From contig NZ_LANF01000014.1 in assembly GCF_000966265.1 (NCBI RefSeq), forward strand, positions 1 to 64,000: a DNA stretch of 64,000 nucleotides, in the 5' to 3' direction. Both the position numbers and the translations under genes were made by a program. Under the pieces are notes generated by a model that had not been told where the DNA came from, ran no database searches, and saw only the letters and a list, made by a program, of their open reading frames with translations. The stretch comes from Palaeococcus ferrophilus DSM 13482. GTDB taxonomy: Archaea; Methanobacteriota_B; Thermococci; Thermococcales; Thermococcaceae. How positions within the stretch are numbered: position 1 is the stretch's first letter; each line of letters starts with the position of its first letter. This document shows positions 1 to 64,000 of this stretch, piece by piece.

Positions 1-380
1 AAGGATTTGAAGAAAACGAGGTCGCCGTCGAGGGTGAGCTTGGCGATGAAGCCGTCCGCTCTGTTGAAGGTCGAGTCACCCATCTCACCTACCACGTAAA
101 CGTAGCCGTCGTGGAAGACCGCGTCCTTGGCCCACACCGGGGCGTTCGTGTAGTAAACGCGGGCGAAAAGGGGTTTTCCGTCCTTGATGGCCGTGGCGAA
201 GAGGGCTCTGTCAGGGGTGAAGCTCTCGCTCGACCCCACGAGGAACACAGCCCCTCCCGCGGGCTGGACAAAGACGGCGCCGTCGTACTTGTCCCCTCCC
301 CACGTGAGGCTCTCTATTTCGTAGGCGCTCACCATCGGAAGGAGAACCATAAGTATCAAAAATATCGCCAGTTTTCTCAT
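1..380 (-). CDS. Secreted beta-propeller-like protein, 5' part only (cut by window edge)
   Basis: An open frame runs leftward from an ATG at 380 and leaves the window at base 1, so only about 126 N-terminal residues are seen. It opens with a signal peptide (MRKLAIFLILMVLLPMVSA) followed by short repeats such as GGAVFLVGSSES and DGYVYVVGEMGDS. These are typical of beta-propeller blades in exported archaeal proteins. The start is preceded by GGTGATGCGA, a good ribosome site. The signal peptide implies export to the cell surface. The exact function is not recognisable, and the missing C-terminus could carry an anchor. Confidence 0.7.
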   Translation of the reverse strand, partial: MRKLAIFLILMVLLPMVSAYEIESLTWGGDKYDGAVFVQPAGGAVFLVGSSESFTPDRALFATAIKDGKPLFARVYYTNAPVWAKDAVFHDGYVYVVGEMGDSTFNRADGFIAKLTLDGDLVFFKS

Positions 381-423
381 TCGCATCACCTAAAAATTGG
401 TTTGTTGTGGAAGTAAAAAGCTT

Positions 424-888
424 TTACCATTTCCTTCTGCCCTTGCCGAAGAATATGTCCGTGACCTTAGGCAGGTCTTCCCCGCGGAACTCGTTGTAGA
501 AGCGGTCCGTTTCCTCCATGGAGAGTCTTTCAAGCCCCTCCGGAACACCCTCAACGAGGGCATACTCCAAATCCTCACCCTTCCTGGCCACCTCGAGCGT
601 GTAAACGGGCACACCTCTCTTCTCGGCCTCCTCAATCTCGGCAACCACACCCGCGGTCAGCTTCCCCATCACCGCGACCGCGACGAGTGATTTGGCTTTG
701 CCTATCATGTGGAACGTCGAGCGGAGGCCGTAGCTTGAGGGCACGAGAATATTCTCCGCCCCGAGCTCCTCCTCGATGATACTCACTATAGCTTTCTCCG
801 TCCTGGTGTTGTAGAGTATCGTGGGCTCGCTGAGGTAAACGAAGGGGCCCAAATCTTCCTCCCGTCTCTTACGCAAAAATCCGAACAT
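424..888 (-). CDS. Conserved hypothetical protein (154 aa)
   Basis: I chose the ATG at 888 because it follows GGGGGTGATTTA. A longer frame back to 969 has no comparable ribosome site and reads through a low-quality leader. The protein starts MFGFLRKRREEDLGPF, has no signal peptide and no transmembrane segment, and is mixed alpha/beta. A stretch near residues 50-75 (GKAKSLVAVAVMGKLTAGVV) has the look of a Rossmann-like or PIN-like core. I do not recognise the family. It diverges from the TPR gene at 1012, and the two promoters share the spacer. Confidence 0.7.
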   Translation of the reverse strand: MFGFLRKRREEDLGPFVYLSEPTILYNTRTEKAIVSIIEEELGAENILVPSSYGLRSTFHMIGKAKSLVAVAVMGKLTAGVVAEIEEAEKRGVPVYTLEVARKGEDLEYALVEGVPEGLERLSMEETDRFYNEFRGEDLPKVTDIFFGKGRRKW

Positions 889-1011
889 TAAATCACCCCC
901 GGCCTTTTCAGCCTTCTCCTCACCCATGGTTCCTTTTCTTGGGAACCTAATAAACCTTTGGAGGGGCATAGCTTTTTAACTTCTCTCACCTAGTGCCTTC
1001 CGGTGATACGA

Positions 1012-2031
1012 ATGGAGGAGTTTGAGAAGGCCATGGCCGAGAAGGACTGCGAAAAGGTGCTTGAACTGTTTGACGATTACCTTGAGGGCGTCGAGGACGA
1101 GGATAAGCTCAGGGAAACCCTAAAAGAGCTTGAGAAGCTCGCGGTTGAGTGCTGGAGCTACGACCTGGCGCACGAGGTGGCCCACGTTTACGCCCACCTC
1201 GAGGAGGAAGAGAGGCTCTTCAACGCCTACAGGGGCATAGTGGAGAGGGCCAGGGGAAGCGAGCGCTATGCCGAGGCCCTCTACTACCTGGCCGACGCTT
1301 ACGAGCACTTCGGCTTTTACGAGGATGCCCTCAAAACTTTTGAGGAGCTGTACGAGCTGGAAAAGGCCTCAGGGGAGAGGAAGGAGGAGGCCCTCACGCT
1401 GGCCCGCATGGCCCTGGTTCACGAAGAGCTGGATGACCTCGAGGAGGCCATAAGGAAGATGGAAGCCGCTAGCGCCCTGTTCAGGGAACTCGGCGATGAT
1501 CTCAACCACATGATAACCCTTGTTGACCTGGCCCACTTCCACCACGAGGCGGGGGACGATGAGAGGGCCCTCGCTCTCCTCGAGGAGGTTCTCAGGAACC
1601 CGAGGGACACGGAGGTGGAGGTGAACGCGCTCCTCATAAGGGGCGAGGTGAAGCTCGAGAGGGGCCAGTACAGGGACGCCTTCAAAGACATCGCCATGGC
1701 GATGGCCAAGGCCCTCGAGACCAGCGAGGAGCTCTTCCTGTTCGTGTTCGATGCACTGAGGCAGTACATTGAGACGCTCATAACGGACAAGGAGTACGCC
1801 CCGGTTTACGAGAACATGGATCTCTTCGTGGAGGCCTTCGAGGGGCACGAGGAATACGCCAGCTTCTTCAGGGCCATAGCGGAGCTTGCCCGCTTTAAAG
1901 AGGGTCATGAGGAGGCGAAGGCACGCTTCGACGAGCTCTACTCAAAAATCGGGGACGAGGAGCTCAGGGCAATTCTGGATGAGCTCAAGAGCATAGGGAC
2001 GACGGTTCTCAACATCGGGATGGGGCTTTGA
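1012..2031 (+). CDS. TPR repeat protein (339 aa)
   Basis: This is an all-helical acidic protein made of successive tetratricopeptide-like helix pairs. Recognisable units include YAEALYYLADAYEHFGFYED, ALTLARMALVHEELDDLEEA and ITLVDLAHFHHEAGDDERA, with the usual Ala/Gly/Tyr spacing. Such proteins are scaffolds for protein-protein contacts in the cytoplasm, and the partner is unknown. The ATG at 1012 follows CGGTGATACGA, which argues against the upstream in-frame GTG at 1003. A TATA-like element GCTTTTTAAC lies at 971-980. The gene stands alone and ends in a hairpin that includes the stop codon. Confidence 0.85.
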   Translation: MEEFEKAMAEKDCEKVLELFDDYLEGVEDEDKLRETLKELEKLAVECWSYDLAHEVAHVYAHLEEEERLFNAYRGIVERARGSERYAEALYYLADAYEHFGFYEDALKTFEELYELEKASGERKEEALTLARMALVHEELDDLEEAIRKMEAASALFRELGDDLNHMITLVDLAHFHHEAGDDERALALLEEVLRNPRDTEVEVNALLIRGEVKLERGQYRDAFKDIAMAMAKALETSEELFLFVFDALRQYIETLITDKEYAPVYENMDLFVEAFEGHEEYASFFRAIAELARFKEGHEEAKARFDELYSKIGDEELRAILDELKSIGTTVLNIGMGL

Positions 2032-2041
2032 GCCCCTTTTT
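2022..2041 (+). terminator. Hairpin plus oligo-T at end of TPR gene
   Basis: GGGGCT and AGCCCC form a perfect 6-bp stem with a 3-nt loop, followed directly by five T residues. The stem overlaps the stop codon of the TPR gene. Thermococcales terminate mainly at oligo-T runs, so the T tract may suffice and the hairpin may be incidental. Confidence 0.5.
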
Positions 2042-2094
2042 CTACTTAAGAGAATTCTGCTTAAGAAAAGGGTTAAAATGCCCTTTCGGGCAAT

Positions 2095-2370
2095 TCAGAA
2101 CCTGGTAACGGTGGTTACCTGGGCGCTCTCGACGTTCTCGAGCTTCTCAATGGCCTCGGCAACCTCGTCGAAGGAGTATCCCTCGGCGTCCTTACCGAGG
2201 AGGTACACGTTGAGGGCGACGAGACCGAATGCTATCGGCTCCCTCTCGACCTTCTGGAAGCCGAACTTCTCGGGAATGACCTTCTTAATGGCCTCCTCGA
2301 GCTCGTCGAGGTTCACATCCGGGTCGGTCGGCATGACCTTTATAACGCCAACGAGGTTGAAGTCGCTCAT
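2095..2370 (-). CDS. Translation elongation factor 1-beta (aEF-1beta)
   Basis: At 91 aa it has the length of the archaeal EF-1B family, which corresponds to the C-terminal guanine-exchange domain of eukaryotic eEF1B-alpha. It promotes GDP/GTP exchange on aEF-1A during translation. Features seen are the start MSDFNLVGVIKVMPTDPDVN, the KKVIPEKFGF segment and the conserved EPIAFGLVALNVYLLG strand. The end ENVESAQVTTVTRF matches the family's usual VESVQVxxxxR ending. It is followed upstream at close range by a zinc-ribbon gene on the same strand, an association common in archaea. Confidence 0.95.
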   Translation of the reverse strand: MSDFNLVGVIKVMPTDPDVNLDELEEAIKKVIPEKFGFQKVEREPIAFGLVALNVYLLGKDAEGYSFDEVAEAIEKLENVESAQVTTVTRF

Positions 2371-2392
2371 TTCTTACACCTCCGTTTTTAAT

Positions 2393-2569
2393 TCACGGGC
2401 CCTCCCAGCCGCACTTGGGGCACTTGTAGGTCACCCCGAGCACGCGGCAGCTTTCGCATCTCCATATGACCTCCTCACCGCAGTTGGGGCACACGAAGTG
2501 CGTGGCCTTCTCCCTTGGGCTAATCTCCTTTCCGCATGACGTGCAGACAGGCACTTTAAAGCTTTCCAT
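2393..2569 (-). CDS. Small zinc-ribbon protein (58 aa)
   Basis: A 58-codon gene begins with ATG at 2569 after GGAGGTGGAGTGA. It contains four CxxC-type knuckles: CTSC, CPNC, CESC and CPKCGWEG at the C-terminus. This is the compact double zinc-ribbon protein (DUF1610-like, HVO_2753-type) found next to EF-1beta in many archaea. The gene order here, zinc ribbon then EF-1beta with 22 bp between, fits one transcript. The family is thought to bind nucleic acid or to assist translation. Its molecular role is not established from sequence. Confidence 0.9.
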
Positions 2570-2657
2570 TCACTCCACCTCCAGAAATGGGGTTTTTGGT
2601 TATCGTAAATTTCTGAATTCCCTTTATGGCGAGCCTTTATAAAGTTTACCATGCGCT

Positions 2658-3248
2658 TCAAAGGTTCTCCACGTTCTCCTCCAGCTTCTTCAGCTTCCCC
2701 TTGGCCCTCCTCAGCTGGCGGTTGGCCATTTCCACCGCCCGGGCTAGGTAATCTTCTCCCACCCAGAGCTCACCGTCCTCTCCCAGCGGGATGTCGAGCC
2801 GCTCGGTGGAGTGTATCTCCACCACGAGCTTCTTGTGGCTCACGCTCTTTATGCTCGAGTTCTTGAAGCCGCTGAGAACGCCGACGTTGAGGAGCCTCAC
2901 CGCGTCTTCAAGCGTTCTCGAAGCCACGTGGAGTATCGGGGAGTGCACCATGAGCCAGAGCATCCCGCCGTCGTGCTTTTTCACAGCATTTAGGACCTCT
3001 TCGAGGCCGATCTCGCGGTGCCACTTCCCGAGCCACCTCGCGTTCACCTTGTCGCCGAAGTCGGGCATCTGCATGACGGTTATCCTTCCGGAGCACGAGG
3101 AGGTCGTGAAGTACTCTTCCCTTGAGTTTAGCTTCTCAAGCAGGGGGATAACATCCTCATCCACGAGCCCCAGCCTGAGGGCCTCCTCGAGCTTCTCCAT
3201 AGCGAGCCTCTTCTGCAGTTCGAAGTTCTTCTCGTAAAGGTAGGGCAT
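2658..3248 (-). CDS. taw3: tRNA-Phe wyosine-pathway methyltransferase Taw3
   Basis: At 196 aa it matches the TYW3/Taw3 family, which methylates N4 of the 4-demethylwyosine derivative at position 37 of tRNA-Phe using S-adenosylmethionine. Family marks seen are EYFTTSSCSGRITVMQ near residues 45-60, the HDGGMLWLMVHSPILHV segment and GFKNSSIKS. The ATG at 3248 has no Shine-Dalgarno site. A TATA box (GGTTTTTAACC on the gene strand) centred near 3275 predicts a start of transcription at or next to the ATG, so the mRNA is probably leaderless. The in-frame extension to 3302 crosses this promoter and is unlikely to be translated. Confidence 0.9.
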   Translation of the reverse strand: MPYLYEKNFELQKRLAMEKLEEALRLGLVDEDVIPLLEKLNSREEYFTTSSCSGRITVMQMPDFGDKVNARWLGKWHREIGLEEVLNAVKKHDGGMLWLMVHSPILHVASRTLEDAVRLLNVGVLSGFKNSSIKSVSHKKLVVEIHSTERLDIPLGEDGELWVGEDYLARAVEMANRQLRRAKGKLKKLEENVENL

Positions 3249-3267
3249 GGTTGATAGCTGGGGGAGG

Positions 3268-3281
3268 TGGTTAAAAACCTT
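3268..3281 (-). promoter_or_regulatory. TATA box of taw3 (leaderless transcript)
   Basis: On the gene strand the element reads AGGTTTTTAACC, centred about 27 bp upstream of the taw3 ATG. That is the normal archaeal TATA-to-start distance, so transcription should begin at the initiation codon. Confidence 0.55.
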
Positions 3282-3339
3282 TCCCGCGGTCGGGACACTC
3301 ACGGGGACTTCGGGTTTGAGGTTGGCTTAAGGGATGCTT

Positions 3340-3870
3340 GGAGTTGCCAGGACTTTCTCTGTCCGCTGGGCGATTGTTATTTTCCCGCTTCCCCTTTACC
3401 CCTTCCCACTGGTGGATTTCAGAATTAGGGGTTAACGTAAGGGGCACGTTGGATTGCTGAAACCTCTCAGAAAACTGCCCCTCGAAAAGGGGAATTCTCG
3501 CCTGTTGGGAGTTTGTTGAGCTTCAGGCTTCCCCTTTACCCCTTCAAACGGATTCCTTTCTGGTGGGATTATTCGGCCCCCAGACAGCTCTCCCACCGGG
3601 CGATGGTTAAGCTGGTTGATTTCAGAATTAGGGGGTAACTTAGGGGGCACGAAAACTCGCAGACTCAAATCAGGCTAATGCCCCCAGATGGAAAGGCTTT
3701 CAAAAAGGGGAACCTTCACCTGCTGGGAGTTTGTTGGGCTTCAGTCTTCCCCTTTACCCCTTCAAACTGGCGGGTTTCAGAATCAGGGGGTACCTTAGGG
3801 GGCAAGAGTCCTTGCTGTGACTTGCCCGACTCCTGCCCCCAGATGGAAAGGCTTTTAAAAACTTCCAAAA
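3340..3870 (+). repeat. Three imperfect direct repeats upstream of tRNA-Leu
   Basis: A unit of about 150-230 bp occurs three times. Shared blocks are GCTTCCCCTTTACCCCTTC (near 3386, 3526 and, with TC for GC, 3745), then TTTCAGAATTAGGGGGTAAC (near 3417, 3620 and 3775 with small changes), then AGGGGGCAC. In the last two copies this is followed by CCCCCAGATGGAAAGGCTTT. The second copy carries about 60 extra bases between the first two blocks. The last copy ends in TTTTAAAAAC, the TATA region of the tRNA gene, and the previous copy ends in the related TTTCAAAAAG. No credible protein is encoded, so the block looks like tandem duplication of a tRNA upstream region or a degraded element. Confidence 0.75.
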
Positions 3871-3901
3871 ACAATTGAAACCGGGAGCGTTCCTCGCACA
3901 C

Positions 3902-3989
3902 GCGGGGGTTGCCGAGCCTGGTCAAAGGCGGCGGACTCAAGATCCGCTCCCGCAGGGGTTCAGGGGTTCAAATCCCCTCCCCCGCACCA
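3902..3989 (+). tRNA. tRNA-Leu (anticodon CAA)
   Basis: Acceptor strands GCGGGGG (3902-3908) and CCCCCGC (3979-3985) pair perfectly. The anticodon stem GCGGA/TCCGC encloses the loop CTCAAGA, giving anticodon CAA for UUG codons. A long variable arm and the T loop GGGGTTCAAATCCCC follow, as expected of a class II tRNA-Leu. The discriminator A and an encoded CCA (3987-3989) are present. A TATA-like GCTTTTAAAAAC lies about 40-50 bp upstream. Its 3' end is overlapped on the other strand by the acyl-CoA synthetase gene. Confidence 0.95.
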
Positions 3990-5314
3990 TTTCGCCTTCT
4001 GGAAAGCCATGCAAGTGCTTTTGCGGCCTTCTCCGGTGTTGGGAAGTTCTTGATGCCGTGCTTCTCGAGCAGTTCAACACCCTCCCTAACGAGCTCCCCG
4101 GCCATGAAGTTAACGATTATGGGCTTGGAGCAGTTTGCCTCAACGATGGCCCTCGCTATCTCCTCGCTCGGTATGAATATGGGCGGCACGCAGATTACCA
4201 GGAGGGAATCAACGTTCTCGTCTCCGCAGGTTATTTCTATTGTTCTCCTGTAGCGCTCGTAGTCCGCATCGGCTATCAAATCTATCGGGTTCTTCACGGA
4301 GCACTGGGACGGGAGGAACGACCTAAGGGCTTCAACCGTTTCTTCGCCCAGCTTGGCTATCTCAAGGCCGAGCCTTTCGAGCTTGTCCGTCGCCAAAACT
4401 CCCGGCCCTCCGGAGTTCGTGATGACAGCGACCCTCTTCCCGGCTTTGGCGTACATCTCAAAAGCTTTGGCTGCATCAAAGACCTCCTCCATCTCCTCGA
4501 CCTCTATGGCGCCAGCCTGCTTGAAGGCCGCGCGGTAGATTTCATAGCTCCCCGCGAGAGAACCCGTGTGCGAGGCAGCGGCCTTCGCACCGCTCGCGCT
4601 CTTTCCTGCCTTGAGCACTATGACGGGCTTCTTCGATGAGGCGTAGCGGAGCGCCTTGAGGAAGCGCCTCCCGTCCTTCACCCCCTCGATGTAGAGGGCT
4701 ATTGCCCTCGTGTTCTCATCGTCGGCAAAGTACTCCAAAAAGTCACTCTCGTTGAGATCAGCGGCGTTCCCGTAGGAGACGAAGGCGGAAAAGCCAACCC
4801 CTTCATCGTTGCCCATGGCCAACGCCGCACCACCGAAGGCCCCGCTCTGGCTGATCAAAGCTAATCCGCCGGGCTTAACGCGAACCTCGAAGGAGCCGAA
4901 GAACCTTCCATGAACTCCAAAGATGCCCGCGCAGTTGGGGCCGATTATTCTCACGCCGTGCTTTTTGGCTCTCTGGACCAGTTCGCGCTCAAGCTCCCCG
5001 TTGCCCACCTCTGAAAAGCCCGCGGAGATTACAACGGCCCCCCTGATGAGCGGCCCGATTTCGTCAATTAAATCAGGGACGATTTTAGCTGGAACCGCGA
5101 TTATGGCGGTATCAACGGGCTCTTCAAGCTTCTCCCCGATTTCAAAGCTCTTCCCCGCGATTTCAACCCTTCCACCCTTCGGGTTCACCGGGAGGATATT
5201 CCCATCGAAGCCTCCCTCGACGATGTTCCTCAGGATTTCATATGCTATCGCTCCTTTCTTGAACGATCCAAAGACGGCCACGCTCGACGGGTAGAAAAAA
5301 GCATCCAAACTCAC
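3968..5314 (-). CDS. ADP-forming acyl/acetyl-CoA synthetase, alpha subunit
   Basis: This 448-aa protein has the architecture of the ACD alpha subunit: an N-terminal CoA-binding Rossmann domain (VAVFGSFKKGAIAYEIL, PVNPKGG), a succinyl-CoA-ligase-like domain (RIIGPNCAGIFG, ALISQSGAFG) and the phosphorylated His249 in AASHTGSLAG. The complex converts acyl-CoA, ADP and phosphate to acid, CoA and ATP, the final energy-yielding step of peptide and sugar fermentation in Thermococcales. The beta (ATP-grasp) subunit is not nearby, as is usual for the several paralogous alpha subunits. I took the GTG at 5314 because it follows GGAGGTGGTG. The last 22 bases are antisense to the 3' end of tRNA-Leu, giving the tail RRNGAGEGI, which does not look conserved. 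Confidence 0.9.
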   Translation of the reverse strand: MSLDAFFYPSSVAVFGSFKKGAIAYEILRNIVEGGFDGNILPVNPKGGRVEIAGKSFEIGEKLEEPVDTAIIAVPAKIVPDLIDEIGPLIRGAVVISAGFSEVGNGELERELVQRAKKHGVRIIGPNCAGIFGVHGRFFGSFEVRVKPGGLALISQSGAFGGAALAMGNDEGVGFSAFVSYGNAADLNESDFLEYFADDENTRAIALYIEGVKDGRRFLKALRYASSKKPVIVLKAGKSASGAKAAASHTGSLAGSYEIYRAAFKQAGAIEVEEMEEVFDAAKAFEMYAKAGKRVAVITNSGGPGVLATDKLERLGLEIAKLGEETVEALRSFLPSQCSVKNPIDLIADADYERYRRTIEITCGDENVDSLLVICVPPIFIPSEEIARAIVEANCSKPIIVNFMAGELVREGVELLEKHGIKNFPTPEKAAKALAWLSRRRNGAGEGI

Positions 5315-5397
5315 ACCACCACCTCCGTAGGAATGTCGCGGAACGCTAAAAAAGCTTATTGGTGGTTCCAGTTCTTTCAAAAAATTGGGAGGAAGGG

Positions 5398-6582
5398 TCA
5401 CCTCTTCTTCGGCAGCCCGCTGCCCCTCTTGGTCTTGGGTGCCCTCTCCCTTCTCCTCGATTTCTCCTCGCGCCCTGTGAGGAGGAGCGCACCCAGGATC
5501 AGGCCCGCAACGACGAGGCCCGCTACTATGAGCTTCTTCGTGTTCTTCTCCTCCGCGTAGAGCACGTTCACGGAGTACCCGTTTACCCTGCTTTCCTTGT
5601 GCTCCCCGGCTATCGAGACGCTGTCGAACCTGAAGGGGAAGGTAACGGTCACGTTCCATTCCTTGGTGAAGAGGCTCTCGCGGTAGTCCACCTGCGGCTT
5701 TATTTCGCCCCTTACCTCTATCCTGTTCTCCCCCGCATTCACTGAGAGTCCTGTGGCGCCCATGTTCTTCTCGAACTCTTCCACGAGGCGCTTCTCTATG
5801 TACTCGTTAACGGGCGCCCCCTCGAAGGTGGCGTTGAACTTCATGAAGCCGCTCCAGTCGTACTGAAGGGTTATTGCCTTCCTGGTGGAGTTGAGGAACT
5901 CGCCCCAGGTTACGAAGTTCCCAGAGGTCTGGTTTTCGCTTGCGGTCTTGTTCTGCTGCAGCTCCTCGTAGAGGGACGCGTCGTAGGTTATCACGACTAT
6001 CGGGAGGAAGTCCCCGTTCTCCCAGTAAGCGACGTTGTCGGTGAAGTCCTTCGGAACGGGGGCGAGGTTGAGGACGTAGGCGTCCCTCGGTAGCGTCAGG
6101 TAGAGGCGACTCCACATGTAGGAGTAGACCACGTTGCGGTAGGTGAAGCGGAGCGGGCCGTAGAAAGCGGTCTGGAGTTTCTTGCCATCCTCAACAAGGT
6201 AGTTGTACCACTTGAATGTGACGGTTGCGGTCCAGTTGTCCCCGATTTTAACGAGCCCCTCCGCGGGAATCACGATATGGGCGTCGGGATAGCGCTCGGT
6301 AACTTCATCCTTGAGTTGGCGGTAGACCATGCTGTAGAGGAGGTTCTCGAAGGCTTTGTTGGCCTCCTCCGTACCGTTGTTCTTGGCGATTGATTCGAGC
6401 TCCGTCCTTTCGTCCTTGTCTACGAGCTTGACGCTTATCCTGAAGACTGCGGAGCCCGACTCCGACACGGTTATGTGGACGGTCATGTCGAAGAGGGGCT
6501 GCGGCGAATAAGCGCTCACGCCTCCCACACTCAGTGCCGAGAGAAGGAGGATACCCATGATTAACAGTGCGGCCTTTCTCAC
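5398..6582 (-). CDS. Secreted, membrane-anchored protein with basic C-terminal tail (394 aa)
   Basis: The protein has a signal peptide (residues 1-24, ending SVGGVSA) and an extracellular region of about 320 residues rich in beta strands and NxT/S sites. A single transmembrane helix follows near residues 353-371 (LIVAGLVVAGLILGALLL), then a tail of Arg/Lys that ends GSGLPKKR. This puts the bulk outside the cell with a cationic cytoplasmic tail. I do not recognise a catalytic motif; the family resembles Thermococcales surface proteins of unknown function (possibly DUF4897). It lies upstream of the acyl-CoA synthetase gene on the same strand but has its own spacer. The last residues LPKKR are also found in the protein at 33438-35069. 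Confidence 0.75.
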   Translation of the reverse strand: MRKAALLIMGILLLSALSVGGVSAYSPQPLFDMTVHITVSESGSAVFRISVKLVDKDERTELESIAKNNGTEEANKAFENLLYSMVYRQLKDEVTERYPDAHIVIPAEGLVKIGDNWTATVTFKWYNYLVEDGKKLQTAFYGPLRFTYRNVVYSYMWSRLYLTLPRDAYVLNLAPVPKDFTDNVAYWENGDFLPIVVITYDASLYEELQQNKTASENQTSGNFVTWGEFLNSTRKAITLQYDWSGFMKFNATFEGAPVNEYIEKRLVEEFEKNMGATGLSVNAGENRIEVRGEIKPQVDYRESLFTKEWNVTVTFPFRFDSVSIAGEHKESRVNGYSVNVLYAEEKNTKKLIVAGLVVAGLILGALLLTGREEKSRRRERAPKTKRGSGLPKKR

Positions 6583-6660
6583 CCTTTCACCCCCAAAGTT
6601 TTTTTAGGCGGGGACAAAAAAAGTTATTGGTTTAGTCCTCTAATTTTGCGCGGTGGGAGC

Positions 6661-7131
6661 ATGGGGAAGTACAGAAAGGTTGTCGTTGGAGGGACTTTCG
6701 ACCGCCTTCACCTTGGCCATAAGGCGCTTCTCCGCAGGGCGTTCGAGGTGGGGCGCTTCGTCTACATAGGCCTGACCTCGGACGAGATGGTAAAGGACAA
6801 GCCCTACGCCGAGAGGATACTCCCCTACCCCCACCGTCTAAGGGACCTCCTCAAGTTCCTTGAGGTGAACGGTTATCAAAACTACCGCATCATAAAAATC
6901 CACAATGCCCTCGGATTTACGGTTGAATTTCGGGAGCTTGAGGCCATAGTTGTGAGCGAGGAGACCTACAAGGGTGCCCTCCTCGTAAACCGCGCCAGGG
7001 AGGAGCACGGCCTCAAACCCCTCGCCATCGAGAGGATACCCATAATCAGGAGCGGTATAGGGGAGAAGATAAGCTCATCGCTCATAAGGGCTGGCTTGAT
7101 AGACCCCTTTGGCAACCCTGTTAGGAGGTGA
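6661..7131 (+). CDS. coaD: Phosphopantetheine adenylyltransferase (archaeal type)
   Basis: At 156 aa it is the archaeal/eukaryal-type PPAT that transfers AMP from ATP to 4'-phosphopantetheine to form dephospho-CoA. The nucleotidyltransferase signature GGTFDRLHLGHKALL is at residues 9-23, and the second nucleotide motif ISSSLIR is near residue 140. The ATG at 6661 follows GGTGGGAGC. The earlier start at 6646 would place the ribosome site inside the gene. It ends 4 bp before the next gene, whose ribosome site GGAGGTGAT overlaps its stop, so the two genes are probably cotranscribed. Confidence 0.93.
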   Translation: MGKYRKVVVGGTFDRLHLGHKALLRRAFEVGRFVYIGLTSDEMVKDKPYAERILPYPHRLRDLLKFLEVNGYQNYRIIKIHNALGFTVEFRELEAIVVSEETYKGALLVNRAREEHGLKPLAIERIPIIRSGIGEKISSSLIRAGLIDPFGNPVRR

Positions 7132-7135
7132 TAAA

Positions 7136-8380
7136 ATGAAGGTCATAACCATCGGCTCGGGTGTTGGTGGACTCCTCGCCTCGGCCTTCCTGGCCCGGGG
7201 GGGTCATGAGGTGGTTGTCCTTGAGAAATCGCCCTTCATAGGGGGCAGGTGCACGAATATAGAATACATGGGCTTCGGCCTCTCCACGGGGGCGTTCCAC
7301 ATGATCCCCCACGGCTCGGACGGGCCCCTCGCCCACCTGCTCCGCCTCATAGGGGCCGACGTGGAGATAGTCAACTCCGACCCCAAGGGGCTCATACGCT
7401 ATGACGGAAGGACTTTCCACTACCGCGAGGGGTGGAAGTACCTGGGCTGGCGCGAGAGGGCAAGGGCCATGAAACTCATGGCCGATGTAAAGCGCGGGAA
7501 GCTCCCCCCCGAGGGAATTAGCGCGAGGGAGTGGATAGCGGAGAGCGTAGGTGAGAACGAGTTCGTTATGAGGTTTATAGAGTCCTTCCTCGGGTGGGCG
7601 GTTAGCCTGACCGGCGACGACGTTCCCGCGGTGGAGCTCGCGAAGGAGATAAAGGCCGCCCTCCGCTGGGGCGGGCCGGGTCTGATAAGGGGAGGATGTA
7701 AGGCGCTCACGGGGGGCATAGCGGAGCGCGTTGAGGCCTATGGGGGGAGGATACTCACGGGGAAGAGGGTAGTCGAGGTGGACGTGGAGAGGAAGAGGGT
7801 TCTGACATCGGAGAACGAGGAGTTCCCCTACGACGTCCTCATCTCAAACGCGGGGATTAGAGAGACGGTTGAGCTCGTTGGAAGGGAGCACTTTGATGGG
7901 GACTACCTGAGGAAGCTCGACTCCCTGAGGCCGAGCGAGGGCATAAAGTACAACATCGCCCTCCCGGGGAAACCGAGGATAGGCAACACCGTGGTGTTCA
8001 CTCTCGACGCGGAGAGAATAAACGGCTACAACGAACCCTCCTCACTCTCGCCGGAGCTCGCACCGAAGGGTTATACGCTCGTCATGGCCCATCACGCCCT
8101 CAGGAGCAGGAACATCCGGAAGGAGCGCGAGCTAGGTTTGAGGGACGTTGAGGAGCTCTTCCCCGACGGGGAGGTCGTCATGGTGCAGACTTACCTCGAC
8201 GGCAACCCGGTTAACCGCGTCGCATCGGGCCAGCACCTCGAGCTCCCGCTGGATGATGTCTTCGTGGTGGGGGACGCATATAAGGGTGAAGGCGGCATAG
8301 AAATAGATGGAATCGCCCTTGGAGTTATGAAGGTTCTCCAGAGGCTCAACGTGGCAAAATTCGACGAGTGGTACCTTTAA
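7136..8380 (+). CDS. FAD-dependent oxidoreductase, phytoene-desaturase/amine-oxidase fold (414 aa)
   Basis: The N-terminal dinucleotide motif GSGVGGLLASAFLARGGHEV is followed by EKSPFIGGRC, the classic FAD-binding start of the COG1233 group (phytoene desaturases, carotenoid isomerases and related enzymes). A C-terminal FAD motif VFVVGDAYKGEGGIEIDGIA completes the fold. The protein is of usual length for the archaeal members, whose substrates are mostly unknown. Candidates include isoprenoid or lipid saturation. The ATG at 7136 follows GGAGGTGAT, which overlaps the coaD stop, so the two genes form one operon although no metabolic link is obvious. No membrane segment is seen. Confidence 0.85.
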   Translation: MKVITIGSGVGGLLASAFLARGGHEVVVLEKSPFIGGRCTNIEYMGFGLSTGAFHMIPHGSDGPLAHLLRLIGADVEIVNSDPKGLIRYDGRTFHYREGWKYLGWRERARAMKLMADVKRGKLPPEGISAREWIAESVGENEFVMRFIESFLGWAVSLTGDDVPAVELAKEIKAALRWGGPGLIRGGCKALTGGIAERVEAYGGRILTGKRVVEVDVERKRVLTSENEEFPYDVLISNAGIRETVELVGREHFDGDYLRKLDSLRPSEGIKYNIALPGKPRIGNTVVFTLDAERINGYNEPSSLSPELAPKGYTLVMAHHALRSRNIRKERELGLRDVEELFPDGEVVMVQTYLDGNPVNRVASGQHLELPLDDVFVVGDAYKGEGGIEIDGIALGVMKVLQRLNVAKFDEWYL

Positions 8381-8466
8381 GGGGTCAGCCCATGCGAGTC
8401 TCCTCATCGTTCGGGCGAAATCTCCCTCATCATCCCCGAGAATGGTTGGGGGGAGGGGTTATAAAC

Positions 8467-8785
8467 CTACCCCTCTATGAGTTTACGTATCGAGGCTTCG
8501 TAGGCCTCCAGGAGGAGCAGGTGCTCCCGCCTTACCTTGCCTGAAGCACTGACATCTTCGTAGAAGTCTTTGAGTGAATCCAGAACTCTCTCCGCTTTTT
8601 CCCTGCTTCCGTTTGCGTTCCTCAAAAGCCTTCCCCTCAGGAAGGGGAGCACCTCTTCGGGCCGCCCCATGGCGGACCAGTAAAGACCCTCCTTCAAAAT
8701 TTCTCCGATAACCTCTTCAGAAAAGCTCCTACCTTTTTCCTTAGAGATGGGTTTCCCACTCCCTCCTCACGGTAATCACCAGCAT
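8467..8785 (-). pseudogene. Frame-disrupted small ribbon-helix-helix-like protein
   Basis: The downstream frame (8467 to about 8760) encodes a helical protein containing KEKGRSFSEEVIGEILKEGL, the look of the second and third elements of a CopG/ribbon-helix-helix domain. It lacks an ATG or GTG start until an internal ATG, and a TTG at 8697 falls in the middle of the motif. A different frame beginning ATG at 8785 supplies the missing beta strand, MLVITVRREWETHL, then stops at 8741. The ATG at 8785 lies about 23 bp from a TATA-like AAATTTAATTA, so it is probably the true leaderless start. Joining the frames needs a 1-base shift, and the linker is shorter than in typical RHH proteins. This is probably a decayed regulator; a sequencing error is possible. 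Confidence 0.45.
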
Positions 8786-8793
8786 AGTGCTGG
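8779..8793. promoter_or_regulatory. Palindrome over the transcription/translation start
   Basis: CCAGCA-TAG-TGCTGG is a perfect 6-bp inverted repeat that spans the ATG at 8785 and the predicted transcription start. An RHH-type protein typically represses its own promoter by binding such a site. Function here is inferred. Confidence 0.4.
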
Positions 8794-8899
8794 CGCGACT
8801 CCTAATTAAATTTTCCCGAATTTTGTCGTCATTTGAATAGAAAAATGGGGATATTTTGAAAATATGACGGCTAAGGTAGGGAACCCTTTGGGATTTTTG

Positions 8900-8977
8900 T
8901 CATCCTGCCATCGCGAGGAGTGCCACGATGAGCAGCACGGGGGCGAGGTAGGAGAGCGCTATTTTGAGCCTTCTCAT
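8900..8977 (-). CDS. Predicted 25-aa single-pass membrane peptide
   Basis: A short frame of 26 codons starts with ATG at 8977 after GGTGATGCAAG, a strong ribosome site for this genome. It encodes a basic N-terminus (MRRLKIA) and a hydrophobic stretch (YLAPVLLIVALLAMAG) long enough to cross a membrane. A TATA-like AAGCTTTTAAGC lies near 9009-9020. Nothing else occupies this 370-bp spacer in front of guaB. I recognise no family. The ribosome site, promoter and membrane character together support expression, but a random short ORF cannot be excluded. Confidence 0.45.
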   Translation of the reverse strand: MRRLKIALSYLAPVLLIVALLAMAG

Positions 8978-9137
8978 CTTGCATCACCGTGTCCGAACGT
9001 GCACATTTGCTTAAAAGCTTTGCGTTTGTAAAGTTCTGTGGAGGGCCCCATGGGGTTTGAGGGGCTTCGCCTGGAGGGGAATGGGGTTCGAGAACCGTCG
9101 TGGAAACCCTTAAAAACCCTCCTCATGTTCATGTTAA

Positions 9138-10619
<1,482 letters not shown>

Positions 10620-10689
10620 TTGTCAATATGTCAATGAATCTTCGATAAAAGTTAAATTCCTTCCTTCTTTTCCTATTCTGGTGGTCATA

Positions 10690-12111
10690 ATGATACCGAG
10701 AACAATGAGCACTCAGCACCCGGACAACGTTTTTGTCCCTTTCTTTGCCCGCTCCGCCCTCCTTGAGGGGGAGGACGAGGTGACGGAGGCGTTCTACGCC
10801 TTCAGCGTTCTTGGAATCGAGGAGCAGATGTGGGACTTCGAGGGTAAGGAAGTGGACAGCTTCGTCGTAAAAAAGCTTCTTGAGTCCCATCCCGAGTTCT
10901 TCACCTCCCAGAGGCTTGGTGAGGACTTTCGTTTAACTCCAAGGGTGCCGAACCCGGGGATTGAGAGGTCCGAGGCCAAGTTCCTCATGGAGACGCTTCA
11001 GGGCATCCCCCGCTCTGCGGACTACGCGAGGATATTCTACGGGGAGTCCAGCCCCCCTATCTTTGAGGTGATACTCCCCATGACGACGGCCCCTGAGGAG
11101 ATAGAGAGGGTTTATGAGCTCTATCGAAAGTTCGTCGCGGGGCTGCAGTACAGACGCGTCTTTGACGTTAAAATAAACGAATGGATAGGCGACTTTGAGC
11201 CCAGGGAGATAGGCGTCATCCCGCTCTTCGAGACCAAGGAGGCCATACTCAACTCCGCCTCAATCCTCGAGGAGTACATTCAGGGGAAGCCCTTTGAGGA
11301 GCAGCGCGTCTTTCTGGCAAGGAGCGACCCGGCGATGAACTACGGTCTTATAAGCGCGGTTGTGTACGATAAATACGCCCTCTACAGGCTGGCGGAGCTT
11401 GAGGAGGAGATGAGCGTTGGAATCTATCCGATAATCGGTGTTGGCAGCGCGCCCTTCAGGGGGCATCTGACCCCGGAAAACGTTGATGCCGTCCTCAGGG
11501 AATACCCGAGCGCGCAGACCTTCACCCTTCAGAGCTCCTTCAAATACGACAACTCCCCGAAGGACGTCATAAAGGCGGTGGAGAGGATCAACGAGAGCAG
11601 AAGGGAAAATGCGGAGCCCGTCGAGGAGGACAAGCTGAGGGTCCTCGAGAAGTACGAGGAGGAGTACAGGAGGCAGGTAAAGCTCCTTGCCCCGCATATA
11701 AGGCGTGTTGCAAGGATGATACCCCCAAGGAGGAAGAGAAAGCTCCACATAGGCCTGTTCGGCTACACCCGCGAGGTGGACGGCGTGGCGCTCCCGAGGG
11801 CCATAAAGTTCACCGCGGCCCTGTACTCCATTGGAATTCCCCCGGAGGTTCTGGGATTAGGGGTGCTCTCCGAGCGGGAGCTTGAAGAGCTCGGTGAGAC
11901 GTATAGGGGCCTCTACGACGACATCGAGTTTGCCCTCAGGTTCTTCAACCCCGAAATCGCCCAGCGCCTCGGTCTCGACGGACTGGTGAAGCTCTACAAT
12001 GAGTGGAAGGTCGAGGGAGTGGCGGAGTACATTGAGGGCACGAAAAAAGTTTGGAAGGGGTTCGAGGGCCCGGTTCTCGAGCTGGCTGCGATGAGGGGCT
12101 TCCTCGGCTAG
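10690..12111 (+). CDS. ppcA: Phosphoenolpyruvate carboxylase, archaeal type
   Basis: This 473-aa protein belongs to the short archaeal PEPC family (PEPCase atype), about half the size of the bacterial/plant enzyme. It carboxylates PEP to oxaloacetate with bicarbonate. The start [13 protein letters not shown] is diagnostic, and later segments such as [32 protein letters not shown] and QSSFKYDN are family hallmarks. The ATG at 10690 follows GGTGGTCATA. The end overlaps the convergent purL stop by 4 bp. The window also holds malic enzyme (48888), so both directions of C3/C4 exchange are encoded here. Confidence 0.95.
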
Positions 12112-14243
12112 CCCCCTATCCTCTCGGGAAGGGACTCGTGAACCTCCTTAAGCTCAGACACGGGCTTCATGAGGAGCTCCTCTCCACCCCAGAGGAAGAT
12201 CGCTTTATCTCCGCCGGCCCTGCCGATGACGGCGAAGTGTTTGAAGATTGCCCTAAGCACTTCGAGGTTCTCCTCGGGGAAGGTCACTATGTAGCGCCCG
12301 TGGCTCTCGCTGAAGGCAACCTCAAGCGGGTTCGAAGCTTCAGCTGGAACCTTCGAGAGGTCGAGAATGAAGCCCGTGCCACCCCAAACGGCCATCTCCG
12401 CCAGGGCCACCGCTATTCCGCCCCTGCTAACGTCGTGGACGGTCCTAACGAGGCCCTTCCTTATTGCCTCGAGGATTCCCTCGGCGTTGGCCTTCTCCTC
12501 CTCAAGGTTCACCCTGGGAGCGATGCCACCCTCAAGGCCGAGCCTCGCGTAGAGCTCCGAACCGCCGAGCTCCCTCCTCGTGACCCCCACGATCCCTATG
12601 AGAAGGCCCTTCTCGAGGCCGAAGCCAGGTATATTCTCAAGCTCGACCTTTCCGAGGGCAGCGACCACCGGAGTCGGCTTTATGGGCCTGTCAACGACCT
12701 CGTTGTAGAAGCTGACGTTTCCGCTCACGTACGCTAGGCCAAAGGCCCTTGCCGCGTCAGCCAGCCCCTTAACCGTCTCCTTAAAGCTCCAGTAGACCTC
12801 GGGCCTCTCCGGAGAGGCGAAGTTGAGGTTGTCAACCAAAGCCAAGGGCTCGGCACCCACGCTCACGAGGTTCCTGACAACTTCAGCCACGGCCCCCATC
12901 GCCCCGTGGTAGGGGTTGAGGTGGCTGTGGTTCGGGTTTCCATCGGCCACGAACGCTAACCCGTAGCGCTCGTTGATCCTGAGCACGGCCGCGTCAGAGC
13001 CGGGTTTCACAACAGTCCTCCCCTGAACCTCGTGGTCGTAGGTCTCCCACACCCAGCGCTTGCTAACCACGTTGGGACTTTTCCAGACCAGCTCGAAAGC
13101 CTCTGAAAACCTTATCTCCGGTGTTTTCACGTCCCTTTCGATGCTGTAGGGTCTCATCTCCCACTTGAGCGTCGGAACATCCGCGAGGAGGCTTATTGGT
13201 AGATCCGCGGCCTTCTCCCCGTTCCAATAGACAACGTAGCGCGGCTCCTCAATGGTTTTCCCGATAACGGTCCACTCAAGGCCGTACTTCTCGAAAATCT
13301 TTCCGATTTCTTCGACGTCTTCCTCTCTAACGGCGAAGAGCATCCTCTCCTGGCTCTCGGATATCATTACCTCCGTAGGTGTCATGTTTGGCTCCCTGAG
13401 GGGGACGCGGTCCGCATATACTACCGCGCCAAAGCCCTTCTTCCCTGCCATCTCCGAGGAGGCGCAGGTAAGCCCGCCGCCGCCGAGGTCTTTGAGGGCC
13501 CTGACCTTCCCTGTGTGGACGGCTTCAAGCGTTGCCTCGATGAGGAGCTTCTCCGTGAACGGGTCGGGAATCTGAACCGCGGAGCGGTCTTCCTCCTCAG
13601 CGTTCTCACTCAGCTCTTCACTCGCGAAGGTAACTCCGTGGATTCCGTCTCTTCCAGTTCTGTTGCCGACGAGGACGAGCTTCAGCCCAGCCTCCTCAAC
13701 GTAGCTGTGGACGAAGTGCTCTGGCCTCATTATTCCAATGCAGGCGACGTTAACGAGCGTGTAGTTATCCAGGCTCTCGTCGAACTCCGTCTCCCCACCA
13801 ACGGTCGGCACGCCTATCCTGTTGCCGTAGTCCGCTATGCCCTTCACGACTCCCTGGAAGAGGTAGCGGTTCCTCTCCTTCTCAAGCGGCCCGAAGCGTA
13901 TTGGATCGAGGAGCGCTATGGGCCTTGCACCCATGCAGAGTATGTCCCTCACGATGCCGCCGACACCCGTGGCGGCACCGCCGTAGGGTTCAACGGCGCT
14001 CGGATGGTTGTGGCTCTCGATTCCAACCGCTATCCAGGTTTCATCGTCGAACCTCACTATCCCGGCGTCCTCCCCGGGGCCGAGGACAACGTGCTCGTTC
14101 TCCGTTGGGAGGAGCTTAAGGAACGGCCTGCTCGACTTGTATGATGCGTGCTCGCTCCACATGACTTCCAGCATTGCCTTTTCCACTTCGTTCGGCTCCC
14201 TTCCGAGCCTCTCGCGAATGAGCCTTTCCTCGTGGGGGAACAT
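12108..14243 (-). CDS. purL: Phosphoribosylformylglycinamidine synthase, large subunit
   Basis: At 711 aa it is the small-type (archaeal/Gram-positive) PurL, which needs PurS and PurQ to convert FGAR, ATP and glutamine-derived ammonia to FGAM. Marks include [19 protein letters not shown] near the N-terminus, [19 protein letters not shown] with the ATP-binding residues, and the second half [20 protein letters not shown]. It is the last gene of purSQL: the start at 14243 follows GGAGGTGAAATC, 5 bp after the purQ stop. The operon is transcribed leftward from a promoter near 15205. Confidence 0.97.
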
Positions 14244-14247
14244 GATT

Positions 14248-14919
14248 TCACCTCCTCGCCCACTCCACCATGCTCCTGAAGAGCCTCAGGCCATCTTCAC
14301 TGCCCAGGAAGCGGTCGCTCGCCCTCTCCGGGTGCGGCATCGTGCCGAGGACGTTGCCCCTCTCGTTAGCCACCGCCGCTGTATTGAGGAGCGAGCCGTT
14401 GGGATTGGCTTCATCAGTTATGTTGCCCTTCTCGTCGCTGTACTGGAAAACAACTCTAACCTTTGATGGATTATCAACGTAGTAGTTGCCCTCGGCGTGG
14501 GCTATCGGCATCCTTATGACCTCCCCGGGTTCGTAGAGTTGAGTAAAAGGCGTTTCAGCGTCGGTGACCCTGAGATGCACCCACCTGCAGATGAAGCGCG
14601 GAGTTTTGTTCGGCCTCAGCGCGCCAGGGAGGAGGCCTGCCTCCGTCAGAACCTGGAAGCCGTTGCATATCCCTAAAACCGGCCTTCCCTCACGGGCGAA
14701 CTCTTTTACCTCCTCCATTATCTCCTGACGAGCAGCTATCGCTCCGGCCCTCAGGTAGTCCGCGTAGCTGAAGCCGCCGGGAAGGACGACGCCGTCAAAG
14801 TCTTTCAAAGAGCTCTTGTACCACACGCGCTCCGCCTCCCCTCCAGCCTCCCTTATTGCTCTCTCCGTCTCGAAGTCGCAGTTGGTTCCCGGGAAGACAA
14901 CGACGGCAAACTTCACCAT
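14248..14919 (-). CDS. purQ: Phosphoribosylformylglycinamidine synthase, glutaminase subunit
   Basis: This 223-aa class I glutamine amidotransferase supplies ammonia to PurL. The start [19 protein letters not shown] is typical of PurQ. The nucleophilic Cys is in [19 protein letters not shown], and the catalytic His and Glu are in PHPERASD near the C-terminus. The gene is separated from purS by 1 bp and from purL by 4 bp, which indicates translational coupling within purSQL. Confidence 0.97.
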
Positions 14920-14920
14920 C

Positions 14921-15172
14921 TCAGCTCACCGGCTCTACGCTGTACTCCCACTCGTGGATGAGGGGATTCGCGAGGAGCTTTCTGCACATCCCCTCAACGT
15001 CTTCCTCGGGCTTTTCGCTCTCAAGTTCGAACTCAAAGTACTTTGGAACGCGCAGGTTCTCCACTCTGAACCCGAGGTTCCTCAGGGCGTTTCCAATGAC
15101 CCTTCCCTCGGGGTCGTTGAGGCCTTCCTTAAGCCGCACGATGACCCTAACCTTCCACCTCATCTTTATCAC
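14921..15172 (-). CDS. purS: Phosphoribosylformylglycinamidine synthase subunit PurS
   Basis: This small 83-aa subunit bridges PurL and PurQ and helps channel ammonia. Family features seen are [20 protein letters not shown] and a conserved [18 protein letters not shown] stretch. It is the first gene of the purSQL unit. The start ATG at 15172 follows GGTGATAAAG. The promoter upstream has an ACCTTAAAAAC TATA element at 15200-15210 and an 18-bp palindrome immediately beyond it. Confidence 0.95.
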
Positions 15173-15215
15173 CTTGTCAGAAAAATGTAAAAATTTGGAG
15201 TTTTTAAGGTTTATT

Positions 15216-15233
15216 TTGACATAAATATGTTAA
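15216..15233. promoter_or_regulatory. Candidate purine operator upstream of purSQL
   Basis: TTGACATAAATATGTTAA is an 18-bp palindrome with one mismatch between the arms. It ends 5 bp upstream of the purS TATA element. The same design, TTGACATnnnnATGTCAA, is found at the same distance from the TATA box of the purine phosphoribosyltransferase gene (22444-22461). Its place beyond the TATA box fits an activator site or a repressor that blocks TFB. Confidence 0.6.
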
Positions 15234-15393
15234 AAAAATTACCCGGAGAGCAAACTTTTGCTGGGGTACAACCCCATTCGCGCAGAACTGCCATTTAATG
15301 GTCCTCATTTGATTATCCCGCCTCTCGGGAGGGGTAAAAAATACTGAATGTTTTTAGAGTGTGGGAGCGGGGAATATGAGCATAAGCGGGGTA

Positions 15394-15624
15394 TCACCCT
15401 CCGCTGAGGACGGGCATGACCTTTATCTCGTCGGTGTCCTCTACCTCAGCATCTCCCCTCGCGGGGTGGCCGTTTATCATGATTATTCTGTCATGGAACT
15501 CCTCGTACCTCGGGATAACCTCGCGGAGTATTTCATCAACCTCCTTCTTCCCATCTATCCTGACGTGTAGCTCCCTAGCACCGGCGAGGTGTGCGAAGGC
15601 ACCCATGAGCCTTATCCTGACCAT
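15394..15624 (-). CDS. MoaD/ThiS-like ubiquitin-fold protein (76 aa)
   Basis: A small beta-grasp protein ends in the diagnostic GG (KVMPVLSGG), the site of adenylation and thiocarboxylate formation. MoaD donates sulfur to build the dithiolene of molybdopterin or tungstopterin; archaeal relatives can also serve as protein modifiers (SAMP). I chose the ATG at 15624 because it follows GGTGATGCTC; a frame extending to 15666 has no site. It lies 63 bp downstream of the tungstoenzyme FOR gene on the same strand, which suggests a role in providing its cofactor. Confidence 0.85.
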   Translation of the reverse strand: MVRIRLMGAFAHLAGARELHVRIDGKKEVDEILREVIPRYEEFHDRIIMINGHPARGDAEVEDTDEIKVMPVLSGG

Positions 15625-15687
15625 GAGCATCACCACTGAAGCTTCTCGCTTGGGAAATAAAAACATTTGGAGAAGAAAAGGAAGGAA

Positions 15688-17547
15688 TCACTCGAGCTTG
15701 GTGACCTTCTCCAGCTCAGGTATGACCTCTTCGAGGCCGAGCTTCTGGAGGGTCTCCTTCTTCGGGATTCCGCGCTCGTCCCAGCCCCTCATCTTGTAGT
15801 ACTCGCTGAGAAGCTTGTCGTACTTCTCCCTGTCAAGGTGCTGGCCCTTGTACGGTCCGCTCTTGAGGGCATCGTCAAACCACCTCTTCGGCGGGTAGTC
15901 CATGTGCCTGCCCCACTTCTCTCCGAACTCCCTGACCCAGTAGGCCCTTATGAGGGCGTAGACCCTGTCCGCAGCAGCGTAGAGGTCATCCCAGGTGTAC
16001 TTGACGCCGGTGATGGCCTCGAGGAGCTTCGGATAGTAGTCGAGACTGAGACCGACCTCAACCCACGGGAGCCTGCACGCGGTGAGCATCTCGAAGAGAC
16101 CGCCCCTGAGGCGCTGGAGCTCTATGACCTTGGCGGCCTTCTCCGGGTCGTAGGTTATCTTGTACTCGACTTTCTTTGCGTGCTCACCCTCTATTGGAGC
16201 CGTTCCAATCTCCCAGGCTATGACCCATGCCTCCTTGTGGTGGGCACCGATAGAACTGGTGGCGAAGGCGAGTGCCATCGCTGGATAGATGTAGCTGTTG
16301 TAACCGCTTATCTCAAGGCCCTTGACGTGCATGGCGAAGCTGTCATCGCCAAGCTTCTGGGCCATCCTCATGACACCCTCGGCCGCGAGGTTTCCGAGCT
16401 CTCCCCTGCGGTAGGCGATGTCAAGGGCGAGCTGCTTGGCCTTCTTGAAGTCGCCGAAGGTTGGCCCTTCCTTAAGGAGACCCTTCTCCCTGGCCTCCAT
16501 GATGAAGGATATCGAATCACCGAGGCTTATGGTGTCCATACCCATGTCGTCTGCAATCCTGTTGAGAACCGAGACCTCGTTGAGCTTTCCGAGGCCGAGG
16601 TTTGAGCCGAGAAGGGCGACGTTCTCGTAGTCTAGCTCGCTCTCCTCTCCCTCGGCATCGAGGACGACGTTTCCACAGGGCATGTTACAGTAGGGACAGC
16701 CGCGCTGCTTGACCTTCATTCCCTCCATGGTGTAGCCGTCTATTGATCTTGCGAACTCGAAGGAGCCATCCTGGAAGTTTCTGGTTGGCAAAGCGGAGTT
16801 CTCATTGGTCCACTCGACGGCAGCCATTGTACCCTGCCTCTTCCAGAACGGGTAGCCGGGTGAGTTGAGTATGTCGTTGTAGGCCTTCTGGCTGAGCTCC
16901 CTGAGCTTCTCCTTGTCGGCAACGGGTATCTCCTTGGTTCCCTTTATGACGACGGCCTTGAGGTTCTTGCTTCCCATGACGGCACCCATACCGGGCCTTC
17001 CGGCGGCCCTGCCCTCCTGGGACATGACAACGGCGTAGCGAACGAGGTTTTCTCCAGCGGGCCCTATGGTAAGGATTCCCACGCTCTTGCCGTGTATCTT
17101 CTTGAGCTCCCTCTCGGTGTCGAAGGTGCCCATGCCCCAGATGCCCTCGGCGCTCAGTATGCTCACGTTATCGTCCTCGATGTAGAGGTAGACCGGCTTC
17201 TTGGCCTTGCCCTCGACGACTATAGCGTCGTAGCCGGCCTTCCTGAGGTGGACGGTTGCCATGGTCCCGAGGTTACCGTCACCGTAACCGCCGGTGAGCG
17301 GGCTCTTCGCTGCCACGACCATCTTACCGCCGCTCGGGGTCGGGAGACCGTTGAACGGGCCAGAGGCAAAAACGAGCTTGTTGTCCGGTCCGAGCGGGTC
17401 AACGTTTTTAGCTTCGTTCCAGAGAATCCAAGCGGCCAGACCTCTACCGCCTATGAACTTCTTCGCGACCTCTTCGGGATACTCCTGCACCCAAACCTTG
17501 TTGTTGGTTAGGTCAACCCTGAGGATTCTTCCCCACCATCCTTTCAT
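15688..17547 (-). CDS. for: Tungsten formaldehyde:ferredoxin oxidoreductase (FOR)
   Basis: At 619 aa it matches the length of Pyrococcus FOR, and the wording is FOR-like and not AOR-like ([39 protein letters not shown]). The enzyme oxidises short aldehydes or semialdehydes and reduces ferredoxin, using a bis-tungstopterin and a 4Fe-4S cluster. Cluster ligands are Cys284, Cys287 and Cys291 in CPYCNMPC plus a fourth Cys in MLTACRLPW near 491. Pterin-binding segments GPAGENL and [16 protein letters not shown] are present. The ATG at 17547 follows GGTGGTTTCT, with a TATA box near 17582. A MoaD-like gene follows. Confidence 0.95.
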
Positions 17548-17574
17548 AGAAACCACCGTATTTTATAAGAATGA

Positions 17575-17588
17575 AATTATATAAAAGC
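17575..17588 (-). promoter_or_regulatory. TATA box of the FOR gene
   Basis: On the gene strand GCTTTTATATAATTTC lies about 35 bp upstream of the ATG. This predicts a short leader of roughly 8-12 nt containing GGTGGTT. Confidence 0.5.
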
Positions 17589-17832
17589 TTTGAGTTCACA
17601 GAAGCCTTTAACCTCCCGGATTCTCGAAAACACTTTTATTTACCCTCCATTGCCCAAATAAACTTTAATGTTTAGCCATTTTGGCCGAAATAATCGTGGT
17701 TGTAGAGGTGTATTGACGAACACCCTACGGTCGAGGATGCCCATGATAGGACATAGAGGTAGCTCAAAGATGTATGCTAACCCCCCGTGAAGTATTGACC
17801 TCAAAGAAGGATGGGAAGCAAAAAGGAAAGGT

Positions 17833-21711
<3,879 letters not shown>

Positions 21712-21886
21712 TCATTTTATCAATGTAATGCCCCCTATACGTGTAGAATGATGGGTAACATTAGGAGGGGGTTTGACTCCTAAAAGGTTTGCTCCCCCGG
21801 AGTTGACACCCTGCCAATTTTAACGAGGTGTTTTGAACGCTAGGTTATAAAGAAGAGACGGGAAAATTGTCGGATAAATTATCCAA

Positions 21887-22351
21887 CTACTCCCTCACCA
21901 CCACGGGAAACTCCTCCCACGGGAAGACCACCCACTTGTCCGTCCTGAAAACGTAGAAATCAGGAACCACCGAGGTCCACGGCTTCATTGAGAGGCACAC
22001 GACCTTTACCTCGCTTGCACCGGCCTTCTTGACCTCATCAATGACCACCTCGAGCGTCTTGCCAGTGTCGCTCACGTCGTCCACTATCGCCACCTTCTTG
22101 CCCTCTAGCGAACCGTGAAGGGGTATCCTTATCTCGGGCTTCTCCCTTCTCTCCCCTATATCGCGGTAGAACTTGACGTCCGTGACCTTGAGCTCCACAT
22201 CGCCGAGGATGTGGCTGAGCCTCACAGCCGGAATAAGTCCTCCTCTCGCGATTCCGACTATCACGTCGGGCATGAAATTCTTTCTAAGCTCGTCGGCGAG
22301 CGCGAATATCGCCCTGTCAATCTGCCACCAGGTAAGGTAAACCTTGTCCAT
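21887..22351 (-). CDS. Purine (xanthine-guanine-type) phosphoribosyltransferase
   Basis: This 154-aa type I PRTase has the PRPP-binding signature VAIVDDVSDTGKTL near residues 85-98 and an N-terminal VGIARGGLIPAVRLSHIL loop. It is closest to the archaeal xanthine/guanine PRTases that salvage purine bases with PRPP. I chose the ATG at 22351 (MDKVYLTWWQIDRA) because it follows GGAGGTGCTGAT; the longer frame to 22387 has no site. The promoter has a GGCTTTTTAAGC TATA element near 22434 and a palindrome shared with purSQL. Substrate choice is inferred from context and length. Confidence 0.85.
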   Translation of the reverse strand: MDKVYLTWWQIDRAIFALADELRKNFMPDVIVGIARGGLIPAVRLSHILGDVELKVTDVKFYRDIGERREKPEIRIPLHGSLEGKKVAIVDDVSDTGKTLEVVIDEVKKAGASEVKVVCLSMKPWTSVVPDFYVFRTDKWVVFPWEEFPVVVRE

Positions 22352-22443
22352 ATCAGCACCTCCGAATAGCGGGAGTTTGAGCTCCAAAACTTAAGACTTT
22401 TGTGATTGGAAATGGTTGAAAAGTAATGCTTAAAAAGCCTACG

Positions 22444-22461
22444 TTGACATGGGCATGTCAA
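22444..22461. promoter_or_regulatory. Candidate purine operator upstream of the phosphoribosyltransferase
   Basis: TTGACATGGGCATGTCAA has perfect 8-bp arms. It ends 4-5 bp beyond the TATA element (GGCTTTTTAAGC, 22429-22439), the same geometry as the purSQL site at 15216-15233. It lies in the narrow gap behind the stop codon of the upstream gene. Confidence 0.6.
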
Positions 22462-22465
22462 TTGC

Positions 22466-23803
22466 CTATCCCTCGAGGTTCTCGAGGATTCTCCTCCCCT
22501 TGGGGCTGAGGCGGTAGTATATCCTCCGGCCCTTTCTCCTGCTTTCCTCGATGAGACCCAGGGATTCCAGCTCCCTGATGTGCTGGTAGACTGCCTGGTA
22601 CTTCATGGGTTTCTCCAGTCTCTCCCATATCTCGTAGCCGTAGGCCTCGCCTTCTCCAAGGATGCGGAGTATCTCGAGTTTTGTTCCGCTTATCATCGAG
22701 CGCTCCCTCTCCTCCTGGAAGCTCTTCAGGCCGGACCCCGTAACCAGGAGGACTATCCGGTCGTCCCTCTCGAAGTAGCCTCCCTCGCTGAGCTTCATGA
22801 GGGCGGGAACCACGACGGCGGAGGCGTACTCACCGAACACCCCCTCGCGGGCCAGCTTCTTCTCCCCAACGTCGAGCTCCTCCTCTCGCACGACCACCGC
22901 CTTTCCACCGCTCTCCCGAACGGCCTCGACGGCTTCCTCGAGGAAGGGCGGTTCCCTAACGTAGAGGGCCAGTGCCTTGGTGAACTCCCTTTTAGACTTT
23001 CCTCCTTCAAGGACGGCCGCTATGGGGGAGCACTTCTCCGTCTGAACTGCTATGAGCTCGGGAACCTCCTCCACAAGCCCGAGGGTCTGGAGCTCTTTGA
23101 AGCCCTTGTAGAGGGAGTAGAGGAGTGTTCCGCTTCCCGTGGGAACCAGAACGTGGGTAGGGTTTAACTCCTCCCACAGCTCGAATGCAAGTGTTTTCTG
23201 CCCCTCAATCCCAACGGCGTTGTTGGCGGGCGTTACATCGTAGAGGCCGTTTAGCCGGGAGAGCTCGGAGGCGTAGGGGATGGCATCGTCCACGCTGTCT
23301 CCATAGCGTATTATCCTGGCCCCGAAGGCTATCATCTGAATGAGCTTTCCCCTATCAACCTTGTGCGGTATGACCACGAAAGCCTCCTTCTCGGCTCTGG
23401 CGGCATAGGCTGCCAGGGAAGCGCCCCCGTTGCCGTCGCTCGCTATTATGAAACCGTTCTCCGCATAAGTGAGGCCGTATGAAACCGCAACGCTCGCAAG
23501 TCTGTCCCTGAAGCTGCCCGTGGGGTTCCTCGTCTCGTCCTTGATGTGGACGTTGAGGGAAAGCTCCTCCCCAAGCTTTGCCTTAAATAGGGGCGTGCCT
23601 CCCTCGTTCAGGCTGATGATTTTTTTAGCGGGGGGCAGGAGCTCCTTGTACCTCCACACCCCCGGTTTTCTCCTCTTCCAGGCCCGGGGATTCACCCTCG
23701 AGTAGTCGTAGGTGAAGCGGGGCCTCCCACCGCACTCGCATTTGGGCGGGATTATCCCCTCGTACTCCCTGCCGCAGAGGGGGCAGACCGCCTTCAAAGT
23801 CAC
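22466..23803 (-). CDS. Threonine-synthase-like protein lacking the PLP lysine, fused to a PadR-like winged helix (445 aa)
   Basis: Residues 1-30 form a zinc ribbon (CPLC, CECGG). Residues about 60-370 have the threonine synthase/tryptophan synthase beta fold with [40 protein letters not shown] and [10 protein letters not shown]. The motif that should read PTGSFKDR is PTGSFRDR: Arg99 (AGG, bases 23507-23509) replaces the Schiff-base lysine. Residues about 370-445 are a PadR-type winged helix ([20 protein letters not shown]). The GTG start at 23803 overlaps the speE stop (GTGA). The fold may still bind PLP or an amino acid, so a ligand-responsive transcription regulator is the likeliest role. 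Many annotation systems would call it threonine synthase. Confidence 0.85.
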
Positions 23804-24648
23804 TCCTCCTTCTCTATGAGTTCCCTCACGTAGCGCGGCATCTGGAAGAGGGTTTCGTGCCTCTCCGGGTCGTAGTAGGTGAGGTCAAGCCCCTTGGCCC
23901 TCTCGAGGTCTACCCTCGTGAAGTCGATATCTCCCTTCACTCCAACCAGGAAGCTCCAGGGGGAGGCGTAGCCTATTACCGGGAAGCTGAAGTAGTAGAC
24001 CCTGTCGAAGACCTTCTTCATGTTCCTGTAGGCATCGAGGAGCTCATTCGTGAAGAGGTAAACGCTTCCCGCCTGGGTAACGTAGAGCCCCCTCTCGCCG
24101 AGGGCGTTGTAGGCGTCGCGGTAGAAGTCCTCGGAGAAGAGGAGCTTCGCCGGGCCAACGGGGTCGGTTGAGTCAACGATTATGACGTCGAACTTCTCCT
24201 TCGAGTTTCTCATGTACTCGACTCCGTCACCGATTATGAGCTCCGCCCGCGGCTCTTCCTTCTTGATCAGTCTCTCAAGGAGGTCTTTCGCGACATCGAG
24301 GTAGAGGAGGGAGGCCTCAACGACTCCGTCGTCAATCTCCACCATCGTGGCCTTCTCAACGCTCTCGTGCTTTAGAACTTCCCTGAGGGTCCCTCCATCG
24401 CCGCCCCCGATGACGAGGACCCTCCTCGGGTTTGGATGGGAGAGCATGACGGGGTGAACGAGGGGCTCGTGGTAGCTGTTCTCACCCAATTCGACGAGCT
24501 GAACTGTCCCGTCGAGAACGAGGAGCTTTCCAAATCCCTCCGTCTGGTATATCTCGAGCCTCTGGTATTTGGTCTGGGTTTCGTAGAGCCTCCCGGTGAC
24601 CTTGAAGGCGACACCGTATCCGAGGGGGTACCACTCAATGAAGTGCAT
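23800..24648 (-). CDS. speE: Polyamine aminopropyltransferase (spermidine synthase family)
   Basis: This 282-aa enzyme transfers an aminopropyl group from decarboxylated SAM to an amine; in Thermococcales the preferred acceptor is agmatine, giving N1-aminopropylagmatine. Motifs: [18 protein letters not shown] for the cofactor, [28 protein letters not shown] with the catalytic Asp, and the N-terminal [21 protein letters not shown] chose the ATG at 24648 (MHFIEWYP), correctly spaced from GAGGTGAT, over three in-frame starts just upstream. It overlaps the next gene by GTGA and lies 54 bp downstream of pdaD, so it probably shares a transcript with one or both. Confidence 0.93.
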
Positions 24649-24702
24649 CATCATCACCTCTGAAACTTCTACGCCGGTTTGCTTAAAAAGTTTGAGAAGA
24701 GG

Positions 24703-25176
24703 TCAGTAGGGGAACATAACGACGGCGGCGAGGGCTGCGGCGGGCTTGTCCCTGACCGTTATCTCCGAAACGACGACTTTAAACTCCTTGAGCTTCCATC
24801 CCCTGACCCTGAAGCCCTCTTCCACCATCTTCTTCACCATCTCCGTGGCCTCTTCCTTGGTGCAGTAGCCCGAGTATTCGTAGATGAGGCCGCCCTCGTT
24901 GTTCTCGCTTATGCCGACGCCAAGTGCGGCGCTTATGGTTGAGCCGGGTTCGTCGCTCTCGATGTGCGCATAGACAGTCGGCAGGAGCATTCCAATGGGT
25001 ATCTCCGGCATCTTCTCGACCCACTCTATGTGCGCGGGTATGACGCTGCTCAGCTTAACGAGGTTAACGTTACCTATACCCATCTTGAGGAGCGCGTTGT
25101 CAAAGGCGTTGAGTTTGGTACCGCCCTCCGCACTCGCGGCAACCATAATCGCTTTTTTGGGAGTTGTCCAGCTCAT
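24703..25176 (-). CDS. pdaD: Pyruvoyl-dependent arginine decarboxylase
   Basis: This 157-aa proenzyme cleaves itself between Ser43 and Ser44 in VKLSSVIPAHIEWVEKMPE, turning Ser44 into the pyruvoyl group. It makes agmatine from arginine, the first step of archaeal polyamine synthesis. The GGTKLNAFDNALL and AHIESDEPGSTISAALGVG segments are family marks. It precedes speE on the same strand, so agmatine formation and aminopropylation are encoded side by side. A 270-bp spacer with a probable promoter precedes it. Confidence 0.96.
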   Translation of the reverse strand: MSWTTPKKAIMVAASAEGGTKLNAFDNALLKMGIGNVNLVKLSSVIPAHIEWVEKMPEIPIGMLLPTVYAHIESDEPGSTISAALGVGISENNEGGLIYEYSGYCTKEEATEMVKKMVEEGFRVRGWKLKEFKVVVSEITVRDKPAAALAAVVMFPY

Positions 25177-25446
25177 ATCTCTTATCCCTCCGTTTATTCG
25201 GCTGTGAAAAGGTTATTTTCACTAAAGCTGATTTTGAGAGGACTATGGACCCTCTACTTAGATATAGCTCCACGGTTCACTTATAAAGCTTTTCCCATTG
25301 GTGGAAAGCCCCTCTCAGGGTAGTAGGGGCGTTCTCTCGACCGCTAGCGCTCCAAAATGCCCATTTGGGCCATGGGGGTATTTGTGTGTGCATGGTGGAG
25401 TAAGACTTTAATCTCTGGAGGGGAAATTGAATTTAAGGTGAACCCG

Positions 25447-26349
25447 ATGCGCATAATCCCCCTCGCCTCGGAGAGCCTCGGCGTCAGGAGTCTGGCAACC
25501 TTCGTCGAGGCGTCTGGAGTGAAGATCCTCATAGACCCCGGAGTGGCACTCGGCCCAAAGCGCTACGGCCTCCCCCCTGCGGAAATCGAACTCAGAATGC
25601 TCCAGCAGATGCGGAAGAAGCTCCAGGGCTACGCAAGAAAGGCCGACGTCGTGACCATCTCACACTACCACTACGATCACCACACTCCCTTCTTCGAGGG
25701 CCTCTACGAGAGCTCCAGCGAAGCCTTTGCGAGGGAAATCTACACCGGAAAGCTCCTCTTCATCAAGCACCCGAGGGAGAACATAAACTTCAGCCAGAGG
25801 AAGCGTGCCTGGGCCTTCCTAAAGAACGCCGAGCCGATAGCCAAGGAGATAGAATTCGCCGACGGGAGGGCCTTCGACCTCGGCGGGGTTACCCTGGAGT
25901 TCTCACCGGCAGTGCCGCACGGGGGCGAAGGGAGCAAGCTCGGCTTCGTGATCATGGTTCTTATCGACGACGGGAGCAAAAGGATAATCCACGCGAGCGA
26001 CATCCAGCTGCTGAACAGGAAGGCCGTCGAGTGGATAGTCGAGAAGAACCCCGATCTTCTCATAACCGGCGGGCCACCGACTTACCTCGGCCCGAGGGCG
26101 GCTGGCTCCTGGGAGACGGGCGTTAAGAATCTCAACGAGATAATCCGCGAGACGAACGCCGAGGTAATCCTCGACCACCACATAGTCAGGGACAAACGGT
26201 ATCCGGAGTTCTTCGACGAGCTTGAGAGGAGGCCCAAGACCTTCGCAGGCTACCTCAAGGTAGAGGACAAACCGCTTGAGGCCTACAGGAGGGAGCTCCA
26301 CAGAATCGAGAGGGGAGAAGAAGCGGAGGTGCCTTTCAGGTTGGGGTGA
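25447..26349 (+). CDS. UPF0282-family metallo-beta-lactamase-fold hydrolase (300 aa)
   Basis: The MBL metal-binding motif SHYHYDHHTPF (HxHxDH) is present, with later ligands in VPHGGEGS, HASDIQ and LDHHIVRD. Length and wording fit the archaeal UPF0282 (COG2248) family, predicted metal-dependent hydrolases of unknown substrate. The ATG at 25447 (MRIIPLASESLG) follows AAGGTGAACC; the longer frame back to 25357 reads through spacer sequence. No signal peptide is seen, so it is cytoplasmic. The neighbouring gene on the other strand is a foreign-looking restriction-modification gene. Confidence 0.88.
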   Translation: MRIIPLASESLGVRSLATFVEASGVKILIDPGVALGPKRYGLPPAEIELRMLQQMRKKLQGYARKADVVTISHYHYDHHTPFFEGLYESSSEAFAREIYTGKLLFIKHPRENINFSQRKRAWAFLKNAEPIAKEIEFADGRAFDLGGVTLEFSPAVPHGGEGSKLGFVIMVLIDDGSKRIIHASDIQLLNRKAVEWIVEKNPDLLITGGPPTYLGPRAAGSWETGVKNLNEIIRETNAEVILDHHIVRDKRYPEFFDELERRPKTFAGYLKVEDKPLEAYRRELHRIERGEEAEVPFRLG

Positions 26350-26397
26350 GGGGAAGTTCTGCAAAAAGTACAGATGAAAAAGATGAAAAGCAAGACT

Positions 26398-28911
26398 TTA
26401 AAATACTTGGAGTAACTTTTTCAACTGATCTTTTTTATTCTCTAGTTCATACTCCAATCTGTGCACTTCATCTATTGTCTCTAGGAACTTGCTTGCTATC
26501 TCTTCTTGAGTACTTCTAGGTGGTAACACCACAAGTAAATTCTCTATATCAAACTTATAAATCTCCGCACTCATGCCGCGAATGTAATGTTTGATTTGTA
26601 TTTGTCCAAATTCGGATAGTAAGTATAAGTACAAATAATATGGATCCACTTTATTGATATCTGGTCGTAGTATCAAGAACTTACTTAAAGCCAAAACCTT
26701 CTTATATTTCTCCGGAATCTCGGAAATAATCGCAATTTTATCACCAATGTATCTTTTAGAATGTGCTACAGACTGCAACAGTATGTCATATTTCTGGAGG
26801 AATTTCTTTGAGTTACGATATTTGGAACGGTTAACAAATGAAACCTTGTCCCATTCTATGATACCAATCCGATCTTTTATCTTTCGGATTGAGGCAGTTT
26901 TTATTATAGGTATCCCTGAGCGAGGAGTATCTATATAGTCGTCTTTCTTTGGACCGATTCCAGGGAATATATCTGTAGTAATATCTTTTAACGGAGCTAC
27001 TATGAAGCCCTGTGCTTTCAGTAAATTAATTTTGTTTAGAATATCTACATATTCCTTACCATATGCCTCAACATCTAATTTTGTTCCAACCTGAGACGAC
27101 ATGACTTTAGTAAACCAGAGTTTGCTCGAAACGTGTTTATGGGAGGGATACCCACTAGAGTCCTGCTTAAACTTCTCCCACTCCTTTAGTACTTCCGGGA
27201 GGTCATTTCTATCCGCGCGACCAGTCGAATCATATCCAATATTCTCTATATGTGCCATAAATATTGGATAATCTTCAATATCTTCCCCATCCCTTAGTTT
27301 TTCTAGAAAAAGGATGCTAGTCTTAGGCTGGGAACCAAAAGGTACAAATGCATGTTCCGGCAAACTTATAACTGCTAAAACCTTGGCTCGTGACATGATA
27401 TATTTGACAACTCTAATGTTGTTTTTATTGGTAAATGCACTATCGGGCAAGATGATACCCATCCTGCCTCCAGGCCTAAGTAAGTCAAGACTCCTTTCGA
27501 TAAAAAGAATCTCTGACATTTCTGAGGGCTTCAATTTACCTTTATCATTTTTTGAAAGTTCATATTTTACAAAATAATGTTTTACTGATCGCTTTATCTT
27601 TGAACCAAATGGTGGATTAGTTAAAAGAACATGATATTTGTTGGGCCTTATATCTTTTCGTTTATCAAATTTCTCAAAATCATCAAGTGCATCATTGCAT
27701 TCAATATTTGTATGTCCATCTCCATGTAGTTTCATGTCCATCATTGCTATTCTGGCAATCTTATCATTGATTTCTATCCCGAACACATTGTTATGTGAAA
27801 AACTCCATATTATCTCCCTAGAGGGATCCTTCCCATACGCTTTAATAGCTTTATCCATGATGTGCTTGATAGAATACAGGAGGAAACCCCCACTTCCACA
27901 AGCAGGATCAATAATTAACTCATTAAAGTCAGGGTCTATGAACTTAACCATGAATTCTACAATCTCACGAGGAGTGAAATACTGGCCAAAGTCCCCCCTA
28001 AATATTTTCCCTAAGAATTCCTCAAAAGCTCTTCCTTTTGCATCAAGGTCAGTCTTCGTTAATGAAATTCCTTGAAGAACTTTACAAACTTCATATATAA
28101 TCTCGTCAGAGACTTTAATAGGATCTCCAAAAACATCGGGTTCACTTTCCCTAACTTCCTCGTATAATTTTCGTATACGATCAGCGACACTTTTTGGATC
28201 TTCATTTAGTCCAATTTGAAATCTATAATAGTCTCCAACTTTTGTGAACGTTTCATCATAGATTTTGGCAAACATGAGTTTACTCATCTCATCAAACGCT
28301 TCAGTAGGATCTCGTTTGCCTCCTTCCCAAAGCAGATTGTGACACCGTCTAAAAACACTTCTCAGATCCTTGAGGCTAACCTCTTGTAAATCAAAAAAGA
28401 GTTCACCTTTTTTGTATCTATATTTTGGAGGGCGCCCGTATTGGACAGGAACCTGGGGAATTAGGTATTTGTCTAGAGACTTCCAAGTACTTGGGTGGGT
28501 GGAAACATCATAAGCATACTCCTTATCAGCACAAACAACAAGTAGATACTTAGCATTGAGAAGGTTAGCGTTTCCAAGTCCCTCCTTTTTTGCTATTTGA
28601 AGTTCTTCTTCAGAAGAACCAGGCTTGCATTCTACTACAATGAAAGCTTTTTCATGAGAGTCATCCTCAAAGACAACTATATCAGCGGGCTGTTTTGGTT
28701 CTCTCTGCGGAGGTTCAACTTCGAAATCAATTCGATTTGGGGGATATTTATAAAATTTTACTAACTTCACATAAGTGGCAGCTCTAATTTTTTCTTCGGG
28801 ATCACTGAAATTATATGATTTCCCTTGAATAGTATAACTGATTCTATTTCCTTCTACTATTTTTATTAGGCCATCGTCTATTCCTAATTTGATAAGATCT
28901 ACTATATTCAT
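26398..28911 (-). CDS. Single-chain type IIG-like restriction-modification protein (nuclease-methylase-specificity)
   Basis: This 837-aa protein has three parts. Residues about 45-100 carry a PD-(D/E)xK nuclease-like core (PADIVVF, then FIVVECKPG with Asp77, Glu94 and Lys96). Residues about 190-560 are an N6-adenine methylase of the HsdM type with DPACGSGGF (335-343) and NPPFG (432-436). Residues about 600-837 look like a single HsdS target-recognition domain ending in a coiled coil. This is the R-M-S layout of type IIG enzymes; no separate HsdR helicase is nearby. The gene is markedly more AT-rich than its neighbours and uses AT-ending codons, a sign of transfer. ATG at 28911 follows GAGGTG at about 9 nt. 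Confidence 0.85.
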   Translation of the reverse strand: MNIVDLIKLGIDDGLIKIVEGNRISYTIQGKSYNFSDPEEKIRAATYVKLVKFYKYPPNRIDFEVEPPQREPKQPADIVVFEDDSHEKAFIVVECKPGSSEEELQIAKKEGLGNANLLNAKYLLVVCADKEYAYDVSTHPSTWKSLDKYLIPQVPVQYGRPPKYRYKKGELFFDLQEVSLKDLRSVFRRCHNLLWEGGKRDPTEAFDEMSKLMFAKIYDETFTKVGDYYRFQIGLNEDPKSVADRIRKLYEEVRESEPDVFGDPIKVSDEIIYEVCKVLQGISLTKTDLDAKGRAFEEFLGKIFRGDFGQYFTPREIVEFMVKFIDPDFNELIIDPACGSGGFLLYSIKHIMDKAIKAYGKDPSREIIWSFSHNNVFGIEINDKIARIAMMDMKLHGDGHTNIECNDALDDFEKFDKRKDIRPNKYHVLLTNPPFGSKIKRSVKHYFVKYELSKNDKGKLKPSEMSEILFIERSLDLLRPGGRMGIILPDSAFTNKNNIRVVKYIMSRAKVLAVISLPEHAFVPFGSQPKTSILFLEKLRDGEDIEDYPIFMAHIENIGYDSTGRADRNDLPEVLKEWEKFKQDSSGYPSHKHVSSKLWFTKVMSSQVGTKLDVEAYGKEYVDILNKINLLKAQGFIVAPLKDITTDIFPGIGPKKDDYIDTPRSGIPIIKTASIRKIKDRIGIIEWDKVSFVNRSKYRNSKKFLQKYDILLQSVAHSKRYIGDKIAIISEIPEKYKKVLALSKFLILRPDINKVDPYYLYLYLLSEFGQIQIKHYIRGMSAEIYKFDIENLLVVLPPRSTQEEIASKFLETIDEVHRLEYELENKKDQLKKLLQVF

Positions 28912-28993
28912 AATCTGCCACACCTCTAATAGTGGAATCTCAGAATAACATTAAAAACTTTAGGGTTATATCCCCAGTTGGGTGATATTAAAA

Positions 28994-30166
28994 ATGCGCG
29001 ACTTCTACATCGCCCATGAAGAGGATATCAGGACTGGAAGAACCACCGACGTCTACTTCATCAGGACGAAGAAAATTCTTGAGGAGAAGGGCATTCACAA
29101 AAAGGTCTTCGCCGACGTCTCGACGACCTCGTTACCGCACGGCTGGAAGTGGGGCGTCTTGGCGGGGGTCGAAGAGGTTGCAAAGCTTCTTGAAGGTCTC
29201 CCAGTGAACGTCTACGCGATGCCTGAAGGCACAATATTCCACCCCTACGAGCCGGTTCTCCAGATAGAAGGTTATTATAAGGAGTTCGGAATCTACGAGA
29301 CTGCTTTGCTCGGCATGCTCAGCCAGGCGAGCGGCATAGCCACCGCCGCACTCAGAACCAAGATAGCAGCCAAGTTCAAGCCCGTCTACTCCTTCGGGAT
29401 AAGGCACATGCACCCGGCCATCGCTCCGATGATAGACAGAGCTGCCTTCATCGGCGGGTGCGACGGCGTCTCCGGCGTTCTCGGGGCCGAGATGATAGGG
29501 GAAAAACCCGTTGGAACGATGCCCCACGCGCTGATCATAACGGTCGGCGACCAGGTGAAGGCCTGGAAGTACTACGATGAGGTAATGCCCCCGGAGGTTC
29601 CGAGGACCGCTTTGGTTGATACCTTCTACGACGAGAAGTTTGAAGCTTTGATGGCCGCGGAGGCCCTCGGGGAGAGGCTCAACGCGGTAAGGCTCGACAC
29701 TCCAGGCTCAAGGAGGGGCAACTTCAGGCGCATAGTGGAGGAAGTCCGCTGGGAGCTTGATCTTAGGGGCTACAAACACGTTAAAATCTTCCTCAGCGGC
29801 GGGTTGAACGAGGAGAGCTTAAAAGAACTCGCCGACGTTGCCGATGCCTTTGGAGTTGGCGGAAGCATAGCGAGCGCCAAGCCGGTTGACTTCTCCCTGG
29901 ACATAGTTGAGGTAGAAGGAAAGCCGATGACCAAGCGCGGCAAACTGAGCGGAAGGAAGCAGATATACCGCTGTGAGAACGGCCACTACCACCGCGTTCC
30001 CGCGGATAGGAAGCTCGAGAAGTGCCCTGTCTGCGGCGCGAAGGTCGAACCTCTCCTCAAGCCGCTCATCGAGAACGGTGAGATAGTCGCTAAACTTCCG
30101 AAGGCGAGGGAGATAAGGGAGTATGTGCTGGAGCAGGCGAAGAAGTTCAACCTGACGCTCGAATGA
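28994..30166 (+). CDS. pncB: Nicotinate phosphoribosyltransferase
   Basis: This 390-aa enzyme makes nicotinate mononucleotide from nicotinate and PRPP for NAD synthesis. It is the short archaeal form related to quinolinate PRTase. Motifs: ADVSTTSLPHGWKWGVLAG, SQASGIATAALRTKIAA, SFGIRHMHPAIAPMIDRAAF, VRLDTPGSRRGNF and FLSGGLNEES. The C-terminus carries a zinc ribbon (CENGHYH and CPVCGAK). The ATG at 28994 follows GGTGATATTA. It is read away from the restriction-modification gene, with only 82 bp between the two starts. Confidence 0.92.
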   Translation: MRDFYIAHEEDIRTGRTTDVYFIRTKKILEEKGIHKKVFADVSTTSLPHGWKWGVLAGVEEVAKLLEGLPVNVYAMPEGTIFHPYEPVLQIEGYYKEFGIYETALLGMLSQASGIATAALRTKIAAKFKPVYSFGIRHMHPAIAPMIDRAAFIGGCDGVSGVLGAEMIGEKPVGTMPHALIITVGDQVKAWKYYDEVMPPEVPRTALVDTFYDEKFEALMAAEALGERLNAVRLDTPGSRRGNFRRIVEEVRWELDLRGYKHVKIFLSGGLNEESLKELADVADAFGVGGSIASAKPVDFSLDIVEVEGKPMTKRGKLSGRKQIYRCENGHYHRVPADRKLEKCPVCGAKVEPLLKPLIENGEIVAKLPKAREIREYVLEQAKKFNLTLE

Positions 30167-30254
30167 CCCCCATTTCTTTTTATCCCTCCGTGGACAACTT
30201 CAAAAACTATAGGGAGCTTCTAAGCTGGGGACAATAGAAGAAAAAGAAGGGCCT

Positions 30255-30461
<207 letters not shown>

Positions 30462-30584
30462 TTATAGTCACGCATCCAGAATATAAACCTTTCGCCTTTT
30501 AAGGAAGCTGCTTCAGTCTTTTGCTTTAAAATGAAAAGAAGAGACGCTGATGGACATTTTAGGGCACGATTACTTATTTTTGCC

Positions 30585-31115
30585 TCACATGAGGCCGAGC
30601 CTCTTCTTGTACTCCTCGCTCACCATGTCCGGGCTCCAGGGCGGGTCGAAGGTGAGTTCAATCTCGGCATCCTTAACGCCCGGGATTTCGAGCACCTTGT
30701 CCTCAACGGCCCTCAGAATCCACATTGTGAGCGGGCAGCCGGGGGTCGTCATCGTCATTTTAACGTACACGGTGTTGTCGGGGTTGATCCTCAGCTCGTA
30801 AATGAGGCCGAGGTTTACAACATCAATTCCTATCTCAGGGTCAATGACCTCCTTGAGCTTCTCGAGGACAGCCTCCTTGGTAATCTCCACTCCGCCTTCC
30901 TCCCTGACCTCGTGCTCCCTGTTGATAGTTATCAGCCCGACACCCTCGAGCTTCCCTATCTCCGAATGGAGCTTTATGAGGGCGTTGTCAACATCGGGCG
31001 TGTCCTTTGCGAGCGTAACCGTTACGTTGCCCTTGTCGTCAACCTCGAGGGATTTGAGGTACTTTTCGTCAATAATTCCCTTAACGACGTTTTCAACTTC
31101 CTCTTTAGTGACCAT
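30585..31115 (-). CDS. Iron-sulfur assembly protein with tandem DUF59/MIP18-like domains (176 aa)
   Basis: The C-terminal half (residues about 80-176) is a clear DUF59/MIP18 domain with EVIDPEIGIDVVNLGLIYEL, TMTTPGCPLT and FDPPWSPDMVSEEYKKRLG. The N-terminal half (KGIIDEKYLKSLEVDDKGNV) reads as a shortened, diverged copy of the same fold. Members such as SufT and MIP18 help deliver Fe-S clusters. The Cys in PGCP is the conserved one. It lies near a ferredoxin and a PP-loop gene on the same strand but with separate spacers. Confidence 0.82.
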   Translation of the reverse strand: MVTKEEVENVVKGIIDEKYLKSLEVDDKGNVTVTLAKDTPDVDNALIKLHSEIGKLEGVGLITINREHEVREEGGVEITKEAVLEKLKEVIDPEIGIDVVNLGLIYELRINPDNTVYVKMTMTTPGCPLTMWILRAVEDKVLEIPGVKDAEIELTFDPPWSPDMVSEEYKKRLGLM

Positions 31116-31184
31116 GAGTTCATCACCTGATTTTGGGTTGGAGAAGACAGATTTAAACCTTTTGGGTCAGGAATGGGTAGTGCT

Positions 31185-31925
31185 TTAGGGCTTGAGTATA
31201 TCGAGTATTAGGGCCTTCGCAATCTCGCCGTCTATCGCGCCCGCGTTGAGCTCCCTCATGACCCTCTGGATTCCGAAGCGTTTCAGCACTCTGGCTTCCC
31301 TTGAAGCCGCTTTCCAGAGGGGACAGCCGAAGCCGAGGGAGTACTTCCTCCCGAGGAGCGATATGGCCTCTCTCTTGTCCATGGCCAGGAACGCCGGGAA
31401 GTTGAGGTTCACCATATCCCCCTCCGGGTATATGGAGAGGCTCCCGAACGTCAGGAGGTCGCCGCTCGCGACGATTTTTATGCCCCTCTCCCTCGCGTAG
31501 CCCTTAACGGCCCCCATCACCATGGAGTGGCAGCGCCCGCATATGGGGGCCCTCTTCCTCACCTGCGCCCCTATGACGTCGAGGTACCCTGGAACGTCCA
31601 CGATAACGGCCCCCTCGAGCTGCGCCCTTACGAGGACGGGTTCCCTCATCTGGGGAAGCCTCGCCATCACGGGGACGACGTCAAAGCCAGCCCAGCGGAG
31701 AACCTTTAGGGATGCGGTGCTGTCCGAGCCTCCCGAGAACGCCAGGGCCACCTTGACGCCAACGGGCGAGCGGTCGAAGTCCTCTCCCCTTAGGCGGTAG
31801 TGAAGCAGGGCCCTGAAGCGCTCGTACGCTTCTTCTCCTATGGCATCCCTCACCCTCTCGAGGGCCTTGAGCGAGTTTCTCACCCGGTAGCTCTTGATGA
31901 AATCATTCCCAACAGGCTTCAGCAT
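31185..31925 (-). CDS. PP-loop ATPase (246 aa), probably RNA thiolation or modification
   Basis: The PP-loop LAFSGGSDSTASLKVL is near residue 60. A CGRCHSMVMGA pair follows, then SGDLLTFGS and GCPLWKA with a further Cys. This matches the archaeal ATPases of COG1365 related to the ExsB/TtuA/ThiI groups that adenylate tRNA bases. The Cys pair could hold zinc, a cluster or persulfide. The substrate is unknown. It is divergent from bpsA with a spacer of 78 bp. Confidence 0.8.
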   Translation of the reverse strand: MLKPVGNDFIKSYRVRNSLKALERVRDAIGEEAYERFRALLHYRLRGEDFDRSPVGVKVALAFSGGSDSTASLKVLRWAGFDVVPVMARLPQMREPVLVRAQLEGAVIVDVPGYLDVIGAQVRKRAPICGRCHSMVMGAVKGYARERGIKIVASGDLLTFGSLSIYPEGDMVNLNFPAFLAMDKREAISLLGRKYSLGFGCPLWKAASREARVLKRFGIQRVMRELNAGAIDGEIAKALILDILKP

Positions 31926-32003
31926 TTTCTCTCCCCAAAAAGCTTAAATGGGGGGGCCTTTAAAACCCTACTGCACGGTTTTTGAGAACTTGGGGGTGGT
32001 AAC

Positions 32004-33059
32004 GTGAGAGATGTGATGGAGAGGGTTAAGGAGAAGACTGGCATCCCTGTCTACGAGAGAAGCGTTGAGAACGTTCTGAGCGCGGTTCTCGCGAGCGATG
32101 ACATCTGGAGGGTAGTTGACCTGAGCGAGGAGCCCCTCCCGCTCGTGGTGGCGATACTGGGGGCCCTCAGCGAAGGGGGCTACGTCGCCTTCAAGGACAA
32201 CCGCGTGCTCCTGACCCAGAGCGGGAAGGAGCTGGTGGAGAATTATGGAATAGGGGAGAGGAAGGACTACACGTGCTCCCACTGCGGGGGAAAGACGGTC
32301 GAGCTCGACGCCTTCAGCGACCTTCTCGAGCAGTTCAAGGAGATAACCAGGGACAGACCCGAGCCGGCCCACCAGTTCGACCAGGCCTACGTTACCCCCG
32401 AGACCACCGTGGCTAGGATAGCCCTAATGCACACCCGCGGCGACCTTGAGAACAAGGAGGTCTTCGTTTTAGGGGACGACGACCTGACCAGCGTGGCCCT
32501 CATGCTTTCCGGACTTCCAAAGAGGATAGCCGTTCTGGATATAGACGAGCGCCTCGTGAGGTTCATCGAGAAGGTAGCGGACGAGATAGGATACAGCAAC
32601 ATAGAGATGTTCACCTTCGACCTCAGGAAGCCCCTCCCTGATTACGCGCTCCACAAGTTCGACACCTTCATAACCGACCCGCCCGAGACGGTTCATGCAA
32701 TCCGCTCCTTCGTGGGAAGGGGTATAGCGACCCTCAAGGGACCGGGATGCGCCGGCTACTTCGGCATAACGAGGCGCGAAAGCTCCCTCGACAAGTGGCG
32801 CGAGATACAGAGGGTTCTCCTCAACGAGTTCAACGTTGTCATCACGGACATCATAAGGAACTTCAACGAGTACGTCAACTGGGGCTACGCGGAGGAGACG
32901 AGGGCATGGCAGCTCATACCCATCAAAACCCTGCCGAAGCACAACTGGTACAAGAGCTACATGTTCAGGATACAGACGCTTGAGGGTTCAAGGGGCTTTG
33001 AGGACGAGATAACCGTTGGAAAAGAGCTCTACGACGACGAGGAGAGCTCCACCACGTGA
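32004..33059 (+). CDS. bpsA: N4-bis(aminopropyl)spermidine synthase (branched-chain polyamine synthase)
   Basis: At 351 aa it has the same length as the Thermococcus kodakarensis BpsA. It adds two aminopropyl groups from decarboxylated SAM to the inner nitrogen of spermidine, giving a branched polyamine needed at high temperature. An N-terminal winged-helix region is followed by a zinc pair (CSHC), then GDDD at residues 157-160 (the Asp159 motif), DIDERL, and TDPPET. The GTG start at 32004 follows GGTGGTAAC. The gene is monocistronic and converges on RNase P RNA. It completes the polyamine set in this window with pdaD, speE and speH. Confidence 0.95.
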   Translation: MRDVMERVKEKTGIPVYERSVENVLSAVLASDDIWRVVDLSEEPLPLVVAILGALSEGGYVAFKDNRVLLTQSGKELVENYGIGERKDYTCSHCGGKTVELDAFSDLLEQFKEITRDRPEPAHQFDQAYVTPETTVARIALMHTRGDLENKEVFVLGDDDLTSVALMLSGLPKRIAVLDIDERLVRFIEKVADEIGYSNIEMFTFDLRKPLPDYALHKFDTFITDPPETVHAIRSFVGRGIATLKGPGCAGYFGITRRESSLDKWREIQRVLLNEFNVVITDIIRNFNEYVNWGYAEETRAWQLIPIKTLPKHNWYKSYMFRIQTLEGSRGFEDEITVGKELYDDEESSTT

Positions 33060-33088
33060 ACCTCTCTTTTTCTCTTCTCCGGAAGTGA

Positions 33089-33406
33089 GGCGAGGGGGCT
33101 GTAGCCCGCCTTCTGTACTATGGGGCATTCGACTGAGCGGCCTACCACGGGGCTCGCACCGGGACTTCATCGCCCCTTTCTCGGCCTTGCACCCCGCGGG
33201 ACGGCCGTTTCACCGCATCCTCCGGGATCGTCTGCGGGTTAGCTCGAAACCCGTCGCCGGGTTCCTTCGCCGCTTTCATTCACACCCCCCGGAGGCCGTG
33301 TCGTTTCTGCGCCGTTGCCCGGCCTCTCGGCCGGTGCCTTGCGGCACCGCGGCCCCGGTGTGGTGGGCGGAACTTCCTCCTTGCGGAAAGCCCCAGCCCC
33401 CTCACC
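33089..33406 (-). ncRNA. rnpB: RNase P RNA
   Basis: On the minus strand the 5' end GGTGAGGGGGCT pairs with the 3' end AGCCCCCTCGCC as a 12-bp P1 helix. Conserved blocks include TTTCCGCAAGGAGGAAGTTC and CCGCCCACC near the 5' end, AGAAACGACACGG, GATGAAG, GGTGAAACGG, GGGGTGCAAGGCCGAG, and ACAGAAGGCGGGCTAC near the 3' end. Size of about 318 nt fits type A archaeal RNase P RNA, the ribozyme that trims tRNA 5' leaders. A TATA element ACGTTTTAACC lies about 27 bp upstream. The G+C content is very high, as for structural RNAs of hyperthermophiles. Confidence 0.95.
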
Positions 33407-33437
33407 TAGGGTAATGTTGAGGGTGGGGGTTAAAACG

Positions 33438-35069
33438 TTAGCGTTTCTTGGGAAGGTTTTTGAGCTCCCTGAACTGGGGCATCTTTGGCCTCTTGAACTT
33501 CCCGAGGGGTGAACGGCGCTTCGGTTTCGGCCGCTCCCTCCTCCTCTCGCGCGGCCTGGTGTAGAGGTACGCCCCCACGAGGGCCAGTACTATCAGGAGC
33601 ACCAGGAGGATCAAAGCTCCCCCCGAGCTGCCCTCCTCTGGAACCGTCGTGGTGGTGTTCGACGGTGTGGAGTGGGTGGTGGCCACGCTTGAGGTGGTTG
33701 TGCGTGTAGTGCTTGTACGCGAGGTGGTTGTGCTCGTGCTCGACGTTGGGGGCACTATTCTGAAGCTGCCGTCCTTCCTCTCGCTCCTTCCGAGCTCTTC
33801 GAGATAGATGGTGTAGTGAACCTCGACCCCCGCTGGAACCTCCTCCTCTATTTTCGCCCTTTCCTCCCCCGGTTGGAGCGTCAGCTCCCTGCTGCCCTCC
33901 GTGAGTATGCCGTTCCCGGTGTAGAGCAGGTAGCGGAGGGTGGCCTCGATGGGGAAGGCGTTCGGGTTCTCCAGGGTGACCAGGAGGGCCACCCTATCCC
34001 CCGAGGGCAGGACGTCAACCTCACCTATGGAGGGCATGCCGATGACGAGGTAGCTTCCGGCCGCTCTCCCGAGAACCCGCTCACCGTGGGAGAGCTCGAC
34101 GCTGAAGTTCACCTCGCCGATGGGCTGCGGTGGCGTTTTGAACGTCAGGACTATGTTGTTGCTTGGTTTGAGCTCGATTTCCCTCCTGAAGTTTTCGTTC
34201 CCAACGGTTATGGTGACGTTGGCTCCTATGGTTCTCTCGGAGTACATGTAGACGTAGAGCTCGTTCTCAGCCCCTTCCAGAACCTGGGGGTAGCTCACGC
34301 CCACACCCGTCAGTTCGACCCCGAAGGTGACGTGGTACTCCTCAACGCTCCTGAACGTCCTGTTTCCGTGGGAGATGGAGAAGGTTAGGGTGTAGTTGCC
34401 GTCGGGGAGGGTGTAGGGCACCTCGATACCGAGGTTTAGGAAGTCCTCACCGCTGACGTTGAATCTGGCGGAGCGGGAGAGAAGGCTCTTTCCGTCCTTC
34501 GAGAGCTCAATACTGGCCTCGACCTCCACGGGAGAGCTGAGATAGTTCCTAACGCGCGCGTAGCCCACGAGCCTGTTCCCGGTAAAGGCCTTCATCTCCT
34601 CCCGGGGCTTGCCCTCTATGTAGGAGCCCATATCGAGAACCTCGAGGGGGTACTCCCTCACCTCCAGGGGTATCAGGGCGGTCATGACGTGGAGCTTTCC
34701 CGCGGTGTCGAATCCCCAGAGGGTGGCCTCTATAGTGTAGTTGCCCCCTTTGAAATTCCCGGGGACGGTTATTGCGTACGCTATATCCCTCTCCTCATCC
34801 GTTCTCCAGTTCGTGGCTTTATCGGGGAAGAGCTTGAAGTCTATTCCCTCAACTTCTCCCCCTTCAGCATCAAGAACCCTGTATTTTATGAAAGAAACCA
34901 CGCTGAATTCGGCGTTTTCCTCGTTTTTAAACGTGAGGTATCCGTTTTGAGAATCGCCACGGACTATGAGGATTTTTCCCGAGACCTTAAACTCCCCGAA
35001 CTGGCCCGCGACGAAGGGTGTTATGAGGAGCATGAGGAGTATGGGGATAATCCAGTGACCTTTTCCCAT
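33438..35069 (-). CDS. Surface protein with CARDB-like domains, Thr/Ser stalk and membrane anchor (543 aa)
   Basis: The ATG at 35069 follows GGTGGTGAC. A signal peptide (MGKGHWIIPILLMLLITPFVAG) precedes several beta-sandwich segments typical of CARDB/alpha-adaptin-like adhesion domains (VEVEASIELSKDGKSL, GIEVPYTLPDGNYTLTFSIS, LVTLENPNAFPIEATLRYLL). A Thr/Ser-rich linker at about residues 455-490 forms a stalk, then one transmembrane helix (ALILLVLLIVLALVGAYLY) and a long basic tail ending LPKKR. It is thus anchored in the membrane with the sandwich domains outside. Function unknown. Confidence 0.78.
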   Translation of the reverse strand: MGKGHWIIPILLMLLITPFVAGQFGEFKVSGKILIVRGDSQNGYLTFKNEENAEFSVVSFIKYRVLDAEGGEVEGIDFKLFPDKATNWRTDEERDIAYAITVPGNFKGGNYTIEATLWGFDTAGKLHVMTALIPLEVREYPLEVLDMGSYIEGKPREEMKAFTGNRLVGYARVRNYLSSPVEVEASIELSKDGKSLLSRSARFNVSGEDFLNLGIEVPYTLPDGNYTLTFSISHGNRTFRSVEEYHVTFGVELTGVGVSYPQVLEGAENELYVYMYSERTIGANVTITVGNENFRREIELKPSNNIVLTFKTPPQPIGEVNFSVELSHGERVLGRAAGSYLVIGMPSIGEVDVLPSGDRVALLVTLENPNAFPIEATLRYLLYTGNGILTEGSRELTLQPGEERAKIEEEVPAGVEVHYTIYLEELGRSERKDGSFRIVPPTSSTSTTTSRTSTTRTTTSSVATTHSTPSNTTTTVPEEGSSGGALILLVLLIVLALVGAYLYTRPRERRRERPKPKRRSPLGKFKRPKMPQFRELKNLPKKR

Positions 35070-35125
35070 GTCACCACCATTAAAACTTGGCCCTGATGGT
35101 ATAAATGGTTTGCTAAACGAAATGG

Positions 35126-35401
35126 TCACATGAACCTCGAGGCCACTAGGATTAGTCCCATGAGGATGAGGGAGACAGAGAACAGGAACACCAGCCTGTA
35201 GAGCCTGAGCCTTCCGAACTGTTCTCTAACTATGAGGTGTATTATCGTTAGGGAGAGCCCGTAGAACGTTGAAAAGGCTCCAAGGGCCAGCTTTAAATCC
35301 ACCCGGAGAAGAAAGAGCAGCCCTAGTATGCTCCCGGCTAAAACCGTGACGTTTGGAACCGTCATCGCGTAGTAGTTCAGGAGCACCCTCTCGTCGTCCA
35401 T
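35126..35401 (-). CDS. Small integral membrane protein (91 aa)
   Basis: Three hydrophobic segments are visible: VTVLAGSILGLLFLL, LALGAFSTFYGLSLTIIHLIV and LVFLFSVSLILMGLILVA. I selected the ATG at 35401 because it follows GGAGTGATGACT, which overlaps the stop codon of the UPF0216 gene; the two are translationally linked. No known family comes to mind. Confidence 0.7.
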   Translation of the reverse strand: MDDERVLLNYYAMTVPNVTVLAGSILGLLFLLRVDLKLALGAFSTFYGLSLTIIHLIVREQFGRLRLYRLVFLFSVSLILMGLILVASRFM

Positions 35402-35406
35402 AGTCA

Positions 35407-35814
35407 TCACTCCATTATGAACACGTAGGTGGTCGTCGTGGGAAGCTCGCGCCTTATCCTTGGGAGCAGGTAGCGCGGGAGGGTTATTTCACTCTTCTCC
35501 TCGAGGAAGTCGTAGGTTCCGAGGAGCTTCTCGATGACCTCTACCTCGAGCCTCCCCCTGACCCTGAAGTAGCCGTGCCACAGCGTGCTCACCTCAAGGG
35601 GGATGGGGAGCAAAAGCCTGTCCCACTCGCTCTCGTCTATTATCTCGGAGAGCCTTTCGAGCTCCTGTCTCCTGAAGTGGTGCTCGCTTCCATCCCTGAG
35701 CTTTACGGAGGGGTCCTCCTCCCTCAACAGGGCCGAGAGGCTCTTCCGCTGTCTCGGGAGATGGAGGTTTATGCGCATGAGTTCCCTGTTTATTATCTCG
35801 TCGGGCTCGGGCAT
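35407..35814 (-). CDS. UPF0216 (DUF61) family protein (135 aa)
   Basis: The sequence MPEPDEIINRELMRINLHLP followed by RKSLSALLREEDPSV and the hydrophilic HHFRRQELERL segment matches the archaeal UPF0216/DUF61 family. The function is unknown. No Shine-Dalgarno site precedes the ATG, but a TATA-like AACTTTATGAAAG is centred 29 bp upstream, so the transcript is probably leaderless. Its stop overlaps the ribosome site of the small membrane protein. Confidence 0.85.
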   Translation of the reverse strand: MPEPDEIINRELMRINLHLPRQRKSLSALLREEDPSVKLRDGSEHHFRRQELERLSEIIDESEWDRLLLPIPLEVSTLWHGYFRVRGRLEVEVIEKLLGTYDFLEEKSEITLPRYLLPRIRRELPTTTTYVFIME

Positions 35815-35859
35815 GGTTGGAAATAAACAGTCGCTTTCATAAAGTTTGTGAAGAAAAAG

Positions 35860-36501
35860 TCACGAGGCCTTGGCCTCGAGGAGGGCCTTGACCCTCTTGA
35901 GCCTGAAGAAGTTCTCCCTTTCCATCTCGTCGAGCCTTCCCTTGATGAACTTGACGGTGTTCTCCATGCGCGGGATGATGATGTACTCGAGTGCGTTAAC
36001 GCGCCTCTTCGTCTTCTCTATCTCCTTCGCGAGCCTCTTGAGGGTCTCCTCCACCTCCGCCAGACGGACGGCCAGCTCAAGAACCTCCTCGAACTTGTCG
36101 GCCACCTGGTCAACCCTGGCGGTCGTCGAGACGAAGGCGTAACCCCTGTCCTCCATGGAGCGCCTGAAGCCCTCGGACTCTATGAGGGGAACCGGGACGC
36201 CCATGACGTTCCGTCTCTTTATCTCGATCTCCCTGTTGGGCTTAACGCCTAGGGAGATTTCCTTGAGCTTGCTGACGCCGACCTCGACCTCGGCCATTCT
36301 GAGAACCTCGAAGGCCTCCTCCATCTTCCTGTTGAGCTCCCCCCTGAGCTGGAGCGCCTCATCGTATATCGTGAAGAACTCCATTATGAGGGCATCCTGC
36401 TTCTCCTTGAGGAGTTTGTGACCTTTCCTGGCCAGGGCTACCCTCTTCTTGAGCTTCAGCAGCTCCATACGCGTTGGCTTGACGTTGAGTATCTCTGCCA
36501 T
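35860..36501 (-). CDS. atpD: A-type ATP synthase subunit D
   Basis: At 213 aa it is the coiled-coil central stalk (rotor shaft) subunit. Marks are [20 protein letters not shown] at the start and a C-terminal heptad region [20 protein letters not shown]. It is the last gene of the operon. The start at 36501 follows GGAGGGGTGA. It couples rotation of the membrane ring to the A3B3 head. Confidence 0.95.
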
Positions 36502-36531
36502 TCATCACCCCTCCAAATAAAGTGGGGAAGG

Positions 36532-37920
36532 TCAGGCCTTCCTCCTGTACTTGGGGTGGTACTTCTGTATCTGCTCCTTCTTGACACGCTTGAGCTCGCT
36601 CTCCGGGAGTATCGAGAGGAGCTCCCATCCAAGGTCGAGGGTCTCGAAGATGCCCCTGTCCTCGTCGTAGGCCTGGGCGATAAACTCCTTCTCGAACCTA
36701 TCGGCGAACTTGAGGTAGAGCCTGTCGGTCTCGCTCAATGCCTCCTCACCGACGACCGCGACGAGGTCCCTCAATGACCTGCCCTCGGCGTACGCTGCAT
36801 AGAGCTGCTGGCTGAGCTGCGGGTGGTCATCCCTTGTCATTCCCTTACCGATACCGTCCTTCATCAGACGGCTGAGGGAGGGGAGCACGTCAATGGGGGG
36901 ATAGATACCCTTCCTGTGGAGGTCCCTGCTGAGGACTATCTGTCCCTCGGTGATGTAGCCCGTCAAATCCGGAATCGGGTGGGTGATGTCATCATCTGGC
37001 ATCGTGAGGATGGGCACCTGTGTGATGCTTCCCTTCCTTCCCTTCACCCTGCCGGCACGCTCGTAGATGGTGGCAAGGTCAGTGTACATGTAACCGGGGT
37101 AGCCGCGCCTTCCGGGAACCTCCTCCCTCGCTGCCGAAATCTCACGAAGTGCTTCCGCGTAGTTGGTCATGTCCGTGAGGATAACGAGCACCTGCATGTC
37201 GTAGTCGAAGGCAAGGTATTCAGCCACGGTGAGGGCCATACGCGGGGTGATGATACGCTCGATGGCCGGGTCGTCCGCGAGGTTGAGGAACAGCACCGCC
37301 CTCTCTATTGCACCCGTCTCCTCGAAGCTCTTCTTGAAGAAGTTGGCCTCCTCGTAGGTGATACCCATTGCGGCGAAGACCACCGCGAAGCTCTCCTCCT
37401 CACCGAGGACCTTTGCCTGCCTTGCTATCTGCGCCGCGAGCATGTTGTGCGGTAATCCAGAACCGCTGAATATCGGGAGCTTCTGGCCGCGGATGAGGGT
37501 GTTCATTCCGTCTATGGCGCTTATACCCGTCTGAATGAAGTCCCTCGGGTAAGCACGGGCGACGGGGTTGAGCGGGGCGCCGTGGACATCGCGCCTGTCC
37601 TCGGGGATTATCTCCGGGCCGCCGTCAATGGGCTTGCCGATACCGTTGAACACCCTTCCGAGCATGTCCATCGAAACGGGAACCTTGAGGGTCTCACCGG
37701 TGAAGCGGACGCTGGTCGTCTTAACGTCGAGGTCGCGCGTTCCTTCAAAGACCTGGACGATGGCCATGTCCTCCCTGGCCTCGAGAACCTGTCCCTTCCT
37801 CTTCTCTCCGCCCTCGACCTCTACCTCTACGACCTCACCGTAGGCGACGCCCTTAACGCCCTCAACGACCATCAGAGGACCGTAAATCTTGCTTATCGTG
37901 GAGTACTCCTTTCCGACCAT
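36532..37920 (-). CDS. atpB: A-type ATP synthase subunit B
   Basis: This 462-aa non-catalytic nucleotide-binding subunit alternates with A in the hexameric head. It lacks a proper P-loop ([20 protein letters not shown] instead of GxxGxGKT), as expected for B. I placed the start at the ATG 37920 ([16 protein letters not shown]) because GTGAGG precedes it and it agrees with the length of Pyrococcus AtpB; a GTG at 37929 is the alternative and would overlap the atpA stop as GTGA. Other marks are [20 protein letters not shown] and [20 protein letters not shown]. Confidence 0.95.
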
Positions 37921-37925
37921 TTTCC

Positions 37926-39683
37926 TCACGCCCCGTACTTCTTAAAGAGCTCTTCAAACTGCTCGTCAGTCTTCCCTATGAGGGCCTCAACGTCCTCAAC
38001 CTTCGCGATGTACTTCATACGGCCTATCTCTTCCCTGACCGGGAGCTTGGCTATCTCCTCGACCGGGACGCCCATGTCAACGGCCTTCATCGTCTTGTCG
38101 TAGAAGTTGAGGATGACGCGCATCATGGTGACCTGCTTCCTGGGTGAGCAGTAGGTGTCAACCTCGTCGAAGGCATCCTGCTGGAGGTAGTCCTCCCTGA
38201 CCATCCTCGCCACGAGGAGCGTGGCCCTCTCCCTCTCGGGGAGAGCGTCGGGACCGACGATTCTGACTATCTCCTGGAGCTCGGCCTCCTTCTGGAGGAG
38301 CGCCATTGCCCTGTCCCTCATGATCCTCCACTCGGGGTCAACGTTCTTCTCCCACCATCCCTGGATTGAGTCAACGTAGAGTGAGTAGCTGGTGAGCCAG
38401 TTGATGGCAGGGAAGTGCCTCCTCCTCGCGAGGTCAGCGTCCAGCGCCCAGAATACCTTGACGACACGGAGGGTGTTCTGCACAACCGGCTCGCTGAAGT
38501 CACCGCCGGGCGGTGAAACGGCTCCTATGACCGAGACACTTCCTACCCTATCCTCGCTTCCGAGGGTGATGACCCTGCCGGCTCTCTCGTAGAACTCCGC
38601 TATCTTCGAGGCGAGGTACGCGGGATAACCTTCCTCACCGGGCATCTCCTCGAGACGGCCGGATATCTCACGCAGGGCCTCCGCCCACCTCGAGGTTGAA
38701 TCGGCCATCAAAGCCACGTCGTAGCCCATGTCCCTGAAGTACTCCGCTATGGTGATTCCTGTGTAGATGGACGCCTCACGTGCTGCAACCGGCATGTTTG
38801 AGGTGTTTGCTATGAGAACCGTCCTCTCCATGAGCGGCTTCCCGGTTTTTGGATCTTTCAGCTTCGGGAACTCCTCAAGAACGTCGGTCATCTCGTTACC
38901 GCGCTCACCGCAGCCGATGTAAACGACCACCTGTGCGTCACTCCACTTGGCGAGCTGGTGCTGGGTGACGGTCTTTCCTGAACCGAAGGGGCCCGGAATG
39001 GCCGCGGTTCCACCCTTGGCCTGGCTGAAGAAGGTGTCTATGGCTCTCTGTCCGGTGATGAGCGGGACCTCCGGCGGGAGCTTGTTCTTGTAGGGCCTCT
39101 TGACACGGACGGGCCAGCGGTGGTACATCTTGAGCTCCTCGATGGTTCCGTCGGGCTTCTTGATCTTTGCAATGACCTCCTCGATGGTGTAGTCCCCTTC
39201 CTCAGCTATCTCGACTACCTCACCCTCGACCCACGGGGGCACGAGGATTTTGTGCTCGATGATGCTTGTCTCGGGAACCACACCGAGAACGTCTCCACCA
39301 ACGACCTTGTCGCCGACCTTAACTTTGGGCGTGAAGTGCCACTTCTTGTCCCTCGGGAGGGCCGGGGCGGTAAGACCCCTCGCTATGAAGTCCCCGCTCT
39401 GCTCCCTGAGAACGTTGAGCGGCCTCTGAATTCCATCGTACATTGCCGTGAGCAGTCCGGGACCGAGTTCAACGCTCAGCGAAGCCCCGGTCCCTTCAAC
39501 CGGCTCGCCCGGCCTTATGCCAGACGTTTCCTCGTAAACCTGGATGATGGCCTTGTCTCCATCGAGGCGGATGATTTCTCCGATGAGTCCGAGTTCACCC
39601 ACCTTAACGACCTCGTACATCCTGGCGCCTCTCATCTCATCAGCAACCACAAGGGGCCCGGTAACACGAATTATCTTTCCCAT
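37926..39683 (-). CDS. atpA: A-type ATP synthase catalytic subunit A
   Basis: This 585-aa catalytic subunit has the A-type P-loop [20 protein letters not shown], preceded by the long non-homologous region peculiar to subunit A (residues about 115-190). Further marks are [19 protein letters not shown] and [20 protein letters not shown]. It hydrolyses or forms ATP together with B. No intein interrupts the P-loop, unlike in some Pyrococcus and Thermococcus strains. It is separated from atpF by 6 bp. Confidence 0.97.
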
Positions 39684-39689
39684 CTTTCT

Positions 39690-39998
39690 TCACCTCTTTA
39701 TCTCGACACCTATTGCCCTTCTAACGATCTCCTTAATCTGCTCCTCACCGAAGAGGGAGCCAAACTTATCGGGTATTTGAAGGATGATTGGGAAGGTTAC
39801 CTCCGGAAGGCCGATCCTATCGGCCAGTCTCTCGGTTATGAGGATTATCCCGACGTCTTCGCGCTCTATAAGCTCCTTCAGCTTGTTCCTTGCCCTGTCG
39901 GTTTCGAGTGCTGTTTCCTCGAAGGCGTAAACCTCGTGGACGCCGGCGAGCTTGAAGCCAAGGGCAGTGTCCCTATCCCCCATCAGGACGATCTTCAT
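39690..39998 (-). CDS. atpF: A-type ATP synthase subunit F
   Basis: This 102-aa central-stalk subunit begins [20 protein letters not shown], the family's typical Rossmann-like start, and continues [11 protein letters not shown] and [14 protein letters not shown]. It overlaps the atpC stop by 4 bp (ATGA). It binds subunit D and is thought to modulate activity. Confidence 0.95.
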
Positions 39999-41113
39999 GC
40001 CATCTCACCCACTATCTCCTTTATCTTCTCCGCCCTTATGCCGTCTTCGAGGAGCTTTGCTATGGCCTTGAGCTTCCTGATTTCCCTCTCCTTGAGCAGG
40101 ATGTAGTTGAGGGCTACCGCAACGCTCAGCGGGTAGAAGCGCGTGAGCTCGTTCATCCTCTCCATGATGAACCTGTCGAAGGCCTTCTCGAGAGCCCCGA
40201 GGTCGCCGGTTTCGAGGGCCTCCCTGTTCTCCCTGAGAAGCGGGCCGTACTTCGTCGAGTCGAGCTCCGCAAGCGCCATGCTGAGGTCTTCAACGTTCAT
40301 AAGCGTCTCGAGTGCCCTGCCCTTCAGCGTTCCGCCCTCTATTACTGAAGGCCTTATCTTCTCGGCGCTCAGTCCCTTGGCCTTGCCCCTGAGGATGGTG
40401 AGGACGTTGAGCCTGTCAATGCTGAGCCTAACGAACTCTTCCAAGATAACCCTCTCTTCCCCTTTCTTTGAGGTGGCGTAGTCCAGGAGCTTGGTGTAGT
40501 ACAGCCTGTAAAGCTCGGTTTCAAACTCTTCGAGGCTTATCTCCTTGAGCAGCAGCTTCTGGTAGGGCCCTTCGTACTCCGTCCCCTCGAGTATCACGAG
40601 TATCTCCTCGAGCGTTTTTGCCTCCGCCATCGCCTTGACCTTCTCGACCATGGTTCCCAGCTCGACCACGTAGTCCCTGGCAACCTCCCCCATCATCTTG
40701 GCCTTGACGACGCTGGTTATGTTCCTGACGTCCCATCCCTCGAGGAGAAGGCCGAAGAAGGCGTTAACGCGCTTGGGCATGATTTTGAGCATGAGGGAGT
40801 AGGTATCCGCGAGGGCCACATCAAGGGCTCGCTCTATGGTCTCGGCGTTGAGTTCCCCGAGGTTGGCCAGGTAGGCCTTGTAGTCGCTGTCCTCAAGGTT
40901 TACCACGAAGTTCTCGAGGTTCTTGCTCTCCGCCAGCTCTCCAAAGCGGTGCTCTGTGAAGAGCCTCGCCTCCATGGCCCTTATCCTTGCGTTCGGGTAG
41001 GAGTAGGGCGTGTACTTGTAGATGAGCGCGCTGGTCTTGTAGCCCACCCATGTGAATATCACGGCGAGGGTTGTATCGAGGATTGCTGTTATCGTTCCGA
41101 CTTCCACTTTCAT
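39995..41113 (-). CDS. atpC: A-type ATP synthase subunit C
   Basis: This 372-aa helical funnel-shaped subunit joins the central stalk to the membrane ring. It resembles subunit d of V-ATPase, with [18 protein letters not shown] and a repeat of three similar helical lobes. The start [12 protein letters not shown] at 41113 overlaps the atpE stop (ATGA); a GTG 3 bp upstream is less likely. The end overlaps atpF. Confidence 0.93.
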
Positions 41114-41724
41114 CACCCGAAGAGGGCTTTGGCTATCCTTGCCCTCAGTTCGCTCTCAAGCCTCTCAATTCTGGCCTCGAAGGTGTTATCAACCCTGACC
41201 CTGCCGTCGGCGCTCTCGACGAGGATGCCCCCCATGGTGTGGATGGGCTCCCCAAGCTCTATCTCAACCTTCCGGCCGAGGTTCCTGGTGATGTAAGCCT
41301 TGATGCTCCTGCTCTTCTCCTTTATGAGCGTGAGCGTTCTCTCGTTTGAGTGCAGGACAACGGAATCCGCCTCGAGTTCCCTCAGCGACTCGAGGAGGAG
41401 GGCCTTTACGGTGTCAAGGTACTCCTCATCCGGGAGGGAAGCAAGCCTGTCCTTGAGGCCCTGGAAGACCTCATTTATGAGCTCCTCTTGAGTCTCAAGC
41501 TTTTTCTTCCTTGCTTCGAGCCTTGCGCTCGCGACTATGCGCTGCTTTTCAATCTCCGCCTGGGTCTCGGCTTTCCTGAGTATCCACTCGGCCTTGGCCT
41601 TTCCCCTCGCCTCGGCCTCGTGCCTTATCTCCTCAGCCTGCTTCTGGGCCTCGTCGAGGAGGTATTTGATCTTCTGCTCCGCTTCCCTGTTGATCTCCTC
41701 GATGATGAGCTTTGCCCCTTCCAT
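41113..41724 (-). CDS. atpE: A-type ATP synthase subunit E
   Basis: This 203-aa peripheral-stalk subunit has a long N-terminal coiled coil (MEGAKLIIEEINREAEQ, then YLLDEAQKQAEEIRHEAEAR) and a globular C-terminal domain that holds subunit A/B. I chose ATG 41724 because it follows GGGAGGAAAGGCA; the frame extends to 41739 with no ribosome site. It pairs with subunit H. Its stop overlaps the atpC start. Confidence 0.93.
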   Translation of the reverse strand: MEGAKLIIEEINREAEQKIKYLLDEAQKQAEEIRHEAEARGKAKAEWILRKAETQAEIEKQRIVASARLEARKKKLETQEELINEVFQGLKDRLASLPDEEYLDTVKALLLESLRELEADSVVLHSNERTLTLIKEKSRSIKAYITRNLGRKVEIELGEPIHTMGGILVESADGRVRVDNTFEARIERLESELRARIAKALFG

Positions 41725-41760
41725 TGCCTTTCCTCCCAAAATTGTGTTTTGGGAGCGGCC

Positions 41761-42249
<489 letters not shown>

Positions 42250-44250
42250 TCACACCTCCAACTCTAGTTTTGAAACCTTTCTTTTAGCCCTGAAGGGCTC
42301 AAACCTCCTACCCTCTCCGGAGTAGAAGGTGCTGAAAAATTCAACGTAGTGCAAACGTAAAGCGTGAACGAAGGCTCCGAGGGCGTTTATGGCGGTCGAG
42401 AATATGTGACCGCCCACGAAGAGCACGAGCCCTATGAGGATTCCGAGGGGCACGGGCCCGAGCTTGACGCCCCATATCATTCCCACGAGTATGTTGATGA
42501 CCATGGCTATTCCAGAGGTCGCGAGCGCGAGGGCCATGAGACGGGCGTAGCTCAGCCAGTTGCCCACGAAGCCGAAGAAGTCCGATATCGTCATGAGCAG
42601 CTTCATGAGCACGGGCAGGTCGCTCCTGAGCTCCGCCACCACGAAGAGGAGGAAACCTATGGCGAATAGCCCCATCCCCGCGCTCTTAAGCGGTGCGTTC
42701 ACTGTACTGAGTGCGAGGAGCGTAACTCCCAGGATTATGAGCATCCAGGAGAGCTGCTCCGTTAGGGCTCCCATCGTATCGCCGTTCTTCAGTCTGTTGA
42801 TGAAGCCCATGGTGTAGCCCACGAAGAGGTGGGCGAGACCTATTGCGAGCGCCATGATGAGCACTGTGAGGGCCCCGCGCATGGCGTCTATGGCGTAGGG
42901 CACGCTGAATCCGAGGGCGTTTCCTACCTTTATGAGCGCATCACCGAAGTAGCTCCCGAAGACTATTCCCATGAGCATTGTAAAGACGGCGCTCCAGAGC
43001 ATTACCCTGGCGAACTTGTAGGTTCCGTCGTTGAAGCGGCTGTGTCCCTTGACGAGGAGGAACGCCACAATTCCCATCAGCAGTCCGTACATGAAGTCCG
43101 TGAGCATGAAGCCGAAGAAGAACGAATAGGTGAATGCCAGTATGGGCGTTGGGTCGAACTCGTTGTACTTGGGAACGCCGAACATCTCCGTGAGCATCTC
43201 GAAGGGCCTGGCCCATCCTGGGTTCTTGAGCTTTATGGGGATCTCGTCAAGCTCTTTCTCGACGTCGGGCTCGCTGGTCTTGATGTAGGCCTTTCCGTCC
43301 GTGAGCTTTTTTATGCCCTCAACTATGGCTGACACCTCCTCCTTGGGCGCCCAGCCCCTGAGGGCGAAGGTCATGTTGGTTCTCGCGAGCATCCCGAGGG
43401 CGTTGGCCTTCTCCCTCTCGTTCTCCGTGATCTCCTGGTAGAATGCGAGCCTGTCGTAGTATTTCCTGGCGAGTTCTTTACCCTCCTTCCTGAGTTCGTC
43501 GAGTTCCCTCTCCTTCTCCCCGAGTCTTCCCTCGAGCTCGCGGATGAGCTCTCTGGGGGTTCCCTTACCCTCGGGCACCTCGAGCCTCGAGAAGGAGTAC
43601 TTGGCGAGAATCGGGTTTATCCTGTCGAAGTCCCTCCTGAGGGTGGCTATCACAACCAGGTAGGCCCCCTTGGTTTCCCTGCTCACGTAGGCGACCTTAC
43701 CCTCGAGCGCTCTGGTTATCTCGTCAATCATGGGTCCGTACTTGTCCTTCTCGACGGTTCCGGCAACTATCTCAAGGAAATCCGTCCCCCGGAGGTAGGA
43801 GACATCAATGTTGAGCTCCGCGAGAAGTTCAAGGATGTTTATCTCGGTTTTTATTCTGTCTATCTCGGTGCTGACGGCGTTTATCCTTCCTTCGAGGCTC
43901 TTTATCTCCGGCTCGGCCTCCTCGAGAAACGCCTCCACGTCCTTTATGATGGCCTCTATGCCCCTGTACCTGTAGTTCTCCTTCCTGGGCTCCTCGGGGA
44001 ATATGAACCCCTTGATTCCCCCGCCGCTCTCCTCCTTGAAGGAACCGAGGAACTCGACGAGGCGCGAGAGCCCTATGCTGTAGGAAGCGGCCTTCCTGTA
44101 GAACTCGTTTGGGGTGTCCTTCTGGGCAACCTCCACGCTCACCTCTCTGAGCTCCACAACTCCGGTTTCGTGGAGATACGTGAGGAGGGAGTCCTTATAG
44201 CGGTTTAAGGTTATTACCTCGAGTTTAAGCATCTCGTTGGGCCTGAACAT
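42250..44250 (-). CDS. atpI: A-type ATP synthase membrane subunit I (a-subunit)
   Basis: This 666-aa protein has a cytoplasmic N-terminal half with long coiled coils (residues about 1-330) and a C-terminal half with eight or so transmembrane helices (AFTYSFFFGFMLTDFMYGLL, NWLSYARLMALALATSGIAM). It supplies the half-channels for ions across the K ring and the essential Arg is in the SYARLMAL helix. The start at 44250 is 1 bp after the atpH stop. Confidence 0.95.
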   Translation of the reverse strand: MFRPNEMLKLEVITLNRYKDSLLTYLHETGVVELREVSVEVAQKDTPNEFYRKAASYSIGLSRLVEFLGSFKEESGGGIKGFIFPEEPRKENYRYRGIEAIIKDVEAFLEEAEPEIKSLEGRINAVSTEIDRIKTEINILELLAELNIDVSYLRGTDFLEIVAGTVEKDKYGPMIDEITRALEGKVAYVSRETKGAYLVVIATLRRDFDRINPILAKYSFSRLEVPEGKGTPRELIRELEGRLGEKERELDELRKEGKELARKYYDRLAFYQEITENEREKANALGMLARTNMTFALRGWAPKEEVSAIVEGIKKLTDGKAYIKTSEPDVEKELDEIPIKLKNPGWARPFEMLTEMFGVPKYNEFDPTPILAFTYSFFFGFMLTDFMYGLLMGIVAFLLVKGHSRFNDGTYKFARVMLWSAVFTMLMGIVFGSYFGDALIKVGNALGFSVPYAIDAMRGALTVLIMALAIGLAHLFVGYTMGFINRLKNGDTMGALTEQLSWMLIILGVTLLALSTVNAPLKSAGMGLFAIGFLLFVVAELRSDLPVLMKLLMTISDFFGFVGNWLSYARLMALALATSGIAMVINILVGMIWGVKLGPVPLGILIGLVLFVGGHIFSTAINALGAFVHALRLHYVEFFSTFYSGEGRRFEPFRAKRKVSKLELEV

Positions 44251-44251
44251 G

Positions 44252-44563
44252 TCAGATCCCTCTTACGACCTTTAGGGCCTCGTTAAGCGCGACCTCAAAG
44301 TTCTCAATGGCCTTGACCTTTAGTTCATCAATCTCCTTCTCACCCTGGGCGAGAAGAGCCTTGGCCTCTTCCTCCCCCTCGCGTTTCTTCTCCTCGATCA
44401 TGACCTCGGCCTTCTTCTGCGCTTCCTCCACGATGTCCCTCTCGATTTTCTTTGCCTCTTCCCTGGCTTCCTGGACGATGAGCTTTGCTTTTCCTTTGGC
44501 CTCCTCGATCCTCCTCTCTGCTTCCTTCTCGGCCTCGACGATCTGCTTAATTACGTCCTCCAT
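44252..44563 (-). CDS. atpH: A-type ATP synthase subunit H
   Basis: This 103-aa protein is almost wholly coiled coil (EDVIKQIVEAEKEAERRI, KKIERDIVEEAQKKAEVM). It makes the peripheral stalk with subunit E and is the first gene of the operon. I chose the ATG at 44563 because AGGAGATGAT precedes it at the right spacing; two in-frame ATGs upstream overlap that site. The promoter has TATA-like elements at about 44619-44650. Confidence 0.9.
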   Translation of the reverse strand: MEDVIKQIVEAEKEAERRIEEAKGKAKLIVQEAREEAKKIERDIVEEAQKKAEVMIEEKKREGEEEAKALLAQGEKEIDELKVKAIENFEVALNEALKVVRGI

Positions 44564-44618
44564 GAACATCATCTCCTGTGAGGGTGAAAATGCACACCAT
44601 TTCTGGCTGCTCCAACGA

Positions 44619-44650
44619 GTTTAAATATTTTATGCCCTTTAAAAAAGCTT
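44619..44650 (-). promoter_or_regulatory. Promoter region of the ATP synthase operon
   Basis: Two TATA-like elements stand in tandem on the gene strand, AAGCTTTTTTAAAGG and AAAATATTTAAACT, about 60-85 bp upstream of atpH. Either could drive the nine-gene transcript. Confidence 0.45.
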
Positions 44651-44689
44651 CGGAAAGGTGAAGCTCATTTCAAATACCTTTCGAAGTTT

Positions 44690-45688
44690 TCATGGAAATG
44701 ACGACTTGAGCCCAGAGCCCGTTAGCATAACGACTACCCTTCCGCGCTCTCCCTCCCTCAGGTAGGCGGCGTAGGCCAGGGCGGAGGTCGGTTCCACTAT
44801 GAGCCCCATTGAGTACAGTTCCTTGAGTGCCTTCCGCGTTTCCTCCTCCCCGACGGAGACGCAGAAACCGTTAGTTTCCCTTAGGACCCTCACCATTTCC
44901 TCCTTTCTCGGCGGTTCAGGTATGGCTATGCCTTCCCCCAGTCTGTTAACCCTCTCGCTCCTCTCGCAGAGGCTCTCGAACCCCTCGGCCTGAACGGCCA
45001 CGAGCCTGGGGAGTTCCTCGATGGCCCCCATTCCCCTCAACTCCCTGAAGCCCTTGTAGAGGCCGAGGAATAGGCTCCCGCTCCCCGTGGGCACGAACAC
45101 CTGTTCCACCTTTCCGAGCTGCTCGTAGAGTTCAAACGCCGCTGTCTTCGTCCCCTCTAGAAAATAGGGATTGTACCAGTGGGAAACGTATGGCTCGTGC
45201 TCCCTCGCCACCCTGTGGGTCTCCATCCTGTCCCCGTCCACCTCGTGAACATCAACGCCCAGTGCCCTGAGCACCGCCTTCTTCCCCTCGCTGGTTCCTG
45301 AGGGAATGAAAACGTGGACTTTCAGGCCTTCCCTGCTCCCGAATGCCCCCATGCTTATGGCGGCGTTGCCCGAGGAGTCCAGGTAGACCTCCCTAAAGCC
45401 ATCCTCCCTGAGCTTTCCAACGGTAACGAAGCTCCCCCTGTCCTTGAAGGAGCCCGTTGGCGTGACGTACTCGAGTTTGAATGGACCCACGAGCGGAGTA
45501 ACAGGGACGGGAAGGTCGGGGAGATGCTTAACGGGTAGAAAAGCCCGATATCTCCTTATATCTGGTTCCCGTCCAACGAGCGCCTCAAAGGGTCCCTCAA
45601 AGCGGTTTACCACCTCGAGGGTTCCCCCGCAGTCGCAGACCGTGCGGAACTCGCGGTACGTTTTTCCACAGCGCGTGCACTTAAGCAT
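44690..45688 (-). CDS. Threonine-synthase-like PLP enzyme (332 aa)
   Basis: An N-terminal zinc ribbon (CTRC, CDCGG) precedes the fold-type II PLP domain. The Schiff-base Lys82 is present in TPTGSFKDRGS. Phosphate-loop and Gly-rich motifs VPTGSGSLFLGLYKGF and MLTGSGLKSS match threonine synthase. It is shorter than usual, and the paralogue at 22466 lacks the lysine, so this is the likelier working enzyme. It should convert O-phosphohomoserine to threonine or act on a similar substrate. It lies alone upstream of trkA, separated by a 31-bp gap. Confidence 0.85.
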   Translation of the reverse strand: MLKCTRCGKTYREFRTVCDCGGTLEVVNRFEGPFEALVGREPDIRRYRAFLPVKHLPDLPVPVTPLVGPFKLEYVTPTGSFKDRGSFVTVGKLREDGFREVYLDSSGNAAISMGAFGSREGLKVHVFIPSGTSEGKKAVLRALGVDVHEVDGDRMETHRVAREHEPYVSHWYNPYFLEGTKTAAFELYEQLGKVEQVFVPTGSGSLFLGLYKGFRELRGMGAIEELPRLVAVQAEGFESLCERSERVNRLGEGIAIPEPPRKEEMVRVLRETNGFCVSVGEEETRKALKELYSMGLIVEPTSALAYAAYLREGERGRVVVMLTGSGLKSSFP

Positions 45689-45719
45689 AATAATGAATAT
45701 GAGAAAAGAGGTTAAAAGG

Positions 45720-46403
45720 TTACTCTTCCTTCTTCTTTTCGAAGAGCTTCTTTATCTCCTCGAGGGCGTTGTCCTTTCCGAAGATTATTACCTGGCCCTT
45801 CTGCGGGAGCTTCGTGTCACCGGAGGGTATCACAAGGTTGCCCTTGTCGTCGTAGACCGCCACGATGAGCGAGTCCTTCGGGAGCTTGAGGTCTTTTATT
45901 AGCTTCTCCGAGACATCGCTGCCTTCGTCTATCTTGAACTCGACGATTTCTGCTCCTTCCTTGGGTATCATCACCCTGTTGAAGCCGGGGGTGGTTATGG
46001 TTCTCACTATGAAGTTCGCCGCCATCTCCTCGGGCGAGACGATGTAGTCGAAGTACTTTTTCAGATCCTCCACCTTTTCGAAGACCCTCTTGTTCTGGAT
46101 GTTGCTGACCCTGAGTATGGTGATTATATCGGGGTTGATGTTCTTGGCGAGTATGCACGCGAGTATGTTGGCGTCGTCCTCCCCTGTGAGCGCTGCGAAG
46201 GCGTCCGCCTGCCTTATGTTGGCTTCCTCAAGCACGCTCTGGTCCGTTGCGTCCCCGTTTATCACGAGACCGTTTATCTCGTTGGCCAGTTCGTTGGCTA
46301 TCTCCCTGTTCCTCTCGATGAGCGTCACATCATGTCCATCGTTCTCCAGCATTTTGGAGACGAGGAAGCCAACCCTCCCCGCCCCCATGATCACCACGAA
46401 CAT
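45720..46403 (-). CDS. trkA: TrkA-type NAD-binding regulatory protein of potassium transport (227 aa)
   Basis: The Rossmann motif MGAGRVGFLVSKMLENDGHDV begins the RCK/TrkA-N domain (residues 1-125), followed by a TrkA-C domain (AEIVEFKIDEGSDVSEKLI) at 140-220. Such proteins bind NAD(H) or ATP in the cytoplasm and gate Trk/Ktr potassium channels. No membrane partner is adjacent. Its start is 4 bp from the secD stop, so it may share the secFD transcript. Confidence 0.88.
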   Translation of the reverse strand: MFVVIMGAGRVGFLVSKMLENDGHDVTLIERNREIANELANEINGLVINGDATDQSVLEEANIRQADAFAALTGEDDANILACILAKNINPDIITILRVSNIQNKRVFEKVEDLKKYFDYIVSPEEMAANFIVRTITTPGFNRVMIPKEGAEIVEFKIDEGSDVSEKLIKDLKLPKDSLIVAVYDDKGNLVIPSGDTKLPQKGQVIIFGKDNALEEIKKLFEKKKEE

Positions 46404-46407
46404 CTAC

Positions 46408-47922
46408 TCACCTCTTCCCCCCTATGAGTACCTTGGCGATTTCGGCGTAGGCCGGCCTCGTGATGAGGATTCCTATCAGGACGCCGAGTATCGTGGTGAA
46501 GGCGAAGCCCCTCAGTCCCCCAACGAAGAACTTGAAGAGGAAGCTCATCGCCACCACCGTGGTCGTTGCCGAGGCCATGATGACGAAGAAGGCCCTTCCC
46601 ATCCTCTTCATGACGCCGCTCCTCTTGGTTATCCTTCCTTCCCTCGTCCCTCCGAGGAGCTCGTCCGTTATGACTATCTGCTGGTCAACGCCCGTACCTA
46701 TCGCCGCTATGATACCCGCGATACTCGGGAGGTCGAGGTTCCATTTGATGAGCGCGGCTATACCGAGGATTATTATGACCTCGCTGAGGCTCGTCGAGAG
46801 AACGGGTATGGCTATCCTGAAGCGCCTGTAGTGTACGTAAACCACTCCACCGACGACGAGGAGGGCTATCAAGCCAGCGAGGAGAACCTGCCTCTTGAAG
46901 TTCTCACCGAGTTCGGCCGATATGAACTGAACGCCCTCAACGTGAACCTTTACCGGAAGTGAACCGCTCGCGAGAACGACCGCTATGACGCTGGCCTCCT
47001 GCTGGGCGAGGAAAACGTTGGGTGAGGAACCCGTTATCTCGACGTTGGTTGAGGCCTGGCCGGTGGTGAGGCTCTCGCTGACACTGTACGGGCCGTAGAG
47101 GCCGAGGGTTCTCGCCACAAGCTCCCTATCCGTCTCGCCCTCCTTCCTCTCGACGACCCTGACGTTGAGCCCCTTCTCCTTGAGCGCCTTTTCAAGGTCT
47201 CCGTCAACCCCAACGAGCACCACGAGCTCCTTCCCTTCGGCCGCTTTGGCTATCTCCTCGGCGCTCTGGTTGGTGTAGACGAGGGTGTCAATGTTGAAGG
47301 CCTTCTTCACGCGCTCCGGGAGGGGGAGGGCATCCGGAGCGGCGGTGTTGAAGTCGTTGAGCATTGAGTCGTGAACGCTCGGGCTCACCACTAAGAGGGA
47401 GTTAACCGGTGGGTCAAGGAACATGTCCACGGGGTAGTTGGGCTTTCCAAGGGCGAGCTGGGCGAACTTCTCGGCGGCACTCTGGGAGAGCTGGAAGGGG
47501 ACGTTCCATCTTCCGCTCTGCTCCACCCTGAAGGCGAAGACCTGCACAATGTCCTGTCCCGTGGCGAACACCTCGCCGTTGAAGGCCGCGTAGAAGACGC
47601 CCTGCTTCTCTATGGTTTGTTTTATGCTCTCAACCGTTTCGGCGCTGGTGTTGGCGATTTTGACTATTATGTACTCGTTGCCCCAGGGCTCGACCTTGAC
47701 ATCGGCCACACCGAGGCGGTTGATCCTGTTCTCGAGCGAGGTGACAACCTTCTCCATGGTGTCCTGGTCAACGGGTTTGTCAAGCCTTACCGTTATGGCG
47801 GTTCCACCGCTTATGTCGAGACCGAAGGTGAGCCCCTGCGAGAGTATTGTGGTGAAAGAGCCGATGAGGAATATTATGAGGAGCATGACGCGCCAGTTGA
47901 AGAGTATTTTAGACCACTTCAT
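46408..47922 (-). CDS. secD: Protein-export membrane protein SecD
   Basis: This 504-aa protein has one N-terminal transmembrane helix, a large extracellular domain with [18 protein letters not shown] and [17 protein letters not shown], and five C-terminal helices with [20 protein letters not shown]. It uses the ion gradient to help pull secreted proteins through Sec61/SecY. It overlaps the secF stop by 4 bp (ATGA), so the order is secF-secD-trkA. Confidence 0.95.
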
Positions 47923-48770
47923 TCCTCTCCCCTCCTTTTAAGGTACCACTTCAGAACTCCGGCGTTGAGAACCCACGTGTTCATGAAATCCGCCAGGAGA
48001 CCGAAGATGAGCACCGCGGCTATCTCATCCACAACCTGGGCGGTGGAGACGAGCCAGAGTGAGAAGAGGGCACCGAGGGTCGTGGTGCTCATTGTAAAGC
48101 CCGTGGAGACGGCGGAGAGATACGCCTCGTCAACGGTGTTCTCCTTTCTCCTGAGGAGCTTCGTGGTTAGGAGGATGTTGCTGTCAACTGAGTAACCTAT
48201 GAGCATGAGGAGGGCCGCGATTGTGGCGAGGCTCAGGTCTATTCCGGTGACGCTCATGAGGGCCAGGGCTATCACCATGTCCGAGAGGGCGGAGAATATG
48301 ACCGTTATCGAGGGCACGAATATCCTGAAGAAGAGGAACACCACGACGGCCATTCCAAGGAAGGCGTAACCTATGGCCTTTATGCTCTGCCTCTGGGCCA
48401 TCGCCCCAAAGCTCGGCTGAACCTCGCTCTGGGCGTAGCTCGCCTCGGGGTACTTCTCCTGCAGTGCCTTGATTATTTCAGCGGCTGAACTTCCTGCCGG
48501 GGCGTAGACGTTCACGCCGCTTCCCCCAAGGCTCGTAAAGCGCTCAACCCTAACGTCATAACCAGTCTGGTCGTGTATGTAGTTCGCTATTGCATCGGGG
48601 TTGTCGTTTACCCCCTGGGCCGTGACGACTACACCCCCCTGAAGCTCTATTCCAAGTCCGGGGGGCTTTACCGCGAGAACGATTAAAGCCAAAACAAAGA
48701 CCGCGAGAGGGTAGATTATCATCTGTTTGTGTTCCATCCGGGCCAGTTTATTCAGGAATTCGCGTCTCAT
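47919..48770 (-). CDS. secF: Protein-export membrane protein SecF
   Basis: This 283-aa protein has six transmembrane helices and the RND-type motif [21 protein letters not shown] chose the ATG at 48770 ([13 protein letters not shown]) because it follows GAGGTGGAAGT; an earlier frame to 48827 passes through a likely promoter. It works with SecD and is the first gene of the unit. Confidence 0.94.
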
Positions 48771-48887
48771 ACTTCCACCTCGATGTGGTTGTCCTTTGGG
48801 GATAAACCTTTTTATCTTTCTGGTCAAGGTGTTGCTGGCAACTATTTAAAATCTTGGGTGATAAAAAGATTGCGCAGGTGAACTTCC

Positions 48888-50162
48888 GTGTCCTCTGATG
48901 AACTTAAAAGGCGCGCGCTTTCCTATCACAGGGACAACTTCCCCGGAAACGGGAAGATAGAAGTGATACCCAAAGTGGAGCTCACAACCAGGGAGCACCT
49001 CACCCTCGCCTACACCCCGGGCGTTGCGGAGGCCTGCAGGGCGATAATGGGGGGTGAGGACTATGGGGAGTACACGGCCGTAAACAACACGGTCGCGGTT
49101 GTCACGGACGGGAGCGCCGTCCTCGGCCTTGGGGACATAGGGGTCAGGGCCGCCCTGCCCGTGATGGAGGGCAAGTGCGTCCTCTTCAAGGCCCTCGCGG
49201 GGGTTGATGCCTTTCCCATACTCGTTGACTCCAGGGACGTTAACACTATCGTCGGGACTGTGGAGCGCATAGCCCCCTCCTTCGGTGGCATAAACCTCGA
49301 GGACATAAGCGCTCCCCGGTGCTTCGAGATTGAGGAGAGACTCCAGGATGCGCTCGATATACCCGTCTTTCACGATGACCAGCATGGAACTGCCGTTGTG
49401 GTCCTTGCTGGCCTCATAAACGCTCTTAAGCTCGTGGGGAAGCGCTTTGGGGATATCAAGGTGGCCGTAAGCGGTGCCGGCGCTGCGGGCATAGCCATAG
49501 CGAGACTCCTCCACGACGTTGGCGTGAGGGAAATCGTGATGACGGACAGGAGGGGGATTATCAACCGCTCCAGGGGCGATCTCAACCCCTACAAACGCGA
49601 GATTGCGGAGTTCAACGTCCACGACGTTGAGGGAGGCATAGAGGAGGCGATGGCCGGGGCAGACGTTTTCATAGGGGTTAGTGTCGGTGGGCTGGTGAGC
49701 GAGGACATGGTTCGCTCGATGGCGGATGACGCGATAGTCTTTGCCCTCGCCAACCCGGAGCCAGAGATACTCCCCGGGAGGGCCAAGAGGGCAGGTGCAA
49801 GGGTCGTCGCCACGGGGAGGAGCGATTACCCCAACCAGATAAACAACGTTCTCGGCTTCCCGGGGATATTCAGGGGGGCCCTGGACGTTAAAGCCACGCG
49901 CATAAGCCCGTCCATGAAGCTCGCCGCCGCGGAGGCTATAGCATCAACCGTGGAGGAGCCTTCGGAGGAGCGTATAATCCCCTCGCCGCTCCACCCCGAT
50001 GTCTACCCGAGGGAGGCCAGGGCCGTCGCGGAAGCGGCTTTGAAGGAGGGCCTGGCGCGGAGAAAAGTGAGCGGCGAATGGGTTGAAGAGCATACGAGGA
50101 AGCTGCGGGCTTTTTACACCCTCTACATCGCTCCCATAAACTCTCAGAGAGCCTCGTTTTGA
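48888..50162 (+). CDS. Malic enzyme (NAD(P)-dependent malate dehydrogenase, decarboxylating)
   Basis: This 424-aa enzyme converts malate to pyruvate and CO2. Marks: LAYTPGVAEACRAI, VTDGSAVLGLGDIG, the metal/acid loop PVFHDDQHGTAVVVLAGL, and the nucleotide site VAVSGAGAAGIAIARLL. It has the size of the compact bacterial/archaeal form without the phosphotransacetylase extension. The GTG start at 48888 follows AGGTGAACTTCC, with a TATA-like TATTTAAAATC near 48843. It diverges from secF. Confidence 0.95.
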   Translation: MSSDELKRRALSYHRDNFPGNGKIEVIPKVELTTREHLTLAYTPGVAEACRAIMGGEDYGEYTAVNNTVAVVTDGSAVLGLGDIGVRAALPVMEGKCVLFKALAGVDAFPILVDSRDVNTIVGTVERIAPSFGGINLEDISAPRCFEIEERLQDALDIPVFHDDQHGTAVVVLAGLINALKLVGKRFGDIKVAVSGAGAAGIAIARLLHDVGVREIVMTDRRGIINRSRGDLNPYKREIAEFNVHDVEGGIEEAMAGADVFIGVSVGGLVSEDMVRSMADDAIVFALANPEPEILPGRAKRAGARVVATGRSDYPNQINNVLGFPGIFRGALDVKATRISPSMKLAAAEAIASTVEEPSEERIIPSPLHPDVYPREARAVAEAALKEGLARRKVSGEWVEEHTRKLRAFYTLYIAPINSQRASF

Positions 50163-50176
50163 ACGGAGTTCTTTGC

Positions 50177-50184
50177 TTTTTTTT
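50177..50184 (+). terminator. Oligo-T terminator after the malic enzyme gene
   Basis: Eight consecutive T residues lie 15 bp behind the stop codon, which is the usual archaeal termination signal. No stable hairpin precedes them. Confidence 0.5.
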
Positions 50185-50349
50185 CGTGATTAACTGGCCG
50201 ATTTTGAAATAATCGGTTATTATTGGGGAGTTATTGTTCTGGGCCGAAAGCTGATGTTCATTTCATGTTATCTCCGACCAACTCCCAAAAACGATAAATT
50301 TAAAAGCTTACTTCCGAGCCTTTAACTTAGGTCACAGGAGGTGGTCACG

Positions 50350-50772
50350 ATGATAGACACGATAGGGTTTCACTACGTGGTCGAGGCCGCTGGGTGCGAC
50401 GCGGAGATTCTGGGAGACGCAGGAAAGATAAGGGAGATATTCCTTAAAGCGGCCGAAGTGAGCAACATGGAGGTGAAGTCGAGCTACTTCTTCAAGTTCT
50501 CACCCACGGGTGTGAGCGGCGTCGTTATCGTGGCGGAAAGCCACATCTCAGTCCACACTTGGCCCGAGAAGGGCTATGCAGCTCTCGACGTCTACACCTG
50601 CGGTGAGAAGGCCAACCCGGAGAAGGCCGTTGATTACATCCTCGAGCAGTTCAGGGCCAAGTACGCCCACGTCTCCGAGATAAAGCGCGGTATAGCGGAG
50701 GAGGACGAGGGAACCTTCACCCACATGATACTCACCTGGGAAGAGGCCATGAACCGGAAGAACGAGGATTGA
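50350..50772 (+). CDS. speH: S-adenosylmethionine decarboxylase proenzyme
   Basis: This 140-aa class 1b proenzyme cleaves itself between Glu63 and Ser64 in ESHISVHTWPEKGYAALDVY, making the pyruvoyl group. The TCGEKANPEKA segment has the proton-donor Cys84. It provides decarboxylated SAM for SpeE and BpsA. The ATG at 50350 follows GGAGGTGGTCACG. A TATA-like AAATTTAAAAGC lies at about 50294-50305. Upstream at 50198-50216 is an inverted repeat CCGATT-7-AATCGG. Confidence 0.96.
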   Translation: MIDTIGFHYVVEAAGCDAEILGDAGKIREIFLKAAEVSNMEVKSSYFFKFSPTGVSGVVIVAESHISVHTWPEKGYAALDVYTCGEKANPEKAVDYILEQFRAKYAHVSEIKRGIAEEDEGTFTHMILTWEEAMNRKNED

Positions 50773-50878
50773 AGAGCTCACTCTCCGGTGCCGTATCCCT
50801 CGGGCCGCAGGCAGCCCTTTTCTTTTCCACACCTCAAAGCAAAGCTTATAAGTTTCTCCCATTACCTAACGAAGGGGC

Positions 50879-50954
50879 AGCCCCGTGGTGTAGTGGTCAA
50901 TCATCCCGGACTTTGGATCCGGGGACCGGGGTTCGAATCCCCGCGGGGCTACCA
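50879..50954 (+). tRNA. tRNA-Gln (anticodon TTG)
   Basis: Acceptor strands AGCCCCG and CGGGGCT pair perfectly. The anticodon stem CCGGA/TCCGG holds the loop CTTTGGA, anticodon TTG. The T arm CGGGGTTCGAATCCCCG is standard, and CCA (50952-50954) is encoded. A TATA-like AAGCTTATAAG lies near 50842-50852, about 30 bp upstream. It follows speH in the same direction. Confidence 0.95.
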
Positions 50955-51508
50955 CAACATTCCCGCCGGGAATTCCTTTAAAAGTCACACTTTTGAATAC
51001 CCTCCAACCATTCCGTACATTATTTGTTGAAGTGAAATAATCAAAACGTTCTCCTGCCTTCCCCGGGAAATTTTTTGGCATTCTCTTGTTAATGCCCGCC
51101 CGCTTTTTCTAAAAACGATTTTGAAACCTTATGGATACCACGGGGTTCTTATTACTCTATGGAGTATATTATGCCAAGGCCGTTTTTTTTGGGTATAACT
51201 TCTCTCAGTTTATGGGGGTATGGCCTGTTGGTGTGGCCTGTTTTGGGATGCGTTGGAAAATATCCATGTATTTCAAAACCTATTCCCTAACCCCGTATTG
51301 GGAAACACGTTCAGATTGCCTTTGAACAGTTATGTCCCGATATCTAAGCCCGGGTTCAAAATTCTGCTTTAATGTTCCTCAAACTCGAAAATCGAACTCT
51401 ATGCGAACCCTTTTATAGTATGATGCTGTAGTTTATTACACGACAAGTTCTTTCGATATGAGATAATTTGTCTTCTAATCACGCCACATCACGAAGGGGG
51501 TGTTTATT
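50955..51508. other. AT-rich spacer between tRNA-Gln and the surface-structure locus
   Basis: This 554-bp stretch has lower GC than its surroundings and several T-rich runs. A 64-codon frame at 51131-51325 has no ribosome site and unlikely composition. Near 51408-51418 is a TATA-like CCTTTTATAGTA, the probable promoter of the regulator gene at 51509. I see no further gene. Its place behind a tRNA and its composition would fit old element debris, but no attachment repeat is visible. Confidence 0.5.
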
Positions 51509-51715
51509 GTGGGGATAGCATATGAGATACGGAAAATTCTCAGCGAGAACGACGAACTTCCAGTCTCCTTCATCACCCGTCTCCTGAACGAGCGCGGGAT
51601 TGAGGTCTCCCGTCAGAAGGTGGAGAGGGTTCTCAGGGAGATGGTGAAAAACGGAGAGGTGACGTTCACTTTAAACTTCAACAATCGCAGACATTACCGG
51701 CTGGTGAAAATTTGA
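51509..51715 (+). CDS. Small winged-helix DNA-binding protein (68 aa)
   Basis: It encodes AYEIRKILSENDELPVSFIT, then RLLNERGIEVSRQKVERVLR and EMVKNGEVTFTLNFNNRRHY, the three helices and beta wing of a winged-helix domain. The GTG at 51509 is placed 6 bp after GGGGGTG; an in-frame GTG at 51500 lies within that site. Its stop overlaps the TTG start of the next regulator (TTGA), so the pair is translated together. Probably controls the secreted-protein operon that follows. Confidence 0.7.
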   Translation: MGIAYEIRKILSENDELPVSFITRLLNERGIEVSRQKVERVLREMVKNGEVTFTLNFNNRRHYRLVKI

Positions 51716-52152
51716 AGAGTACAACCATCCTGGGCAATGAGAGGCGCATGCTCCTAATAGAGTACCTCCAGAGTAAGGAGGGGAAGGCCGAGCTCCGGGA
51801 TGCCGTGGAGTTCATCGCCGAGAAGGAAGGAAACACGGATCGGAAGCACAGGAAGAGCATATACGTGAGCCTTATTCAGACGCACATACCCAAGATGGAG
51901 AGGGAGGGCATAATCTCCTACCATTCCGGTGTTGTTACCCTCGTTAAGGTACCCGAGAACGTTACCGTTTACATGGAAATGGTCAAGAAGAACGACATCA
52001 GCTGGAGCAGCTTCTACATAGGTATGTCCCTGATATTTGCCGTGGCCGCACTGGTCATAGATAACATGCCCCTGCTTGGAGCTTCCGTTGTTTACCTGAT
52101 CGTTGGCATTGTGAACCGTAGAAGGAACTACAAGGTTGTGGTGGGGGAGTAA
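51712..52152 (+). CDS. Membrane-anchored winged-helix protein (146 aa)
   Basis: The N-terminal two thirds is a winged helix (GNERRMLLIEYLQSKEG, KSIYVSLIQTHIPKMEREGI, ISYHSGVVTLVKVP). The C-terminal third has two transmembrane segments (SSFYIGMSLIFAVAALVI and LLGASVVYLIVGIV). This layout resembles the archaeal HTH-membrane proteins (DUF7344-like) often found beside surface-protein genes. The TTG start at 51712 overlaps the previous stop. A membrane-tethered regulator that senses the envelope is a reasonable inference. Confidence 0.75.
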   Translation: MKSTTILGNERRMLLIEYLQSKEGKAELRDAVEFIAEKEGNTDRKHRKSIYVSLIQTHIPKMEREGIISYHSGVVTLVKVPENVTVYMEMVKKNDISWSSFYIGMSLIFAVAALVIDNMPLLGASVVYLIVGIVNRRRNYKVVVGE

Positions 52153-52193
52153 TGAATGGTTACCACCCGAGTAAGCTGGAATTGTCTATATAT

Positions 52194-52226
52194 CATGAGG
52201 GGCAACCCTAGTCCGAGTGCCTCATG
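52194..52226. promoter_or_regulatory. Inverted repeat in the leader of the DUF1102 operon
   Basis: CATGAGGGGCA and TGCCTCATG can form a stem of about 9 bp with one bulged base and a 13-nt loop. It lies just downstream of a TATA-like TCTATATATC (about 52187-52194) and about 65 bp before the first secreted-subunit gene. It could be an operator for the nearby winged-helix proteins or a leader hairpin that affects translation. Confidence 0.4.
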
Positions 52227-52289
52227 GAAGCCTCCCTTAATTGGGAAAGTTTTTGTGAGACACCCTGAATTTCAAGGGAGGAAAAAATC

Positions 52290-52892
52290 GTGAAAAAAAT
52301 GGCACTTGGTATTTTTGGCCTTCTAGTGGCCGCGGGCCTTGTGCTCGGCGTCGGCGCTAACTTCAGCGACTACAACGCCAGCAGAAGTGTACATTGGAAC
52401 ATCGTCGCCGATGACAATGAGCTCATCGACCTAACCCCCCTCCAGCCCTACGCTTACATAAACGATGGAGGAGTTCTCGTAGTTGACTTCTCGGTAAACA
52501 ACCCGAACTATCCGGGAGAGGGCTACGGCATGGGTATAAGCCCGGCCAGCGAGTACAACTTCGACGAGGTCTTTGAGGTAAGCAACGACCTCTGGGAGGA
52601 GTTCCCGATAGTCGTTAGGATCACCTCGAGCAACACCCACGTGGAGTTCTATGGACACGAGGGCGGAGTTTACTCGGTGTACGACGGAGAAGAGGCAACC
52701 GCCTCGGACAGCGCAAGGGACGACGTGTGCTTTGTTGTCGACCCTGGCGATGCGGTTAAGATCGGCATTGACCTGAGCGCCAACGGCGACAGCCCTGGTG
52801 ACGTTTGGGAGGAGAGCATGCACATCGAAGCCTACAGGTTGGGCACTGAGCCTGCTGAATTGGCGGACTGCGGACAGGGGATGTTAATATGA
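52290..52892 (+). CDS. Secreted DUF1102 protein, candidate filament subunit 1 (200 aa)
   Basis: A signal peptide (MKKMALGIFGLLVAAGLVLG) is followed by VGANFSDYNASRSVHWNIV, which resembles SipW-type signal peptide junctions (A-x-FSD). The mature part is a beta-rich sandwich of about 175 residues starting ADDNELIDLTPLQPYAYI, the DUF1102 hallmark. Shared with the next gene are the blocks ELIDLTPLQPYAY-like, FEVSNDLWE and DAVKIGIDL. The GTG start at 52290 follows GGGAGG at about 9 nt; ATG at 52299 is possible. Two Cys residues in the C-terminal part could form a disulfide. It overlaps the next gene by 4 bp. Confidence 0.8.
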   Translation: MKKMALGIFGLLVAAGLVLGVGANFSDYNASRSVHWNIVADDNELIDLTPLQPYAYINDGGVLVVDFSVNNPNYPGEGYGMGISPASEYNFDEVFEVSNDLWEEFPIVVRITSSNTHVEFYGHEGGVYSVYDGEEATASDSARDDVCFVVDPGDAVKIGIDLSANGDSPGDVWEESMHIEAYRLGTEPAELADCGQGMLI

Positions 52893-53422
52893 ACAAGCTA
52901 ATGGGACTTGCACTACTTATGGTCGGCATGGTCCTTGCAGTTGGCGCAGGAGCTAACTTCAGGTACTACGAGGCTGACAGGGACATAACCGTTGCCATCG
53001 TCGCAGATGACAGCGAGTTCATAGACCTGACACCACTTCAGCCCTACGCATACTTGAGCAACGGTAAGCTCACCATCAAGATTGACGACACCAACCCGAA
53101 CTACAACCAGAGCCGCGGATGGGGCATAGGCCTTAGCCCGAACACCACCTACGTCTTCGAGGAGATGTTTGAGGTAAGCAACGACCTCTGGGAGAACAAC
53201 GAGACTGACTACCCGATATGTGTCAGCATACTGGCACCACCTCAGGCAGAGCTTTTCGTTGGTGAGTGGAACGGAACCACCGCGAGCACACTCCAGTTTA
53301 CGGTCTACCACGGCGATCCCGTCAAGATCGGTATGGTCTTTGACAGTACCGGCATGGACATGGGGATGCACAACTTCCAGATGAGCATCCACGCAGAAGC
53401 TGGCGAGTGCCCCCAGGACTGA
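52889..53422 (+). CDS. Secreted DUF1102 protein, candidate filament subunit 2 (177 aa)
   Basis: This is a paralogue of the previous gene: signal peptide MNKLMGLALLMVGMVLAVGA, then GANFRYYEADRDITVAIV, ADDSEFIDLTPLQPYAYL, FEVSNDLWENN and DPVKIGMVFDS. A 27-bp stretch is identical in both genes (52570-52596 and 53168-53194), which suggests recent duplication or conversion. The ATG overlaps the stop of the first subunit (ATGA). At 177 aa it lacks the C-terminal extension of its partner. It is probably exported and processed by the signal peptidase encoded next. Confidence 0.8.
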   Translation: MNKLMGLALLMVGMVLAVGAGANFRYYEADRDITVAIVADDSEFIDLTPLQPYAYLSNGKLTIKIDDTNPNYNQSRGWGIGLSPNTTYVFEEMFEVSNDLWENNETDYPICVSILAPPQAELFVGEWNGTTASTLQFTVYHGDPVKIGMVFDSTGMDMGMHNFQMSIHAEAGECPQD

Positions 53423-53480
53423 AGGTTTAGGGAGATGATTTCGTTTTAGGGGCCTTTGCCCCGTTTATTGATATTGAAGG

Positions 53481-54563
53481 ATGCGTACCAAAATGAAGCT
53501 AAGTGACGTTTTCACACTCATCGTGCTCTCTTTTCTCGTTGTGTCATTGATAGGATTCTTTTTTGACAGGCCAATCCTAGTTTCTTACGTTACCTCTGAC
53601 AGCATGGAGCCCACGCTGAATCGGGGGGACATGTTTTTCATAAACCCCCTCTCAAAGGGCTCGCCCGGCGATATAGCCGTCTTTAAGATGGCGGGCTCAT
53701 GGACGGTTCACAGGATATACGCCGAGGGGGAGGATGGCTACATAACCAAGGGCGACGCTAACGTGGCCACGGATCAGCAGGAGGGGCGGGCGCCTCCGAT
53801 AAAGAGGAATGACGTCGCCGGAACGGTGCTCACTATAGCAGACCGGCCCATAAAGGTTCCGGGCGTTGGGGGATACATAAGCGAGTTCTCCCAGAGGGGG
53901 AGTGCCCTGTACGCCGCCATAGCCCTGCTCATAATGGGGGCCCTTGTCATCACGTCGGACGAGAGTGGGAAGAAGCACAGGTCAAGGCACCGCAGGAAGC
54001 TATTCTTCAGGGTCAAGTTCAAGACACTCTACGCCGCCACGGGTGCCCTCATGATCGCACTGTTACTGATTTCAATGATGCTGTCGTGGGGGGACGTAAC
54101 CTTCACGTACTCTTCCACGCTGGCAGGCGGACAGAGGGAAGGATGGTACCTTCCGGGAAGCGTCTTTGAGGACGAGATAACGCTGAAAAATGCCGCTGTA
54201 TACCCGTTCGTTTACTTTATAGTTCCCCAGGGGGAGCGTTTTGAGGTGACGACGGACACTCATTTCCGGTTGTCCGGCAACACTGAGGAGAGGATTGGGG
54301 TAAAGGTTCACGTCCCAGAGGACACGAGGATTTACAGGGAGACGATAAAGGTCTACGCATACCTTCCAATCCTTCCCGAGGGTGTCATAGCCTACCTCTA
54401 CAATAGGAACCCCTACCTTCCCTTCGTCGCGTATATCTTGGAGACGGGGGCGTTCTTGGTGTTCCTGTACTCGGTATCGGGCCTTGGGAACGAGGATGTA
54501 ATACGGTACAGGCGCAGAAAATCAGGGCTACTTAACAAACTCCGGGAGGCTGTTGGCTTATGA
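53481..54563 (+). CDS. SipW-type signal peptidase I with extra C-terminal extracellular domain (360 aa)
   Basis: The peptidase domain (about residues 8-140) has the nucleophile Ser41 in SDSMEPTLNRGD, His77 in TVHRIY (His in place of the bacterial Lys, as in SipW and ER enzymes) and Asp92 in TKGDANVATDQQ. Transmembrane helices lie near residues 9-29, 140-155 and 187-205. Beyond these is an extra beta-rich region of about 110 residues (YSSTLAGGQREGWYLPGSVF, then FRLSGNTEERIGVKVHVPED) and a last helix near 323-343. The plain peptidase needs only about 150 residues. It is flanked by its presumed substrates. The start at 53481 follows GAAGG, and the end overlaps the next gene by ATGA. Confidence 0.88.
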   Translation: MRTKMKLSDVFTLIVLSFLVVSLIGFFFDRPILVSYVTSDSMEPTLNRGDMFFINPLSKGSPGDIAVFKMAGSWTVHRIYAEGEDGYITKGDANVATDQQEGRAPPIKRNDVAGTVLTIADRPIKVPGVGGYISEFSQRGSALYAAIALLIMGALVITSDESGKKHRSRHRRKLFFRVKFKTLYAATGALMIALLLISMMLSWGDVTFTYSSTLAGGQREGWYLPGSVFEDEITLKNAAVYPFVYFIVPQGERFEVTTDTHFRLSGNTEERIGVKVHVPEDTRIYRETIKVYAYLPILPEGVIAYLYNRNPYLPFVAYILETGAFLVFLYSVSGLGNEDVIRYRRRKSGLLNKLREAVGL

Positions 54564-55831
54564 AGAAATTACTGGCAATTCTGCTTATTTTGAGTATAGG
54601 GTCCCTTGTGGTGGTGGGCTCCAGTGGAAACTTTAGGGGCTATTCCGCGGAGAGGCCCATAAGGGTGGATGTGGTGTCCCACGATGACGAGTATCTTTCT
54701 TTCACATGCAGGGAAGGTTACGCTGCAACTGTGGAGGTTCCCCCTGACTCGAGCACCGCTTTTAGCGCTCTCAACATCACCAACATGCTCCTCAGCGGGG
54801 GGAACGTGTGGATATGGTTGAGCCCCGACTACAGTGGCCTCCCACCGGGCCTGGACGTGTGGGTGGAGAGCGAGGATGGGACTGAGGTGGCTGTGCCATT
54901 CGGTACGGAGTACAGCTTCTCGGGCCTGGTAACCGTTGATCCCGTTCCGCAGGGCGAGTACTACATTCCCGTGACACTCTACGCACGCTGGGACGGGGGG
55001 GATGCCGTTGTTGAGACGTGCCCGATCCGCGTGATAGTCAAGGACCCACCCCTCCGTAAGGTTCTACTATCCGGCAACACCACGGTCTTGAGCCACACCT
55101 ATCAGGAGTGGACCTTCCAGATAGTGCTCACGAATCCGGGGGAGGAGGACGACTTCGTGGTTAAGGACACCATACCTGGGGAGTTCGACGTCCTCGACGT
55201 GACCCCGAGCAAGGGCACCCACACCCTAACGCCCCACGGCTACTCGCACGAGCTCCTCTGGAGCGTCCACCTCGAGGCCGGCGAGACGGCACACGTGAAC
55301 GTCACGATAGCGACAAGGATAAACGGCGGGGGCAACCAGGAGTTCACGGACTGCGGCATCTATCCCCTCAACGACGGCGCGAGGGTTGTGGGTACGGACA
55401 TCGTGAGCAACTCGCTTGAGGTGGAGTCTGTTTGCGGTGAGTGTGAGATAGAGGTCAATAACACCCTAGTAGATCCGCCGTCCCTATCGTTGCCCCTCAA
55501 CACTCCCATGGACTACACCACGAGGCTCACCGCCATCAACAACGGCGCGGGACGGGCGATCAGCATAACCCAGGACATAGGGGAACACTTCAACGTGACC
55601 GCTTATACGCCGTCCAAGGGAACGGTTGCAGTGGTGGTCCTCAACAACGGAAATACAAGGATTGTCTGGAACCTCTACCTTGCAAACGGGGAGGTTGCCA
55701 CGCTTGAGATAAACGAGCACACGGACGGCATAGGAAAGAAGGGCAACTTCATTCTGGCGGGAACCCCCAAGGTGGGCGGCTGCGGCAACAGCGGAAGCTC
55801 CCTAAAGGTTCACGTGTTTGAGAGCAGATAA
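54560..55831 (+). CDS. Secreted multi-domain surface protein with DUF1102-like start and DUF11-like repeats (423 aa)
   Basis: The signal peptide and junction GSSGNFRGYSAERPIRVDVV followed by SHDDEYLSFTCREGYAAT mirror the DUF1102 subunits. After about residue 150 come two beta-sandwich repeats with a shared FDVLDVTPSKGTH / FNVTAYTPSKGTV motif, similar to the DUF11/CARDB adhesion repeats. Several Cys residues (CGECEIE, GGCGNSG) may cross-link. No membrane anchor is seen. It could be a tip, anchor or minor subunit of the structure built from the two smaller proteins. The ATG overlaps the peptidase stop. Confidence 0.75.
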   Translation: MKKLLAILLILSIGSLVVVGSSGNFRGYSAERPIRVDVVSHDDEYLSFTCREGYAATVEVPPDSSTAFSALNITNMLLSGGNVWIWLSPDYSGLPPGLDVWVESEDGTEVAVPFGTEYSFSGLVTVDPVPQGEYYIPVTLYARWDGGDAVVETCPIRVIVKDPPLRKVLLSGNTTVLSHTYQEWTFQIVLTNPGEEDDFVVKDTIPGEFDVLDVTPSKGTHTLTPHGYSHELLWSVHLEAGETAHVNVTIATRINGGGNQEFTDCGIYPLNDGARVVGTDIVSNSLEVESVCGECEIEVNNTLVDPPSLSLPLNTPMDYTTRLTAINNGAGRAISITQDIGEHFNVTAYTPSKGTVAVVVLNNGNTRIVWNLYLANGEVATLEINEHTDGIGKKGNFILAGTPKVGGCGNSGSSLKVHVFESR

Positions 55832-55848
55832 TCTGGAGGAAATGAATT

Positions 55849-56850
55849 ATGAGCATTAGGATGGAAAATATTGTGAAACTCCTTTCGAGAAAAGAGGTTG
55901 TGGGGGTACTCATCGTACTCCTGATCTTTACCTCCTTTTACTCCCTGAAGGCCCTTGGGGCCCGGGATACACTTCAAACAACCGTAAAGACTGCGGGCTA
56001 CTCGTCGGTGGGAACGCTGACTCACACCGCCCTTCTGGGCAACAACACCCTCTACGGCCCTACGCTATCGAGGCAATACTACCCCGCGCCCCTCGTTGAG
56101 GGGTTCGTTCTGAACTACCGCTATCGCTTCACACCCGGCGACGTCGTCAGAGGGAACTACACCATAAGCGGGAAGGTGACGTACTACGTGACGAAGGGTA
56201 AGGAGAAGGTCATTCTCTGGGAAGAGCCACTGCTCTACGAGAGCGGCGAACTTGAGAAAGGGGGCTTTTCGAAGGACTTTACCCTCGACATGCTGAAGCT
56301 CACCAACGAAACGGAGGCCATATCGGAGCAGCTTGACATGCGCAGGATTGTGAGGGACGTTACCTACAGCGTCAGGGTCAATGTCATAGGAATCATCGCG
56401 GGCAACACGGTCGAGGAGAGCTTTTCACAGGACATGTCCCTTGCCAAGGATGTATCGGCTAACCTCTACTACTTCACCAACACGGAGAAGAGCAAGGGTG
56501 GAAGCGTAACCGAGACGAGCGTAAGGCCAACCACGATGAGCGTGCTCGGGGTCAACGTGAAGACCGCCACCGCGAAAATACTGTTCCCGATACTAAGCTT
56601 CATACTCCTCACGCCCCTGCTCGGGGGAGTGTACACCATAACGGCCTCACGCGAGAGGCACACGGGGCTTGAGGCTTACACCGTGGAGGGGGCACCGCCG
56701 TTTGTGGACAAGAAGGTGCACCTGAAGTCGTTTGAAGACCTCAGAAAGACCTTTGAGCTCCTGGACAGGCCGATAATCCATTACAGGGACGATGGCGACG
56801 TTTACGTCATCGTGGAGGATGGAGTGGCCTACGAGTACAGGGAGAACTGA
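55849..56850 (+). CDS. DUF5305-like membrane protein (333 aa)
   Basis: One transmembrane helix near residues 18-33 (VVGVLIVLLIFTSFYSLKAL) is followed by an extracellular beta-rich domain and a second helix at about 244-262 (FPILSFILLTPLLGGVY). A cytoplasmic tail of about 70 residues ends it. The wording FVLNYRYRFTPGDVVRGNYT and SGKVTYYVTKGKEKVILWEE fits the DUF5305 family, often found next to SipW-type peptidases in archaea. The ATG at 55849 follows GGAGGA. It closes the locus and may hold the surface structure in the membrane. Confidence 0.75.
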   Translation: MSIRMENIVKLLSRKEVVGVLIVLLIFTSFYSLKALGARDTLQTTVKTAGYSSVGTLTHTALLGNNTLYGPTLSRQYYPAPLVEGFVLNYRYRFTPGDVVRGNYTISGKVTYYVTKGKEKVILWEEPLLYESGELEKGGFSKDFTLDMLKLTNETEAISEQLDMRRIVRDVTYSVRVNVIGIIAGNTVEESFSQDMSLAKDVSANLYYFTNTEKSKGGSVTETSVRPTTMSVLGVNVKTATAKILFPILSFILLTPLLGGVYTITASRERHTGLEAYTVEGAPPFVDKKVHLKSFEDLRKTFELLDRPIIHYRDDGDVYVIVEDGVAYEYREN

Positions 56851-56913
56851 CCCTTTTTTCTTCCTTTAAAAACCTTTAAATCCTCAACGTCGTTTCTATA
56901 TGGGGGTGAAAGC

Positions 56914-57684
56914 ATGTACACGGAGGAAGGCCTTCTGGCCGAGATACAACAGTTGATGGACAACGACGAGCTCTACGCCCTCTACGAGGATGCTTACTTC
57001 AAGTACAAACCTTACTTTGACACGACGAACTACATAGTGCTGAACGTTTACGGCTTCAACGACCACGGCCCTATACACGTCCTCCTCACCACGAGGCGCG
57101 CCCTTGAGCTCCTCGGGATCATCAAGAAGTTCGGCATCGAGACTACCGCTGAAAAGCTCGGCAAGCCCTTCGAGTGGAGCAGGTTTATCGTTGCCTTTGG
57201 GGCCCTCTTCCACGACGTAGGGAACATGATACACAGAAGCCCCCACTACCAGTTCAGCGTTTTCCTGGCCGAGCCCATAGTGGAGGAGCTCGTTAAGGCC
57301 TTCGCAGAGGACGATTCCCTACTTCTCAAGGCGCTCACGCTGAACGCCATCTACACCCACGATGAAGCAGTCCCGTGCACGACCATAGAGGGCTCTCTCG
57401 TGACCATAGCGGACGGCTGCGACATGGAGGCCGGGAGGAGCAGGCTCGTCCACAAGAAGGACAAGGTGGACATCCACGCGGTTTCCGCCCTCGCCATAGA
57501 ACGGGTAGAGATAAAGGAGGGCGACGAGGAGCAGCCCATACTGATAGAGATAACCATGAAGCACCCGGCAGGAATCTTTCAAGTGGACGAGATACTCACC
57601 AAGAAGGTCAAGAGCTCCCTCCTGAGCGGTAGGGTGAAGCTGAGGATACAGACGGGGGAGGAGGTCCTCGAGAAGGTGGTTTAG
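56914..57684 (+). CDS. HD-domain metal-dependent hydrolase (256 aa)
   Basis: Metal ligands are visible in NDHGPIHVLLTTRRAL, FHDVGNMIHRSPHYQ (the HD pair) and IYTHDEAVP, with DGCDMEAGRSR as the last acidic ligand. This is the archaeal COG2316-type HD phosphohydrolase with an appended C-terminal domain (DVHAVSALAIERVEI-like strand). Substrate unknown; nucleotides are likely. GGGGGTGAAAGC precedes the ATG. Its stop is 3 bp before the DUF434 gene, so the two form an operon. Confidence 0.85.
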   Translation: MYTEEGLLAEIQQLMDNDELYALYEDAYFKYKPYFDTTNYIVLNVYGFNDHGPIHVLLTTRRALELLGIIKKFGIETTAEKLGKPFEWSRFIVAFGALFHDVGNMIHRSPHYQFSVFLAEPIVEELVKAFAEDDSLLLKALTLNAIYTHDEAVPCTTIEGSLVTIADGCDMEAGRSRLVHKKDKVDIHAVSALAIERVEIKEGDEEQPILIEITMKHPAGIFQVDEILTKKVKSSLLSGRVKLRIQTGEEVLEKVV

Positions 57685-57687
57685 GGG

Positions 57688-58353
57688 ATGTCCCTGGGTG
57701 ATGCTTACAGAGACCTCAAGTACTTCCTCAACAGGGGCTACCGCAAGAAGAACGCCCTCGAGTTCGTTGCCAACCACTACACGCTCGGGAGGGAGGAGCG
57801 CCACCTGCTGGCGAGGTGTGTATTTTCCGATTCCTGGATTAGAGCGGTTTCCCTTAAACTCCTGCCGGAGAGGGCGCTCAGGGGGCGCCTAATAGGGATT
57901 GACGGCTTCAACGTCCTCATAACCCTCGAGTCCCTGTTTGAGGGGAGGGCCATCCTGTGCGAGGACGGCCTTGTGAGGGACTTAAAGCTCCAGCGCGGCT
58001 ATAGGCTTGGCCCCCTGACCCTGAAGGTCATCGGCACCCTCGCCACGTTTTTGGAGGGTGCGGGGGTGAGGGGAGCGGTCGTCATCTACGATTCCCCCGT
58101 GAGCAAAAGCGGGGAGGTGGCCAAGCTCACGAGGAAGGCCCTTGAGGAGAGGAGCATTCCGGGAGAGGTCAGACTCTCCAGGGCCCCCGACCACGAGCTG
58201 AAGACCTTTGACGTGGTCGCTACTTCCGACGTTGGGATAATAGAGAGGGTTCCCTACGTTGTGGACATACCCTCGCTCGCCGGAGAGAAGCTCGGTCTCA
58301 GGGCAATCCCTTTTCTTAAGCTCCTTGAGAACCCGGAACCACTGCGGTTTTAG
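57688..58353 (+). CDS. DUF434 family protein (221 aa)
   Basis: Residues 1-55 (YRDLKYFLNRGYRKKNALEF, LGREERHLLARCVFSD) are the DUF434 helical domain. Residues about 65-215 have a PIN- or Mut7-C-like alpha/beta fold with GIDGFNVLITLESLFEGRAI, VVIYDSPVSKSGE and FDVVATSDVGII carrying conserved Asp residues. A nuclease or RNA-related role is possible but not proven. It starts immediately behind the HD hydrolase gene. Confidence 0.8.
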   Translation: MSLGDAYRDLKYFLNRGYRKKNALEFVANHYTLGREERHLLARCVFSDSWIRAVSLKLLPERALRGRLIGIDGFNVLITLESLFEGRAILCEDGLVRDLKLQRGYRLGPLTLKVIGTLATFLEGAGVRGAVVIYDSPVSKSGEVAKLTRKALEERSIPGEVRLSRAPDHELKTFDVVATSDVGIIERVPYVVDIPSLAGEKLGLRAIPFLKLLENPEPLRF

Positions 58354-58486
58354 CATTTAGATAATTTTTTGAATGCTGTAATCTTTCCTGAAGTTTTGGA
58401 AACCTATTTATACTCTCTTGCCGTAATTTTAAGTATATGGTTGCATCTGGCCCGCTTTTCTTTTCGGCGGGTTTGGAGGGATGGCC

Positions 58487-59671
58487 ATGAAGCGCACTCT
58501 GATGACCCTTGTGGTGCTGATGCTACTCGGGAGCGTTATTTCAGCCGGCTGTATCGGGGGAGGCGGGGAAACCACATCTTCTTCAGCTGTGCCGAGCACG
58601 ACGGAAACCCCGAGCTGGAGTACGAGCTCAACCCATACCACCACGACCAGCACGCCATCTGGCCCCACAACGACGACCCACACCACCGCGACGGGCACCC
58701 CAATCCCCACAACTACAACCTCAACAACGACCACTACCACCACAACCGCAACACCCACGCCAACGACTACCACTACCACCACCCCTACGGAGGAGGCCTA
58801 CTGGGAGCACCCGTGGGAGTACGCCCCCATCAACCTCGGTGGGGAATCCTATCTGATAACCTACTACAAGTACGACTACAAGGTCCAGCCGAACCAGAGT
58901 TCGCCGGTTTACGAGTACATCATCGAGAAAAGCGTCGAGAAGACAAAGGTCCACGTATACGGCCAGGACATGCAGATGAACAAGGTTGACCTCGGCGAAC
59001 AGGAGGTTTACGCCTACACCACCGTTGTCACGCCTGTGAAGGCGGAGAACATGGACGACAAACTCACAATAACCGTGTGGTTCGTCTCCAACAACAGTGA
59101 GGCATTTCTCTACCCATGGGATATCATGTGGATGAGTTACGTCTCACCAATGGGCTCGGGCGGCGATTTCGTGGGAATGAAGTTTGAATACAAAGGGGGC
59201 AGCTTCCTCTTCATGAACCCGGCTCCCTTCCAGGGCGGCCTCTTCCCCTACTTCGAGGGCGACCAGGATACCTTTGAGGAGCTCAACGATGACCTCGTGA
59301 ACCTCTACATCGGCTGGCTGGCGACGCTTCACATGGGGGTATGGTACAGCTGGGAAAATACAAACGTCCTCGTGCCTCAGAGCGGAGTTTGGACGGATGG
59401 CCAGGGCCACAGCTGGCAGTGGAGCACCAAGCCGGATGGAAGCGCCACCTACGACGGAAAGTCCTTCAAACTCGTTGACTTCCAGTGGAGCTACGAGGGA
59501 ACCGTTGAGGGAGTGAAACTCCAGGGAAGCGGTAAGTTTTCGCCGTACCTGCCGCTCCTCGTCGAGGGGGATGGCCATTACTCCTACAAAGATGAGGATA
59601 GCGGGAAGACAACCGTCATCTACGCCTACCTCAAGCTTGAGGACCTAAAGCTCGAGAAGGTGAGTGGATGA
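58487..59671 (+). CDS. Lipoprotein with Thr-rich stalk (394 aa)
   Basis: A lipobox (SVISAGC, Cys about residue 22) ends the signal peptide. Residues about 30-105 are nearly pure Thr/Ser/Pro, an extended and probably O-glycosylated stalk. The globular rest has INLGGESYLITYYKYDYKV, KTKVHVYGQDM and a Trp-rich C-terminal half. It is paralogous to the lipoprotein at 60869. ATG at 58487 is 6 bp after GGAGGG; the ATG at 58481 touches that site. Function unknown; its end overlaps the next lipoprotein gene (ATGA). Confidence 0.8.
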   Translation: MKRTLMTLVVLMLLGSVISAGCIGGGGETTSSSAVPSTTETPSWSTSSTHTTTTSTPSGPTTTTHTTATGTPIPTTTTSTTTTTTTTATPTPTTTTTTTPTEEAYWEHPWEYAPINLGGESYLITYYKYDYKVQPNQSSPVYEYIIEKSVEKTKVHVYGQDMQMNKVDLGEQEVYAYTTVVTPVKAENMDDKLTITVWFVSNNSEAFLYPWDIMWMSYVSPMGSGGDFVGMKFEYKGGSFLFMNPAPFQGGLFPYFEGDQDTFEELNDDLVNLYIGWLATLHMGVWYSWENTNVLVPQSGVWTDGQGHSWQWSTKPDGSATYDGKSFKLVDFQWSYEGTVEGVKLQGSGKFSPYLPLLVEGDGHYSYKDEDSGKTTVIYAYLKLEDLKLEKVSG

Positions 59672-60807
59672 GGCGTTTCCTTCTCTTTCTTTTGCTTTCG
59701 CTCGTTGTGATCTCAGCGGCGTGCGTTGGTTCTGGAGGACAGGGGAGCACGACGCAGGTGGAAAGCCTAACCACAACGAGTAGCCATTCATCACAGGTTT
59801 CAAGCTCAACGAACCCTACCCAGACCCAAGAGACCACTACAACGGCCACCACACCCAAAACCCCTGAAACATGGAACATGACGCTCGCCTGGAACGTTTC
59901 CACAGGGGGCGTTCCTTTCATGGACCTCAGCCCGGACGGAAGCCTTGCCGCCGTTATTGGCTGGGACAGAGGAGTTCTCTACCTTGTTAAACCAAACGGG
60001 GAGAGCACGGCTCTCAAGGTGTGGGAAGGGGATAACGTCCAGCCAACGATCTCCGGAGTGGCCATCAAAGACGGCGTTGCCTACGTCCTGGCCAAATACG
60101 AGGAGTTCGCCGGAGTCAGAAAGTACTCCTGGAATGGAAAGGTCGGAGAGGAGAGGCACGGCTGGGGAGGAAGCATGTCCGACCAGATAGTTCGCTCCCC
60201 AAGCGGAAACCACCTCTGCTACCTCGTGACGGCTGAAGCTACGAGGCAGGAGCTTTACTGTGACGGGGCTAAGATGACACTTGATGGAGACGATTATGTT
60301 CTAACAGGGGTTTCGGACACGGGTGTGGTCGTGCTCACGAGGGACGATACTGGCCTTATCTTCAAGGAGGGCTCGGGGATTTTGAGTCTAAACACGAGCA
60401 ACGTTATAGCCTACAATGATAGGCTCATAGTGAGCGAGAACGGCTACCTCAAGGTTTACGATCTCAACGGAACCCTTCTGGCCGAGAAGAAGGGCTACAC
60501 CTTCAAGACGAAGGGCCTCCTCGCAACCGGGAAGTACCTCTTCAGGAACGAGCCCCTCGAGGACACCTCAGTCCTCACGTGGAACCTCACCGAGGTGGGA
60601 ACACTCCCCGGCTTTCCGAAGTTCGCAAACGAGAACTTTGTTGTCATGAAGGACGATGACTTTCTGCGCTGCTACTCTCTCAAGGACTTCCACGAGGTCT
60701 TCAGCGTGGAAGCCCCTGGGGCAGACTTCGTAAGGCTGAGCGACGATGGAAGGGCCATGCTAGTCTCCGATGGATACGGGAGGTACTGGCTCTACATCGG
60801 GGATTAA
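59668..60807 (+). CDS. Lipoprotein with Thr/Ser linker and beta-propeller (379 aa)
   Basis: The signal peptide ends in VVISAAC (Cys19). A Thr/Ser-rich linker covers residues about 25-65. The rest is a string of blades such as GVPFMDLSPDGSLAAVIGWD, GVAIKDGVAYVLAKYEE and VRLSDDGRAMLVSDGYGRYW, typical of a WD40/PQQ-like propeller. It is likely membrane-tethered outside the cell and may sense or bind ligands. The ATG overlaps the previous lipoprotein's stop, so they are translated together. Confidence 0.78.
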   Translation: MRRFLLFLLLSLVVISAACVGSGGQGSTTQVESLTTTSSHSSQVSSSTNPTQTQETTTTATTPKTPETWNMTLAWNVSTGGVPFMDLSPDGSLAAVIGWDRGVLYLVKPNGESTALKVWEGDNVQPTISGVAIKDGVAYVLAKYEEFAGVRKYSWNGKVGEERHGWGGSMSDQIVRSPSGNHLCYLVTAEATRQELYCDGAKMTLDGDDYVLTGVSDTGVVVLTRDDTGLIFKEGSGILSLNTSNVIAYNDRLIVSENGYLKVYDLNGTLLAEKKGYTFKTKGLLATGKYLFRNEPLEDTSVLTWNLTEVGTLPGFPKFANENFVVMKDDDFLRCYSLKDFHEVFSVEAPGADFVRLSDDGRAMLVSDGYGRYWLYIGD

Positions 60808-60868
60808 TGTGAATGTTTAAATATTTTGGGTGCGAATATTTTAAATGAGTCACGGGGAAGGTGGGAGT

Positions 60869-61966
60869 ATGAAGAGATTTAGGTCGTTATTTGTAATCTT
60901 TTTGGTCCTGTTGGTTTTTGTGGGCGGAAGTGGCTGTATAGGAGGGGGCAAGGTCACGGAGACCATTAAAGAGCAGGCCAGCAGTGCGATAGAGAGCTAC
61001 ACCGAGGGCCAGTCTTCTTCCTATACGGAGAGCCCCACCCAGTCCTACACGGAAACACAGAGTCAAACGGAAACTGAGACGGGGGACTACGCCTCGTGGA
61101 TCAACCCCTGGGACGCGTATAAACCCGTGAATATAGGGGGAGAGCGCTACCTCATAACCTACGTTAAGTACAGCCTCAGGATAAGAAAGGAGGAAGGGGC
61201 CCCGATTTACGAGTACGAAGTCGAGAAGAAGCGCGGGAAAACGAGAATACACGTCTACGGGATGAACATAAACATGGAGACCGGAGAGCAGGAGAAGGTT
61301 GACCTCGGGGAGTTCGACGCCTACGAGTACTACGGCAAGGTGACACCGGTAAACGCCGAGGAGATGAACTCCACATTGGAGTTCAAGGTATGGGTAAAAC
61401 AGAGGAGCGAGGACACAGATCTTTTCTTCCTGTTCCCAACTCTGGAGTTCGCGACGATCTACTACAGCATGTACGCCGGCTCGGGTAACGCGATAGGCGT
61501 ATGGGTGAAGTACGGTAACCAGGAGTTCGCCTTCTACAACCCCGCCGCGGTGGGGGAGATGAGCGCAACGCCCTATCAGGAGGGCGACGTTGATATGCTC
61601 TCGAACGTACCAGACATAGAGGATCTCTACCTTGGCTGGTACACCCTCTACTACTTCGGTTTCTGGACGGCTCTGGAGGAGGAGAACATCTATAAACCCT
61701 CTCAGGGCAGCTGGGGGATCATGGGCTGGCAGTACAACTACGAGATAAACCCCGACGGAACGGTGACCCTCGGGGGCAAGAGATTCAGGGTCTCCAACGT
61801 AAAGTGGAACTACGTCTTTGGTGGGGCGACGGGTCAGGGTGAAGCGACCATAGCGGCAAACCTCCCGATTCCAATAGAGGCCAAGGGAGTGTTCATCTCG
61901 CAGGACAGCGGCACCAACATCTTCATGCACATCAAAGTCGAGGACATGGGATTTGAGAAGGTTTGA
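60869..61966 (+). CDS. Lipoprotein, paralogue of 58487 (365 aa)
   Basis: The lipobox is GGSGC (Cys23 from the chosen start). A linker repeating YTESPTQSYTETQSQTE forms the stalk. The globular domain shares VNIGGERYLITYVKYSLRI, KTRIHVYGMNI and KVDLGEFDAYEY with the lipoprotein at 58487. The ATG at 60869 follows GGTGGGAGT; an ATG 24 bp upstream lacks a site. A separate promoter is suggested by AATATTTTAAATG. The pair with the propeller lipoprotein looks like a gene cluster expanded by duplication. Confidence 0.8.
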   Translation: MKRFRSLFVIFLVLLVFVGGSGCIGGGKVTETIKEQASSAIESYTEGQSSSYTESPTQSYTETQSQTETETGDYASWINPWDAYKPVNIGGERYLITYVKYSLRIRKEEGAPIYEYEVEKKRGKTRIHVYGMNINMETGEQEKVDLGEFDAYEYYGKVTPVNAEEMNSTLEFKVWVKQRSEDTDLFFLFPTLEFATIYYSMYAGSGNAIGVWVKYGNQEFAFYNPAAVGEMSATPYQEGDVDMLSNVPDIEDLYLGWYTLYYFGFWTALEEENIYKPSQGSWGIMGWQYNYEINPDGTVTLGGKRFRVSNVKWNYVFGGATGQGEATIAANLPIPIEAKGVFISQDSGTNIFMHIKVEDMGFEKV

Positions 61967-62062
61967 TCCTTTTCGCCCCCTTTTCTTTCGGAGCATACCG
62001 TTAACTCGGGAGTGGGCCGGTTATGGACAAAACTTTAAATCTTCCAAAGACCATCTTTCTTC

Positions 62063-62704
62063 ATGTTCGGAGAGCACGAGCTGAGAACCCAGTTCATTAA
62101 AATAGCCGACACTAAAATCCACCTCCTCGAGGAGAGGGGGGGTCTTCTCAGATACCGCAGGGATGATGTTGAGAGGCTCATCAAGGTCAGCGGAGAGAAA
62201 CTCAAAATCCTGCCCGCTCCGGCGGAGGGCTACGGCGTGAGGCTTCTCATGATAAAGCTCAAATCTCCCATTGCCCTGCCTCCCAGGGAGTCCATTGATG
62301 GGTTTGTCAGCGCCCCCGTAGAGGTAAGCGTAAAGATTGGGAACCTGCAGGTGGACCGCTTCATCCCCGGAAAGGAGAAGTACGCCCTCTACGGGACGCT
62401 CGAGGCGGGAGTCATCTGCCGCTATCACGTGAGCGACTTCGACACTAGGGAGCCCGACTCGATAGGCGTGGCGAGAGTTCGGATGTCCAACCCCTCGAAC
62501 GAGTGGAAGTCCATCGAGAGGATAGTTGTGCCGATAAGGGGAACCACCATGTACTACACCGCCGAGAGGGCCTACTACCCCCTCCTAATCGTTGTGCTGA
62601 AAAACCACATGCCCGAGGTCAACAACACCGGAAAGCCGCCCGTGGATGGGCTCGAGGCCGTGGGTGAGAGCCACTCACTTCCGAACTTCATGATGAGGTG
62701 GTGA
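62063..62704 (+). CDS. DUF432 family protein (213 aa)
   Basis: The sequence matches the archaeal DUF432 group: FGEHELRTQFIKIADTKI, VSAPVEVSVKIGN and an IVVPIRGTTMYYTAERAYYP stretch. It has no signal peptide or transmembrane segment and looks beta-rich. It overlaps by stop/ribosome site with the MscS channel gene, an arrangement repeated in other Thermococcales, so it may be a cytoplasmic partner of the channel. The promoter near 62034 (ACTTTAAATC) puts the transcript start at or near the ATG. Confidence 0.8.
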   Translation: MFGEHELRTQFIKIADTKIHLLEERGGLLRYRRDDVERLIKVSGEKLKILPAPAEGYGVRLLMIKLKSPIALPPRESIDGFVSAPVEVSVKIGNLQVDRFIPGKEKYALYGTLEAGVICRYHVSDFDTREPDSIGVARVRMSNPSNEWKSIERIVVPIRGTTMYYTAERAYYPLLIVVLKNHMPEVNNTGKPPVDGLEAVGESHSLPNFMMRW

Positions 62705-62706
62705 GC

Positions 62707-63825
62707 GTGAACTCCACTGTGGGAAACGTCACTTCCCTCTGGGAGCAGGGGGCCTTTGCACAGACCCTGCTCTTCGGAATAACGGTAGGTGTGGTAGCCA
62801 GGGCGCTCATACTTTTCCTGATCGGACTTATTTTCGCGCGCTTCCTTAGGGGGTACCTCCTCCGGCTCAGCACGACAACGAAGTACGTCTGGATAATAAA
62901 CGAGGACACCGCCTCGACACTCCACAACCTCATAGTTGTGGTGGCCACCGTTTACGCGCTCGACGCCCTCGGGATTCTCTCCCTTGAGATTGCGGGGGCG
63001 AGCGTGAGCAACCTGCTCACGGCGTTTCTAGTGTTCTACTTCTCATATCTCCTCGCCAGGAAGTCCAAGGATTACATGATAATGCGTTCTTCGAGGCAGA
63101 AGCTCCCGGAGGTTCAGGTCAAGGCGAAACTATTCTACTACACCATGGTCACCCTGGCGTTCTTCATAGCCCTAAACATAGCAGGCTTCACAGGGAAGCT
63201 CACGACGCTTCTGGCAGCGGCTGGGATAACGGGTATCATCCTGGGTTTTGCCTCCCAGACTGTTGTAGCGAACTTCATCTCGGGCATATTCATGTACTTC
63301 GACAGGCCCCTCAAGATAGGGGACGCCGTGAGAATAGGGGACTTTGAGGGCATCGTCCATGATATCAGAATCCTCTCCACGAGGATAAGGCAGTGGGATG
63401 GAACACTCGTCAGGATTCCAAACGAGAGGCTCTTCAACAGCGAGATAATAAACCTCCAGAGGTACCCGGCCAGAAGGGCCGAAATAAACGTTGGGATAGC
63501 CTACAAAGAGGACGCCCAGAGGGCGATAGACGTTATAATGAAGGTCCTAGAAGATGAGCCAATAGTCCTGGCGGAGCCGGAGCCGAGGGTTTACGTGAGG
63601 GAGCTCGGGGACAGTTCCGTCAACATAACGATCTGGGCGTGGGTTCCCAGCGACCTGTGGCTGGGCCAGAACCTCCTTCGCTCGAAGTACCACCTCCTCC
63701 AGAAGATCAAGGAGGCCCTTGAGGGGGAGGGTATAGAGATACCGTTCCCGCAGAGGGTCAACTGGTTCGCGGAGGAGCTGAGGGTGAGGGTAGAGGAACC
63801 TGAAAGGGAAGGGAGAAACTCTTAA
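62707..63825 (+). CDS. mscS: Small-conductance mechanosensitive channel (MscS family, 372 aa)
   Basis: Four or so transmembrane helices precede the pore helix ITGIILGFASQTVVANFISG, the MscS hallmark, then the beta domain RPLKIGDAVRIGDFEGIVHD and RIPNERLFNSEI. The channel opens on membrane tension to release solutes during osmotic downshock. I placed the GTG start at 62707 (after GAGGTGGTGA); GTG at 62701 and 62698 are possible. It is coupled to DUF432. The end overlaps the convergent methyltransferase stop by 3 bp. Confidence 0.93.
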   Translation: MNSTVGNVTSLWEQGAFAQTLLFGITVGVVARALILFLIGLIFARFLRGYLLRLSTTTKYVWIINEDTASTLHNLIVVVATVYALDALGILSLEIAGASVSNLLTAFLVFYFSYLLARKSKDYMIMRSSRQKLPEVQVKAKLFYYTMVTLAFFIALNIAGFTGKLTTLLAAAGITGIILGFASQTVVANFISGIFMYFDRPLKIGDAVRIGDFEGIVHDIRILSTRIRQWDGTLVRIPNERLFNSEIINLQRYPARRAEINVGIAYKEDAQRAIDVIMKVLEDEPIVLAEPEPRVYVRELGDSSVNITIWAWVPSDLWLGQNLLRSKYHLLQKIKEALEGEGIEIPFPQRVNWFAEELRVRVEEPEREGRNS

Positions 63826-64000
63826 TCCCCTCTCTTTTCTATCAGCGCGTAGAAGAAGCCTATCGTCCTGTGCCTGTGGGGCCAAGCCCTCATAGTTCCC
63901 TCGAGGAAGCCGGGGTCGTAGGGGCCCTTCAATGGCACAAGCTCGGCCTCAGGATGCCTTTCAAGGAACCACCTCACAACCTCCTCGTTCTCCTCAGGAA
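63822..64000 (-). CDS. RNA m5C methyltransferase (NOL1/NOP2/Sun family), 3' part only
   Basis: Only the last 58 or so codons are in the window. They encode NEEVVRWFLERHPEAELV and the end GTMRAWPHRHRTIGFFYALI, which match the C-terminus of tRNA/rRNA (cytosine-5)-methyltransferases (the RxWPHRHxTxGFF motif). The catalytic Cys and SAM site lie outside. Identification from the tail alone is fairly safe, but not the target nucleotide. Confidence 0.75.
   Translation of the reverse strand, partial: PEENEEVVRWFLERHPEAELVPLKGPYDPGFLEGTMRAWPHRHRTIGFFYALIEKRGD

Follow-up and report, generated by a model that had tools for sequence, protein, structure and literature searches.

The closest described counterparts of the protein analysed here are the bacterial MocR/PdxR regulators of the GntR type, in which a PLP-enzyme-like domain is joined to a winged helix; their regulon includes pdxST and pdxU-type transporters, and MocR has been stated to be absent from Archaea (PMC5320631). 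The PALP-PadR fusion has predicted operators at pdxS and B6 transporter genes and, by this working analogy, would act like MocR/PdxR, but it is not a member of that group, because fold, winged-helix family and domain order differ. In MocR/PdxR proteins, a GntR winged helix at the N-terminus is paired with an aminotransferase domain of fold type I, whereas the fusion carries a fold-type II PALP domain and a C-terminal PadR-like winged helix, and has usually lost the Schiff-base lysine. With the PadR-like regulators (PF03551) it shares a winged helix that scores above the Pfam cut-off, but here this helix is attached to a large enzyme-derived domain, the predicted sensor. ThiR of archaea is an HTH fused to a ThiN enzyme domain and offers a further parallel, an archaeal regulator built from an enzyme that belongs to the cofactor biology of its pathway, although its fold, cofactor and target are different. 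No published account of the fusion family, its locus or an archaeal B6 regulator was found in the open-access literature searched.

The fusion gene, a predicted vitamin B6 regulator, occupies positions 22466-23803 on the minus strand of the window (the whole 64-kb stretch of DNA analysed) and was delimited from its ORF, Pfam and NCBIfam matches and orthologue N-termini. Counted from GTG, the ORF has 445 codons. Residues 63-356 (22736-23617, minus strand) form a fold-type II PLP-enzyme-like PALP domain (PF00291, 222 bits), whose best PDB matches are 2d1f, 1uim and 2zsj, and which is predicted to be a ligand sensor from Pfam and a column comparison with plain threonine synthases. The earlier note on this DNA had recognised a PadR-like winged helix at the C-terminus, and Pfam confirms it at residues 378-441 (22481-22672, minus strand; PF03551, 35.4 bits against a curated cut-off of 27). 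This winged helix is strongly conserved in the fusion family, and its residues A403, Y405, Q406 and H407 are invariant across archaeal groups. Databases already include the PALP-PadR architecture, but name it as an enzyme: NCBIfam NF004170 ("threonine synthase") matches the full length of the fusion with 690 bits. The gene had also been described as coupled by GTGA to speE. The overlap exists (GGAGTGACTTTGAAG), but the true start is probably the TTG at 23797, two codons past the GTG, because it has better Shine-Dalgarno spacing and fits the orthologue N-termini MKVRC/MEVRC. The upstream neighbour, a speE-type polyamine aminopropyltransferase gene (23800-24657, minus strand), and pdaD for a pyruvoyl-dependent arginine decarboxylase (24703-25176, minus strand, from ORF and Pfam) serve here as context.

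The resemblance to threonine synthase (ThrC) consists of a homologous PALP domain and a common N-terminal Cys4 motif, with about 40% identity to archaeal ThrC. An arginine had been claimed to stand at the Schiff-base lysine position, and alignment to the Thermus threonine synthase bears this out: Arg99 (AGG codon at 23507-23509, minus strand), in the motif PTGSFRDR that begins at residue 94, is aligned with Lys61, N125 with N87, T355 with T317, G126 with T88, G198 with R160 and S224 with N188. Besides lacking the Schiff-base lysine expected of a threonine synthase, the window protein has lost most of the residues that we take to contact the phosphate of phosphohomoserine in the Thermus enzyme (S84, T88, R160 and N188); S122 is kept, and G126, G198 and S224 replace the other three. 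Across the fusion family the columns of T88, R160 and N188 hold G/A/L/M, G/V/A and S, respectively, with the Thr lost and the Asn mostly lost, whereas the counterparts of N87 and T317 and the other PLP-ring and phosphate-loop positions are kept. The R160 column has Arg in 12 of 13 plain homologues and in no fusion. Judged by these positions, the view that the fusion protein is not a threonine synthase is supported, and the earlier warning that the automatic label misleads stands. Lysine-bearing fusions are probably not threonine synthases either, because they have lost the same substrate contacts.

In addition to the fusion with its extra winged helix, the fusion-carrying genomes examined hold separate Lys-type PALP homologues. 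The one in the window, already pointed out in the earlier note and used for comparison only, lies at 44690-45688 on the minus strand, keeps the lysine (PTGSFKDR) and is devoid of a winged helix. It is conceivable that the fusion is still an enzyme, threonine-synthase-like or of another PLP-dependent kind, working with another base or in its lysine form, and that the winged helix is incidental. The conserved PLP-loop residues N125, G223, G225 and T355 and the lysine kept in some members would agree with such a role; nevertheless, the tolerance of Arg, Met and Ser at the catalytic position, the separate Lys-type homologues and the strong conservation of the winged helix make it extremely improbable.

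A search of archaeal genomes for the same fusion, as the earlier note had advised, revealed a widespread archaeal family with mostly Arg at residue 99. Among 137 homologues with a winged helix, this residue is Arg in 124, Lys in 10, Met in two and Ser in one, so that the lysine in nearly all winged-helix orthologues that the note named as evidence against its reading was not observed. All 32 complete homologues without a winged helix have Lys and none has Arg, and six more Arg ORFs without a winged helix are truncated or broken (Fisher p = 4.5e-26 for residue 99 versus winged helix, with the relatedness of the sequences ignored). In Thermococcales, Arg is present in almost all orthologues, and the Arg99 of the window is therefore neither a sequencing slip nor a change in a single genome. 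Lys occurs in only two of its genomes, both from the window's own genus (L007 in G001 and L070 in G002), a one-base difference within an otherwise Arg clade. A scan of genome contigs detected full-length fusions in Bathyarchaeota, other Thermoproteota and MAGs labelled Thermococci or Methanomicrobia (70 Arg, 8 Lys, 1 Met and 1 Ser). Of 398 genomes from the Bathyarchaeal phylum, 74 contain the motif KDETRNPT by signature search. Fifty loci were fetched from these motif-positive genomes; in them, winged-helix proteins have Arg or Met, or Lys in one Bathyarchaeal clade, whereas proteins without the winged helix have Lys, the exception being one Arg ORF truncated at the end of its contig. In a phylogenetic tree built by a quick method, the fusions are set apart from plain threonine synthases (SH-aLRT 98), the Bathyarchaeal Lys-type fusions form one clade, and the window protein has a branch of 0.40 compared with 0.18 for its sister. 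The statement that fold-type II enzymes need the lysine is correct, but a few fusions also have it; its loss is frequent in the fusion family yet not the defining trait, since Lys is found in the Bathyarchaeal clade and in the two genomes of the window's genus.

The usual gene order in Thermococcales is proteasome beta subunit, aCPSF1/FttA, fusion, a 117-aa membrane protein with no Pfam or NCBIfam family match, and ribose-5-phosphate isomerase (rpiA) (e.g., L034-L063), with aCPSF1/FttA directly upstream of the fusion in 73 of 78 loci; the window, with its pdaD-speE setting, departs from this arrangement. Ribose-5-phosphate, the product of RpiA, is a substrate of PdxS. Outside Thermococcales, a gene for an ECF S-component of PF07155 directly adjoins the fusion gene in 59 of 82 loci, nearly always downstream and on the same strand, and Arg, Lys, Met and Ser forms of residue 99 were all found beside such genes. 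The S-component matches PF07155 with 112 bits, and its profile has a sole match in the PDB, HmpT (4hzu_S, E = 2.7e-19), of whose six ligand residues four are kept (E41, Y120, N140 and Q143) and two, H84 and Q87, are changed to K and E. PF07155 includes the B6 transporters PdxU and PdxU2/HmpT (PMC9997740), and the substrate of HmpT, originally named for HMP, was identified as pyridoxamine (PMC4860826). In Thermococcales the PF07155 S-component gene is present and unlinked to the fusion; it was found in 51 of 51 well-assembled fusion-bearing genomes versus 12 of 23 fusion-lacking ones. Outside Thermococcales, a search for PdxS came up empty in 28 of 30 fusion genomes and in 27 of 50 signature-negative genomes from the Bathyarchaeal phylum; with MAG incompleteness as a caveat, this scarcity in the fusion genomes fits a dependence on uptake. 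Absence of PdxS as the driver within Thermococcales was rejected, as most fusion-bearing genomes there have PdxS.

Of 58 fusion-bearing Thermococcales, 52 have the palindrome TCAAGTTNNAACTTGA (three or fewer mismatches) upstream of their S-component gene, and a clear site is absent from the other 6. None of 12 fusion-lacking Thermococcales has it there, their best matches being no better than those in shuffled sequence. The same palindrome lies directly after, or abuts, the TATA box of pdxS in all 17 fusion-bearing genomes tested with three or fewer mismatches (16 of 17 with two or fewer), whereas none of 12 pdxS promoters of fusion-lacking genomes has it with two or fewer mismatches and one has it with three. 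One genome (G052) has the pdxS site and no fusion was found in its assembly, which is 73% complete. In 41 whole genomes, exact copies of TCAAGTTNNAACTTGA are located at 30 places. The S-component gene and pdxS account for 28 of these, and the other two are one orthologous site, where the exact palindrome, TCAAGTTCTAACTTGA, lies between serS and the end of a moeA-like gene (G078:C1:1250070 in L334 and G082:C88:361 in L336); it could be a chance occurrence or mark a third target. The fusion changes state about three times on the pdxS tree, and in most pairings the site changes with it; three independent pairs are too few for significance. Both the pdxS and the S-component operators are retained in G001, which has the Lys99 form. 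Four fusion-lacking Thermococcus genomes (G020, G050, G055 and G065; L221, L231, L232 and L219) have another imperfect palindrome, TTCAAATCANNATCTGAA, after the pdxS TATA box, and possibly another regulator has replaced the fusion there. Autoregulation in Thermococcales was rejected, since the fetched psmB-FttA-fusion loci have no operator.

In Bathyarchaeia and their relatives, a first dyad search upstream of the fusion gene gave nothing clear, and the Thermococcal PWM alone had no match in these upstream regions; the operator was later located after the fusion gene and before the S-component gene, a gap that contains the longer palindrome TAGTATAGTTNNAACTATACTA. It is found upstream of the S-component gene with at most one mismatch in 31 of 59 cases and with at most four in 46 of 59 (about 0.02 expected from shuffles), and with at most three mismatches in 22 of 25 fusion-bearing genomes searched whole. 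All sites that were fetched and annotated precede an S-component gene, including two unlinked to a fusion (G114 and G109), and one weak second site, in G110, lies outside the annotated set. In 24 signature-negative genomes there are three weak matches, none beside an S-component gene, and most Lys-type Bathyarchaeal fusions examined have no clear operator. Two Bathyarchaeal pdxS promoters carry TATATTCAAGTT-like sites (TCAAGTTAGAACTTTA and TCAAGTTGTATCTTTA) in the same place as in Thermococcales, and the core common to the Thermococcal and Bathyarchaeal palindromes is AGTTNNAACT. The protein and its predicted operator are tied by co-occurrence and linkage only, and another co-distributed transcription factor could bind the palindrome, leaving the fusion a different role in B6 homeostasis. 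We regard this as quite unlikely, given that many lineages of two archaeal phyla have the palindrome in the short stretch just behind the fusion gene and that the fusion has a winged helix of its own.

The identity of the pathway can be judged from the same sites. In 29 of the 82 non-Thermococcal loci an AIRS-family gene lies nearby, whose product is HypE/ThiL-like (HypE 141 bits, ThiL 107 bits, both under the curated cut-off), and the operator-bearing S-component gene of G109 is followed by a protein read as ThiL. Together with the first name of HmpT, which came from HMP (PMC4860826), these neighbours would suit a family concerned not with B6 but with the regulation of thiamine or of HMP, its pyrimidine precursor, with an S-component carrying HMP or thiamine. 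However, the pdxS promoters of all 17 fusion-bearing Thermococcales tested and the two from Bathyarchaeia carry the operator, the sensor fold is a PLP-binding fold, and the ligand found with HmpT is pyridoxamine, all of which renders the thiamine alternative unlikely. The AIRS-family protein encoded after the S-component gene in many Bathyarchaeia (e.g., L138:3256-4275 and L095:6168-7247) could be an unrecognised B6-vitamer kinase or a pointer to thiamine. A plain thrC gene is divergent near the fusion in 12 of the 82 loci, an arrangement seen in one clade, and the ancestral fold is that of threonine synthase; a sensor of threonine or of an intermediate of its pathway that controls threonine synthase is nonetheless very unlikely, because the substrate-phosphate contacts are gone, operator copies cluster at S-component and pdxS genes, and in the divergent-thrC clade the palindromes found lie on the S-component side.

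We conclude, with a probability of about 0.82, that the fusion is a transcription factor governing B6 uptake and synthesis, probably as a repressor that senses PLP. The earlier proposal of a ligand-sensing transcription regulator is retained in this form, with a PLP-related ligand as the most likely one. The family would be an archaeal group of transcription factors derived from threonine synthase, in which the PALP domain, having lost threonine synthesis, would serve as a sensor and most likely bind PLP or one of its derivatives with no lysine Schiff base. As a dimer, the PadR-like winged helix would bind the palindrome with the core AGTTNNAACT, which overlaps or abuts the region from TATA box to start of the PF07155 S-component gene and, where present, pdxS. 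In archaea, a protein bound at or after the TATA box usually blocks initiation. We infer PLP as the ligand from the combination of a PLP-fold sensor with a B6 regulon, the pocket from the alignment, and repression from operators that abut or follow the TATA box; uptake and synthesis of B6 would then probably be repressed when PLP is plentiful. The Schiff base is probably dispensable, because Arg, Lys, Met and Ser forms all occur beside S-component genes, and the simplest model is that PLP or a PLP adduct binds non-covalently. A more specific proposal, to which we give slightly better than even odds, is that in Archaea a PLP enzyme of fold type II gave rise to a B6 regulator independently of bacterial MocR, that the change from Lys to Arg made the pocket a reversible, non-covalent sensor of PLP or a PLP adduct, and that the core has been conserved across two phyla. 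If the main reading is true, Archaea, where MocR is reported absent (PMC5320631), have a regulator of B6 metabolism, reached by a second, convergent path from PLP enzyme to transcription factor; the automatic annotation of many archaeal genomes would be corrected, and an orphan archaeal ECF S-component would gain a likely substrate. The prediction is directly testable in Thermococcus kodakarensis, whose orthologue is TK1427, beside the FttA gene TK1428.

For the window organism itself, the targets implied by the earlier note, speE and pdaD, were rejected: the 64-kb window contains no operator-like site, and speE adjoins the fusion in this genome alone. This leaves, as the predicted target, the S-component gene on contig C19, which has a candidate operator, TCAATTTTTAGCTTGA, with two mismatches. 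The B6 circuit may be drifting in this genome, because PdxS was not detected in it, the operator has two mismatches and the protein has a longer branch. The Lys-type PALP homologue at 44690-45688 has Phe (NPYFLEG) at the substrate-binding Arg column and may also not be a threonine synthase; a further PALP homologue on C19 (L002) has both the Lys and the substrate-binding Arg. Elsewhere in the window, a ribonucleotide-reductase-like ORF of 1288 aa (17833-21699, minus strand) harbors what may be an intein, with the sequence SHN/CGEEP.

Follow-up and report, generated by a model that had tools for sequence, protein, structure and literature searches.

A conserved DUF1102 operon of Palaeococcus ferrophilus as a candidate donor-strand surface fimbria with a dedicated SipW-type signal peptidase

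Seven genes (g1 to g7) on the + strand of Palaeococcus ferrophilus DNA, at 51509–56850 of the window (the whole 64,000-nucleotide stretch that was analyzed), include two that encode DUF1102 proteins, and the question raised by this locus is whether their products form a fiber at the cell surface. A preliminary description of the DNA had listed seven genes in one direction, and all were found in place (Table 1). It had also counted four ATGA or TTGA overlaps at their junctions; only three 4-bp overlaps exist (g1/g2, TTGA; g3/g4, ATGA; g5/g6, ATGA), and the other neighbors are separated by 137 nt (g2–g3), 58 nt (g4–g5), and 17 nt (g6–g7). The Pfam matches of g2 to g7 (DUF7344, DUF1102 twice, Peptidase_S24, DUF11, and DUF5305) all exceeded the curated cut-offs. 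A tRNA-Gln gene is located upstream of the operon (50879–50954). Inspection by eye of the g2–g3 gap (52153–52289) showed TCTATATATC near 52185, which resembles a TATA box, and CCTCCCTTAATTGGGAAAG, which resembles an inverted repeat; this region could be a promoter or operator.

Table 1. Positions of the predicted features in the window and the evidence for each
Feature	Position	Strand	Evidence
g1, 68-aa winged-helix candidate regulator	51509..51715	+	weak HTH_21/MarR/Arg_repressor matches below cut-off
g2, DUF7344 regulator with C-terminal hydrophobic segment	51712..52152	+	PF24035 4.8e-18; segment 98-116
g3, DUF1102a, candidate fiber subunit	52290..52892	+	PF06510 1.9e-55
predicted donor strand, mature g3 N-terminus (residues 23-40)	52356..52409	+	model disorder, invariant F and R
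g4, DUF1102b, candidate fiber subunit, g3 paralogue	52889..53422	+	PF06510 2e-45
hairpin GGGGC-CTTT-GCCCC, then T-rich sequence, directly after subunit genes	53449..53462	+	conservation vs shuffles
g5, signal peptidase of the SipW/ER type, C-terminal domain anchored in the membrane	53481..54563	+	TIGR02228 2.8e-18
g6, candidate minor subunit: N-terminal domain like that of the subunits, with Ig-like/DUF11 domains	54560..55831	+	DUF11 3e-6
g7, DUF5305, candidate base or assembly component; two hydrophobic segments	55849..56850	+	PF17231 8.4e-12

DUF1102 was detected in 87 of 94 Thermococcaceae genomes (72 of the 74 good ones), as two to four paralogues per genome, and in almost none of the other sampled families of the same phylum. 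Two nearly complete Thermococcaceae genomes (G025 and G040) gave no DUF1102 match and are apparent losses of the whole fiber. The order g2-g3-g4-(third copy c)-g5-g6-g7 was kept in all 20 Thermococcaceae neighborhoods that were read, with varied flanks; g2 was present in every one of these loci and g1 occupied its position in 16 of them. The g6 place has only a short protein in one genus (labeled g2, not the gene g2) and no called gene in locus L034. Archaeoglobi contigs carry the same operon between different flanks and, taken with the 20 Thermococcaceae neighborhoods, this places the gene set far beyond chance. In the sample of the Archaeoglobi phylum, DUF1102 was found in 59 of 393 genomes, among them high-GC genomes that look haloarchaeal by composition and signal-peptide style. 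Twelve high-GC DUF1102 loci were inspected: SipW was found in 8 of the 12, DUF5305 in 7 of those 8, and adjoining DUF7344 homologues in most, with gene order only partly kept. SipW and DUF5305 adjoin the DUF1102 proteins in L125, L127, L128, L130, L131, L142, and L143. The search of archaeal neighborhoods suggested by the preliminary description thus found DUF1102, SipW, and DUF5305 together in Thermococcaceae, Archaeoglobi, and many high-GC loci. One genome of the Archaeoglobi phylum carries a second operon (L134:7695-9263) with multiple DUF1102 genes, including one that encodes a 522-aa fusion.

The first two genes would regulate the set. Two winged-helix regulators, one of them membrane-tethered, had been proposed; g2 has a DUF7344 domain followed by a hydrophobic segment, and g1 is a weak winged-helix candidate whose best Pfam match (HTH_21, 5e-4) falls under the cut-off.

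The designation of g3 and g4 as DUF1102 paralogues was confirmed by PF06510 scores of 187.4 and 154.9 bits, respectively, against a gathering cut-off of 22.2. The AlphaFold2 monomer model of mature g3 (pLDDT 83, pTM 0.80) is all-β, and its residues 1–9 have pLDDT values below 50. ANFSDYNASRSVHW lies at g3 residues 23–36, within the predicted donor strand (residues 23–40), whose F and R are invariant in 58 sequences. Comparison of the model with the PDB using Foldseek returned the bundling pilin AbpA of Pyrobaculum calidifontis (7ueg) first (E 1.4e-5, prob 1.00), followed by structures of FimA and of a cannula tube from an archaeon. AbpA is likewise an all-β subunit with an N-terminal strand, and its bundling pili are described in the literature as donor-strand fibers. 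It differs from g3 in belonging to another phylum, with an identity of only 10% and a TM-score of only 0.35, a low value that may reflect a different placement of the N-terminal strand.

Evidence from sequence leads to pilins by a separate route. A high-GC DUF1102 protein with 39% identity to g4 over 109 residues (BLASTP E 2e-16) matches PDB entry 9p0a, “Pilin”, with E 2.4e-12, and a second high-GC DUF1102 protein matches the same entry with E 1.1e-7; the bridge from g4 to 9p0a through the first of these spans the signal peptide and N-terminal half. Direct profile searches of PDB chains gave a weak match to 9p0a with profile A1 (E 0.18) and none with the mature-only profile A3, and AbpA was absent at E≤10 from the DUF1102 profile searches. 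The fold evidence (AbpA) and the sequence evidence (9p0a and Taf) are independent. The g4 homologue also matches the NCBIfam fimbrial models TafE, TafA, and TafC, below their equivalog cut-offs. The Taf models (TafA/C/E/F), judged from where they match, appear to be haloarchaeal. The links to the Taf proteins and 9p0a are that the high-GC relatives exceed the Pfam DUF1102 cut-off, that g4 resembles a Taf-like protein to the extent given above, and that many of the same loci hold SipW, DUF5305, and DUF7344. Against this, g3 and g4 score only 18.5 and 18.0 bits with TafA (equivalog cut-off 190) and do not match TafE, and many of the high-GC relatives differ in having signals of a twin-arginine-like kind and subunits that are larger and fused. 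The operon is most likely related to haloarchaeal Taf-type pilins by sequence and to AbpA by fold. Searches of the literature library returned no mention of DUF1102 and nothing on TafA–F.

The principal alternative to a fiber is that the DUF1102 family consists of exported β-sandwich proteins, either soluble or associated with the S-layer, that bind some partner and never polymerize. Such folds are widespread, and the later PDB matches of g3 do include nonfilament β-proteins, but the top matches are mostly subunits of donor-strand filaments, a DUF1102 homologue matches a solved pilin, each genome holds two to four paralogues, and the N-terminal strand is disordered in the g3 model. We regard this alternative as improbable, though worth more weight than the others considered below.

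In the proposed fiber, the N termini of g3 and g4 would be freed by cleavage, and the candidate enzyme is g5. The earlier assignment of g5 as a SipW-type peptidase is supported by matches to Pfam Peptidase_S24 (1.5e-7) and to the NCBIfam archaeal signal peptidase I model (66.3 bits; cut-off 51.85). Ser41, His77, Asp92, and Asp98, which we take to be the ER/SipW-type catalytic set, are invariant in 29 sequences, giving a Ser-His-Asp active site in place of Ser-Lys. The score with the Bacillus SipW equivalog NF046067 was 24.1 bits, against a cut-off of 190. The protein has four hydrophobic segments, and hhalign gave no support for a relation between its C-terminal domain and DUF1102 (probability 3%). 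In the Pyrococcus-like locus L044 (7272-8338), the SipW gene is called as two overlapping frames of 147 and 228 aa, reflecting a frameshift or assembly error. Two residues past the predicted cut, g3/g4 and g6 have an invariant Phe. TasA also has Phe at P2', and the published work on that substrate describes cleavage by SipW and poor cleavage by Escherichia coli LepB (PMC10269814).

These parallels bear on the suggestion that the operon is a true member of the TasA/camelysin family. Like tapA-sipW-tasA of Bacillus, it pairs candidate substrates with an adjoining, dedicated peptidase of the ER/SipW type, the substrates share the aromatic P2' residue, and the donor-strand idea applies to both. 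The operons differ in gene set, and the present one lacks TasA, TapA, and a camelysin domain: g3, g4, and g6 gave no match at E≤1 to Camelysin (PF12389) or TasA (NF046066) and none to the SipW-cognate signal model TIGR04088. TasA was also absent from the 50 best fold matches of g3. The genome does contain a TasA-like locus, on another contig (L095:6954-11148; G000:C13:129953-134147), where camelysin/SipW-cognate proteins, of which proteins 1 and 3 pass the TIGR04088 cut-off, accompany a DUF5305 gene and a SipW that more nearly resembles that of Bacillus (NF046067 1.1e-24). On the evidence of the domain and signal models, membership of the operon in the TasA family is largely refuted, and we consider it very unlikely. 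By eye, an alanyl-tRNA synthetase-like gene follows the L095 locus. Elsewhere (L096:7364-9187; G000:C18), a gene for yet another SipW-like peptidase, the third, whose C terminus is extended at length, adjoins a gene for a 170-aa secreted protein with a weak choice-of-anchor R match.

The remaining two products fit the minor parts of a fiber. Alignment with hhalign relates the N-terminal domain of g6 to the DUF1102 profile (95.2%, E 2.5e-8), consistent with the earlier view of a larger protein sharing the N-terminal design of the subunits. Its AlphaFold2 model (pLDDT 89) has disordered residues 1–20 followed by well-predicted β-domains, and Foldseek returned multi-Ig proteins, including the legs of integrins and domains of the AgI/II adhesins of streptococci; this is a generic multi-Ig resemblance. 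The DUF5305 assignment of g7 was upheld, and only two DUF5305 matches in the genome exceed the cut-off, both adjoining SipW genes.

Collectively, these results make a chaperone-free surface fimbria joined by donor-strand exchange the probable product of the operon. In such a fimbria, g3 and g4 would be exported via their signal peptides and cut by g5 beside the invariant x-F motif, and the cut would free the N-terminal strand A-x-F-x-x-Y-x-A-x-R to fill a groove in the neighboring subunit; the predicted mature N termini are NFSDY for g3 and NFRYY for g4. With the same free strand and its Ig-like domains, g6 probably serves as a minor subunit, at the tip or for adhesion, and g7, perhaps with the extracellular domain of g5, may hold the fiber at the membrane. 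The third DUF1102 copy c, found in relatives and absent from the window, has a hydrophobic N terminus with no A-x-F motif after it and may stay anchored. The earlier proposal of a surface fiber with free N-terminal donor strands is thus well supported by the top AbpA match, the disordered N termini, and the homologue resembling a solved pilin, and its TasA label is dropped. The thread of Sulfolobus offers a further comparison: its secreted subunit, Saci_0406, is joined by donor-strand complementation and paired in its operon with a second protein, and the published model employs signal peptidase 1 with no dedicated peptidase (PMC9715654). The dedicated peptidase sets the present operon apart, and no sequence link between Saci_0406 and the operon proteins was found.

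The subunit genes are followed directly by a hairpin. Among 76 distinct sequences downstream of g4, 47 contain a perfectly paired stem of 5 bp or more closed by an NTTT loop, or 47 of 59 Thermococcal loci when 13 Archaeoglobi and 4 misassigned genes are removed (our count); 0.3 were expected in shuffles, and the upstream control had 0. The hairpin at 53449–53462 is the sole perfect NTTT-loop hairpin in the 64-kb window, and its interpretation as a generic terminator of this DNA was therefore rejected. A loose form of the sequence pattern is not rare (2 matches, against 3 in the control). The stems vary between species by paired changes at four positions; this count is partly circular because only perfectly paired hairpins were selected, and the fair number is therefore the one from the shuffles. 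Our guess is that the hairpin sets the level of subunit mRNA relative to peptidase mRNA.

Comparison of relatives gave conflicting affinities within the operon. The operon of a congener, L032, is syntenic with that of the window and has identities to it of 48% (g3), 43% (g4), and 44% (g5), whereas L051, from another genus, reaches 83%, 73%, and 60%. The pattern is reversed for g6 and g7 (38 and 51% for L032; 29 and 38% for L051), and trees agree with it. In AU tests, with groups picked after the identities were seen, placing the window with type II was rejected for g3+g4 (p 0.006) and, weakly, for g5 (p 0.041); for g6+g7, placing it with the L047–L051 type was rejected (p 0.006). Two loci of one genus, presumably Pyrococcus-like, provide a finer view: L044 and L045 are about 75–98% identical over g1, g2, and the g3 signal-peptide region, drop to about 27–67% across the mature parts of g3 and g4, and recover to 83–90% from about 35 nt past g4. 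The hairpin lies near the right edge of this stretch in L044. The same stretch is also the most divergent between L045 and L046, so it is fast-evolving in general. We take these comparisons to mean that the two subunit genes make up a hypervariable cassette that is exchanged horizontally, which is a new finding; in the L044–L045 pair its bounds are the signal-peptide region and the hairpin. A more tentative interpretation, to which we give somewhat less than even weight, is that the mature parts of g3 and g4 form an exchange cassette under diversifying selection that is swapped between species and genera, flanked by the resident signal peptide and the conserved hairpin, while the regulators, Ig-like minor subunit, and DUF5305 protein stay. 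Horizontal exchange of the subunit genes might also suggest a domesticated viral or mobile-element structural module, but near-universality in the family, the fixed gene order, and the cellular-type peptidase and regulators that belong to the set make this highly improbable, and a viral origin by fold was rejected as no viral fold matched at E≤0.001.

DUF1102 is near-universal in Thermococcaceae, yet it is still named for its unknown function. Reading the operon as a donor-strand fimbria would unite Thermococcales, Archaeoglobi, and haloarchaea-like genomes in one family and would give DUF5305 a testable role beside SipW. Thermococcus and Pyrococcus are genetically tractable hosts in which to ask how fibers assemble with neither chaperone nor usher, and the exchanged cassette offers a direct test of selection on the fiber surface. 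On the more tentative reading of the cassette, the body of the fiber would be swapped like an antigen, perhaps for escape from viruses or for marking kin, which would be new for archaeal donor-strand pili.
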